This document shows, piece by piece, positions 1 to 41,791 of a DNA stretch of 41,791 nt. The notes beneath the pieces are model-generated. The model worked only from the letters and a program-made list of their open reading frames with translations, did not search any database and was not told the DNA's origin. Every line of letters starts with the position of its first letter. Within the stretch, counting starts at the first letter, position 1. Origin of the DNA: Acidobacteriota bacterium (lineage in GTDB: Bacteria > Acidobacteriota > Thermoanaerobaculia > Thermoanaerobaculales > Sulfomarinibacteraceae); NCBI GenBank assembly GCA_022340665.1, contig JAJDNM010000018.1, positions 1 to 41,791 of the forward strand, given 5' to 3'. A program made the translations under genes and the position numbers.

Positions 1-471
1 CGGGCGATCGGCCGAGGTCACGAAGACCACGAGGTCAGCTCGCGGCACGTAATCTTTCGTCAAGGCCTCGTGCGCACGATCGAGCGCATTCGTTCCCGGC
101 GTATCAACGACGCTCAACTGGTGAAGGGTCTCCACCGGCGCTGTAATCTTTTCGCCTACCGAGCCCATTGGTTCCCGGGTGAGCGCCTCGCCCCAGCTGA
201 TGTGGTGGATCTTCGAGGTCGTCGGCGTCACCCCCTCGGCCAGCACATCCTGACCGAGAAGGGCGTTGATCAAGGCGCTCTTGCCCGCATTGAACTCACC
301 CACTACAACCAACAAGAAGAGCTCATCGAGCTGACGAATCGAATCATCGAGCGCGCGAAGGTCCTCGACAGGCGTGTCACAGCTTTCGACAGCGGTGCGC
401 ACTTCGGCGAGTAACTCGCGCTCCGCGTCGAGCAGCTCCTTTTGATCAGCGGTGAGAATCGGTGCGAGCAT
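1..471 (-). CDS. Dynamin-family GTPase, N-terminal part (runs off the window edge)
   Basis: The minus strand is open from an ATG at 471 to the window edge, giving 157 residues of the N-terminus. After a helical stretch of about 50 residues there is a G1/P-loop, GEFNAGKSALINALLG, a Thr-rich switch I (EGVTPTTSK) and a G3 motif, VVDTPGTNAL, followed by LVVFVTSADRP. This order and spacing is that of the bacterial dynamin-like GTPases (Dynamin_N), which remodel membranes or tether to them. The rest of the G domain and the helical stalk lie outside the window. The start is supported by TAAGAT seven bases upstream and by the lack of a Shine-Dalgarno, as in other apparently leaderless genes here. An Era- or EngB-type GTPase is less likely because of the long N-terminal helix and the GEFNAGKS form of the P-loop. 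Confidence 0.8.
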   Translation of the reverse strand, partial: MLAPILTADQKELLDAERELLAEVRTAVESCDTPVEDLRALDDSIRQLDELFLLVVVGEFNAGKSALINALLGQDVLAEGVTPTTSKIHHISWGEALTREPMGSVGEKITAPVETLHQLSVVDTPGTNALDRAHEALTKDYVPRADLVVFVTSADRP

Positions 472-478
472 GGCCGCT

Positions 479-484
479 ATCTTA
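479..484 (-). promoter_or_regulatory. Candidate -10 box of the dynamin-like gene
   Basis: TAAGAT lies seven bases before the ATG at 471, with no Shine-Dalgarno between. It fits the window-wide pattern of -10 boxes placed directly before start codons. No convincing -35 is visible. Confidence 0.35.
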
Positions 485-495
485 GCGCGGAAGGT

Positions 496-574
496 GGCTT
501 GAGGCTTGGGTCTTGAGGCCTGACCGAGGTCGAGAGGACTAACAGGCCCCAGGCCTCAGGTCTCAAGCCCTCAG
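496..574. repeat. Heptad-armed inverted repeat, GGCTTGA type
   Basis: The left arm reads as four 7-base units (GGCTTGA, GGCTTGG, GTCTTGA, GGCCTGA). The right arm, read on the other strand, gives GGCTTGA, GACCTGA, GGCCTGG. The arms can pair around a core of about 20 bases. It sits between the stop codon of the gamma-glutamyltransferase gene and the start of the dynamin-like gene. Architecture and 7-base period match the elements at 3541, 22782 and 32823, although the heptamer differs and the CCCACCC/GGGCGGG core is missing. Confidence 0.55.
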
Positions 575-2271
575 TATCCTGCCGCCATACCGTCCTTCCG
601 CGACTCGGTCGCGCCGGAAAGGACACCCGTCTCCGGATCACGGTGAACGATCTGGTAGCCACCGAAGACAACCGGGTTGGTTTCCTGGATCCGGTGGCCA
701 CGTTTCGCGAGATCCCGGTAGACCTCCGGCGGAAGGCCCTTCTCGATTCGCAGAATTCCTCCCGACGTCATCACGGTTCCGGTCGGCTGAGACGACCCGC
801 CGTGATTGAACCGAGGGGCATCCCCCGCCTCCTGCAGGTTCATCCCGAAGTCGACGAGATTGACGACAATCTGGACGTGTCCCTGCGGTTGCATGGCACC
901 CCCCATCAATCCGAATGCGGTATCCGGAACCCCATTCCATCCCATGAACGCTGGGATGATCGTGTGGAAAGGTCTCTTGCCCGGTTCGAGGGCGTTGGGA
1001 TGGGCGGGATCGAGGCTGAACAGGGCGCCGCGATCCTGGATGCCGATCCCGACCCGGGGCACCACATAGCCGGACCCGAACCCGGTGTAATTCGACTGAA
1101 TCAGCGAAACCAGCATGCCACTCCCGTCGGCGGTCGCCAGGAATGTTGTATCGCCGTGTTCTAGGGCGGGGTTGCCGGGTCCCAGAGTGCGTGCGGCATG
1201 CTCCATGTCGATCAGCTTCGCCCGCTCGGCGGCATATCCTTTGTCGAGCAAGGCGTCGACCGGAACCTCGGCGAATCGTATGTCCGCGTAGTAACGCGCA
1301 CGGTCCTCATAGGCAAGCTTCTTGGCTTCAACCATGACGTGCCAGAAGTCGGTACTGTCCCGACCCATGGCAGCGAGGTCGAAACCTTCGAGGATATTCA
1401 GCATTTGGAGCGCTGCCAGGCCCTGCGGGTTGGGCGGCAACTCCCACACCGTCAGGCCACGATACGTGGTCGAAATTGGCTCCACCCATTCACTCGTATG
1501 ATTGGCGAAGTCCTGGCGCGAGAAAAACCCGCCGACCTCCTCTGAGAAGGCCACGATCTGTTCGGCGATCTCACCGCGATAGAAGGCATCACGCCCTCCG
1601 ACCGCGAGTCGGTCCAGCGTGTGCGCGAGGGCCGGATTGGCGAAGACCTCGCCTTCAGCGGGGGCTTTGCCACCGGGCATGAACACCTCGGCAAAACCCG
1701 GCATGTCCTTGAATCGGGGCACGCTCCGCGCCCAGCCGCCGGCGATCACCTGCGGCACCGGCGCACCCTCGCGCGCGAGCTTCGCCGCCGGTCGCAGAAC
1801 ATCTCCCATCGGCAGATTGCCGAATTTCTCGTGAAGTTCGAACCAGCCATCGGCACAGCCGGGAACCGTCCACGAGTAGACCGAGTAGACGGGTATGGTG
1901 CCGTCCTCCTCTGGCGGTACCTCATCGATCGTCAACGATGCCGGCGCGCGTCCCGAGGCGTTGAGCCCGTAGAGCTTCTCGGTTTCCGGGTCCCAGACCA
2001 TGGCGAAGAGATCACCGCCTAGACCATTGGCGGTCGGCTCCAAGAAACCGAGGGCTGCGTTGACGGCGATGGCGGCATCCACCGCCGAACCTCCGGCCTT
2101 GAGGACATCGATCCCGACCTGCACGGCCAGCGGATGGGCGGCGCTGACCATCCCATTCCGGGCATAGGTCACCGATCTGGTTGCAAAGGCTCGGCCCTCC
2201 GGACGATCGGCGGAGAATGCGACGGGAATACTGGCGATGACGACAGCGACAATCGCGAGGCAACGACGCAT
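571..2271 (-). CDS. ggt: Gamma-glutamyltransferase (glutathione hydrolase), exported
   Basis: This is an Ntn-hydrolase that cleaves gamma-glutamyl bonds of glutathione and related compounds in the periplasm. A signal peptide (RRCLAIVAVVIASIPVAFSA) comes first. The family's N-terminal NGMVSAAHPLA and GGSAVDAAIA motifs follow, and the autoprocessing site is HGDTTFLA, whose first Thr (about residue 375) would become the nucleophile of the small subunit. Downstream, GSGYVVP and GKRPFHTIIPAF are family motifs. The reading frame extends to an ATG at 2283, but GGAGG at 2277-2281 lies inside that extension, five bases before the ATG at 2271, so 2271 is taken as the start. The length (566 residues) is normal for the family. 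The gene is transcribed divergently from the uracil-DNA glycosylase gene. Confidence 0.93.
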   Translation of the reverse strand: MRRCLAIVAVVIASIPVAFSADRPEGRAFATRSVTYARNGMVSAAHPLAVQVGIDVLKAGGSAVDAAIAVNAALGFLEPTANGLGGDLFAMVWDPETEKLYGLNASGRAPASLTIDEVPPEEDGTIPVYSVYSWTVPGCADGWFELHEKFGNLPMGDVLRPAAKLAREGAPVPQVIAGGWARSVPRFKDMPGFAEVFMPGGKAPAEGEVFANPALAHTLDRLAVGGRDAFYRGEIAEQIVAFSEEVGGFFSRQDFANHTSEWVEPISTTYRGLTVWELPPNPQGLAALQMLNILEGFDLAAMGRDSTDFWHVMVEAKKLAYEDRARYYADIRFAEVPVDALLDKGYAAERAKLIDMEHAARTLGPGNPALEHGDTTFLATADGSGMLVSLIQSNYTGFGSGYVVPRVGIGIQDRGALFSLDPAHPNALEPGKRPFHTIIPAFMGWNGVPDTAFGLMGGAMQPQGHVQIVVNLVDFGMNLQEAGDAPRFNHGGSSQPTGTVMTSGGILRIEKGLPPEVYRDLAKRGHRIQETNPVVFGGYQIVHRDPETGVLSGATESRKDGMAAGY

Positions 2272-2342
2272 GACGACCTCCATCGGTCCACCATGGTACG
2301 GCAGTCAACAAATTTCGACGAACTGGTACGATCGCCGCAGGT

Positions 2343-3065
2343 ATGGCGGAATCGACTCTTACCGTGATTGCGGCCGAGCTGGCACGAGAAGTCGACCGTC
2401 TGTCGTTCGCCAATCCGGTAACCCACGTCTACAACCCACTCGACTACGCGTGGTCGATCCACGCCCAATACCTCGAACGCTACGGTAGAGCGCCAAAGGA
2501 GGTCCTCCTCCTCGGCATGAACCCCGGACCCTGGGGTATGGCGCAAACCGGGGTGCCTTTCGGTGAAGTGGGTGCGGTCCGCGACTGGTTGAGAATCGAC
2601 GCGGTTGTCGACAGGCCCGATCGAGAGCACCCCAAGCGACCGGTACGGGGGCTCGAGTGCGCTCGCTCCGAGGTCAGTGGGGCGCGCCTGTGGGGCTGGG
2701 CGCGCAAGGTCTTCTCGACCCCGGAGCGATTCTTCCAGCGGTTTTTCATCGCCAATTACTGCCCGCTCGCCTTCCTCGAGGCGAGCGGCCGCAATCGCAC
2801 CCCAGACAAACTGCCCGCGCCGGAGAGGGCGCCGTTGCTGGAGATCTGCGATCGCGCCCTTCGTCGAACCGTCGAGTATCTTGAACCGGAGTTCGTCGTT
2901 GGGGTTGGGGCGTTCGCCGAAGGTCGTGCCCACGCCTCTCTCAACGGCTCACGCACCGTCATCGGTCGTATCCTCCACCCGAGCCCAGCGAATCCGGTGG
3001 CCAATCGGGGCTGGGAGGAGCGAGCAACCGCAGAGTTGCGGCAGCTGGGCGTCGAGCTTCCCTGA
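2343..3065 (+). CDS. SMUG1-type single-strand-selective uracil-DNA glycosylase (UDG family 3)
   Basis: The protein has 240 residues. Motif 1 is GMNPGPWGMAQTGVPFG (residues 58-74), almost identical to the vertebrate SMUG1 signature GMNPGPFGMAQTGVPFG, with the catalytic Asn at residue 60. Motif 2 is HPSPANP (212-218), matching HPSPRNP in SMUG1. Such enzymes excise uracil and 5-hydroxymethyluracil from DNA to start base excision repair. The family was first known from animals and occurs in scattered bacteria. The ATG at 2343 has no Shine-Dalgarno, and TACGAT lies ten bases upstream. The gene stands alone between the divergent ggt gene and a zinc-ribbon gene, so context adds nothing to the assignment, which rests on the two motifs. 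Confidence 0.9.
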   Translation: MAESTLTVIAAELAREVDRLSFANPVTHVYNPLDYAWSIHAQYLERYGRAPKEVLLLGMNPGPWGMAQTGVPFGEVGAVRDWLRIDAVVDRPDREHPKRPVRGLECARSEVSGARLWGWARKVFSTPERFFQRFFIANYCPLAFLEASGRNRTPDKLPAPERAPLLEICDRALRRTVEYLEPEFVVGVGAFAEGRAHASLNGSRTVIGRILHPSPANPVANRGWEERATAELRQLGVELP

Positions 3066-3127
3066 GATCGAGACACCGATTCCGCCCCGGCGACGGATTT
3101 TGGTTATCCTTGCCACAAGGAGCGGTG

Positions 3128-3526
3128 ATGCGCTGGAAATACTCGTGCCCTCACTGTCAAGCCCCCCTCAACCCCGACGACAGAGTGGTCCTGCGAGCCG
3201 AAAGCGGTGACCGGTCATTCCTGGCCGGCCTGCATCCCCAGCCGGGGAACTACGAGGTCGAGCTGCCTCCCGGTGAGACCATGGAACGGGGTACGTACTG
3301 GGATTTTATCTGCCCTCAGTGCGACGCGAGTCTCGTTTCGGAGCTCTCCGAGGATCTCTGCGCCCTCGACGTGATCTCGCCGGGCGAAACACACCGTGTG
3401 TACTTCTCCCGCGTTGCCGGCGAAGAGGCGACCTTCGTCGTCTCGGCCGAAGGCATGCTCGAAGACTTCGGCATTCACACCGACCGTTACCTCGAGCAAA
3501 TGATTCACCAGAAGTACATGCGGTAG
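3128..3526 (+). CDS. Zinc-ribbon protein of unknown function
   Basis: This is a 132-residue cytoplasmic protein with no signal peptide or membrane segment. It has two CPxC knuckles, CPHC near residue 8 and CPQC near residue 66, spaced as a split zinc ribbon with a roughly 50-residue insertion rich in acidic residues. The C-terminal 50 residues are acidic and probably helical. AAGGAG at 3117-3122 lies five bases before the ATG at 3128, which decides the start over an upstream TTG at 3110. TATCCT at 3105-3110 may be its -10 box. I do not recognise the family. It is followed by a heptad-repeat element and then mnmA on the same strand, so co-transcription is possible but unproven. Confidence 0.75.
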   Translation: MRWKYSCPHCQAPLNPDDRVVLRAESGDRSFLAGLHPQPGNYEVELPPGETMERGTYWDFICPQCDASLVSELSEDLCALDVISPGETHRVYFSRVAGEEATFVVSAEGMLEDFGIHTDRYLEQMIHQKYMR

Positions 3527-3540
3527 CGCGTCGCACAAGT

Positions 3541-3651
3541 GAGGAATTCTGAATGAGGAATGAGGAATTTCCACCCACCCCACCGGATCAGTGATCGACG
3601 TAATGAGCAGGTGGGCGACATTCCTAATTCCTAATTCCTAATTCCTAATTC
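3541..3651. repeat. Heptad-armed inverted repeat, GAGGAAT/ATTCCTA type
   Basis: The left arm is GAGGAAT, TCTGAAT, GAGGAAT, GAGGAAT (3541-3568). The right arm is four exact ATTCCTA units plus ATTC (3620-3651), whose complement is TAGGAAT. Inside the arms are a C-rich block (CCACCCACCCCACC) and, on the right, GGTGGGC, which can also pair with it. The loop is about 25 bases. The element lies 14 bases after the zinc-ribbon stop codon and ends 18 bases before mnmA, so it covers the place where an mnmA -35 region would be. Confidence 0.85.
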
Positions 3652-3657
3652 AATCAG

Positions 3658-3663
3658 TATCCT
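3658..3663 (+). promoter_or_regulatory. Candidate -10 box placing the mnmA transcript start at its GTG
   Basis: TATCCT is followed by exactly six bases and then the GTG start at 3670, which predicts a leaderless transcript. The -35 position would fall within the ATTCCTA heptads. Confidence 0.4.
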
Positions 3664-3669
3664 ATCCTC

Positions 3670-4737
3670 GTGAAAATCGCGGTGTTGGCTTCCGGGGGAG
3701 TGGATTCGTCGGTGGCGCTGATGCGCCTGGTCGAGGAGGGTGGTCACGACCTCGCCGCGTTCTACCTCAAGATCTGGCTCGAGGACGAGATGGCCTTCCT
3801 CGGCTCCTGTCCGTGGGAAGAGGATCTCGCGTATGTGCGCTCGGTCTGCGAAACGGCGCGCGTCCCGCTCGAGGTCATATCGCTGCAGCAGGAGTACCTC
3901 AGCTCGGTTGTCGCCTACGCTCTCGCCGATCTCGATGTGGGCAGAACGCCCAGTCCGGACGTGATGTGCAACCGGCTGATCAAGTTCGGTGCCTTTGTCG
4001 ACCGGATCGGCGACCGTTTCGACTGTATCGCATCAGGGCACCACGCCCGGGTCGAGGAGCGGAACGGTCAGTTCCACCTTTTGCGTGGTGCTGATCCCAG
4101 GAAGGACCAGACCTATTTCCTGAGCCAGCTCACCCAGGCACAACTCGCCCGCTGCCGTTTCCCGATCGGGGACCTCACCAAGGTCGAGGTCCGGCGCGAA
4201 GCCCGGCGCCTCGGGCTTTCAAGCGCCGAGCGCCCCGACAGTCAGGGCATCTGCTTCCTCGGGCGGGTGCCGTTCGACGATTTCGTCCACCACCACCTCG
4301 GAGACCGGCCGGGCGAGATTCGTCGCGCATCGAACGGAGAGCTCCTGGGCCATCATCGCGGAGCGTGGTTTCACACAATCGGGCAGCGGCGCGGCCTCGG
4401 CCTCGCAGGCGGCCCATGGTACGTCGTGGGCAAGGACCTCGAGCACGATATCATCGAGGTCGCCCACGCCGACGAGCTCGAGGAATACGCCTGCCAATCA
4501 TTCCTGGTTGGCAACCCGCACTGGATCGCCGACCGGCCGACCCGAAAGGACCTCTCGGTCAGGATTCGTCACGGACAACGACTGGAACCGTGCACCGTCC
4601 AAGAGAACCCGGGCGGATCGATGACAGTGCAGTTCGATACGGTCGCCGATCCCGGCGTCGCGCCCGGTCAGTTCGCGGTGCTCTATGACGATGAAGAGTG
4701 CCTTGGAGGGGGGATCATCGACTCGACCGAGAGATGA
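3670..4737 (+). CDS. mnmA: tRNA-specific 2-thiouridylase MnmA
   Basis: MnmA adenylates and thiolates U34 of the Lys, Glu and Gln tRNAs in the cytoplasm, using sulfur relayed from a cysteine desulfurase. The protein has 355 residues, normal for the family. The PP-loop SGGVDSS is at residues 8-14. The two catalytic cysteines are present: Cys100 in the PDVMCNRLIKF segment and Cys195 in DSQGICF. The tRNA-contact motif GHHARV and the RKDQTYFL segment are also seen. It starts with GTG at 3670. No Shine-Dalgarno is visible, but TATCCT sits six bases before the start. Confidence 0.96.
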   Translation: MKIAVLASGGVDSSVALMRLVEEGGHDLAAFYLKIWLEDEMAFLGSCPWEEDLAYVRSVCETARVPLEVISLQQEYLSSVVAYALADLDVGRTPSPDVMCNRLIKFGAFVDRIGDRFDCIASGHHARVEERNGQFHLLRGADPRKDQTYFLSQLTQAQLARCRFPIGDLTKVEVRREARRLGLSSAERPDSQGICFLGRVPFDDFVHHHLGDRPGEIRRASNGELLGHHRGAWFHTIGQRRGLGLAGGPWYVVGKDLEHDIIEVAHADELEEYACQSFLVGNPHWIADRPTRKDLSVRIRHGQRLEPCTVQENPGGSMTVQFDTVADPGVAPGQFAVLYDDEECLGGGIIDSTER

Positions 4738-5026
4738 GCATCGGCGGTTCGGGAGCCCATCCATCAGCTCATTGAACGAACGATCCGTTCGCGCCCGAGT
4801 TTCACCTGAAACTTAATCGAGAATGATACGTAAGATCAATTAGTCACAACAACCTCCTTCTGTCAGCGGCCCCGACCCCCGACGGGGCCGTTGGCGTCTC
4901 CTCGGCTGATACACACGGGTCAGCGCCGAAAAATCAGCCCATGTCGGAATGACCGGTCTCACTCTCTGTGATCGGATATTTGAAGGGCAAAGGCCGGATT
5001 GGATTGATGTTGCTGCGAAAGGACTG
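4738..5026. other. Convergent intergenic region
   Basis: These 289 bases lie between the convergent stop codons of mnmA and the NtrC-type regulator gene. They hold one strong hairpin (4867-4890) and no open frame worth calling. The stretch around 4805-4860 is clearly richer in A and T than the flanking genes. Confidence 0.5.
4867..4890. terminator. Strong GC hairpin, candidate bidirectional terminator
   Basis: CGGCCCCG and CGGGGCCG form a perfect 8-bp stem around an 8-base loop. It lies between two convergent genes, 130 bases past mnmA and 137 bases past the regulator gene. Neither side has a clear U-tract, so intrinsic termination is inferred from position and stem strength only. Confidence 0.5.
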
Positions 5027-6406
5027 CTATTCCTCTGACGACAGCTCGATGCCGAGTCGGTGAATCATCTCGTTTAACGTCGTCGGACTGAGCTTGAGAA
5101 GACCGGCTGCTCGCCGTTGAACGCCACCCGATCGCTCGAGGGCCTGGCGGATCAGATGTTCTTGATAACCTGCGACCGTTTCCCGAAAATCGACTCCAGA
5201 AGACGGAAAATCCGACACCACAGCTACGGCCGGCGAATCGCCCCGCACCGCCTGTGGCAACTCATCGAGTTCGATGCTGTCGCTCCGGCACAGCACGACC
5301 GCGCGCTCGACGGCGTTCTCGAGCTCGCGCACATTTCCCGGCCAATGATAGGCGGCGAGCGCATCCATCGCGGCAGAGGAAAAACCCTCGACCTGACGTT
5401 GGTTCTCCTCGTTGAAAAGGCGCAGGAAGTGGGTCACGAGGAGTGGGATGTCCTCTCGCCGTTCGCGCAGGGGTGGCAATTCGATCGTGATCACATTCAG
5501 GCGATAATAGAGGTCCTCACGGAAGTTCCCTTGCTGCACCTCGTCCCACAGATCAGTGTTGGTGGCCGCGACCAGCCGGGCGTCCACCGGCTTGGCTTCA
5601 ACGCTTCCCACCCGCCTGATCTCCCGTTCCTGAATCACCCTCAGGAGCTTCGTCTGAGTCTCCAGCGAGATCGTCCCGACCTCATCAAGAAATAGTGTGC
5701 CGTTGTGTGCGGCTTCGAAAAGCCCTTTCCTCGTATTGACTGCACCGGTGAAGGCGCCTTTGACATGGCCAAAAAGTGTCGACTCCAGCAGGTCAGCCGG
5801 AATAGCGCTCGTATGGACCGGCACGAACGGCCCGTCCCCGCGCGGACTGAGCCGGTGAATTGCTCGCGCCACGAGCTCTTTCCCGGTGCCTGACTCACCG
5901 GCCACAAGAATCGTCGACCGGGCGGGAGCCGCACGGCGCATGAGCTCGAACACCTCCTGGATTCGCCGGCTCGTACCGACGATTTCACCCATACCCTCGA
6001 GGCGACTGCGCAGCTCGAGGTTTTCGACCAACAGGGCCCGACGCTCGGCTGCCCGCCGCACGAGGTGCAGAACTTCTTCGTTCTTGAATGGTTTCGGGAC
6101 GTAATGGAAGGCGCCACCGCGCATTGCCTCGATCGCAGACTCCACCGATGAATATGCGGTGATCACCACCACCGGGAGGTGCGGGTCCAATTCTTTGATC
6201 TCGGGCAGCAGGTCGAGACCGGATCGATCCGGCAGCATGAGGTCCAGGAGAACGACATCCACCTCTTCCTCGCGGAGAACGTCCATACCATCCGCAGCCG
6301 AAGTCGCCTGGAGATATTCGAAGCCGTCGCCCGTCAGGAGTGACCCCAGCACGTCCTGAAGGACGGGCTCGTCGTCGATCACGAGGACGGTTCCGACTCC
6401 TGCCAT
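5027..6406 (-). CDS. NtrC-family sigma-54-dependent response regulator
   Basis: The protein has 459 residues and three domains. The receiver (1-120) has acidic residues D11/D12, phospho-acceptor Asp55 in VVLLDLMLPD and a KPF motif near 105. The AAA+ domain (about 142-370) has Walker A GESGTGKE (170-177), the sigma-54 contact loop GAFTGA (217-222) and Walker B GTLFLDE (236-242). A C-terminal Fis-type helix-turn-helix ends in LSPTTLNEMIHRLGI. It should activate sigma-54 promoters when phosphorylated. Its start overlaps the end of the upstream histidine kinase gene by 28 bases, so the two are translationally coupled and almost certainly form a cognate pair. Its targets are not visible here. Confidence 0.95.
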   Translation of the reverse strand: MAGVGTVLVIDDEPVLQDVLGSLLTGDGFEYLQATSAADGMDVLREEEVDVVLLDLMLPDRSGLDLLPEIKELDPHLPVVVITAYSSVESAIEAMRGGAFHYVPKPFKNEEVLHLVRRAAERRALLVENLELRSRLEGMGEIVGTSRRIQEVFELMRRAAPARSTILVAGESGTGKELVARAIHRLSPRGDGPFVPVHTSAIPADLLESTLFGHVKGAFTGAVNTRKGLFEAAHNGTLFLDEVGTISLETQTKLLRVIQEREIRRVGSVEAKPVDARLVAATNTDLWDEVQQGNFREDLYYRLNVITIELPPLRERREDIPLLVTHFLRLFNEENQRQVEGFSSAAMDALAAYHWPGNVRELENAVERAVVLCRSDSIELDELPQAVRGDSPAVAVVSDFPSSGVDFRETVAGYQEHLIRQALERSGGVQRRAAGLLKLSPTTLNEMIHRLGIELSSEE

Positions 6407-9054
6407 CGCTGTAACCTGATAGTGGCACGGGCGCCGCCATGCTCCAGATTCTCGAGCCCGACGCCGCCCCCAAGTTGGGCGATCATATCACGTGTGATGG
6501 CGAGCCCGAGACCGGTGCCACCCCGCTCGGTTTTGGTCGAAAAGAATGGTTCGAAGACTTTCTCACCGACTTCCTCTGGCACCCCTGAACCGGAATCGTC
6601 AACCCGGATCTCTGCCCATTCTGCCATTCCGAGCACCGAGAGCCTGACCGTCCCGTCGGCCGGGGATGCCTCGAAAGCATTTCTCACCAAGTTGCCAACA
6701 GCCAACTCGATTGGTCCCACGGACGCCCACACCATCACCGGCTTTTCGACCTCAGAGACCTCGAGCCTGTGTTCAGCGCCGAGCGAACGTGCGGCATCTC
6801 GCGCCGCGCGCTCCGCGACGCCTGTCAAATCGAGCACCATGCGACTATCGGACGATTCCCGGACTATCGCCCGCAGGTTGGAAACGATCCGTGAAACACG
6901 AAAGCTCTGGTCGATCAGCTTTTCAACTACGCTCGCACGGGGATCTTCGTCGGAAGTCATCTTGCCGAGCATTTGGGCGAACGATGATATGCCGGTCAAC
7001 GGTGTGTTGATCTCGTGCGCGAGTCCCGAGGCGAGACGTCCGAGGCCGGCGAGGCGCTCCTGCTCCCGCATGCGATCCTGCAGCTCGCGAAGCTCCGTGA
7101 CGTCCTGCAACACCACCACTCGCCCGTTGAAGGATCCGCTGTCAAGCTCGAGCACCGACACGGCAAGCACGACGTGACGCGGCGGGTCCGAAAATGTGCG
7201 AGCCTCTGTGTTGACCGCGTGGACCGGAAGCTCACCTCCCCATTCCTCGGGGAGATCGACCAGCGTGCCAAGGCCGAGTCCGACCAGGGCCTCCGCTTCG
7301 CGTTCGAAGATGCCTGCAGCTTGCCGATTGGCGGAGAGGATGTGGGCTGCGGCATCGCACACCAGAATGGCCGCCGCCGAGGACTCGATAATCCGTTGCG
7401 TGTTCGTGTGGAGCATGCGGAACTCTTCAGCCTGGCGTCTCAGGTCGTCGAGATAACGCGCGCTCTCCAAGGCCAGCGCGGCCTGTGCGGCGAAGGTCGC
7501 CACAACCTCCTCTCCCTCGGTGCCCAAGGGGAACACTCCCCGGCGCAGGCCAACGTAGAGCAGGCCATGCACCGTACCGACTCTCTCCAAAGGCACTCGC
7601 ACCGCGTAACCGAGAAGTGCCAGCGAATCCTCGTGTGTTCCTGGAAACTCCGAATCGACCACCTTGGCGGGCAAGAATGCGGGAAGGAGCTCCGCTTCTC
7701 CCGTGATGCGCTCGAAATTTTCCCCGGCGCTCCGCAGGTAGGTGGCGACAAGGTCGAACTCCAGTCCCTCGGTCAGTGTCTCGGACAGTCTCACCAGTAC
7801 CTCACGCGGATCAGTGACGCGCGCCAGATCGCGGCTCGCCCCGGTGAGCAGAGATCGCGGTGCCGGCCTGCCCTGGTGCAGCCACTGGTCGAGGAACTTC
7901 TCCACCCGAAGCCGAACCGGCTGCAACAACACAACCAACAGTACGCCGGTCGCAAACGCGAACAGGTTGCGCAGCGAGCCACCGCCACCGGCATAGTTCA
8001 AAAGAAGGTGATTGGTGACGGCAAAGATCAATCCGCCCGTGACCACAATGAGTGTTGCCGACAGGGAGTCTCGGCTGATGGGCTCAAGATCCCACAATCG
8101 ATAACCGGTGAGCGCCGCAAGGAGCGTCAACGGTATCGCGCTGACGGGAAAGACGGTGAGCCACGTGTATGGTTGGAACGGAAAGCCGAGCCAATTCGGA
8201 ATCATGACCAGCACGACAAACGGAGTCAGACCGACAAAGAGGCCAAGCGCAGCCCATTCGATCTGACGCCGCACCCGGATCTCACGCGATGCTGACCGCC
8301 AACGCCAGATCTGAATCGAAATGCCAAAGATGATCGAGGCCACGAAAAGGGCGCGAAACAGCGAGGCGAGAGCAGGCCACCATCCCTCGATATCGGGGAA
8401 AAATGCGGTCGAGCCGGCCGCCAAACCCGCGATGATGGTCACGGTGTCCCACAGTCGCATCGAACGGTCGCGTTCCGGGAAGATGGTGAAGAACCGAACG
8501 ATCAGGAACGGCAGCATCGCGCCAGCACCGCGACGAATCACTTGAAGTGCCAGCTCGGCGGCGGCTATCCGATTTGGAACTGCGCCGAGAATCAACGCAG
8601 CCATCGCCAGCATCAGGAAGGTCGCGGCCTCTCGTCTCCGGGTACCCCAGACCGCATACAGCGCACACCCAAGCCCGAGGAAACCGACTGCCGTCCGGGC
8701 AAGATAGACCGCGTTGATGACCGGCGGCGGCGAGGTGAATGGCACCTCAGATACTGAACTGTCCGCGTGACGAACGCCCAGAAGATGGGTTTCTCCTCCG
8801 GCAAGCATGAATGCCGGCTCATCGAGGCGGTAGATTGGCACACCGTCGACTTCCACGACCATATCGCCGCTCAACAGGCCAGCGTCCTCGGCGCTCGACC
8901 CGGACGGCACTTCTTGCACGACCAGGCCTTCCTCGACCCACGACACCGGAAAATCAAGGCGATAAAAGGTGCGCACCGTACGGATAAGCGAGGTGCCCGA
9001 AACCACCACAACCAACGTCGCGAGCACAGTCAGCAGAAACCGTTTCGTACGCAT
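6379..9054 (-). CDS. Membrane histidine kinase with PDZ, multi-TM, GAF and PAS domains
   Basis: The protein has 891 residues. An N-terminal membrane anchor (about 5-25) is followed by an extracytoplasmic PDZ-like domain (about 40-105, with EVPSGSSAEDAGLLSGDMV). Then come about eight hydrophobic segments (115-380), a GAF-like domain (about 405-535), a PAS domain (about 550-655), HisKA with the phospho-acceptor His in GLAHEINTPLTG (about 680), and an HATPase with DDSGSGVPEE, FEPFFSTK and GGTGLGLAI. The HisKA and HATPase type fits NtrB-like kinases, in keeping with the coupled NtrC-type regulator. The frame also allows a GTG at 9057, but TATACT at 9061-9066 lies exactly six bases before the ATG at 9054, so 9054 is preferred. 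The signal sensed is unknown; the PDZ domain suggests envelope peptides or protein termini. Confidence 0.93.
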   Translation of the reverse strand: MRTKRFLLTVLATLVVVVSGTSLIRTVRTFYRLDFPVSWVEEGLVVQEVPSGSSAEDAGLLSGDMVVEVDGVPIYRLDEPAFMLAGGETHLLGVRHADSSVSEVPFTSPPPVINAVYLARTAVGFLGLGCALYAVWGTRRREAATFLMLAMAALILGAVPNRIAAAELALQVIRRGAGAMLPFLIVRFFTIFPERDRSMRLWDTVTIIAGLAAGSTAFFPDIEGWWPALASLFRALFVASIIFGISIQIWRWRSASREIRVRRQIEWAALGLFVGLTPFVVLVMIPNWLGFPFQPYTWLTVFPVSAIPLTLLAALTGYRLWDLEPISRDSLSATLIVVTGGLIFAVTNHLLLNYAGGGGSLRNLFAFATGVLLVVLLQPVRLRVEKFLDQWLHQGRPAPRSLLTGASRDLARVTDPREVLVRLSETLTEGLEFDLVATYLRSAGENFERITGEAELLPAFLPAKVVDSEFPGTHEDSLALLGYAVRVPLERVGTVHGLLYVGLRRGVFPLGTEGEEVVATFAAQAALALESARYLDDLRRQAEEFRMLHTNTQRIIESSAAAILVCDAAAHILSANRQAAGIFEREAEALVGLGLGTLVDLPEEWGGELPVHAVNTEARTFSDPPRHVVLAVSVLELDSGSFNGRVVVLQDVTELRELQDRMREQERLAGLGRLASGLAHEINTPLTGISSFAQMLGKMTSDEDPRASVVEKLIDQSFRVSRIVSNLRAIVRESSDSRMVLDLTGVAERAARDAARSLGAEHRLEVSEVEKPVMVWASVGPIELAVGNLVRNAFEASPADGTVRLSVLGMAEWAEIRVDDSGSGVPEEVGEKVFEPFFSTKTERGGTGLGLAITRDMIAQLGGGVGLENLEHGGARATIRLQRWQESEPSS

Positions 9055-9060
9055 CACACA

Positions 9061-9066
9061 AGTATA
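9061..9066 (-). promoter_or_regulatory. Candidate -10 box for a leaderless histidine-kinase transcript
   Basis: TATACT (five of six matches to TATAAT) is followed by TGTGTG and then ATG at 9054. The predicted transcript start coincides with the A of ATG. No Shine-Dalgarno is available for this start. Confidence 0.5.
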
Positions 9067-9137
9067 GGCATATCAGTCAGAACGGCTGAACAACGGGGCC
9101 TTAGATCGGTGCCTCTGAAAAGAGTCGAAAACGGTTG

Positions 9138-10172
9138 TCAAGACTCCGACTCAGCGCCATCGTTCTCCGCGACGTGCGGCCGACCAACCGAGATGACACC
9201 GGCTACCAGCATATCGCGCGCGGCCAAGCCGACCTGGCCCCGACTGTACGGCAACAATTCTGCCAACAGACCCCACCCACAGGGCTGGGCAGAGAGCTGG
9301 TGCCAGATCTGCTCGACCAGATCGATGTTGGACTGGCTGGGCCATGCCAGTCGGCCGGCTGTAGGGTGGAGAAAAGCATCGTCCGGCACCGTGCTCGCGA
9401 AGTGCTCGATTTCATCCTGGATTCGGGCCGCCTCGATCAGCAACGGCTGAACCGGGAGATATTGATCCGTATCGGGGGGAGAATTCAAGCCCGAGAAGCT
9501 GAAGGTTCCGACTGCCGGAGGAGAGGTCAAAATCTCCAGAAAGGCCTCCGAGCCCACCAGGTGCTTACACTGGATCCGGCCTATCATCTTGTCCATCGTA
9601 TGAATTGCACCAAACGGATTCCCTTCGTCGTCACTTATCTCGAGGACGCCAGTGACTCCCGATTCGATGACCGTCTGGAGGATTGCCGGCAGGTCGAAAT
9701 GCTCCAACCTGCCCCTGAGGTTGCTTCCGCTGTGCGCGCCGAGGTTCGCGACCGTCCCCTCGAGACGCCGAGCCAGATTCTGCAGATAGTGGAGAGCGAA
9801 ATCGCGTGACGAGTACAAATGGCGGAGAAGGACCGGGCGCGGCCATTGAAGCGTCGTACCACCTTCGGGGAAATGCGCTTTGGCGGTGAGAGTGGAACCG
9901 GTGAGCACCCGGGCCTCCGCAAGGGTCGAACCGGCACCGAGATAGGCTACCGGCCGCAGACCGATCTCCTCGCTTTCGATGCGGCAGATTTCGACGACTC
10001 CGTCGATCACGAGATAAAGAGCTGCAGGCACGTCGCCGGGCTGGAAGAGTACGCCGCCTTCCGGCTGTACATCCAAGATACCGAGCTTCGCCAGCGTCAT
10101 TTGTTCGTCGGGAGGCATTCCATGGAAGAAAGGGCTGTCTCTGACGGCCTTCAGAAGGTCTTCATAGAGCAT
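9138..10172 (-). CDS. cNMP-binding-fold and DUF4388 protein
   Basis: The protein has 344 residues. The N-terminal part (about 5-125) is a cyclic-nucleotide-binding-type beta-roll (LFQPGDVPAALYLVIDGVVEI). Residues about 152-225 (LRGRLEHFDLPAILQTV, GVLEISDDEG) match DUF4388/PATAN, a domain common in regulators of Myxococcota, Deinococcus and Acidobacteriota. The C-terminal 90 residues are helical and may resemble a winged helix. The phosphate-binding cassette is degenerate: where CAP-type proteins have an Arg before the Ala of R-x-A, this one has STLTAKA, so binding of a cyclic nucleotide is uncertain. It lies 80 bases upstream of the histidine kinase gene on the same strand, and is divergent from the gene with the cyclase-like domain. 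Confidence 0.8.
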   Translation of the reverse strand: MLYEDLLKAVRDSPFFHGMPPDEQMTLAKLGILDVQPEGGVLFQPGDVPAALYLVIDGVVEICRIESEEIGLRPVAYLGAGSTLAEARVLTGSTLTAKAHFPEGGTTLQWPRPVLLRHLYSSRDFALHYLQNLARRLEGTVANLGAHSGSNLRGRLEHFDLPAILQTVIESGVTGVLEISDDEGNPFGAIHTMDKMIGRIQCKHLVGSEAFLEILTSPPAVGTFSFSGLNSPPDTDQYLPVQPLLIEAARIQDEIEHFASTVPDDAFLHPTAGRLAWPSQSNIDLVEQIWHQLSAQPCGWGLLAELLPYSRGQVGLAARDMLVAGVISVGRPHVAENDGAESES

Positions 10173-10178
10173 GAAGCA

Positions 10179-10184
10179 CTTGTA
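10179..10184 (-). promoter_or_regulatory. Candidate extended -10 box of the cNMP/DUF4388 gene
   Basis: TACAAG is preceded by TGA (an extended -10, TGnTAnnn) and followed by exactly six bases before the ATG at 10172. There is no Shine-Dalgarno. Confidence 0.45.
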
Positions 10185-10277
10185 TCACAGATCGAAACAG
10201 TTGCTCTCGAAGTGTCGATGCGATCGATGCCGTCCACGATTCTCAGTTCTCGCACCGTCCCGCGGAGAACTCGCGGA

Positions 10278-10283
10278 TACAAT
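10278..10283 (+). promoter_or_regulatory. Candidate -10 box of the cyclase-like gene
   Basis: TACAAT (five of six) is followed by GGAAGG and ATG at 10290. The GGAAGG touches the ATG and is too close to act as a Shine-Dalgarno, which fits a leaderless transcript. No good -35 is seen. Confidence 0.45.
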
Positions 10284-10289
10284 GGAAGG

Positions 10290-12626
10290 ATGGCGCGGGA
10301 TGAGAAAACAATGGATGCGTTCCGGCATGTGTTGCAGGAAGAAATCCGCAACCCACACTACCTGACGCATGCCGAGGTGGAAGGGGATTGGTCAAACCTG
10401 TTCCCAGTACTAGCGGCTTCGCTGCCGGCACCGTTCCCAATTTTCAACCGTGACGAAGAGCGAGTCCTGACCTGGGGTTACCCTCTGCTCCTTTCGGACG
10501 GTGTGCTCAAGTTACGACGAGATCTCGACGCTCTTGTCGAAGCCGAGGCCGAGTATCGGCGGCGCTCACGTGCCGGCGATAGCAACGACAAACAGCGGAT
10601 GATCAGCTACCGCGACCGCTATCATCGATCGATCTCTGCGACGATGGAAAACGTCGTGATGAACGACTACCACCGAGGTCTGGTAGATCTTTTTCTGCTC
10701 TTCCATTCCGGAGAGGTCAACCGGGCGCTGGCGAAGGTGGCAAAAAAGTTCTCCGACCCGCGAATCGGCCCTGCGAATGTTTTTGACGATGACCTCCGTC
10801 TGGCCATCGGGACTTTGATTGCCGATCTCCTGCGACGCGCGGCGCTGACCGCGGTCGATCACCTCAAGCAACTCGCGAAGGTCCAAGTCACTCCGGCACT
10901 CACCCCACTGCTCGGTACTATCTGTCAGGACCAGCTTCTCCTCGTAGAATCCCGCCCACCACAGGATCTGAAACAGCTCAGCTCGTACCTCCAGGCTCGT
11001 TTTCGACAGAAATCCGACGCCGTCATTGCGGCGAACAACAACGTGCTCGCGAGACTCAGAGACCTGGTGTCGCGCCGACCTGAGGTCGGGAATCTCCTGC
11101 GCACGGCCGTCGGTTCGGGCCTCAAGTTCGACCGGCCTGAGGCGCTCCTCGAACCCAGACTGCTCGACGCGATCCAAAATGCCGGTCTTTCCGACACCGT
11201 TCACCTCTCCGTCATGCAGATGGATCTTCTTCGCGACCTTGGCCTTCGTCTCAAGACCTTCGAGCTTCTCGCCGCACTCAGGCGACGTCTCCTGCCAATG
11301 CAGCGGCAAGGGGCAACTCTGGTTTTGAGAGGCCGGTCCTCGAGCACGCCAATCGCCAAGACCACACGGCCCTACGATTTCACCGCGCCCGGCGTCGTCG
11401 ACTCCTCTGTCCGCCGTTTTGGCCTGATTTATGACCTTTCGAATTTCACCACCGTTCTGGAGGAGGTGCGCAAGGCCGGCCGGATGGCGGAAGAGAGGGC
11501 TTTGCAGTTCATGTACGTGTTCCAGAACCGGCTCGAGGCGATTCGCCTGCGTCGGCGCCTGACCTTCGAGAAGTTCCTTGGAGACGGGGCCTTCTACACC
11601 TCGCGCCGGGCGCTGCGGGTGATTGCCGCCGGGTGCGAGATTCAGCACACATATGAGCAGCTCCGGAACATCGGATTTCCATTCAACCACGGAATTCGCA
11701 TCGCCCTGAACTACGGTGTTTATCGCTTGCTGCCGATGCTCCATCCGGGGCCGGAGGCAAAACGCTTCGAGTTCTTCGGTCATGGAATCGTCGAGCTCGC
11801 ACGTCTCACCACCGGAAAGAGCACCAGGGAGGTCTCCGATATCGCGGAGTTTCTCGTCCACTCGGGCTATGACCCGGGGGAGGTCGATCTTTTCCTCTCA
11901 CCGCTGGCGTCAGTCCGGAGTGGCCAGGAGCAGATCTCGACCCGTGTCTACGCCGCTACACTCGACGAACACGGCGAGCTTGTTAACGAAGGCATCGTCG
12001 TCGCACTTCCGTTCATCGAGGAGCTGGAACTCGAACTCGGGATCAGCAAAATGTCGGTGGTCGAGCTCGACAGACTTCGCTGGCTTGTTTTTCCAATCGA
12101 TCCCGGCATGCCTGACACTCTCTATGTCGGGTTGCGTTACCTCGGTGTCGCGCGACTCAAGGGCCTTCCTCCACAAGAGCTTGCAGAGGCGGTCGTGTTG
12201 TCCGAACTCCCCACCGAACGAAAAGAGATTCCTTTCGAAAGACCGCTCGTCGCCCAACTCCGCCATCTTGCACAGGCGATCCACCAGGAGTCTGAATCGG
12301 GCAGCGAGGAAGGCGATAACATCGAGGCCAATCTGCTGGTGATCACCTACCTCCTCGAAGACGAGACCCGAAAGTGGATCTTCGGTGAGTATCGCGATCT
12401 CGACGATGTCCTGCTGCACTCCCTCCAGGTGCCGATCCAGACTCCGGAACTCAAGGCCGGAGAGCCGACCGAGATGTGGCTTTTCCGCAACCGCCTGGAA
12501 CTCGCGAGGATTTACGAAAGCCTGAGACGCGAATCGGCGGGCGTCGCCACGCCGCTGGCCACTCTCCGGGGACGTCCCGGCTACCTCGCCTGTTTCCTTG
12601 CTGCTCCACATCGACCGGTGGGATAG
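10290..12626 (+). CDS. Large protein with a divergent class III nucleotide-cyclase-like domain
   Basis: The protein has 778 residues and no membrane segment. Residues 1-370 are mostly helical and unrecognised. From about 375 to 520 there is a class III cyclase-like domain: FGLIYDLSNFT carries the first metal-site Asp (382), FEKFLGDGAFY carries a substrate-type Lys (428) and the second metal-site Asp (432), and GHGIVELARL sits where the transition-state Asn and Arg belong, with Asn apparently replaced by Val. The C-terminal 250 residues are unrecognised and partly acidic. The frame is open back to 9819, but that overlaps the divergent cNMP-fold gene; the ATG at 10290 with TACAAT six bases before it is preferred. 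Pairing with a cNMP-binding-fold protein suggests a nucleotide second-messenger link. That is inference, and catalysis is uncertain. Confidence 0.75.
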   Translation: MARDEKTMDAFRHVLQEEIRNPHYLTHAEVEGDWSNLFPVLAASLPAPFPIFNRDEERVLTWGYPLLLSDGVLKLRRDLDALVEAEAEYRRRSRAGDSNDKQRMISYRDRYHRSISATMENVVMNDYHRGLVDLFLLFHSGEVNRALAKVAKKFSDPRIGPANVFDDDLRLAIGTLIADLLRRAALTAVDHLKQLAKVQVTPALTPLLGTICQDQLLLVESRPPQDLKQLSSYLQARFRQKSDAVIAANNNVLARLRDLVSRRPEVGNLLRTAVGSGLKFDRPEALLEPRLLDAIQNAGLSDTVHLSVMQMDLLRDLGLRLKTFELLAALRRRLLPMQRQGATLVLRGRSSSTPIAKTTRPYDFTAPGVVDSSVRRFGLIYDLSNFTTVLEEVRKAGRMAEERALQFMYVFQNRLEAIRLRRRLTFEKFLGDGAFYTSRRALRVIAAGCEIQHTYEQLRNIGFPFNHGIRIALNYGVYRLLPMLHPGPEAKRFEFFGHGIVELARLTTGKSTREVSDIAEFLVHSGYDPGEVDLFLSPLASVRSGQEQISTRVYAATLDEHGELVNEGIVVALPFIEELELELGISKMSVVELDRLRWLVFPIDPGMPDTLYVGLRYLGVARLKGLPPQELAEAVVLSELPTERKEIPFERPLVAQLRHLAQAIHQESESGSEEGDNIEANLLVITYLLEDETRKWIFGEYRDLDDVLLHSLQVPIQTPELKAGEPTEMWLFRNRLELARIYESLRRESAGVATPLATLRGRPGYLACFLAAPHRPVG

Positions 12627-12701
12627 ATCCCCCGCCTTGGTCCCCGATCAAATGACACCCTGTTTTCGGCTCACGTCTCCAGACGGGATGAGAAGACCGG
12701 G

Positions 12702-13598
12702 TCAGGCTTCTTCGAGGATTCTCCTGTAGCTCTTGAAACGATGCTCGGCAATATCGCCCGCTTCGACCGCCGCCCGAATCGCGCAGTCGGGCTCCTGCTC
12801 GTGTCTGCAATCCGGAAACCGGCACTCGCCGCTCCGATCCGCGATTTCCGGAAATGCTCCATCGAGCTCCTCGCGAGTGATCTCCCACACGCCGAACTCT
12901 TTCAGGCCGGGCGTGTCGACGACAAATCCCCCATAGGGCAACGGCATGAGTTCGGCCGCGGATGTTGTATGCCGTCCCTTACCGGTGCTTTCCGAAAGCT
13001 CGCCGGTCTTGAGCCGGAACCCCGGGTACACCGCGTTGAGCAGCGATGATTTTCCGGCGCCGGACGGTCCGCAAAACAGGGTGGTTCGATCAACCAGCAT
13101 GCGTCTCACGGCACCCAGCCCCCATCCGGTTCGCGCCGACACGATCAGTGTTCTGCAGCCGATGTCCGAGTAGGCCGGCAGCCATCCTTCGACCTCCTCG
13201 AGACCTTGATCGACCTTGTTGACGGTAATCACTGCCTCGATCCCCGCCAAGTGGCAGGCAACGAGAAAACGGTCGAGGAGGCCCGGTTTCGGCGCCGGCT
13301 CACGGGCCGCAAACACGAGCAATGCCTGATCAACGTTGGCGGCGAGAATCTGAGCTCGATTTTTGGACGGAGCCTTGCGGAGGAGGGCATTTCGACGCGC
13401 GTGAACCGCAACGATCACGCCTTCCTCCCCTTGCATCTCGACCGTCACGGAATCCCCGACAACGAGACGCGCTGCGGGTGGTGTGCCTCCCTCCCAGTTG
13501 AGGCGACGTCTGGACGACACCACACGTGTTTCATCCCCCACCTGCACCCGTACCAGCGGGCCGTGCATTGCGATCACAGTGCCATCAACCATTTCCAT
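12702..13598 (-). CDS. rsgA: Ribosome small-subunit-dependent GTPase A
   Basis: RsgA is a circularly permuted GTPase that acts late in 30S maturation. The protein has 298 residues. An N-terminal OB-fold (1-70) is followed by the permuted motifs in the family order: G4 NKVD (127-130), G1 GPSGAGKSS (177-185), and G3 DTPG (228-231) after the GRHTT switch (208-212). The C-terminal zinc site is complete: Cys259, Cys264, His266 and Cys272. TATACT lies ten bases before the ATG, implying at most a very short leader. It follows the two giant DUF3857 genes on the same strand after a 99-base gap and converges with the cyclase-like gene. Confidence 0.96.
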   Translation of the reverse strand: MEMVDGTVIAMHGPLVRVQVGDETRVVSSRRRLNWEGGTPPAARLVVGDSVTVEMQGEEGVIVAVHARRNALLRKAPSKNRAQILAANVDQALLVFAAREPAPKPGLLDRFLVACHLAGIEAVITVNKVDQGLEEVEGWLPAYSDIGCRTLIVSARTGWGLGAVRRMLVDRTTLFCGPSGAGKSSLLNAVYPGFRLKTGELSESTGKGRHTTSAAELMPLPYGGFVVDTPGLKEFGVWEITREELDGAFPEIADRSGECRFPDCRHEQEPDCAIRAAVEAGDIAEHRFKSYRRILEEA

Positions 13599-13697
13599 CG
13601 CGGCGCCGAGTATACCGAGGAGCTGACCGCTACGTCTCAGAATTCGGCCGAGAACTCATCAATCGCTCATCAGTGCCAGTCAACTCTTCCCTGTTGG

Positions 13698-16600
13698 TCA
13701 GCGGGTGGATGGGCGGGGTTCCATACGGGGGGGTCGAGTGGTCAACTCGTCCACGGCCTGACAGAATCTCGCAAAATCTCGATAAGAATCCGGCGGGATT
13801 GTCTGTTTTGGCAACACGAGGTGCAGAACTGAAAGCTGGGAACCGTCGCGATCTTCCAGTGACTCGCCGACCGAACCCCACTCGGCATCCAACCTCCGCG
13901 GGGGACGTGGTACGACCCTCCAATCGGACGGCGGCACCAGATCGAGCGTCAGCCGCCGTTCGATCGGCATCCGGAGCACCAGCGGATAGGTGCGATCCGG
14001 CAGCCGTGCCAGGGACGGGACCAGCGGGTTTCCAAGCACCAAACTCCGGCAGACCATAAACCCGTCTTCTATTGCGCATGCACCGGGGATAGTGATGTCG
14101 AGCCGAAGGAGGTCGTCCGGTTCGCCCTCGTCGATATACCCGGCAACCTCGTCAGCCCCCGGGAAAAGCGACAACGCGATCTGGCGAAATAGCATCTCGA
14201 CCTGGTTCTGCGGAATGCTTTCCATCCTCTCGAGTAGACGTGTGCCCTGTCCACCGCGGAGCGGCATCGCCACATCCACATGGGCCAGGCCCTCCGTATT
14301 GACAACTGCCCGCACCCTCATCTCTTCGACCAGGTCTGGGTTGGAAAACGATGGGATTTCGTCGATCCATGTTACCGGCTCGCGTGGCTCCGTCAATGGC
14401 AGGACCAGGCCATCGCTCCCCTGAAACAGTGGATGAACGTGGTTGACCCCCCGTCTCTCCTCGCGGCTATCGAACCAGACGGTTTCGCCTGCCCATGTCG
14501 CACGGAGCAGGGCCGCCGGAAACGCGTCCAAAGTCGGCATGTCCAGGCGCTGCCCGCGGTCCGTCCACGGCCTGGTCATTACGAAATTGACATCCCATCC
14601 CGCCTCTGCGAGAACCGTGGCGACGATCCCGAGGCGATTGCCCCGACGGCGGTTGAAGCTCTCTGCAGCGGTTTCTCCGACAATGACATCGCTGTCGCCA
14701 CTTTCGACGGTCTCGACCAACGCACCAACCAATGACTCGACCTGATCGTGCGCAGTCTCTCCGACCAGGAACGTCCGGCTCCACTCGCGCAGCTGAGGGG
14801 AGGAGAGCATGACTTCCAGCAGGCGATCGCGGACCGCATCGCCAACATCCTGCCAGGTCACGCCGAATCCGTAGTTGAGCCACGGCATCAGATCCTGTGC
14901 CGGAGGTGCAAAGGGTTCGATCGGCATCGGTGGTACGTTCTCCGCTCGCCAGCGGAGCATTCTGAGACCCCGCCACTCGCGCTCGCTTTGCTCCAATCCC
15001 TCGAAATTTCCGTCTACCTGAAGATCAACTGTGGGGGGCACGAGGAGGATGTACTCGGACAGGCCAAAGGCGCGATCCGGATCGGCGAAGCGATAGATAT
15101 AGGGGGGGAGATGACCGTCACGCGTCGCGCCCGTCGGCCCGACCCAAGCGACATACTCTTCCTCGACGACGTCACCGGGCTCCACGTCCGAGAGAACGAC
15201 GCCGGTCTGACCGGGCTGGATCTCGCTCGGTATCACCTCTCCTCCATCCGGTTTGAGTACCCTGACTGTGAGCAGATAGGCATCCGGAAGAGGTTGCAGC
15301 GTTGACGCGCGGCGTGCGCCAACCGGCGTGTTGGCGCGAGTGACGCCGTGGTAGTAGTACAGGCTCGAACCGTCGGCGAAGATCTTTTCCACCGCCTGGT
15401 CGAGCAACAGCACGGCATCGACTTCCTCGCCCAGGTCCCGGTATTTGGCGACATAATCTCGTGCGTCCACTGCGAACGGAGCGAAGAATGGCTCCTGACC
15501 ACCACGCCAGGACAGAGTCAGGAATTGGAGATTCGACGGATCGCGCTCGAGAGCGGCGGTGAGGACCGTCTCCACCTCGTTCTCGTTGTCCGCCGCCAGC
15601 AACAATGCGAGCTCATCAAACACTCGCAAGTCTCCCCAGCGCTCACGTGCCGCGGTCAGTTTCTCCCGCGCTTTGTCGTAATCGCCAGCCTCCAAGAGGA
15701 GCTGAACCAACTGCACGTCGAAATCCGGATCCTCGATCTTTGACGACAGGTTCACGGTGGCAGCCACCGCATCCGAAAGGAGACAGCCTGATGCCATGTC
15801 ACTGATCCATCTCGGTTCAACCGGAGTCGCGACCGCGAGGGCACCCAGCAACATCTGCCGTTCCTGCCACCGCTCGAGCGATGCCAGGACTTCGAGGCGC
15901 AAATCGGTGACCGCCAAAGAACCGGGTAGCTCGGCTTCGAGCCGAGAGAGACCCTCTTCCGCTTCCCGGACCCACCCGCGGCGCACCGACTCACGGATCC
16001 ACAACCTGAGAACGCGCGAATCTTCAGGATAGTCGGTAATGAGTTCATCCAGGATTCGCTCGGCATCTTCATTGCGGCCGTGCCGAATTGCCACCGCCCG
16101 CGCGAAGAGTTGTGTTCCAGGGATGGCGTTTGCCTCTCTCAGAAGTCCGGTCAGGGTCTTCGTGCGTTCTGAGCCGGACCGCCCGACATCGGCCCTCAGG
16201 TAATACCGAGCCAAAGCGAGAGCCACCCATGGGTCCTCAGTATCGACGGCGCGTGCTCGTTCAATCCAGCGGTACTCGTCCTCGGGATCGCCACGACCGC
16301 GAGCGAGCTGTGAAGCCAGCAGAAGATCGGCAACCGCAGCATTGTCGGCTTGGAGACGCTGGTGCAACGCCCGAGAAGCTGGAGGAAGCATCGGAATCAC
16401 TTCGGAATTCGTCAGTGTCCCTACTGCTTCATCAACCCGTTGCACATCCCTCAACCGCGCTCCCTGATCGTCAAGCAAGCTCAATCGAACCTGCGGTCTG
16501 TCGGGGGATGCCACCTCGATCCTGATTCGATGAGATCCCCGGCCAATGGCGATGCGGTACCACGAGGTTCCGGGATCTACCAACCCACAATCTCTCCGGC

Positions 16601-17225
16601 GATCGATCCGCCGACCGTCGACCTCGAGGTTGAACCCGCCCTGGGCCTCGATCACCATCCATCCGGTTGCATCTTCCGCGACTTCCAGGGTCCACGACAC
16701 GAGGAACACACCGTCGGCGATCATCGATCGAGGGGGGCCATGCAATCCGTCAACCGTCCGCATCAACAGCCGAAATGGTTCGGCCGGATCGAACCATCGC
16801 GTCCCGAGAGGGGGCAATTCTGAATCTTGAGGCGCCACGTCACGTTCGAGATCGAGAGTGCTGAAAACGCCAAAAGCGCCCGCCAACTCTGCATCCGTGA
16901 GAGCGCCAGCTGGAGGACGAGCTCCCAACACGCTGGCCACCCGTTCGAGCATGAAACCGAGTTCGGGGTCGCGGTCGTCACCGGTCACCGCCAGAATCTC
17001 TTCCGGCTCCTGGATATCCTCGATATTCGCCAGCCACCAGGAGGCGGCAGCGACGGCGTCAGCGCTGTTCGGGTCCTCGGCGATGGTCTCCAAGGCCTGC
17101 GAGCGAGCTCGTTCGAGGTCGAACTCCATGCCTGCTTGCCATACGTCCCACCACCCGGCGTGGGCCAGTCGGGAGAGGAGGAGCACGGTGACGAGCGGAA
17201 TGGCACTGCGCCCGAAGTTCATCAT
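13698..17225 (-). CDS. Exported TPR/DUF3857 protein with a degenerate transglutaminase domain
   Basis: The protein has 1175 residues and a signal peptide (about 1-23, ending SRLAHA). A beta-sandwich region lies at about 140-265, TPR-like repeats at about 290-570, DUF3857-like sequence at about 620-780, then a transglutaminase-like domain (about 795-930) and a beta-rich C-terminus. It is a paralogue of the gene immediately upstream. Compared with that protein, the transglutaminase catalytic Cys (GDCKDKAAL) is replaced by Arg864 (GNRLGIVAT), the His by Ala near 904, and only the Asp (WFD, 919) remains. It is therefore probably a non-catalytic scaffold or binding protein. Its start codon overlaps the upstream stop codon by four bases (ATGA), so the two are translationally coupled and may form a complex in the periplasm. 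Confidence 0.85.
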   Translation of the reverse strand: MMNFGRSAIPLVTVLLLSRLAHAGWWDVWQAGMEFDLERARSQALETIAEDPNSADAVAAASWWLANIEDIQEPEEILAVTGDDRDPELGFMLERVASVLGARPPAGALTDAELAGAFGVFSTLDLERDVAPQDSELPPLGTRWFDPAEPFRLLMRTVDGLHGPPRSMIADGVFLVSWTLEVAEDATGWMVIEAQGGFNLEVDGRRIDRRRDCGLVDPGTSWYRIAIGRGSHRIRIEVASPDRPQVRLSLLDDQGARLRDVQRVDEAVGTLTNSEVIPMLPPASRALHQRLQADNAAVADLLLASQLARGRGDPEDEYRWIERARAVDTEDPWVALALARYYLRADVGRSGSERTKTLTGLLREANAIPGTQLFARAVAIRHGRNEDAERILDELITDYPEDSRVLRLWIRESVRRGWVREAEEGLSRLEAELPGSLAVTDLRLEVLASLERWQERQMLLGALAVATPVEPRWISDMASGCLLSDAVAATVNLSSKIEDPDFDVQLVQLLLEAGDYDKAREKLTAARERWGDLRVFDELALLLAADNENEVETVLTAALERDPSNLQFLTLSWRGGQEPFFAPFAVDARDYVAKYRDLGEEVDAVLLLDQAVEKIFADGSSLYYYHGVTRANTPVGARRASTLQPLPDAYLLTVRVLKPDGGEVIPSEIQPGQTGVVLSDVEPGDVVEEEYVAWVGPTGATRDGHLPPYIYRFADPDRAFGLSEYILLVPPTVDLQVDGNFEGLEQSEREWRGLRMLRWRAENVPPMPIEPFAPPAQDLMPWLNYGFGVTWQDVGDAVRDRLLEVMLSSPQLREWSRTFLVGETAHDQVESLVGALVETVESGDSDVIVGETAAESFNRRRGNRLGIVATVLAEAGWDVNFVMTRPWTDRGQRLDMPTLDAFPAALLRATWAGETVWFDSREERRGVNHVHPLFQGSDGLVLPLTEPREPVTWIDEIPSFSNPDLVEEMRVRAVVNTEGLAHVDVAMPLRGGQGTRLLERMESIPQNQVEMLFRQIALSLFPGADEVAGYIDEGEPDDLLRLDITIPGACAIEDGFMVCRSLVLGNPLVPSLARLPDRTYPLVLRMPIERRLTLDLVPPSDWRVVPRPPRRLDAEWGSVGESLEDRDGSQLSVLHLVLPKQTIPPDSYRDFARFCQAVDELTTRPPRMEPRPSTR

Positions 17226-20200
17226 GGAGCCTCCATCGGACGTCGAAGGTGGCGCTCCACTTCGACCAGAAACTCCCGCAGCTCATCCGCATCATCCGCC
17301 TCGACCAGTCCTGACACGAATGCCAGCTCGCCTTCCACCAGGTATCCGCTACTGGACTCCCTGTTCGTAATGCCGAGCGAACCGAATTCGGTCTCGAGCT
17401 TCACGTCCGGAGGAAGGGGCCTGGGCGGCCGCCCAAGATCGACTTCGAGCTTCCATTCGAGCCCGGAACGCTCGTTGACCATGATCGGTCCGTGGCGGTC
17501 ACCTCCAGGGATCATCCTCGCCGCCCATTCGAGTGTGCCGGGATAGGCCGGGATCCCTCCCCCACTCGCCAGAGCACTCCTTGTGATCGTCCCCTCGACC
17601 TCGACAATCGTCGGATCGCGTCCCGGCACGACTTGAAGTCGGGGTTCGCCGGTCAGCTGTGCGCCCGGAAACTGCTCTTGGAGCCAGCGAGCGAATCGCT
17701 GCGGATCGCGGCTACCGGCAAACCTCGCCCTCCTGATATCCGCCGCTTCACCGGTATCACGGCTCTCGATGGCAACTCTCACGTTGCCGTCACCCTCTGG
17801 TTCGACAACGAAGTGCACACGAGAACGCCCAGCACCGACAGTCGGAGAAAATCGCGGTGCGCTGTTCGGCCCGTCGATCACCAGGACCCATGCTCCCTGG
17901 TCCATCGGCGGAGGTGGATTCATCGCGTGACCGGTGGCCGTGCCATCGAGCCACAAATCGTCTTCCGGAAGATAGACGATGGCGTGGTTGAAGATCTCAA
18001 GGACCGCGAGATCGGTGCTCACCGGACCGATATCGGCGGTCCGCGTCATCACCATCCGCGCAGGAATCTCGATCGCACCGAGCAGCGCCACCAGGAGGGC
18101 TGCCTTGTCCTTGCAGTCGCCTATCTTGTGGTGGAGCACCCAATCGGCGGAGAAGGGTCGGAAGCGGTGTTCACCGAACTCGAGGCCGACATAGCGGATT
18201 TCGTTGGTAACGAACCGGTAAAGCCGGGAGATTCTCTCACGCCGGCCATCCACGCCATCGACCAGGCGAAATGCTGTCTCCTCGACCTGCTCCGACGTCC
18301 GGATTCTCGGCGCCACGTGACGCGCGAACCAGTCCGCCAGCCCTCCCCATTCAGGATGGTTCGAGTACACCAGGTGTGGCGTGATCAAAAGCCGCGGCGC
18401 AGGCGGCACATCGGTCGGGACCGCCGGCAGATCACGCCATACCCATCGCAAGCGCACCAACCCATCGGGATCCTCGGTTCGCTCGGGTTCACCCTCGAGT
18501 AAAGCTAGCTGCCAATCCGGCAACAGGTCTCCCAAACCGACGAACTCGACTTCCATCTGCGCCACCGGGACTCCTCGGCCGAGGTACATCAACCCTCCGT
18601 TGTAAGGGCCGGTCTCGTTGGCTTCGTCGGTTTCCGCTAGGACCCAGGCGATCTCGACCAGATCTCCGTTTTCGAATTCGTCAAATTGCACGACGCGCAA
18701 TCGGGTGTCGTAATAAAGGTTGAACTCGGGTTCCGATAGCCGGGGAGAGTTGCCCTGACGAGCGCCCACCTCGGTTCCATCACGGCGCAAAATACGGGCG
18801 CGCAGCACACGCAACCGCTCGTTTTCGGCCACAAACGGGATGTGTTGAACCCGTAACTCGTCTGCGCGCGATGCATCAGTGATCATGAAGACCTGTTGGA
18901 CCCTCTCCTCTGTCAGACGGGAAGCAAAGAACCGGACCTGTCGATGATCGAGTATGACGACGGCAGGGGATCCTGGAGGCGCCGCCTCCGCCATGTTCCA
19001 CAACTCGACGGGTTTGCGCATCCAGTCAATCTCGTCGCTCCTCTGGCCCAGCAGCTCGAGCATCCGCTCGGCCCTCCGGTTTTGGGGACGAATCTCTAGT
19101 ACGTTCCTGGCGAGCTCGGCTGCTCGTTCTTCCTCGCCAGCCGAGTGTTCTACGCTGGCGAGCTCCGTCATCAGGTTGACGTCGGTTGGCGATCGTTCGA
19201 GGCCCTCCGTGAGAACGGCCCGTGCCGAGGTGAGATCTTCCTCGGCCATCAGCAATCGAGAGAGCCGAATCCTGGTCGCCGGTGAATTTGGATCGCGTTG
19301 CAGATCGTCCGAGAGGAGCCTCACCAGCTTCTCTCCATCTCCGCAGCTCTCGGCCAACCGTTGATTGAGCTCGATGACCTTCGGCTCACCGGGCGCCACC
19401 TCTACAAGCCTGGACAGGGCATCCGCAGCCAGATCCCAGCGTCGGGCTTCAATCGCGCCTTCAGTGAGATTCACATTGACACGGACACACCTCGGATTCG
19501 CGCTGCCGAGCGCAGCCATCCTCGGGATCACCATTGGACCCCACAGCGCTTCGTCGAGGCCAAGCATCGCGCCGCGCACCATCGGATCCGCGGTGTCAGC
19601 GGCGGCCAGGAGATTGTGGGCCTGCTCGTACAATGTGCGTTCTCCGTACCAGTCGGCCAGCTCGAGGCGCGCCCACAAGAGATCCGGATCTTCAGCCAGC
19701 GCCTCCGCCAAAAGGTCCCTCGCCAACCCCGGCTCCGAGGTCGCCAGCCACTCCAAAAGCCTTGCTTCGCCCGCAGCCTCGGAACGCGCCGCACGGCACG
19801 CCGCACGGACGCTGCCACCACCTAACGGCTCAGGCTTATGCACAACGAGAAATGCTGCGAGTGCGGTCGCGCCACCGGGTGTTCCGGCGTCGCGCGCCTT
19901 ACGAATCTCCTCTCCCAGTCCGCGGACGGCCGGCGGGTCTTTTTCCACCGGTGAATGCGACGGCGGCGGCTCTTCGCTCTCCCTGACACCGACCAGGGCC
20001 GCACCGCTCGGTTGAGTCAGTCGAGCTCGCAGCCACCAATTCTCACCTTCCGATGCCACCGCGATGACGAGAGTATTCGCGCCCTGCCGGACCCACCCTC
20101 CTCCGACCATCTGATCCCGTGCCTTTTCAAGGGGCTGAGGGGTTGTCAACACCTCAACGCCGTTGAGCCACACACGAGCCACCTGAGCGACTCCAACCCG

Positions 20201-20809
20201 CACCGCTACTGGTTGCTCGGTTTCACTGACAATCGTCGTCGCCAGGTAAGCCATCTGGCGCTGTGATGGCCAGGCCAGCCCGGTCAAGCGAACCCAGCCA
20301 AGCGGATCCGTACCGGGTGTCGCCCGCCACACGAAGTCTTCCGTCGGTGATGTCGCCATGCGGTCGAAATCGGCCAGCTCTTCGAGTGGTATCGGGTCGC
20401 GAAACCACCAAGCGGTGAGGCCCCCCGCGGTGCGAAAGAGCTCGTACGCCGCGGCGTCTCGGCCGCTGTCGACTTCGAATCGCGCTCGTATGGCGCGGAC
20501 CTCGTCGACCATGAGAGGATCGGCACCCTGAACCCCTGCAAGGCGATCAAGTCCCTTGCGTGCGATAGTCCAGTCTTCGAAGGTTTCGGGCCAGCTGAAG
20601 GCGAAGACGAGGTGATGGTAATCGGCCGGAAGCAGGCCCCCCTCGATCGCTTGCGCGACGTGTCTGTGCACGCGGTCCTCGATCGCACCCGCGAGCACCG
20701 GCTGGGCCAGTGTCATCGCGGCCAGAGTCAGAATAATTTGCACACACACGCGTCCCACAGCATGCGTTTTTCCGCTCCTCGCATGGACGTATCGCCTGAA
20801 ATGCATCAC
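17222..20809 (-). CDS. Exported TPR/DUF3857/transglutaminase-like protein
   Basis: The protein has 1195 residues. The signal peptide runs to about residue 40 (LTLAAMTLAQPVLA). A beta-sandwich (about 160-270, with VWLNGVEVL, QGANTLVIAVASEG) resembles carbohydrate-binding jelly rolls. TPR-like repeats cover about 350-590 and DUF3857 about 615-800. The transglutaminase-like domain at about 850-960 has an intact triad: Cys899 in GDCKDKAALL, His942 in NHAIVYL, and Asp955 in LWLDGT. A beta-rich tail follows. Members of this family are thought to act in the envelope; the substrate is unknown. The start is GTG at 20809 with CATACT six bases upstream; ATG at 20806 is an alternative. It is followed with a four-base overlap by its inactive-looking paralogue. 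Confidence 0.88.
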   Translation of the reverse strand: MMHFRRYVHARSGKTHAVGRVCVQIILTLAAMTLAQPVLAGAIEDRVHRHVAQAIEGGLLPADYHHLVFAFSWPETFEDWTIARKGLDRLAGVQGADPLMVDEVRAIRARFEVDSGRDAAAYELFRTAGGLTAWWFRDPIPLEELADFDRMATSPTEDFVWRATPGTDPLGWVRLTGLAWPSQRQMAYLATTIVSETEQPVAVRVGVAQVARVWLNGVEVLTTPQPLEKARDQMVGGGWVRQGANTLVIAVASEGENWWLRARLTQPSGAALVGVRESEEPPPSHSPVEKDPPAVRGLGEEIRKARDAGTPGGATALAAFLVVHKPEPLGGGSVRAACRAARSEAAGEARLLEWLATSEPGLARDLLAEALAEDPDLLWARLELADWYGERTLYEQAHNLLAAADTADPMVRGAMLGLDEALWGPMVIPRMAALGSANPRCVRVNVNLTEGAIEARRWDLAADALSRLVEVAPGEPKVIELNQRLAESCGDGEKLVRLLSDDLQRDPNSPATRIRLSRLLMAEEDLTSARAVLTEGLERSPTDVNLMTELASVEHSAGEEERAAELARNVLEIRPQNRRAERMLELLGQRSDEIDWMRKPVELWNMAEAAPPGSPAVVILDHRQVRFFASRLTEERVQQVFMITDASRADELRVQHIPFVAENERLRVLRARILRRDGTEVGARQGNSPRLSEPEFNLYYDTRLRVVQFDEFENGDLVEIAWVLAETDEANETGPYNGGLMYLGRGVPVAQMEVEFVGLGDLLPDWQLALLEGEPERTEDPDGLVRLRWVWRDLPAVPTDVPPAPRLLITPHLVYSNHPEWGGLADWFARHVAPRIRTSEQVEETAFRLVDGVDGRRERISRLYRFVTNEIRYVGLEFGEHRFRPFSADWVLHHKIGDCKDKAALLVALLGAIEIPARMVMTRTADIGPVSTDLAVLEIFNHAIVYLPEDDLWLDGTATGHAMNPPPPMDQGAWVLVIDGPNSAPRFSPTVGAGRSRVHFVVEPEGDGNVRVAIESRDTGEAADIRRARFAGSRDPQRFARWLQEQFPGAQLTGEPRLQVVPGRDPTIVEVEGTITRSALASGGGIPAYPGTLEWAARMIPGGDRHGPIMVNERSGLEWKLEVDLGRPPRPLPPDVKLETEFGSLGITNRESSSGYLVEGELAFVSGLVEADDADELREFLVEVERHLRRPMEAP

Positions 20810-20904
20810 CGATCGAGTATGGCAGATCCCTGCGGGCAGAGGAGAAGAGGGGCTTGAGGGAGCAGGGCGGCAGGTTCGGCGACGATTGAGGGCGGGCTCG
20901 AAGC

Positions 20905-21615
20905 TCAGGGCACCAGATCGAGGATCTGGTCCAGACTCGAAATCCGTTGATAAGACTCTCCCCTGAAAAGGTTGTGCCGATCAACCAGGGCCGCAGCAAG
21001 CCCTGCCCTTTCGGCGCCGCTGTAGTCCTCGAGAGGAGAGTCGCCAACGTGGATCGCCTCTTCCGCCGAGAGTTCCATCCGATCCATCGTTCGCTGGAAT
21101 ATTTCGGGTGACGGCTTCTCGACGCCTTCTAGCGACGAGACCGTGACCGTGTCGAACATATCAGTCAGATCCAGGTTGCGGAGGATCTCGGGAAGCCGCC
21201 TGTCCCAGTTAGAGATCACAGCCAACCGGATTCCACGAGCGCCAAGCTCCTCCAAGGTGCTCGTGGTCTCGGGAAACACCTTCCACACGTTGGCCTCACT
21301 GAACGCCGAGTACAGATCTTCCAGCAAAGGCTCCCAGGGGGCGTCGTGGTCAAGGCGTTGAAGAACCTCGCGCACGAACTCTCCCCACCAGACAAGCTCA
21401 CCTCCTGGAATCGAGCTGTAACGATCGTGACCGGGGACCGTTCGGCGTTGTAGCTCGGCCCACGCCTGGCGAAATACCGGTGCGACCTCCTCGGCTCTGA
21501 CCGGGCGTCCGAGGCGGCTCAGGTGATGGGCATAGATCTCCCCCGGGCTCGGATCGCAGTAAATCATGGTTCCGCCAACATCGAAGGTGACTGCTTTGAA
21601 ACCGTTCTCTCTCAT
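20905..21615 (-). CDS. HAD-superfamily phosphatase
   Basis: The protein has 236 residues. HAD motif I is FDVGGTMIY; the usual DxDGT form is changed to D-V-G-G-T, as in many HAD subfamily IA members. Motif II is VISNWD, the motif III Lys is in GVEKPSPEIF, and motif IV is HVGDSPLEDYSGAERAG. A helical cap sits between motifs I and II. This is a haloacid-dehalogenase-type phosphatase close to the REG-2/YjjG group; the substrate cannot be told. The frame is open to a GTG at 21666, but TATTCT at 21622-21627 lies exactly six bases before the ATG at 21615, and the HAD core begins right after it. It is divergent from the mannose-1-phosphate guanylyltransferase gene. Confidence 0.88.
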   Translation of the reverse strand: MRENGFKAVTFDVGGTMIYCDPSPGEIYAHHLSRLGRPVRAEEVAPVFRQAWAELQRRTVPGHDRYSSIPGGELVWWGEFVREVLQRLDHDAPWEPLLEDLYSAFSEANVWKVFPETTSTLEELGARGIRLAVISNWDRRLPEILRNLDLTDMFDTVTVSSLEGVEKPSPEIFQRTMDRMELSAEEAIHVGDSPLEDYSGAERAGLAAALVDRHNLFRGESYQRISSLDQILDLVP

Positions 21616-21621
21616 GAGCAG

Positions 21622-21627
21622 AGAATA
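21622..21627 (-). promoter_or_regulatory. Candidate -10 box for a leaderless HAD transcript
   Basis: TATTCT is followed by exactly six bases (CTGCTC) and ATG at 21615. No Shine-Dalgarno is visible. Confidence 0.4.
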
Positions 21628-21694
21628 CCGGAACGTGTTAACCCGCACTCGGCTTCCTCTCTCCACCGCTGCCCTCCTCCTCCGCCGGACCGGC

Positions 21695-21700
21695 TAAGAT
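21695..21700 (+). promoter_or_regulatory. Candidate -10 box of the mannose-1-phosphate guanylyltransferase gene
   Basis: TAAGAT is followed by AAGAC and ATG at 21706. Spacing is five bases, so the transcript would be leaderless or start within a base or two of ATG. Confidence 0.35.
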
Positions 21701-21705
21701 AAGAC

Positions 21706-22779
21706 ATGCTTCACGCGGTCATCATGGCTGGTGGATCCGGGACCAGGTTCTGGCCGGCTTCGCGATGTAATCGCCCGAAGCAGTTCTTGACTCTCGCCGG
21801 TGACACGCCGCTGCTACGGGTGACATACGAACGGCTCGAGGGCCTGGTCCCACCGGAGAGAGTGTGGGTCGTGACGACCGTTGCAACCGCCCAGGCGACC
21901 CGCTCGATGCTTCCCGAGCTGCCACCAACCAACATTCTCGCCGAACCGGTTGGCCGCAATACGGCAGCCTGTGCGGGTCTCGCAGCCCATGCGACGCTGG
22001 TCAACGATCCCGACGCAGTTTGCATTATCCTCCCCGCCGACCATGTCATCGGCCAGGAGGATCGCTTCCGCTCAGCAATGGACGCGGGAGCGAAATTGGT
22101 GGCCCGGGAGGGTGGCCTCCTGACTTTCGGTATTCAGCCGAATTACCCGGAGACCGGATACGGCTATCTCGAGCTCGGCGAGGAACACTCACGCGAGAGC
22201 GAATGGGTCATCCACCGCTTGCAACGCTTTGTCGAGAAACCCGACGTCGAGAGCGCACAGCGCTACGTGGACTCGAAACGATTCCTATGGAACGCTGGCA
22301 TCTTCGCCTGGCGCGCAGCTGATTTGCTCGATGAGATTCGACGGCAGCTGCCCGAGCTTGCCGACGGCCTCGATCGCATCGCCTCATCCGTCGGGACATC
22401 TGCTTTCGACTCGGTGCTCGCCGAAGCCTACCCGCACCTTCCAGCGACGTCGGTCGATTTCGGCGTCATGGAAAACGCCGAGCAGTGTTGGACGGTCCCG
22501 GTCGATTTCCCCTGGTCTGATGTCGGATCGTGGCCGGCCCTCGAGGGCGTACTCGCCGCCGACGATGCCGGCAACCGGGGGCGCGGTCGTGTTCACGTCG
22601 AAAACGCCGGCGACAATGTGCTCGTCAGCACCGGCCCGGTCCTGTCAGTCGTCGGCGTCAAAGATCTGGTGGTAGTCGCCACACCCGATGCGGTGCTGGT
22701 GGTACCGAAGGACGAGGCACAGCGGGTCAAGAACGTGGTCGAGGCGCTGAAGGCAAAGGGCTGGGACGACGTCCTCTAA
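21706..22779 (+). CDS. manC: Mannose-1-phosphate guanylyltransferase
   Basis: The enzyme makes GDP-mannose from mannose-1-phosphate and GTP for envelope polysaccharides. The protein has 357 residues, the short form without the C-terminal cupin isomerase domain. The N-terminal pyrophosphorylase signature MAGGSGTRFWP (about 7-17) and RPKQFL (about 23-28) are present. EPVGRNTAAC, ILPADHVI, FVEKPD, WNAGIFAW and PWSDVGSW follow in the family order. It is transcribed alone on the plus strand and converges with the second NtrC-type regulator gene across a heptad-repeat element. Other members of this nucleotidyltransferase family (for example cytidylyl or glucose-1-phosphate enzymes) lack this exact set of motifs. 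Confidence 0.94.
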   Translation: MLHAVIMAGGSGTRFWPASRCNRPKQFLTLAGDTPLLRVTYERLEGLVPPERVWVVTTVATAQATRSMLPELPPTNILAEPVGRNTAACAGLAAHATLVNDPDAVCIILPADHVIGQEDRFRSAMDAGAKLVAREGGLLTFGIQPNYPETGYGYLELGEEHSRESEWVIHRLQRFVEKPDVESAQRYVDSKRFLWNAGIFAWRAADLLDEIRRQLPELADGLDRIASSVGTSAFDSVLAEAYPHLPATSVDFGVMENAEQCWTVPVDFPWSDVGSWPALEGVLAADDAGNRGRGRVHVENAGDNVLVSTGPVLSVVGVKDLVVVATPDAVLVVPKDEAQRVKNVVEALKAKGWDDVL

Positions 22780-22781
22780 TC

Positions 22782-22886
22782 GAGTTCTGAGTTCTCAGTT
22801 TTGAGTTTTGAGTTCCACCCACCTCCCCATTTCTGAATCGGGCGGATAAGGGAATACTCAAAACTCATAACTCAACACTCAAAACT
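22782..22886. repeat. Heptad-armed inverted repeat, GAGTTTT type
   Basis: The left arm has five 7-base units: GAGTTCT, GAGTTCT, CAGTTTT, GAGTTTT, GAGTTCC. The core is ACCCACCTCCCC, a short loop, then GGGCGG. The right arm is ACTCAAA, ACTCATA, ACTCAAC, ACTCAAA, ACT, the inverted counterpart. It fills the whole gap between the convergent genes manC (stop 22779) and the NtrC-type regulator (stop 22885-22887), and its last bases overlap that stop codon. The right arm is nearly identical to that of the copy at 32823-32922. Confidence 0.88.
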
Positions 22887-24276
22887 ATTTCTTCTCCCTC
22901 AGCCCATACTGGTCGAGCTTGCGATAAAGGGTGGATCTTCCGATGCCGAGCTGGCGTGCAACGTCGGAGAGGTTGCCCTTGTTGTTCTCCATTGCGCGGA
23001 TAATAGCCTCACGCTCGAGCTCCTCGAGGTTGAGAGTGCCGGTACCGACCGGGGCGGGGGCCTCCACCGCTGGTATCGTCTTGCCAGACGCGACCGCCGA
23101 TTCTCCGCCGATTCCCGACGGCAGATCGTCGAAGGTGAGCTCGAGGCCGGAGGATACGAGGAGTGTCCGATGGATGACATTTTCCAGCTCACGTACATTG
23201 CCCGGCCAGCCATGGCTCGACATCGCTTCCATCGCTCGAGCCTCGACCCTGGTGACTCTCTTGCCGGCGTCCCTGGCGTATTTCTCGAGGAAGTGTTCGA
23301 CCAACAGCGGGATGTCCTCGCGTCGGTCACGCAACGGCGGCAGTGTGATCGGGAAGACGACCAGCCGGTAGTAAAGGTCCTGGCGGAAGGATCCTTCCTC
23401 GACCATTTTCGCGAGATCGCGGTTTGAGGCCGAAATGACCCGCACGTCGAGCTCGATCGTCTCGGTGCCGCCGACCCGTTGCAGAACGCGCTCCTGCAGC
23501 ACCCTCAGCAATCTGGCCTGGGCCGAGGGAGACATTTCGCCGACCTCGTCGAGAAATATCGTGCCACCGGAAGCCTGTTCAAACTTGCCCGGATGGGTGG
23601 CGACGGCGCCGGTAAAGGCGCCCTTCTCGTGACCGAAAAGTTCGCTCTCCTGCAACCCTTCCGGGATGGCTGCGCAATTGACATCGACAAATGGCCCATC
23701 CGAGCGTAGCGAGGCGTAGTGGATGGCCTTTGCCACCAGCTCCTTGCCCGTGCCGCTCTCGCCAGCAATGAAGACGGTGATCTCGGATTCGAGGACTTTC
23801 TCGATCTGGTCGTAGACCTTTCGCATTGCAGCCGAGGAGCCAACAATGTTCCGTAGGTGGTAGCGGTCGGAGAGCTCCTCCTTGAGACGCGCCACCTCCT
23901 TCTCGAGGCTGCGGTGGGAAACGGCGTTACCCAGAGTCGTCAACAAACGTTCCTGGTCGATTGGTTTGGTCAGATAGTCGTAGGCGCCGAGCTTGGTGAC
24001 CTCGACGGCTCGTTGAACGTCATCATCTGCAGTCACCATGATGACCGGAATCGTCGGATGGCGCCGGCTGATCTCCTTGAGCACCTCGACGCCGTCGACC
24101 TCGGGCATCATCAGGTCGAGGAGAATCGCGTCCGGCACGCTACCGGAGCTCGCGAGGACCTCCGCTCCGGATGCGAACGTATCCACCCCGTGCCCGGCTT
24201 CGGTGATGATGAAGCTGAGCAGCTCCCTGACCGCCGGATCGTCGTCTACCACCCAGATCATTTTGCTTTCGGTCAT
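22885..24276 (-). CDS. Second NtrC-family sigma-54-dependent response regulator
   Basis: The protein has 463 residues. The receiver domain has phospho-acceptor Asp54 in AILLDLMMPE and a TKPID segment near 105. The AAA+ domain has Walker A GESGTGKE, GAFTGA and Walker B GTIFLDE, all intact. The C-terminal Fis-type helix-turn-helix (NLSDVARQLGIGRSTLYRKLDQYGL) is canonical. GAGGGG lies a few bases before the ATG and TAAACT ten bases before it, so this gene may have its own promoter although it trails the long housekeeping cluster on the same strand. No kinase gene is adjacent, so its partner is elsewhere. Confidence 0.95.
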   Translation of the reverse strand: MTESKMIWVVDDDPAVRELLSFIITEAGHGVDTFASGAEVLASSGSVPDAILLDLMMPEVDGVEVLKEISRRHPTIPVIMVTADDDVQRAVEVTKLGAYDYLTKPIDQERLLTTLGNAVSHRSLEKEVARLKEELSDRYHLRNIVGSSAAMRKVYDQIEKVLESEITVFIAGESGTGKELVAKAIHYASLRSDGPFVDVNCAAIPEGLQESELFGHEKGAFTGAVATHPGKFEQASGGTIFLDEVGEMSPSAQARLLRVLQERVLQRVGGTETIELDVRVISASNRDLAKMVEEGSFRQDLYYRLVVFPITLPPLRDRREDIPLLVEHFLEKYARDAGKRVTRVEARAMEAMSSHGWPGNVRELENVIHRTLLVSSGLELTFDDLPSGIGGESAVASGKTIPAVEAPAPVGTGTLNLEELEREAIIRAMENNKGNLSDVARQLGIGRSTLYRKLDQYGLREKK

Positions 24277-24357
24277 TTCGCCCCTCAGTTTACTCGAATA
24301 CCCAGCGCTATTCGTGGTCGTCAGTCAGCCGCTCCGTGGGAACGGACGGCCAGAAGG

Positions 24358-25530
24358 TCAATGCAGAAACGAGGTCAGCCACACCGACAATGTTTCCCCC
24401 GGCATGTCGCCACGCAGTGCCAGCTCCACCGCTCCCGCATCAGCCAGCGCTTGGACCAGCTCATCGTCAGAGTATCGGCCCGCTCCCCTGAAAAGAGCGC
24501 CGAGAGTAAATGGAGAGGGCCCCTTCCCCGTCGCCCCCCAGAGTGGTGACGGCGCATCGGTCTTGGCAAGCTCGATGATCGTCGGGCCGAGCCCACTCTT
24601 GAACCTCCTCGGGTACCAGGTATGTTCACGCGTTCGATCGGGGGCCATTTCGTCGAGTAACCCGTTGTCCGCGGCCAGCCGCCTCAGGTAGAGGAGGTTC
24701 TGAAGCAACGCCGATATCTGGCTAAACAGAACCGCGGGCACCCCCTTTGGGGCGACCGGTTTCCCCTGTCGATCGCGAATCTGAATACCGGCTTCAGCTG
24801 CTGCCATGATGTCGAGCACCGGCGCAGATTGTCGGGCCAGAACCCCATCGCGCACGACGTCCAAAGATCGTTCCCTGGGAAAGCTCAGGGCCCGGACGAG
24901 ATCTTCGTCGACCACACCGTCCACGTTGGCCGCGACCAGCTTGCGGCACTCCTGAACCAGCGCCCGAGGGGCGAATCCGAGCCGGTCGAGGAGCAATCGA
25001 AGGGCTTCAGGTGAGAAGCGGACGTCCCCTGCGTGCGCAGTCACGAGTTTGCGCAGCATGGTCTCCTGCTCGCGCGAAAGGATCGTGTCTTCCCAGGGCT
25101 TGGGAGGTTCCGGTGCCGGCCGCCACTGCACCTCACCGATTTCTCCAACCGCATCTACCAGGGCGCATTTCGGCCTGCCGTGGCACCATGCACCCATCAC
25201 CAGGCCAACACCCTCGGGCAACCCATCGTTCAGAACGCGCACGACCGGCATCGGGTCGACCGTCGCTTTGACCGCCTTCCGCGCCAGGGGAGGCCGCCGT
25301 GCCGGTATGTCGAGCCATGACCGCACGTCAGGCACCACCAACACGCGCTGTTGTGCGAACAGGGATGGCGAGCAGAGCTCGACCGCGAGGTCCTCCGGTG
25401 AGATCGTTTCAGGCTGCATATCGGGATCCACACCGCCAAAGTCCGCGCACATCGACTTCAGCGTCTCGGCGAGGGACTGTTCGAGCAGGAAATCGTCCGA
25501 TGAGACCACCAGCGAAACTGGAGCGCTCAC
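24358..25530 (-). CDS. holA: DNA polymerase III delta-subunit-like protein
   Basis: The protein has 390 residues. The N-terminal part (SDDFLLEQSLAETL, then SPSLFAQQRVLVVPDV near 55-70) matches the delta-subunit pattern in which a damaged-looking AAA+ domain begins with an F/YLLE segment and an SLF..RRLV strand. FAPRALVQECRKLVA near 190 fits the family's helical part. Delta opens the beta clamp within the clamp loader. The context supports it, because holA often lies next to nadD and rsfS. Sequence similarity looks low and an insert of about 60 residues (75-140) is unusual, so the symbol is tentative. It starts with GTG at 25530, with GGGAGG four bases upstream. Confidence 0.6.
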   Translation of the reverse strand: MSAPVSLVVSSDDFLLEQSLAETLKSMCADFGGVDPDMQPETISPEDLAVELCSPSLFAQQRVLVVPDVRSWLDIPARRPPLARKAVKATVDPMPVVRVLNDGLPEGVGLVMGAWCHGRPKCALVDAVGEIGEVQWRPAPEPPKPWEDTILSREQETMLRKLVTAHAGDVRFSPEALRLLLDRLGFAPRALVQECRKLVAANVDGVVDEDLVRALSFPRERSLDVVRDGVLARQSAPVLDIMAAAEAGIQIRDRQGKPVAPKGVPAVLFSQISALLQNLLYLRRLAADNGLLDEMAPDRTREHTWYPRRFKSGLGPTIIELAKTDAPSPLWGATGKGPSPFTLGALFRGAGRYSDDELVQALADAGAVELALRGDMPGETLSVWLTSFLH

Positions 25531-25628
25531 CGGCCCTCCCGCGCCAGCCCAGGTGGCCGTCGAAGAAATGAAGGCTCGGGAATTTTCCGGTTCATTCTCG
25601 GATCACGAGGGCCGGTGGCGACGGGATT

Positions 25629-25982
25629 TCAGATCTCTCCCCTGTCCTGCAGCTCCTGGCATTTGATGCAATGACGGGCCCAGGGCACGGCGTCGAGGCG
25701 GCCCAGGTCGACCTTCTTCCCGCACTCGACACAGGTGCCATACGTGCTGGCCTCGATGCGATCGAGGGCATCATCGATGCGGCGCAAAATCTCGCGCTCA
25801 CCCGCGGTCAGTTGATAGCTCAGATCACGAATCACGGTTGAAAGGGCCCGATCGCCGAGATCCGGCGCCTCCTTGCCGTCCGCTTCCGTCTCGCTGGAAC
25901 GCGCCGCCTTGACCAGATGAAGAAGGGATTCCCTCTTTGCCAGCAGCTGTTTGCGGTAGCGTTCCCGCTGTCTCTTGTTCAT
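25629..25982 (-). CDS. DksA/TraR-family zinc-finger protein
   Basis: The protein has 117 residues. The N-terminal coiled coil (about 1-75, with KRESLLHLVKAA and AGEREILRRIDDALDRI) is followed by a four-Cys zinc finger, CVECGKKVDLGRLDAVPWARHCIKC. Members bind in the RNA polymerase secondary channel and adjust transcription, often with ppGpp. In DksA proper the coiled-coil tip carries two Asp residues; here the tip region is ambiguous (EAPDLGDRAL), so I do not assign dksA. GGAGG lies eight bases before the ATG. It sits between rlmH and holA in a stable housekeeping cluster. Confidence 0.88.
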   Translation of the reverse strand: MNKRQRERYRKQLLAKRESLLHLVKAARSSETEADGKEAPDLGDRALSTVIRDLSYQLTAGEREILRRIDDALDRIEASTYGTCVECGKKVDLGRLDAVPWARHCIKCQELQDRGEI

Positions 25983-26057
25983 CGATCGATCCTCCGAGCG
26001 GGTGGGGTTGACGCACCCGCGACACTGCGGCCCCAGGTCCTCCCCGGTGACCGTTCC

Positions 26058-26540
26058 TTATTGTACGCAAATCCTGTGATACGCACCACCGTCGAGAATG
26101 CTGGTCGCACGAAAGAGCTGTTCCCACAGCACCAGGCGAGCCACGAGGTGGGGCAAGGTCATCGGGCTGAGCGACAGCGTCTGATCGGCGCGGGCGAGAA
26201 GATCCCGATGCAGGCCGAGATCACTACCTATGGTGAAGAGCACTCCCGCGATGCCACGGTCCGCGAGATTCACCAGCCGTTTCGCAAATTCTTCGCTCGA
26301 TCGTGGCGAACCATTTTCGTCAAGAGCCACCAATTGCCAGCCCGAATCGAGGTGCCGCACGAGAGCGTCGGCTTCCAGCTTGAGCACGCGCTCCGGGTCT
26401 TTGCCGCGACCCCCTCCAGATGAACGGACAGGCCGATCCTCGGCCGGCCACTTCCTCTGCACTCTCTTGCGGTAGATCTCGACCTGACGCTCATAGGGGC
26501 TCGCCGACACACGGCCAAGCCATGCGACCCGGATTCTCAC
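26058..26540 (-). CDS. rlmH: 23S rRNA pseudouridine-1915 N3-methyltransferase RlmH
   Basis: RlmH is a SPOUT methyltransferase that methylates pseudouridine 1915 of 23S rRNA on the assembled ribosome. The protein has 160 residues, normal length. The family pattern LDENGSPRSSEEFA (LDERGK..SSEEFA) is at about 74-87. The SAM-knot segment is FTIGSDLGL, where most members have IGGA.GL. LSLSPMTLPHLVARLVLWEQLFRA and a C-terminal YHR follow. The start overlaps the rsfS stop by four bases, which fixes the start and shows coupling. Confidence 0.93.
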   Translation of the reverse strand: MRIRVAWLGRVSASPYERQVEIYRKRVQRKWPAEDRPVRSSGGGRGKDPERVLKLEADALVRHLDSGWQLVALDENGSPRSSEEFAKRLVNLADRGIAGVLFTIGSDLGLHRDLLARADQTLSLSPMTLPHLVARLVLWEQLFRATSILDGGAYHRICVQ

Positions 26541-26916
26541 TGCGATGCGCTCTCGGTGATCTTGAGGACATCGGCGTCGAGCCTGGGGGCATCACCCCAC
26601 AGTCCATCGAGACCGTAGTAGGCCCGTCGTTCTTCGGTGAAGACGTGGATCACGAATTCGCCGTAATCGAGAAGCACCCAATCCGAGCGCCTCTCACCCT
26701 CGACGTGGAGCGGCAGCCGCCCAGATTCCTTGAGCTGCCGTTGCATCTCGTCTGCGATCGCCGAAACCTGACGTTCACTGGCGGCCGAGCAGATCAGGAG
26801 GCAGTCGGTGTACGACGTGAGTTCCGACACCTCGAGGCCGACGATCTGAAATGCTTTCTTGTCGGAGGCGGAGCGAGCAGCTGTTGCAAGGAGGTCCAAT
26901 GTCTCGGTGTCTGCCA

Positions 26917-26917
<1 letters not shown>
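26537..26917 (-). CDS. rsfS: Ribosomal silencing factor RsfS
   Basis: RsfS binds L14 of the large subunit and blocks subunit joining under nutrient limitation. The protein has 126 residues. Family features are the start LATAARSASDKKA, LTSYTDCLLICSAASERQVSAIADEM and, near the C-terminus, EGERRSDWVLLDYGEFVIHVFTEERRAYYGLDGLWGDAP, the best-conserved stretch. It shares one base with the nadD stop codon and overlaps rlmH by four bases. Confidence 0.95.
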
Positions 26918-28598
<1,681 letters not shown>

Positions 28599-28673
28599 TC
28601 AGACGGAGCCCCACCGCAACGCAAACGCGCTCGTTCGGTTGCCGTGATATGTCATTTTGAAGGGTTGGGTCGC

Positions 28674-28928
28674 TCAGTTCGAAACGATGCTGATGAAACG
28701 GCCGAGTCGACCCCGGTTCTGGAACTTCACTTCACCGGCCGAGGTCGCGAAAAGAGTGTCATCACCACCGCGCTTGACGTTTACGCCGGGCTTGAATCGC
28801 GTCCCTCGCTGGCGGACGAGGATCGTCCCCGCGGTCACCTGCTGGCCGTCGCCGACCTTGGTTCCAAGACGCTTCGCGTTTGAATCACGGCCGTTGCGGC
28901 TCGAGCCCTGTCCCTTTTTGTGTGCCAT
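28674..28928 (-). CDS. rpmA: 50S ribosomal protein L27
   Basis: The protein has 84 residues and starts [22 protein letters not shown], the L27 N-terminus that reaches the peptidyl-transferase centre. The body ([18 protein letters not shown]) and end also match. There is no N-terminal extension of the kind cleaved by Prp protease in Firmicutes. It lies eight bases after rplU. Confidence 0.98.
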
Positions 28929-28936
28929 GATGCCCC

Positions 28937-29260
28937 CTACGCCTCGATCGCTTCGACCCGGACCTTGTAGTAGTCCTGCCGATGACCCTGGGTCTTCTTG
29001 TAGCCTTTGCGGCGCTTTTTCTTGAAAACGATGACCTTTTCACCGCGGACCGGCGCCATCACCTGGCCGCGCACGATCGCGCCGTCGACCGTTGGCTGAC
29101 CGATGCGCACATCCTTGCCCTGGCTCACCAGCATGACGCGATCGAAGAGCAGATCATCGCCCTCCTTGAGATCGGGCTGGATGCGCTCGACCAGCAGCTC
29201 GTCGCCCGGACTGACCCGGTACTGCTTGCCGCCGTGTTCGACTATTGCGTAATCACTCAT
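28937..29260 (-). CDS. rplU: 50S ribosomal protein L21
   Basis: The protein has 107 residues. It starts [20 protein letters not shown] and carries the basic C-terminal signature [21 protein letters not shown] of L21. It is the first gene of the housekeeping cluster and has a clear sigma-70 promoter 33 to 61 bases upstream. The start is preceded by GAGAGG. Confidence 0.98.
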
Positions 29261-29292
29261 TCCACACCTCTCCCCTGCAAAAAGGGGCCGTA

Positions 29293-29321
29293 TTTGTAAC
29301 AGACAGGCCGTTTTGTGTCAA
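29293..29321 (-). promoter_or_regulatory. Sigma-70 promoter of the rplU operon
   Basis: TTGACA (perfect -35, 29316-29321), a 17-base spacer and TACAAA (29293-29298) read toward rplU. The leader of about 25 bases contains a small CCCC/GGGG hairpin (29272-29287) overlapping the ribosome-binding region. This is the best consensus promoter in the window and, unlike many others here, predicts a leadered mRNA. Confidence 0.8.
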
Positions 29322-29338
29322 TAGTGACGGGAGGTTTG

Positions 29339-29411
29339 GAGTAGAGAGTTTTGAGTTTTGAGTTCCCGCCCACCCTCCCGCCGATCTCCGGTTGGCTAGA
29401 CTCGAACTCCA
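29339..29411. repeat. Heptad-armed repeat, GAGTTTT type, right arm decayed
   Basis: The left arm is GAGTAGA, GAGTTTT, GAGTTTT, GAGTTCC, followed by the C-rich block CGCCCACCCTCCCGCC. The right arm is reduced to GACTCGAACTCC, a weak match to inverted heptads. It lies between the rplU promoter and the stop codon of the ELWxxDGT gene. Confidence 0.7.
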
Positions 29412-29427
29412 TGTCAATTGCCGAAGC

Positions 29428-30846
29428 CTAATAGACCCAGCTCGACCAGGTCGGGTCGCAATCCTCGAATCCGCTGTGAAACAGTGGGATGTCGAGGGCC
29501 CACAACTCGCTACCGTGACTCCCGTCATCAGCCGCGAAGAGGAGACGATCTCCAACCACTCGAAGGTTTCCGGGATAGGCGTTGGCGCCAAGGTTGTTGA
29601 TGTCATACACCATCACGGTGCAGGCCTCGGTGCCGTCGGAGCGCCAGAGCTCCCACCCGTGGACACCGTCGTTCGCCGTGAAGTAGATCTCGTCACCGGC
29701 GACGACGATTTCGCTGTTGACGCTGCTCATCCCGTCGCCTCCATCCGGGTTGATGTCCTTGACCATCCAGGTGCCGCCCGCGGTCCCGTTGGAGCGCCAC
29801 AGCTCCGATCCGTGGGTGACGTCGTCGGCGATAAAGTAGAAGAGATCTCCGTCGAAGTCCGTAATCAGATCGATGTAGCCCGGCGTCGAACCGGGCCCGA
29901 TCTCCTTGACCTTGGCAGTGCCACCCGGGGTTCCGTCCGAGCACCAGAGCTCGGCCCCGGTACCACCCGTCCCAAGAGACCGGAAACAGACTCCCGTGCC
30001 TACTTTGGCGATTCCGCCCGTTCCGCCGCTGCATGTGCCGGGGCAAATGTCAATCACAGTCGGGACACCGCCGACCGTGACCCAAAGCTCTGAACCGTAT
30101 GTTGTGTCTCCGTCGGTAGCCCCAAAGAACAACCGACCACCGGCCTCGGTAAGTTCCGCCGGACTCGACCACAGCAGATCCGGCGCGATGTCCTCGACCA
30201 TGACGGTACCTGCACCGGTGCCATTGGAGCGCCACAACTCTTTCCCGTGGGTGCCATCGTTGGCGGTGAAATAGAGTGTGGTGCCCACCGCAACCAGCTT
30301 TTCAGGGGTCGAAGACGTTCCTCCGAGATAGATGTCCTTGACTCGCGTGGCCGTTAGAGTACCCTGGTCGATCTTCCACAGCTCCATCCCCTCGCCCCCA
30401 CCGGTTTCGGCGCCACCAAAGAACAAATTGCTGCCCACCGTCACCATCAAAGAACCTTCGACATCAATATTGGCCTTGATCGATGGACCCACACCGAGGG
30501 CGAAGATACCGGGGACCGTACCGTTGGAGCCTTCGAAAAAGATGTCCCCCGCGAACGTTTCGAAGCCGGCCGGGGTCGAGGATTGAGTGCCCGACCAGAG
30601 GTCCCTCATATCCGTGCCTGCCGCCGTGCCGTCGGACCACCACGGCTCCCAGCCGTAGGTGGGGTTGTATGCGCGAAAATAGTAGTAGCCATTAGCAGCG
30701 TAAACATTTTGGATGTAACTGTGATCAGGGCCCGTGTTGACATCCATCACGAGGTACGGATCGGCACCATCAACCGGGGATGCAGAGAGCGCCAGCGCCA
30801 CGATGAAATAGAGGACCACCTCGCCGCGTCGATCGACAGAACCCAT
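29428..30846 (-). CDS. Exported ELWxxDGT-repeat beta-propeller-like protein
   Basis: The protein has 472 residues and a signal peptide (VVLYFIVALALSASPVDG). It consists of about eight repeats of the ELWxxDGTxxGTxxVxDI type, for example EPWWSDGTAAGT, KELWRSNGTGAGT, AELWCSDGTPGGT, SELWRSNGTAGGT and WELWRSDGTEACT, each followed by a beta-strand with LYFTANDG. Such repeats are predicted to form a propeller. The C-terminus, LFHSGFEDCDPTWSSW, resembles the F..GFE.GD...W tail seen on many exported proteins of this kind of bacterium, which may be a sorting or anchoring signal. GGAGG lies seven bases before the ATG. The gene stands alone and is flanked by direct GAGTTTT heptad runs. Its biological role is unknown. 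Confidence 0.88.
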   Translation of the reverse strand: MGSVDRRGEVVLYFIVALALSASPVDGADPYLVMDVNTGPDHSYIQNVYAANGYYYFRAYNPTYGWEPWWSDGTAAGTDMRDLWSGTQSSTPAGFETFAGDIFFEGSNGTVPGIFALGVGPSIKANIDVEGSLMVTVGSNLFFGGAETGGGEGMELWKIDQGTLTATRVKDIYLGGTSSTPEKLVAVGTTLYFTANDGTHGKELWRSNGTGAGTVMVEDIAPDLLWSSPAELTEAGGRLFFGATDGDTTYGSELWVTVGGVPTVIDICPGTCSGGTGGIAKVGTGVCFRSLGTGGTGAELWCSDGTPGGTAKVKEIGPGSTPGYIDLITDFDGDLFYFIADDVTHGSELWRSNGTAGGTWMVKDINPDGGDGMSSVNSEIVVAGDEIYFTANDGVHGWELWRSDGTEACTVMVYDINNLGANAYPGNLRVVGDRLLFAADDGSHGSELWALDIPLFHSGFEDCDPTWSSWVY

Positions 30847-30970
30847 GACTCAGCCTCCCCGTGTCTCTCGGCAGGTCATTCGATGCACATGTTTCAGTAC
30901 CGATCATGATGGGTCGTCCTCCAGATGTTGTCAATCCTGGCAGACATGGTCTCAGGAAGGCCGGGGTCCG

Positions 30971-31005
30971 GAGTTTTGAGTTTTGAGTTTTGAGTTTTGA
31001 GTTCA
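30971..31005. repeat. GAGTTTT heptad array, single arm
   Basis: Four exact GAGTTTT units are followed by GAGTTCA. The C-rich block and the right arm seen in other copies are missing. It is in the same orientation as the array at 29339, on the other side of the ELWxxDGT gene. Confidence 0.85.
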
Positions 31006-31050
31006 TCAAAGTCTGGTGTCGATGTTTCCATTGTCAAGCGGCAGGCGCCT

Positions 31051-31125
31051 GTACCTTGTGTCCTGTATCTGGGTGGGTGGGTGGATCGAGTATCCAGTAT
31101 CCAGCATCAAGTATCGGGCGGGCGG
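31051..31125. repeat. Heptad element, AGTATCC type, with G-rich blocks
   Basis: GTACCTT, GTGTCCT and GTATCTG are followed by GGTGGGTGGGTGG. Next come AGTATCC, AGTATCC, AGCATCA, AGTATCG and then GGCGGGCGG. The two heptad runs are similar in direct rather than inverted orientation, and both G-rich blocks are on the plus strand, so it looks like a rearranged member. The G-runs could form a quadruplex. Confidence 0.65.
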
Positions 31126-31177
31126 TTGGGCGCAAGAACGGGCCCCGAAGGGCCCGATGAACTGCCTCGAAAATCTG

Positions 31178-31651
31178 TCAGAATCCCGGAGGGCGCTCTC
31201 CTTGGGGCACCGTGCCCCGGGCACCGGGCCGTCGTTGCTCCATGCGGTTCTGCTTGGTCCGCTGCTTCACATCCTGGATCTTCCGCCACTGCTCGTAGGT
31301 CAGGATCTGGCGCACCTCGAGCAGCATCTCGAAGCGTTCGGTCTCGAGCCTGTGGCGCGCGGTTTGGAACGCGGCGTAGGCAGCACGCACAGGATCCGGA
31401 TCGAAGACCTCCCGGTCGACCGAGTCCGCGAGATCCAATCCAGCCTTTTCCACATCGGCCTTGAGGTCGATCATCCTTTTGGCGTGGGTGAAGACCACGT
31501 CCCGTATCCGACCCTGCTGGTCTTCGGTCAGTCCGATGTGCTCCACCAAGCGCGGATTTTCCCACCACCTGCCCGGCGGCAAGTCGAAATCGTTCGCCGC
31601 CACAGGGCTTGCTGCGATCAACACTCCAAGGATCAACATCAACTTCTTCAT
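31178..31651 (-). CDS. Exported Spy/CpxP-like protein
   Basis: The protein has 157 residues. A signal peptide (KKLMLILGVLIAASPVAA) is followed by an all-helical mature part with LTEDQQGRIRDVVFTHAKRMIDLKADVEKA and MLLEVRQILTYEQWRKIQDVKQ, matching the LTxxQ and LTPEQ pattern of the Spy/CpxP/zinc-resistance-associated family. These are periplasmic chaperone-like or metal-sensing proteins. GGAGG lies five bases before the ATG at 31651, which decides the start over an in-frame ATG at 31702. It follows an ECF sigma factor and an anti-sigma factor on the same strand and is probably part of their envelope-stress module. Confidence 0.82.
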   Translation of the reverse strand: MKKLMLILGVLIAASPVAANDFDLPPGRWWENPRLVEHIGLTEDQQGRIRDVVFTHAKRMIDLKADVEKAGLDLADSVDREVFDPDPVRAAYAAFQTARHRLETERFEMLLEVRQILTYEQWRKIQDVKQRTKQNRMEQRRPGARGTVPQGERPPGF

Positions 31652-31673
31652 GACTGCCTCCACTCTCGCCCTC

Positions 31674-32147
31674 TCACGACGCGCCGTTCTCGTAAATGGC
31701 ATCTTCCAGTCCCGGTTCGATGATTTCGAATCCCGGGATCGAGTCGTCGGCCAGCACCGCGTCGACCTCGGCCAGAATCTGCTCGACGGCTAATTCCGTC
31801 GCAGCCCCGTTGTCAACCACCACCGGTGCCGGCGCCCACAACACACGTAGCGCAATCGCCGTCACCAGAATCGCGGCAGCGGCGAGAATCGGCCGTATCC
31901 ATCGCCGATTTCTCTGCGTTCTGACAACCGGCGTCACCGGCAGCTTGGCCATGATCTCTTCCCGCTGCCGGTCCCAGTCCGGAGCCTCGGCTACGAGGTG
32001 CTGACGCTGTTGCTCGATCGCCTCCGCCATGAGCGAGACCCGCTGGCGGCAGCTCAGGCACGACCCGAGGTGCTGCGCAGCCACCGCCTCGAGTTCGAGA
32101 CAGGCCACCGCGGCGGTGATCTCATGTTCTTCGAGATGGCTCTTCAT
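31674..32147 (-). CDS. Membrane anti-sigma factor with zinc-finger-like N-terminus
   Basis: The protein has 157 residues. The N-terminal region contains HLGSCLSCRQRV, the HxxxCxxC zinc-binding pattern of anti-sigma (ZAS/zf-HC2) proteins. One transmembrane segment lies at about 86-105 (ILAAAAILVTAIALRVLW), and the 50-residue periplasmic tail is acidic. It would hold the adjacent ECF sigma factor at the membrane. Its start overlaps the sigma gene by four bases, which is usual for cognate pairs. Confidence 0.85.
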   Translation of the reverse strand: MKSHLEEHEITAAVACLELEAVAAQHLGSCLSCRQRVSLMAEAIEQQRQHLVAEAPDWDRQREEIMAKLPVTPVVRTQRNRRWIRPILAAAAILVTAIALRVLWAPAPVVVDNGAATELAVEQILAEVDAVLADDSIPGFEIIEPGLEDAIYENGAS

Positions 32148-32734
32148 CTGTATGCTCCCAACTCCTCGCGCAGCCGGTGCACCGCCCGGTGCAGCTGCGT
32201 CTTGACCGTCCCCACGTGAACGTCGAGGACTTCCGCGATCTCTTCCAGCTCCATCTCGGCGTAGAAACGGAGGCGGAAGATCTCGCGTTGGCGCGGGGGC
32301 AGATCCTCCTCGAGCGCGGTGAGGGAGGCGACGGCCTGTTTCTGCATCGATCGGGCCTCGGGTCCGGCATCCCTGTCCGGCAGCTTGTCGAGGAGGCCGA
32401 CATCATCGTCGGTATCGTGCTCCTCTTCGACCACCGCCTCGCGACGACGACGACGCAGCTCGTCGAGGCAGGTGTTGATGGCGATCCGAGTGAGCCAGGT
32501 CGAGAAGGCGGCACGCCGATCGAAATCACCTATCCGCGTGAAGGACTTGACCAGGCTGTCCTGCGCCGCCGCGTCTGCGTCCGCCGCTCCGACATACTGG
32601 CGACACACCATCCACACCCGGCGCTGGTGGCGGTTGACGAGCTCGCCGAAGGCATTGCGGTCGCCGTTCTGCGCCCGCAGCACCAACGCATCATCCGCTT
32701 CGGACAGATCGGTGCGAGACGGATCCATGGCCAT
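32144..32734 (-). CDS. ECF-family RNA polymerase sigma factor
   Basis: The protein has 196 residues. Sigma region 2 includes LVNRHQRRVWMVCRQYVG, DAAAQDSLVKSFTRIGDF and FSTWLTRIAINTCLDELRRRRR. Region 4 includes LPPRQREIFRLRFYAEMELEEIAEVLDVHVGTVKTQLHRAVHRLRE. The frame is open upstream to 32896, but that part reads through heptad repeats (NSKLETENSKQ), so the start is placed at the ATG at 32734; ATG at 32728 is equally possible. It forms an operon with the anti-sigma and Spy-like genes. A possible ECF-type promoter lies just upstream. Confidence 0.92.
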   Translation of the reverse strand: MAMDPSRTDLSEADDALVLRAQNGDRNAFGELVNRHQRRVWMVCRQYVGAADADAAAQDSLVKSFTRIGDFDRRAAFSTWLTRIAINTCLDELRRRRREAVVEEEHDTDDDVGLLDKLPDRDAGPEARSMQKQAVASLTALEEDLPPRQREIFRLRFYAEMELEEIAEVLDVHVGTVKTQLHRAVHRLREELGAYR

Positions 32735-32751
32735 TGCTCGTAACACAACGA

Positions 32752-32781
32752 TACGACGATTCGCGCCGCATCGCGGTTGAC
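32752..32781 (-). promoter_or_regulatory. Candidate autoregulatory ECF promoter
   Basis: GTCAACC (32775-32781), a 16-base spacer and CGTCGTA (32752-32758) read toward the sigma gene and end 18 bases before its start. The AACC...CGTC layout is typical of ECF-controlled promoters. No sigma-70 -10 fits here. This is inference from one site. Confidence 0.35.
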
Positions 32782-32822
32782 AACCACAAAGCCAGTTAAA
32801 ATCGCCCCAGGATTCCTGTTTT

Positions 32823-32922
32823 GAGTTCTCAGTTTCGAGTTTTGAGTTGTCCCCCACCCACCCCTGTTCGATTCGGGCGGGCGGGCGGGAACTCAAAACT
32901 CATAACTCTCAACTCAAAACTC
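32823..32922. repeat. Heptad-armed inverted repeat, GAGTTTT type, complete copy
   Basis: The left arm is GAGTTCT, CAGTTTC, GAGTTTT, GAGTTGT. The core is CCCCCACCCACCCC, a ten-base loop and GGGCGGGCGGGCGGG. The right arm is ACTCAAA, ACTCATA, ACTCTCA, ACTCAAA, ACTC. The C-block and G-block are also complementary, so the entire 100 bases can fold into one hairpin. It lies between the sigma gene and the lipid kinase gene. The kinase's last codons and its stop (32909-32911) are inside the right arm. Confidence 0.9.
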
Positions 32923-33817
32923 GGTCCTCGGTTGGCACAACCACCGTTAGCGCTCCCGGCACCACCTCGAAGCGAGCCACCGGCGGCTCGAGGGTCACCG
33001 AGTTTCCGTCGAGGTGGGCGGGCAGGGGCTCGGAGAAGTGCAGCTCGAGCCACCGCGACTGCAGCTCGTGGCTTCCCCTCGAGGACCCGAGGGTGCCACG
33101 CATGGCCGCGACCAGCCGCGTCAATCGGCCCAGAGTCCCGACGTCCTCCGCCAGACAGGCATCGAGGAGACCGTCGTCCGGCACGGCGGCCGGGGTCAGG
33201 GCGAAGCCGCCGCCGGTCGTCGGACCGCCATGGACTGCGAGAATCAGCATGGTGCCGTCGAAGTTATCCCCTTCGGTCACCATCCGCACAGTCTGCATCC
33301 GGTAACGAAAAAGCGACTGTAGAACGGCGGCCAGGTACAGGGCGAATCCTCCCAGAATCGGGTGCTTCGCCGCCTTGAGCTTCATCGCGCGGTCGTTGAT
33401 GTCGCCGGTCATACCGACGCCGATGGCATTCAACACCACGTGGTCGCCGATGGCGATGAGGTCGACCGCTCGAGTACGACCTCCGACCGCGACCCTCGCC
33501 GCGGTTTCGAGGTCCGTGGGTACTCCGAGAGTTCGTGCGCCGTCATTTCCCGTTCCCAGGGGCAGGATCGCGAGCTCGCCGTTTCCGGCCCGGTGGAGCC
33601 CCTCCGCCGCCTCGCAGACTGTGCCGTCCCCGCCGGCTACCACCACCCGCCGAACACCGTCCGCGACCGCTGCGGCCGCGAGCTCGGTCGCATGCCACGG
33701 CGCTTCGGTGAACACCACCGGCGCCGACACCCCCCAACCGGCCAGCTGCTCTTCGATCCGCGGCCACTCGCGGCCGAGCCTTCCGCTGTCCGCCGCCGGA
33801 TTGACGATGACCCGCAC
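32909..33817 (-). CDS. Diacylglycerol-kinase-family lipid kinase
   Basis: The protein has 302 residues. The DAGK catalytic core has NPAADSG near the N-terminus, VVAGGDGTVCEAAEGL (GGDGT nucleotide loop) and LPLGTGNDGARTLG, followed by the beta-sandwich domain of the YegS/DgkB/BmrU family. These phosphorylate diacylglycerol or related lipids. The frame allows TTG at 33823 or GTG at 33817; TAGGCT lies exactly six bases before the GTG, and no Shine-Dalgarno fits either, so GTG is chosen. The C-terminal residues RVLS and the stop are encoded by a heptad-repeat arm, so the original C-terminus may have been altered when the repeat arrived. Confidence 0.88.
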   Translation of the reverse strand: MRVIVNPAADSGRLGREWPRIEEQLAGWGVSAPVVFTEAPWHATELAAAAVADGVRRVVVAGGDGTVCEAAEGLHRAGNGELAILPLGTGNDGARTLGVPTDLETAARVAVGGRTRAVDLIAIGDHVVLNAIGVGMTGDINDRAMKLKAAKHPILGGFALYLAAVLQSLFRYRMQTVRMVTEGDNFDGTMLILAVHGGPTTGGGFALTPAAVPDDGLLDACLAEDVGTLGRLTRLVAAMRGTLGSSRGSHELQSRWLELHFSEPLPAHLDGNSVTLEPPVARFEVVPGALTVVVPTEDRVLS

Positions 33818-33823
33818 GGCCAA

Positions 33824-33829
33824 AGCCTA
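33824..33829 (-). promoter_or_regulatory. Candidate -10 box of the lipid kinase gene
   Basis: TAGGCT (a minimal TANNNT) is followed by exactly six bases before the GTG at 33817. It is the weakest box of the leaderless set. Confidence 0.25.
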
Positions 33830-33861
33830 ACAGAGAGACTCCTTCTCGAGCCACGAAAAGT

Positions 33862-33883
33862 GGCGCCGGGGGGGACCGGCGCC
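33862..33883. other. Perfect GC hairpin
   Basis: GGCGCCGG and CCGGCGCC form an 8-bp stem with a loop of six bases. It lies just upstream of the lipid kinase start. No U-tract follows on either strand, so I do not call it a terminator. Confidence 0.5.
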
Positions 33884-33951
33884 GGGAGGGGAGGGACGTA
33901 CTGACCACCGTCTTGTGCGGCAGAGTATGGCGACACTGTGCGAACCCCTCG

Positions 33952-33979
33952 TTGACGGGACATGAAGTCGACGTAAACT
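33952..33979 (+). promoter_or_regulatory. Candidate sigma-70 promoter in the gene-free region
   Basis: TTGACG, a 16-base spacer and TAAACT read toward the phosphate transporter about 700 bases away. If used, the transcript would have a very long leader or would be a separate RNA. Confidence 0.35.
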
Positions 33980-34540
33980 TGTCGTCTCCGCCAACGGTGC
34001 CGGCCACCTCTCTCAGGCTTTGCAGCAGCGTTCATACAGGGCCAGGTACTTCAAACTCTCTTTACACACCCTTCATCGAATTCTGATGCCGGATTCGCAG
34101 TGGTTTCACCCCGCCGCTCGAACCTTTCGCTATGGATACGCGGCAGAGCCACCATCCGCCAGCACGAAAATTTCACCCCGGTCCGTTGCAGCCGGCCTCG
34201 AAACGGAGTGCCCCAAAATGATGTACTGCTACTCGGACGCCGTGAGCCCGACGGATCATTCCGCATCCGCCGGCTCGGTCACTCATGCGATCGATGCCGC
34301 AACCAGATTCGAAACCAGGTGCGAGTGGCGGTCTCCGTCACAGAGCGAGAAAGTCGCGGCTCGCAGGGTGATGCCGGAGGCGTTGAGGACTATCCTCTGG
34401 ACCCTGGCGAGATATCGACCCGAACGTGGGGATGGATGAAACGCCCATTCCCGCCTGAGCTGTATCGCTCGCCGACGCAGAACGACAGATCACCTGTAAC
34501 TCGATCCCCACATCGCTGCATAAAACGACCTCGGTACACA

Positions 34541-34553
34541 CAGAGTGACTCTG
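34541..34553. promoter_or_regulatory. Perfect palindrome upstream of the PiT gene, possible operator
   Basis: CAGAGTGACTCTG is a perfect inverted repeat (6+1+6) located 134 bases before the transporter start. Its length suits a dimeric regulator. There is no proof of function. Confidence 0.3.
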
Positions 34554-34626
34554 TTCATGAATCCAGTCCACCCGGCTGCAGTCACAAATTGAGTTTCGAT
34601 GCCGGCTGTACTACCGTGTGTTCGGA

Positions 34627-34655
34627 TTGACGCCGACAGAAAATGGGTGTGATCG
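34627..34655 (+). promoter_or_regulatory. Weak candidate promoter just upstream of the PiT gene
   Basis: TTGACG, a 17-base spacer and a poor -10 (TGATCG) lie 32 to 60 bases before the start. A poor -10 with a good -35 would suit an activated promoter, but no clear Pho-box direct repeat is seen. Confidence 0.25.
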
Positions 34656-34686
34656 AGAACAGTGAGAACCTCCACTTAGGGGCATC

Positions 34687-36978
34687 ATGAGTTTCTTTCA
34701 AATAGCGATCGTCATCCTCTTCGGCCTCGCCGTCTCGGACCTGGTCGTCGGCGTCAGCAACGACGCGGTCAACTTCCTCAACTCCTCGATCGGCTCACGG
34801 GTGGCACCGCGATACGTCATCATGATCATCGCCAGCCTCGGCATACTCGCCGGCGTGACGTTTTCGTCCGGCATGATGGAGGTCGCGCGCAAAGGCATAT
34901 TCCACCCGCAACTTTTCACAATGCCCGAGCTGATGACGATCTTCCTCGCCGTCATGCTGACCGATATCATCCTCCTCGACCTCTACAACACCTTCGGTCT
35001 TCCCACGTCGACCACCGTGTCGATCGTCTTCGAGCTGCTCGGCGCAGCGGTCGCCGTGTCGCTTCTCAAGCTGTGGGAGAGCGGTTCGAGCCTGGGGGAG
35101 CTGGTCAACTACATCAACTCCGGCAAGGCGCTGGCCATCATCTTCGGAATCCTGCTGTCGGTTGTGATCGCGTTCCTCGCCGGCGCTGTGATCCAGTATT
35201 TCAGCCGACTGATCTTCACCTTCGATTACGAGAAACGCCTCCGGCGCTACGGCGCGCTGTGGGGAGGAGCGGCGCTCGCGTCGATCACCTATTTCATTCT
35301 CATCAAGGGCGCCAAGGGGGCCTCGTTCATCACTCCCGAAACTCTCTCGTGGATCAAGGACAACACCGGCCTGATCCTGATCGGTTCATTCGTGGTGTCG
35401 GCGATTCTGCTGCAGCTTCTGATGACCTTCACCCGCATCAACCCTCTGGCACTGGTCGTCCTCGTCGGCACATTTGCCCTCGCCATGGCCTTCGCTGCGA
35501 ACGACCTCGTCAACTTCATCGGCGTACCTCTCGCGGGCCTCAGCGCCTACACCGAGGCCTACGCCACCGCGGACCCGGTGAACGCAACGATGGAGGCGCT
35601 GGCGCAACCGGTGCGCTCGAGCACCCTGTTTCTTTTGACTGCAGGTGTGATCATGGTGATCACTCTGTGGTTCTCGCGCAAGGCCCGTTCGGTCACAAAA
35701 ACCGAGGTCCGCCTGGGAAGACAGGAGGAAGGCTTCGAGCGTTTCGAATCGTCCGTACTGTCCCGGGCCATCGTCCGTTCGGTCGCAAATGCTCTGGGGA
35801 ATGCGGGAACGCTCATTCCGAAACGCCTTCGAGGGTGGATTGCGAGTCGGTTCGATCGCTCGGAGATTCGACCCGCCCCGGCGGCCGATGGGTCAGTGCC
35901 GTCGTTCGACCTGGTACGGGCCGGCGTCAATGTGATGGTTGCAAGCGCGCTGATCTCACTGGCAACATCGTTCAAGCTGCCGCTGTCGACCACATACGTG
36001 ACCTTCATGGTGGCGATGGGCACATCTCTCTCGGACCAGGCCTGGGGGCGGGACAGTGCCGTCTATCGGGTGAGCGGGGTTCTCACCGTCATCGGGGGCT
36101 GGTTCTTCACCGCGATGATGGCGTTCACTGTTTCATCGATCTTCGCGACCCTGATTCTCTTCGGAGGCGGCTGGGCGGTCGGCGGCATTCTCGCTCTCGC
36201 GGTGTTCATGATCTACCGATCACATCACGTCCACCGGCGCCGCGAGAGGGCAGAGGAATCCGTGGACGTTTTCAACCTTCGCAAGATCAAGGACTCGACC
36301 GCGGCGGCCGAGGTGACTGTCCGTCATCTGGGCGTTTTTCTGCGCGAGGTGCGGAGGGTCTATTACACCGGATTCGACGGTCTCTTCGAGGAGAACCGGC
36401 AAGAGCTCAAGAAGGCCCGCGAGGGGCAACGCAAGGTCCAGCAGTGGTCCAACGTCATCGCCGCCAACATCTTCAAGGTCTTCCGCCTCCTTGAGTGGGA
36501 AGATGTCGAGACCTCCCAGCGGTACGCCCTCACCATCAGCAGCCTGCAGGAGATCTCGGAGAGCTTACGGGACATCGTCGTCCGATCCTACCTCCACGTT
36601 GCCAACAACCACTCGGGACTGCTCGCCGAACAAATCGCGGAGCTCGACAATATCCGGACCGACGTCGGGCAGATTCTCGAGCGTACCTCGAATGCGCTGC
36701 TCCTCGACGCAGAACCCGACACCGAAGCGATCGCAGCGGCCAACCGAGACCTGCGGATGTTGGTCAACGAATTCGACCAAAACCAGATTGCGCGGATCCA
36801 GGACAACCACTCGAAGACCCGACTCAGCATCCTCTTCTATAGCCTGGTTTGGGATTCAATGAAGATCGCCGAACAGACGACCTACATCTTCGACGTCTAT
36901 ATCGAATCTCTTCGACGCGACGGCGATACCAGCGGCCCGGGAGACCCGCAGGAACAGCCGCACGCCGAATCGGCCTGA
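34687..36978 (+). CDS. PiT-family phosphate transporter fused to a PhoU-like domain
   Basis: The protein has 763 residues. The N-terminal 510 residues form a PiT/SLC20 permease with duplicated signatures: GVSNDAVNF near 22-30 and FAANDLVNFIG near 271-281, within about ten or more membrane segments, plus LPLSTTYVTFM in the second half. From about 525 onward the protein is soluble and helical (VTVRHLGVFLREVRRVYYTGFDGLFEENRQELKKA, later LQEISESLRDIVVRSY), like PhoU. PiT carriers import metal phosphate or sodium/phosphate at low affinity. The fused PhoU-like domain is likely a built-in regulator. AGGGG four bases before the ATG is the ribosome-binding site. It heads a plus-strand set with the Na/Pi cotransporter and PhoU genes. 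Confidence 0.93.
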   Translation: MSFFQIAIVILFGLAVSDLVVGVSNDAVNFLNSSIGSRVAPRYVIMIIASLGILAGVTFSSGMMEVARKGIFHPQLFTMPELMTIFLAVMLTDIILLDLYNTFGLPTSTTVSIVFELLGAAVAVSLLKLWESGSSLGELVNYINSGKALAIIFGILLSVVIAFLAGAVIQYFSRLIFTFDYEKRLRRYGALWGGAALASITYFILIKGAKGASFITPETLSWIKDNTGLILIGSFVVSAILLQLLMTFTRINPLALVVLVGTFALAMAFAANDLVNFIGVPLAGLSAYTEAYATADPVNATMEALAQPVRSSTLFLLTAGVIMVITLWFSRKARSVTKTEVRLGRQEEGFERFESSVLSRAIVRSVANALGNAGTLIPKRLRGWIASRFDRSEIRPAPAADGSVPSFDLVRAGVNVMVASALISLATSFKLPLSTTYVTFMVAMGTSLSDQAWGRDSAVYRVSGVLTVIGGWFFTAMMAFTVSSIFATLILFGGGWAVGGILALAVFMIYRSHHVHRRRERAEESVDVFNLRKIKDSTAAAEVTVRHLGVFLREVRRVYYTGFDGLFEENRQELKKAREGQRKVQQWSNVIAANIFKVFRLLEWEDVETSQRYALTISSLQEISESLRDIVVRSYLHVANNHSGLLAEQIAELDNIRTDVGQILERTSNALLLDAEPDTEAIAAANRDLRMLVNEFDQNQIARIQDNHSKTRLSILFYSLVWDSMKIAEQTTYIFDVYIESLRRDGDTSGPGDPQEQPHAESA

Positions 36979-37139
36979 TCAGCTTGTTCCCAAGCGCTTA
37001 TAACCAGACAGCAAAATAAAGGCCTCGAGCCGCCAGGCATACGGCATTGGCAGAGTCGCTGCTAGGATGACACAGCGGTCGCGAGGTCCCCTTCCGCGGC
37101 TGCCAGTCCAACCAGTTGACTACTGGGGTCTCCACGTAG

Positions 37140-38273
37140 ATGAGCAACAGTATCGAAAAGGACATTCAGGACGCCAGCACGGATGCCATGTGGCAATCCA
37201 CAGCCGCACGCGTGTTGACGCTTCTGCTGCTGCTCTACGGTTTCCTCGTCAGCATCGGCATGCTTGGCAAGGCGTTCAAGATGTTCTCCGGCGGATTCGT
37301 TGGTGGATTGATCCAAAGTGCGTCGGACCCTCTGGTCGGCCTGTTCGTTGGGATCCTGGCGACAACTCTCGTGCAATCCTCATCGACCACGACGTCGTTG
37401 GTGGTGGCAATGGTTGGCAGCGGCAGCATGCCGATCGACACGGCTATCCCGATCGTCATGGGTGCCAACATTGGCACGTCGGTCACGAACACCCTCGTGA
37501 GTCTCGGTCACATCGGCCGCGGCCGCGAGTTCGAGCGGGCGTTCGCCGCTTCGACGGTCCACGATTTCTTCAATATTCTGTCAGTGGTTTTTCTGTTTCC
37601 ACTTCAGATCTCCTCAAATTTCCTCGGACGCCTCTCGACCGCCCTGGCACAGATTTTCCAGGAAGTCGGCGGGCTCACGTTTTCGAGTCCCCTCAAGCTC
37701 CTCACCGGCCCTGCCGTCAACGCCGCGGCGTCGGTTTTTGAAGACCACCCCTGGCTACTCCTCCTGGTCGCTCTCGCGATCATGTTCGCCTCGCTGCGGT
37801 ACCTCGTGGTGGTCCTCAAATCCATCGTCCTCGGCCGCGTCGAGGTCTTCTTCGACCAGACGCTCTTCGCCAACGCGGGCCGAGCGATGCTCTTCGGTCT
37901 CGTCATCACAGTATTTGTCCAATCATCAAGCATCACGACGTCTCTTGCCGTTCCCCTTGCGGGCGCCGGAATACTGACGCTTGCGCAGATCTTCCCCTAC
38001 ACCCTTGGCGCGAACATCGGTACGACCATCACGGCGATCCTGGCGGCCCTCGCAGTCGGCGAGCTCAGCGCGGTCACCGTGGCGTTCGCCCACCTTCTTT
38101 TCAACGTCTGCGGTATCGCAGTGATCTGGCCCTTGCCAGCGATACGCAAGATACCGCTTGGCCTTGCCGAAGGGTTTTCGTCGCTTGCAGCAAGCCATCG
38201 CTGGATAGCCGTCGCCTACATCCTCGTCTGTTTCTACACCGTGCCATTCGTGGCAGTTTTACTTTTGAGGTGA
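37140..38273 (+). CDS. Na/Pi cotransporter-family protein
   Basis: The protein has 377 residues. It has the two inverted Na_Pi_cotrans repeats, each with the diagnostic QSSS motif: LVQSSSTTTSL near 78-88 and FVQSSSITTSL near 260-270. Each is followed by MGANIGTSVTN or LGANIGTTITA. About eight to nine membrane segments are visible. SLC34/NptA proteins move phosphate with sodium; direction and affinity cannot be told. There is no good Shine-Dalgarno and a stop codon (TAG) sits directly before the ATG, so the start is fixed. Unlike many bacterial homologues it has no C-terminal PhoU domain of its own; a separate PhoU gene follows after three bases. Confidence 0.93.
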   Translation: MSNSIEKDIQDASTDAMWQSTAARVLTLLLLLYGFLVSIGMLGKAFKMFSGGFVGGLIQSASDPLVGLFVGILATTLVQSSSTTTSLVVAMVGSGSMPIDTAIPIVMGANIGTSVTNTLVSLGHIGRGREFERAFAASTVHDFFNILSVVFLFPLQISSNFLGRLSTALAQIFQEVGGLTFSSPLKLLTGPAVNAAASVFEDHPWLLLLVALAIMFASLRYLVVVLKSIVLGRVEVFFDQTLFANAGRAMLFGLVITVFVQSSSITTSLAVPLAGAGILTLAQIFPYTLGANIGTTITAILAALAVGELSAVTVAFAHLLFNVCGIAVIWPLPAIRKIPLGLAEGFSSLAASHRWIAVAYILVCFYTVPFVAVLLLR

Positions 38274-38276
38274 ACC

Positions 38277-38969
38277 ATGATCAAGGAATTTTTCGAGCTA
38301 TTTCGCCGAGACAATCTGATGCAGCAGGCCTACGACCAGTCACTCGAGATGCTCGAGGCCGACCGGGAGATGTTCCTCGCCGCCTCAAGCTCGCTTCGCG
38401 AGCATGACGACGCGCGCATCGAGCTCGACATCTACGCCAAGGACCAGCTGATCAACGCCTACGAGCGCGAGGTCCGACGCAAGGTGTTGACCCACCTCGC
38501 GCTGACAACGAGCAAGAACATCGCCGCCGGTCTCGCGCTGGTGAGCATCGTCATCGATATCGAGCGCATCGGCGATCTGACCAAGAACATCGTCGATCTG
38601 GCCCTCAATCACCCGGGAAAGCTGCACTGCGGCCCGCTCGAGGAAGGCATCCGCAAGATCGAAACCACGGTCAAGACGATGTTCACCCTGCTCATCGAGG
38701 CCCTGCCCGAGGGAGACGTGGACAAGGCCAAGGAGGTGATGTCAGAGCACTGGTGGATCGCTCGCCGGAGTGATGAGATCTTGAATCGACTGATCAAGCG
38801 GAGCGAGCCCGATTTGGTGTGTGCCGAGGCGGTGAGCACGGCGCTCTATGTGCGGTTCCTCAAACGAATCTCGGCCCATCTCATGAACATCGCCTCGAGC
38901 ATCGTCAATCCGTTCGATCGCATCGGCTTTCGGGATGGCGATGCGATCAACCCGCAGGACGACGAGTAG
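38277..38969 (+). CDS. PhoU-domain protein paired with the Na/Pi cotransporter
   Basis: The protein has 230 residues, all helical. Two PhoU-type three-helix bundles are suggested, with IDIERIGDLTKNIVDLAL near 92-109 and RFLKRISAHLMNIASSIVNP near 193-212, the positions of the conserved E/R..D...N metal-site motifs. GAGGTG four bases before the ATG lies within the end of the cotransporter gene, so they are translationally linked. It probably modulates that cotransporter, in the way Na/Pi-PhoU fusions do in other bacteria. It ends 13 bases before the convergent phoR stop. Confidence 0.88.
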   Translation: MIKEFFELFRRDNLMQQAYDQSLEMLEADREMFLAASSSLREHDDARIELDIYAKDQLINAYEREVRRKVLTHLALTTSKNIAAGLALVSIVIDIERIGDLTKNIVDLALNHPGKLHCGPLEEGIRKIETTVKTMFTLLIEALPEGDVDKAKEVMSEHWWIARRSDEILNRLIKRSEPDLVCAEAVSTALYVRFLKRISAHLMNIASSIVNPFDRIGFRDGDAINPQDDE

Positions 38970-38982
38970 CTCGAATCTTTGG

Positions 38983-40260
38983 TCAGTCTGGCTTCTGCAC
39001 CGGAAGAAAACGAACCCTCACCGTGGTCCCGACGCCCTCTCGGGAGTCGAGCTCCAGCGTGCCTCCCAGGGCCTGTACCATGTGCTTGACGATGGCCAGA
39101 CCGAGGCCGAGGCCCCCGTCACCCGGCGTTCTCGCCCGGTCCACCCTGTAAAATCGCTGAAGAACGGCCTTCAGCTCACCGGACGGAATCCCTTCACCAT
39201 TGTCCTCGACCTCGATCACCGGCGTATCATCCTCGGTGAAACCCCGGACCTTGACCCAACCGCCAGGTCGGTTGTACTTGATCGCGTTGTCGACCAGATT
39301 GCGGATCACACGATAGAAACCGCGGCGATCGCTCCAGCACTCCAGGCCGTCCTCTATCGCCAACCTCACCTCGACCTTCGCCGATTCAGACTCCGGCTTC
39401 AGGTCCACCACGACATCATGGACAATTGACGCCACTGACACAGGTTCCAGCACGAGCTCGACCTGCCCCGCCTCGATGGTGGCAAGCTCGTAAAGCTCCG
39501 CAGTGAGGCGGTCGAGACGCTCGACCTGATGGACCAGCATCGCCGCGAGACGCGGATCCACCTCGCCCTCGAGTGCTTCGACGGTGGTCCTGAGAACGGT
39601 CAACGGCGAGCGCAGCTCGTGGCTGAGATCCTGGACGAAACGTCGCCTGAACTCGGCCGCCCTACGCACCAGCCCAACGTCGGTGAACAGGACCACCGCA
39701 CCGCCACCGCGCACCGGAAAGGCGTGGACCTCCCACAGGCCGCGAGGGTTTTCGATCACCACCGGTTCGGGATCCTCGCCGCCGGCTGCTGCCTCGACTG
39801 CTCTCACCGCCCCCGGGTTGCGCAGGATTTCCAGTAGGTGGGTGCCCACCGCGACTCGCTCGACACCACAGAATCGTCGCGCCACCCGGTTGATCAGACG
39901 GATATCGAGGTCAGAGCTCACGACCAGCAAACCGTCACCGAGACTCGACGTCAGGTCTTCGAGCAGCTCTGATGTCCTGGCCCTCTCTGATTCGCAGGCA
40001 CGTGCCGTCTGATGGAGTTCTCTCACAGCGCGTTGCGCGTCATGAGCATTATCCGCATCAAGATCACGCATCATTTCCCGTACCGGCGCCGCAGTCGTTC
40101 GCCAGGTCACCATTTCGAGGGACACCACCGCCAGCACCCAAAGCAGTATCGCAACCCACACTCCGCTCCAACCGTCACGTCCCGACGCCCAATAGAGGCC
40201 CAGGAACAACAGCGGCAGCCCCGCCAGAGCCGAAGTCAGCAGATGGACGCGTCGCTTCAC
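38983..40260 (-). CDS. phoR: Phosphate-regulon sensor histidine kinase PhoR
   Basis: The protein has 425 residues. Two N-terminal membrane segments (about 7-25 and 33-52) have almost no periplasmic loop, typical of PhoR, which reads phosphate through the Pst/PhoU complex. A PAS domain covers about 95-195. HisKA has the phospho-acceptor His214 in DLSHELRSPL, and the HATPase domain has NLVDNAIKYN, DNGEGIP and GGLGLGLAIVKH. The start is GTG at 40260, overlapping the phoB stop by four bases (GTGA). Context fixes the name. Confidence 0.93.
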   Translation of the reverse strand: MKRRVHLLTSALAGLPLLFLGLYWASGRDGWSGVWVAILLWVLAVVSLEMVTWRTTAAPVREMMRDLDADNAHDAQRAVRELHQTARACESERARTSELLEDLTSSLGDGLLVVSSDLDIRLINRVARRFCGVERVAVGTHLLEILRNPGAVRAVEAAAGGEDPEPVVIENPRGLWEVHAFPVRGGGAVVLFTDVGLVRRAAEFRRRFVQDLSHELRSPLTVLRTTVEALEGEVDPRLAAMLVHQVERLDRLTAELYELATIEAGQVELVLEPVSVASIVHDVVVDLKPESESAKVEVRLAIEDGLECWSDRRGFYRVIRNLVDNAIKYNRPGGWVKVRGFTEDDTPVIEVEDNGEGIPSGELKAVLQRFYRVDRARTPGDGGLGLGLAIVKHMVQALGGTLELDSREGVGTTVRVRFLPVQKPD

Positions 40261-40943
40261 GAGTAACCCCGAAATCGATAGCCGGCGCCGATGATCGTCT
40301 CGATCACCTCACCGCCGAGCTTTTTCCGGAGCGCCCTGACGTGGACATCGACCGTCCGCGTTTCGATGTCGCTCGACAGACCCCAGACCCGTTCAAGGAT
40401 GTTCTCGCGCGACGCGACCCGCGGCCTTGTCGTCACCAGATGCCACAGGAGTTCGAACTCACGTACGGTGAGCCGGACAGGCGCGCCGTCGAGCTTCACC
40501 TCCATCGCCCCCCGGTCAATTTCGAGCCGGGAGTCGGCGTAGGAGTCGTCCGGCACACCGCCGTCCAGGTTCCTCCGCCGGAGAAGTGCGCGGATCCGGC
40601 TGCGGAGTTCTCGCAGAGAGAACGGCTTCGTGATGTAGTCGTCCGCGCCGAGGTCGAGGCCGAGGACCCGATCACTCTCGGTCACCCTCGCGGTGAGGAT
40701 GATGATCGGCAGGTCGGCAACCGCCGGCGTTTCGCGCAACTCACGACACACGCCGAGCCCGTCGAGGTCCGGCAGGTTGAGGTCGAGAATCACCAGGTCC
40801 GGCGGATTGTCGAGGATGCCCTCGAGCCCCTCGCGACCGGTGGCGAAACGCTCCACTTGATATCCGTCACGCTCAAGAGCAATTCCGAGCGTCGTCGAGA
40901 GGTCCGGATCATCTTCCACCAGCACCAACCGTTGGGAGGTCAT
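40257..40943 (-). CDS. phoB: Phosphate-regulon response regulator PhoB
   Basis: The protein has 228 residues. The receiver has phospho-acceptor Asp54 in LVILDLNLPD, a conserved Thr in ILTARV and a KPF motif. An OmpR/PhoB winged helix follows, ending in RVWGLSSDIETRTVDVHVRALRKKLGG..IETIIGAGYRF. AGGAG seven bases upstream fixes the ATG at 40943, rather than an in-frame ATG at 41057 inside phoU. The phoU stop codon is separated from this ATG by a single base, so translation is coupled. Confidence 0.94.
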   Translation of the reverse strand: MTSQRLVLVEDDPDLSTTLGIALERDGYQVERFATGREGLEGILDNPPDLVILDLNLPDLDGLGVCRELRETPAVADLPIIILTARVTESDRVLGLDLGADDYITKPFSLRELRSRIRALLRRRNLDGGVPDDSYADSRLEIDRGAMEVKLDGAPVRLTVREFELLWHLVTTRPRVASRENILERVWGLSSDIETRTVDVHVRALRKKLGGEVIETIIGAGYRFRGYS

Positions 40944-40944
40944 C

Positions 40945-41613
40945 TCATTTCTCCTGCGCGATATCGATGTGTCGGATCGGCTCTGCCTCGACGAGGTAGA
41001 CGACCTCCTCGGAGATGTTGGTCGCCTGGTCGGCAATCCGCTCGATGTGACGCGCAACGAGAATCAGATCGATGGCCCGTGAGATCGTTTTGGGATCCTC
41101 GATCATATAGGTCAGGAGGACTCTGAAAATCTGCAGGTACAGCGCATCCACCTCGTCGTCGCGGAGGATGACGCCGCGCGCAGCATCGGCATCCCGCGCC
41201 ACGTACGCTGCGATGGCGTCGGTCACCATCGCATGCGCGAGGCCGAGCATGCGCGGAAGGTCGACCAGGGATTTCAGCTGCGGGTACTTGCTCAGATGAA
41301 GGACGCCCTCCGCAATGTTGACCGCATTATCGGCGATCCGCTCGAGCTCCGGTCCGAGCTTGATCGCGACGATGACAAAACGGAGATCTGTTGCAGTCGG
41401 CTGCTGGCGCGCGATGAATTCTGTCGCCAGGCGATCGATCTCGACCTCGTGCTGGTCGATCTCTTCATCCATCGCGATGACTTCCTCGGCGAGCTCGACA
41501 TCCTGGTTGGCGAGGGCCACCGAGATGTCGTCGAGGCATTTTTCCACCAACCCGGCCATCGACAGGATGCTTCGCTTGATCTCTTCCAGTTCTTCTTCGA
41601 ATTGCCGCTGCAT
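40945..41613 (-). CDS. phoU: Phosphate transport regulator PhoU
   Basis: The protein has 222 residues in two PhoU repeats. The conserved ELERIADNAVNIAEGVL (about 83-100) and RHIERIADQATNISEEVVYLVE (about 187-208) carry the E..R..D...N metal and binding motifs. PhoU links the Pst transporter to PhoR and represses the regulon when phosphate is plentiful. GGAG seven bases before ATG 41613 decides the start over an upstream in-frame ATG at 41748 inside pstB. It lies 40 bases after pstB and directly before phoB. Confidence 0.95.
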   Translation of the reverse strand: MQRQFEEELEEIKRSILSMAGLVEKCLDDISVALANQDVELAEEVIAMDEEIDQHEVEIDRLATEFIARQQPTATDLRFVIVAIKLGPELERIADNAVNIAEGVLHLSKYPQLKSLVDLPRMLGLAHAMVTDAIAAYVARDADAARGVILRDDEVDALYLQIFRVLLTYMIEDPKTISRAIDLILVARHIERIADQATNISEEVVYLVEAEPIRHIDIAQEK

Positions 41614-41653
41614 GGGTGACTCCAGTGAGCTAAAATCTACCAGCTCGATCCTT

Positions 41654-41791
41654 CTATCCAAATCTCCCGGTGATGTACTCTTCGGTGATCGCTTTCGCGG
41701 GCTTGGTGAACATGGTGGTCGTATCTCCCACCTCCACCAGTTCACCAAGCATGAAGAAAGCCGTCCGATCGGCGATGCGTGCCGCCTGCTG
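41654..41791 (-). CDS. pstB: Phosphate ABC transporter ATP-binding protein PstB, C-terminal end
   Basis: The 45 C-terminal residues are visible; the gene runs off the window. [20 protein letters not shown] is the H-loop-distal segment of PstB, and the protein ends [10 protein letters not shown], the highly conserved PstB terminus. PstB energises high-affinity phosphate uptake. It is followed directly by phoU, phoB and phoR, so the upstream part of a pst operon should lie beyond the window edge. Confidence 0.93.

Follow-up and report, generated by a model that had tools for sequence, protein, structure and literature searches.

Between a gene of the diacylglycerol kinase/YegS family and an ECF sigma factor gene, both read in the same direction, the window (the whole 41,791-nucleotide stretch of DNA analysed here) carries a repeat-built unit at positions 32823-32922. 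Direct reading of its letters gave a left arm of four heptamers (GAGTTCT CAGTTTC GAGTTTT GAGTTGT), the C-block CCCCCACCCACCCC, the loop TGTTCGATTC, the G-block GGGCGGGCGGGCGGG and a right arm of inverted heptamers (AACTCAA AACTCAT AACTCTC AACTCAA AACTC). Both arms were imperfect, with one left unit beginning with CAG and one right unit being AACTCTC; the G-block contained four perfect tracts. The features of the window were as follows.

487-585, no strand: related inverted pair built from different heptamers (GGCTTGA / CAGGCCT; heptamer arrays at 496-574), where a gamma-glutamyltranspeptidase gene ends
3544-3651, no strand: third full copy, with GAATNAG arms and a CCCACCCC/GGTGGGC core
21706-22779, plus strand: NTP_transferase/ManC family gene, neighbour of the second copy
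22780-22887, no strand: second copy, occupying the entire gap between the stop codons of the convergent manC-like and response-regulator genes
22885-24276, minus strand: sigma-54 response regulator gene, neighbour of the second copy
29346-29371, plus strand: one-armed copy, with a GAGTTTT arm and a CCCGCCCACCC block, the right arm decayed
30971-31115, no strand: composite of a (GAGTTTT)4.7 array (30971-31003), GGGTGGGTGGGTGG and an (ATCCAGT)n array (31085-31115), with GGGCGGGCGG just after
32144-32734, minus strand: ECF sigma factor gene, downstream neighbour of the reported element
32818-32848, no strand: left heptamer arm of the reported element (GAGTTNT units), which extends to 32818
32849-32889, no strand: core of the reported element (C-block, loop and G-block)
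32890-32922, no strand: right inverted heptamer arm of the reported element, covering the last codons and the stop (32909-32911) of the YegS-like gene
32909-33823, minus strand: diacylglycerol kinase/YegS family gene, upstream neighbour of the reported element

When folded as RNA, both strands of 32823-32922 formed one long hairpin (MFE -52.1 and -61.0 kcal/mol; z -8.6 and -9.4), and folding as DNA gave a z of -6.0. The second copy (22782-22886) was laid out in the same order, but its core was weaker (CCACCCACCTCCCC ... GGGCGGATAAGGG); the RNA folds of its two strands reached -38.5 and -50.3 kcal/mol (z -5.9 and -7.8), and its DNA fold a z of -4.9. The first-pass annotation had described this layout, the folding of the whole unit as a single hairpin and the like-built copy some 10 kb away, and all of these were recovered at the positions it gave. 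The third copy has co-directional neighbours and lies a short way upstream of a gene of the tRNA-methyltransferase family (3670-4737).

Size, anatomy and lineage range of the hairpin family

The window encodes an Obg protein that shares 81% identity with its counterpart in Ca. Sulfomarinibacter kjeldsenii, whose contig gave the same matching positions as contig C18 of genome G002, listed as congeneric; the source genome (G000, a draft of 3.95 Mb split over 153 contigs) is therefore, judging by these matches, within or very near the marine-sediment Acidobacteriota genus Ca. Sulfomarinibacter (GTDB genus). Arrays and hairpins were counted in 1.108 Mb of this genome, about a quarter of the total, in which our own small codon-pair gene finder predicted 925 genes and a coding fraction of 90%. 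Period spectra, shuffled sequence and the arm/C-block junction pattern served as controls; a reversed heptamer pattern was dropped as an independent control since ACTCAAA read backwards gives a rotation of the same heptamer. A GANT-only search pattern was rejected as too general, since it picks up many heptamer kinds across the phylum.

Tandem arrays of period 7 numbered 196 per 1.108 Mb, versus 1 in shuffled sequence, and 175 of the 196 lay for the most part outside coding sequence. At periods 4-6, 8-13 and 15-20 we found 0-14 arrays each, and periods 14 and 21 echoed the period-7 signal. Complete, non-redundant arm-core-arm hairpins numbered 68 in about 1.1 Mb, a density biased somewhat upward because part of the sampled contigs had been picked for having matches; their median length was 100 nt and their median core length 37 nt. 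The initial description of a dispersed hairpin family, drawn from two copies, is thus borne out by a far larger set, and also by the genome-wide count of junctions given below.

The hairpins follow the order (GARTNNN)2-6, CCCRCCC, a variable loop, GGGYGGG and inverted heptamers. Arm units have the form GANTNNN, the strictness of which is partly by construction, as it was built into the search for complete hairpins, and are chiefly GAGTTTT, GAATTAG, GAATGAG, GAATTCG, GAATTTT and GATTTCG. Across the 68 copies, the first 16 bases of the core were 52% C and the last 16 bases 53% G. The mean RNA fold z of the copies was -4.9, with stems of up to about 45 nt per side including the repeat arms; in about 30% of copies, the predicted fold pairs half or less of the left arm with the right arm. 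Clusters of two arrays faced inward ('+-') in 26 cases versus 2 of the '-+' type (p = 3e-6). Moreover, both arms were of the same unit class, as defined by the third base, in 84% of copies versus 45% after permutation (maximum 65%), and several unit classes are used interchangeably within one genome. A core able to form a quadruplex or i-motif had been put forward as a property of the family; the four-tract pattern was present in only 10 of the 68 cores, so this idea does not describe the hairpin family and a G-quadruplex core was ruled out as a family trait. The feature common to the cores is C-rich/G-rich pairing.

The junction between arm and C-block, GARTNNNGARTN(1-4)CCCNCCC, occurred 113 times in the source genome, a genome-wide count free of the contig-sampling bias, versus a single match of the reversed control. 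Four incomplete sister genomes had 5-42 junctions each, and two genomes of the sister family had 28 and 6. Elsewhere in the Acidobacteriota (246 in one search and 32 of the order in another), there were at most about 3 per genome. The arm-core junction is common only in the genus and in one or two sister-family genomes; the 28 matches outside the genus belong to G036, of the same order. Heptamer arrays as such are far more widespread, being patchy across the phylum and present, sometimes inverted, in small samples of other phyla. Partly inverted arrays in contigs of Phycisphaerales, Desulforamulus and Ignavibacteriales (L072:5980-6063; L064:465-656, 1867-2220; L074:1887-2400) hint that such hairpins arise repeatedly in bacteria.

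A second form was also observed, with 15 copies (at most 3 mismatches) of TTGACAATTCAGCnnGACGAnTTATCGATTnGTTG at the core position, for example at G000:C90:108865-108899 and also in L239, L241, L245-L247 and others. This sequence is flanked by a GATACTG arm with a C-block on one side and by long ATCCARC/ATCGAGC arrays on the other, and looks like a putative sigma-70 promoter (TTGACA-N16/17-TATCGAT). Arrays of this form near gene starts were mostly upstream of them, with one orientation prevailing (21 versus 2), distances to gene starts being approximate because the gene finder is a simple, self-written one. A separate repeat family of about 180 bp (G000:C90:63595-63776; L114:3595-3776) was found in dozens of copies in the genus, at about 75-93% identity, and had no Rfam match.

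Placement at gene ends and in orthologous gaps

The hairpins start at a median of 8.5 nt from the stop codon, and the gene ends that border them comprised 86 3' ends versus 48 5' ends. Among gaps of at least 80 bp, hairpins were present in 27 of the 78 convergent gaps versus 40 of the 352 others (p = 3e-6), the latter being 32 per 245 co-directional and 8 per 107 divergent gaps. Divergent gaps were depleted (8 out of 67 copies, versus 107 divergent gaps out of 430; p = 0.008). The intergenic bias in question since the first pass held for most of the arrays, and the complete hairpins cluster near stop codons. Such a placement could also stem from coding and promoter regions not tolerating repeats.

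As in intrinsic terminators, a stable, GC-rich hairpin follows just after the stop codon; unlike them, the elements have no U-tract directly after the stem, and their long stem (about 45 nt per side) includes repeat arms. The missing U-tract makes classic intrinsic termination unlikely, and a pure intrinsic-terminator reading was dropped. Canonical U-tract terminators were found in 2 of the 55 convergent or co-directional gaps with a hairpin versus 29 of the 244 without (p = 0.09), a non-significant difference that is only suggestive of ordinary terminators being somewhat rarer where a hairpin is present. None was listed at the 32823-32922 and 22782-22886 elements.

At 11 sites compared in four sister genomes, heptamer arrays were present in 25 of the 28 orthologous gaps versus 9 of the 43 other gaps (p = 9e-9). 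Of the three orthologous gaps without heptamers, one had an inverted hexamer repeat, one a perfect 21-bp stem-loop and the third a hairpin rich in GC, one stem being swapped for another. In one sister genome (G004, L132), inverted hexamers (CGATAG) replace the heptamer hairpin in the orthologous YegS/ECF gap, and a CGATAG-like hexamer repeat occurs again in another of its gaps (L230).

Units and cores at orthologous gaps often differed between species. At the manC site, units were GAGTTNT in the window and in kjeldsenii and GAATTNT in three other species, with different cores; the right arm was letter-for-letter identical in the window and in kjeldsenii, whereas the left arm differed. At C132:107210, four species had GAATTAG, GAATTAG, GATTTCG with GAATTAG, and GAATTCG. 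In other genera of the family, the manC site was a 19-base gap without the element in one case and a long gap with different repeats in another. Related species keep a hairpin at the same gene ends in different 7-base words, a comparison of sequences which suggests that shape and place may be maintained above sequence.

Known relatives and a possible role at transcript ends

The claim that the element matches nothing known stood in part: Rfam models gave no match in the window and four further pieces, and the C/G core is specific to the lineage, but heptamer pairs that face inward just after stop codons have already been described in Xanthomonas (PMC4692102). These inverted GGGAATC heptamers are the nearest relative known, with about 4 units, 70-75 inward inverted pairs near stop codons and an unexplained function (PMC4692102). 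Like the Xanthomonas/Nostoc (GGGANTN)n and GGGGA(C/T)T repeats, the arrays described here have a period of 7 and about 4 units, are intergenic, lie at gene ends and are rare between divergent genes; as in Xanthomonas, their places are kept between species while the sequence varies (PMC4692102). In contrast, the Xanthomonas/Nostoc units are G-tracts able to form G4 (GGGAATC), whereas those found here include GAGTTTT, GAATTAG and GAATTCG; moreover, no C-block/G-block core is described there, and one unit family is used per species instead of several unit classes per genome (PMC4692102). In Xanthomonas, G4-capable heptamer repeats coincide with transcript starts or stops more often than control repeats do (PMC4692102).

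Other known systems share fewer features. Short tandem heptamers are also found in the STRR sequences of cyanobacteria (Calothrix; cited in PMC4692102), a likeness across phyla in the tandem layout; the accessible literature on STRR reports no arm-core-arm hairpins. The Beggiatoaceae TAACTGA repeats likewise form abundant intergenic heptamer arrays, but these are direct, mostly upstream of start codons and inverted in only one case (PMC4679880), whereas the hairpins in our genus are inverted and at gene ends. REP elements are GC-rich palindromes at 3' ends, have no U-tract and stabilise RNA 3' ends without terminating (PMC13289151). Our hairpins, too, are GC-rich palindromes that sit at the 3' ends of genes and are seldom seen between divergent ones; lacking a U-tract, they resemble REP elements more than intrinsic terminators. 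By analogy they may be called REP/BIME-like in place and presumed role. To our knowledge, REP elements carry no heptamer arms.

The reading towards which we lean, with moderate confidence, is that the reported element belongs to a genus-specific family of 3'-end hairpins whose stem protects transcript ends or blocks read-through, in both directions. Placement after stop codons, enrichment in convergent gaps, stems on both strands, paired change of the arms and replacement of one stem by another argue for a structure that is used where transcripts end, whichever their direction. Transcription from either side would yield one long stem, heptamer arm on heptamer arm, with the C-block/G-block stem as its cap. 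Acting in the RNA directly after the stop codon, in both directions, this stem would stop 3'-to-5' exonucleases and hold back read-through or antisense RNA coming from the adjacent gene, as REP elements of E. coli do for transcript ends. We infer that the hairpin is transcribed and stabilises or terminates, and that slippage, together with gene conversion or template switching from one arm or one copy to another, renews its arms. The paired change of the arms can reflect selection for pairing, or template switching.

Functionless junk is a less probable explanation, though one to be taken seriously: 7-bp arrays would arise by polymerase slippage, turn into palindromes through template switching and persist after stop codons, where they do least harm. 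The heptamer excess is a known bacterial trend, with over-representation in many bacteria, and has been ascribed to slippage (PMC4692102); period-7 arrays without the C/G core are common in unrelated bacteria, and units and cores change fast between species. Against this stand the fixed register between arm and core (GARTTCCCRCCC or GAATGCCRCCCACCC), the narrow length range (about 100 nt) and the retention in orthologous gaps despite changed sequence. Rather improbable, in our view, is that selection acts on shape and place alone while the two heptamer arms are rewritten jointly by a dedicated or semi-dedicated copying process; if this were true, orthologous gene ends would carry one hairpin spelled in different 7-base words.

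It is doubtful that the family is a MITE or REP-like element, non-autonomous and mobilised by a transposase in trans. The copies do have terminal inverted repeats, as MITEs have, 34 of the 68 align with another copy over at least 80% of their length (best identity about 78-83%), and Y1 (REP-type) transposase genes are present in the genome (five Y1 matches in G000). However, genomes without the hairpin have Y1 genes too and none was found in the carrier G001 (65% complete), and no clear link to a REP transposase as the driver emerged; comparison by eye with orthologous gaps lacking the element revealed no target-site duplication, copies remain in place at orthologous gaps, arm classes can differ within a copy, and cores differ even between orthologues. 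Equally doubtful is a DNA-level element between converging transcription units (a cruciform, a G-quadruplex/i-motif or a nucleoid or topoisomerase protein site): the hairpin folds as DNA too, looks alike from either strand, is enriched between convergent genes, where positive supercoils come together, and has a perfect four-tract G-block in the window copy, but few cores carry a G4 or i-motif pattern and the arm sequence is too variable for a simple protein site.

The excess of 7-base tandem repeats in bacteria is a long-standing observation for which no function has been accepted. The set found in this genus is dense and lineage-limited, its anatomy is clear, its place at gene ends is fixed, and at orthologous sites the hairpin is kept with changed words, which makes the question of whether the structure is selected or is slippage junk directly testable. 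If the transcript-end reading is correct, these hairpins may be a way in which some bacteria finish or protect their transcripts without U-tract terminators.
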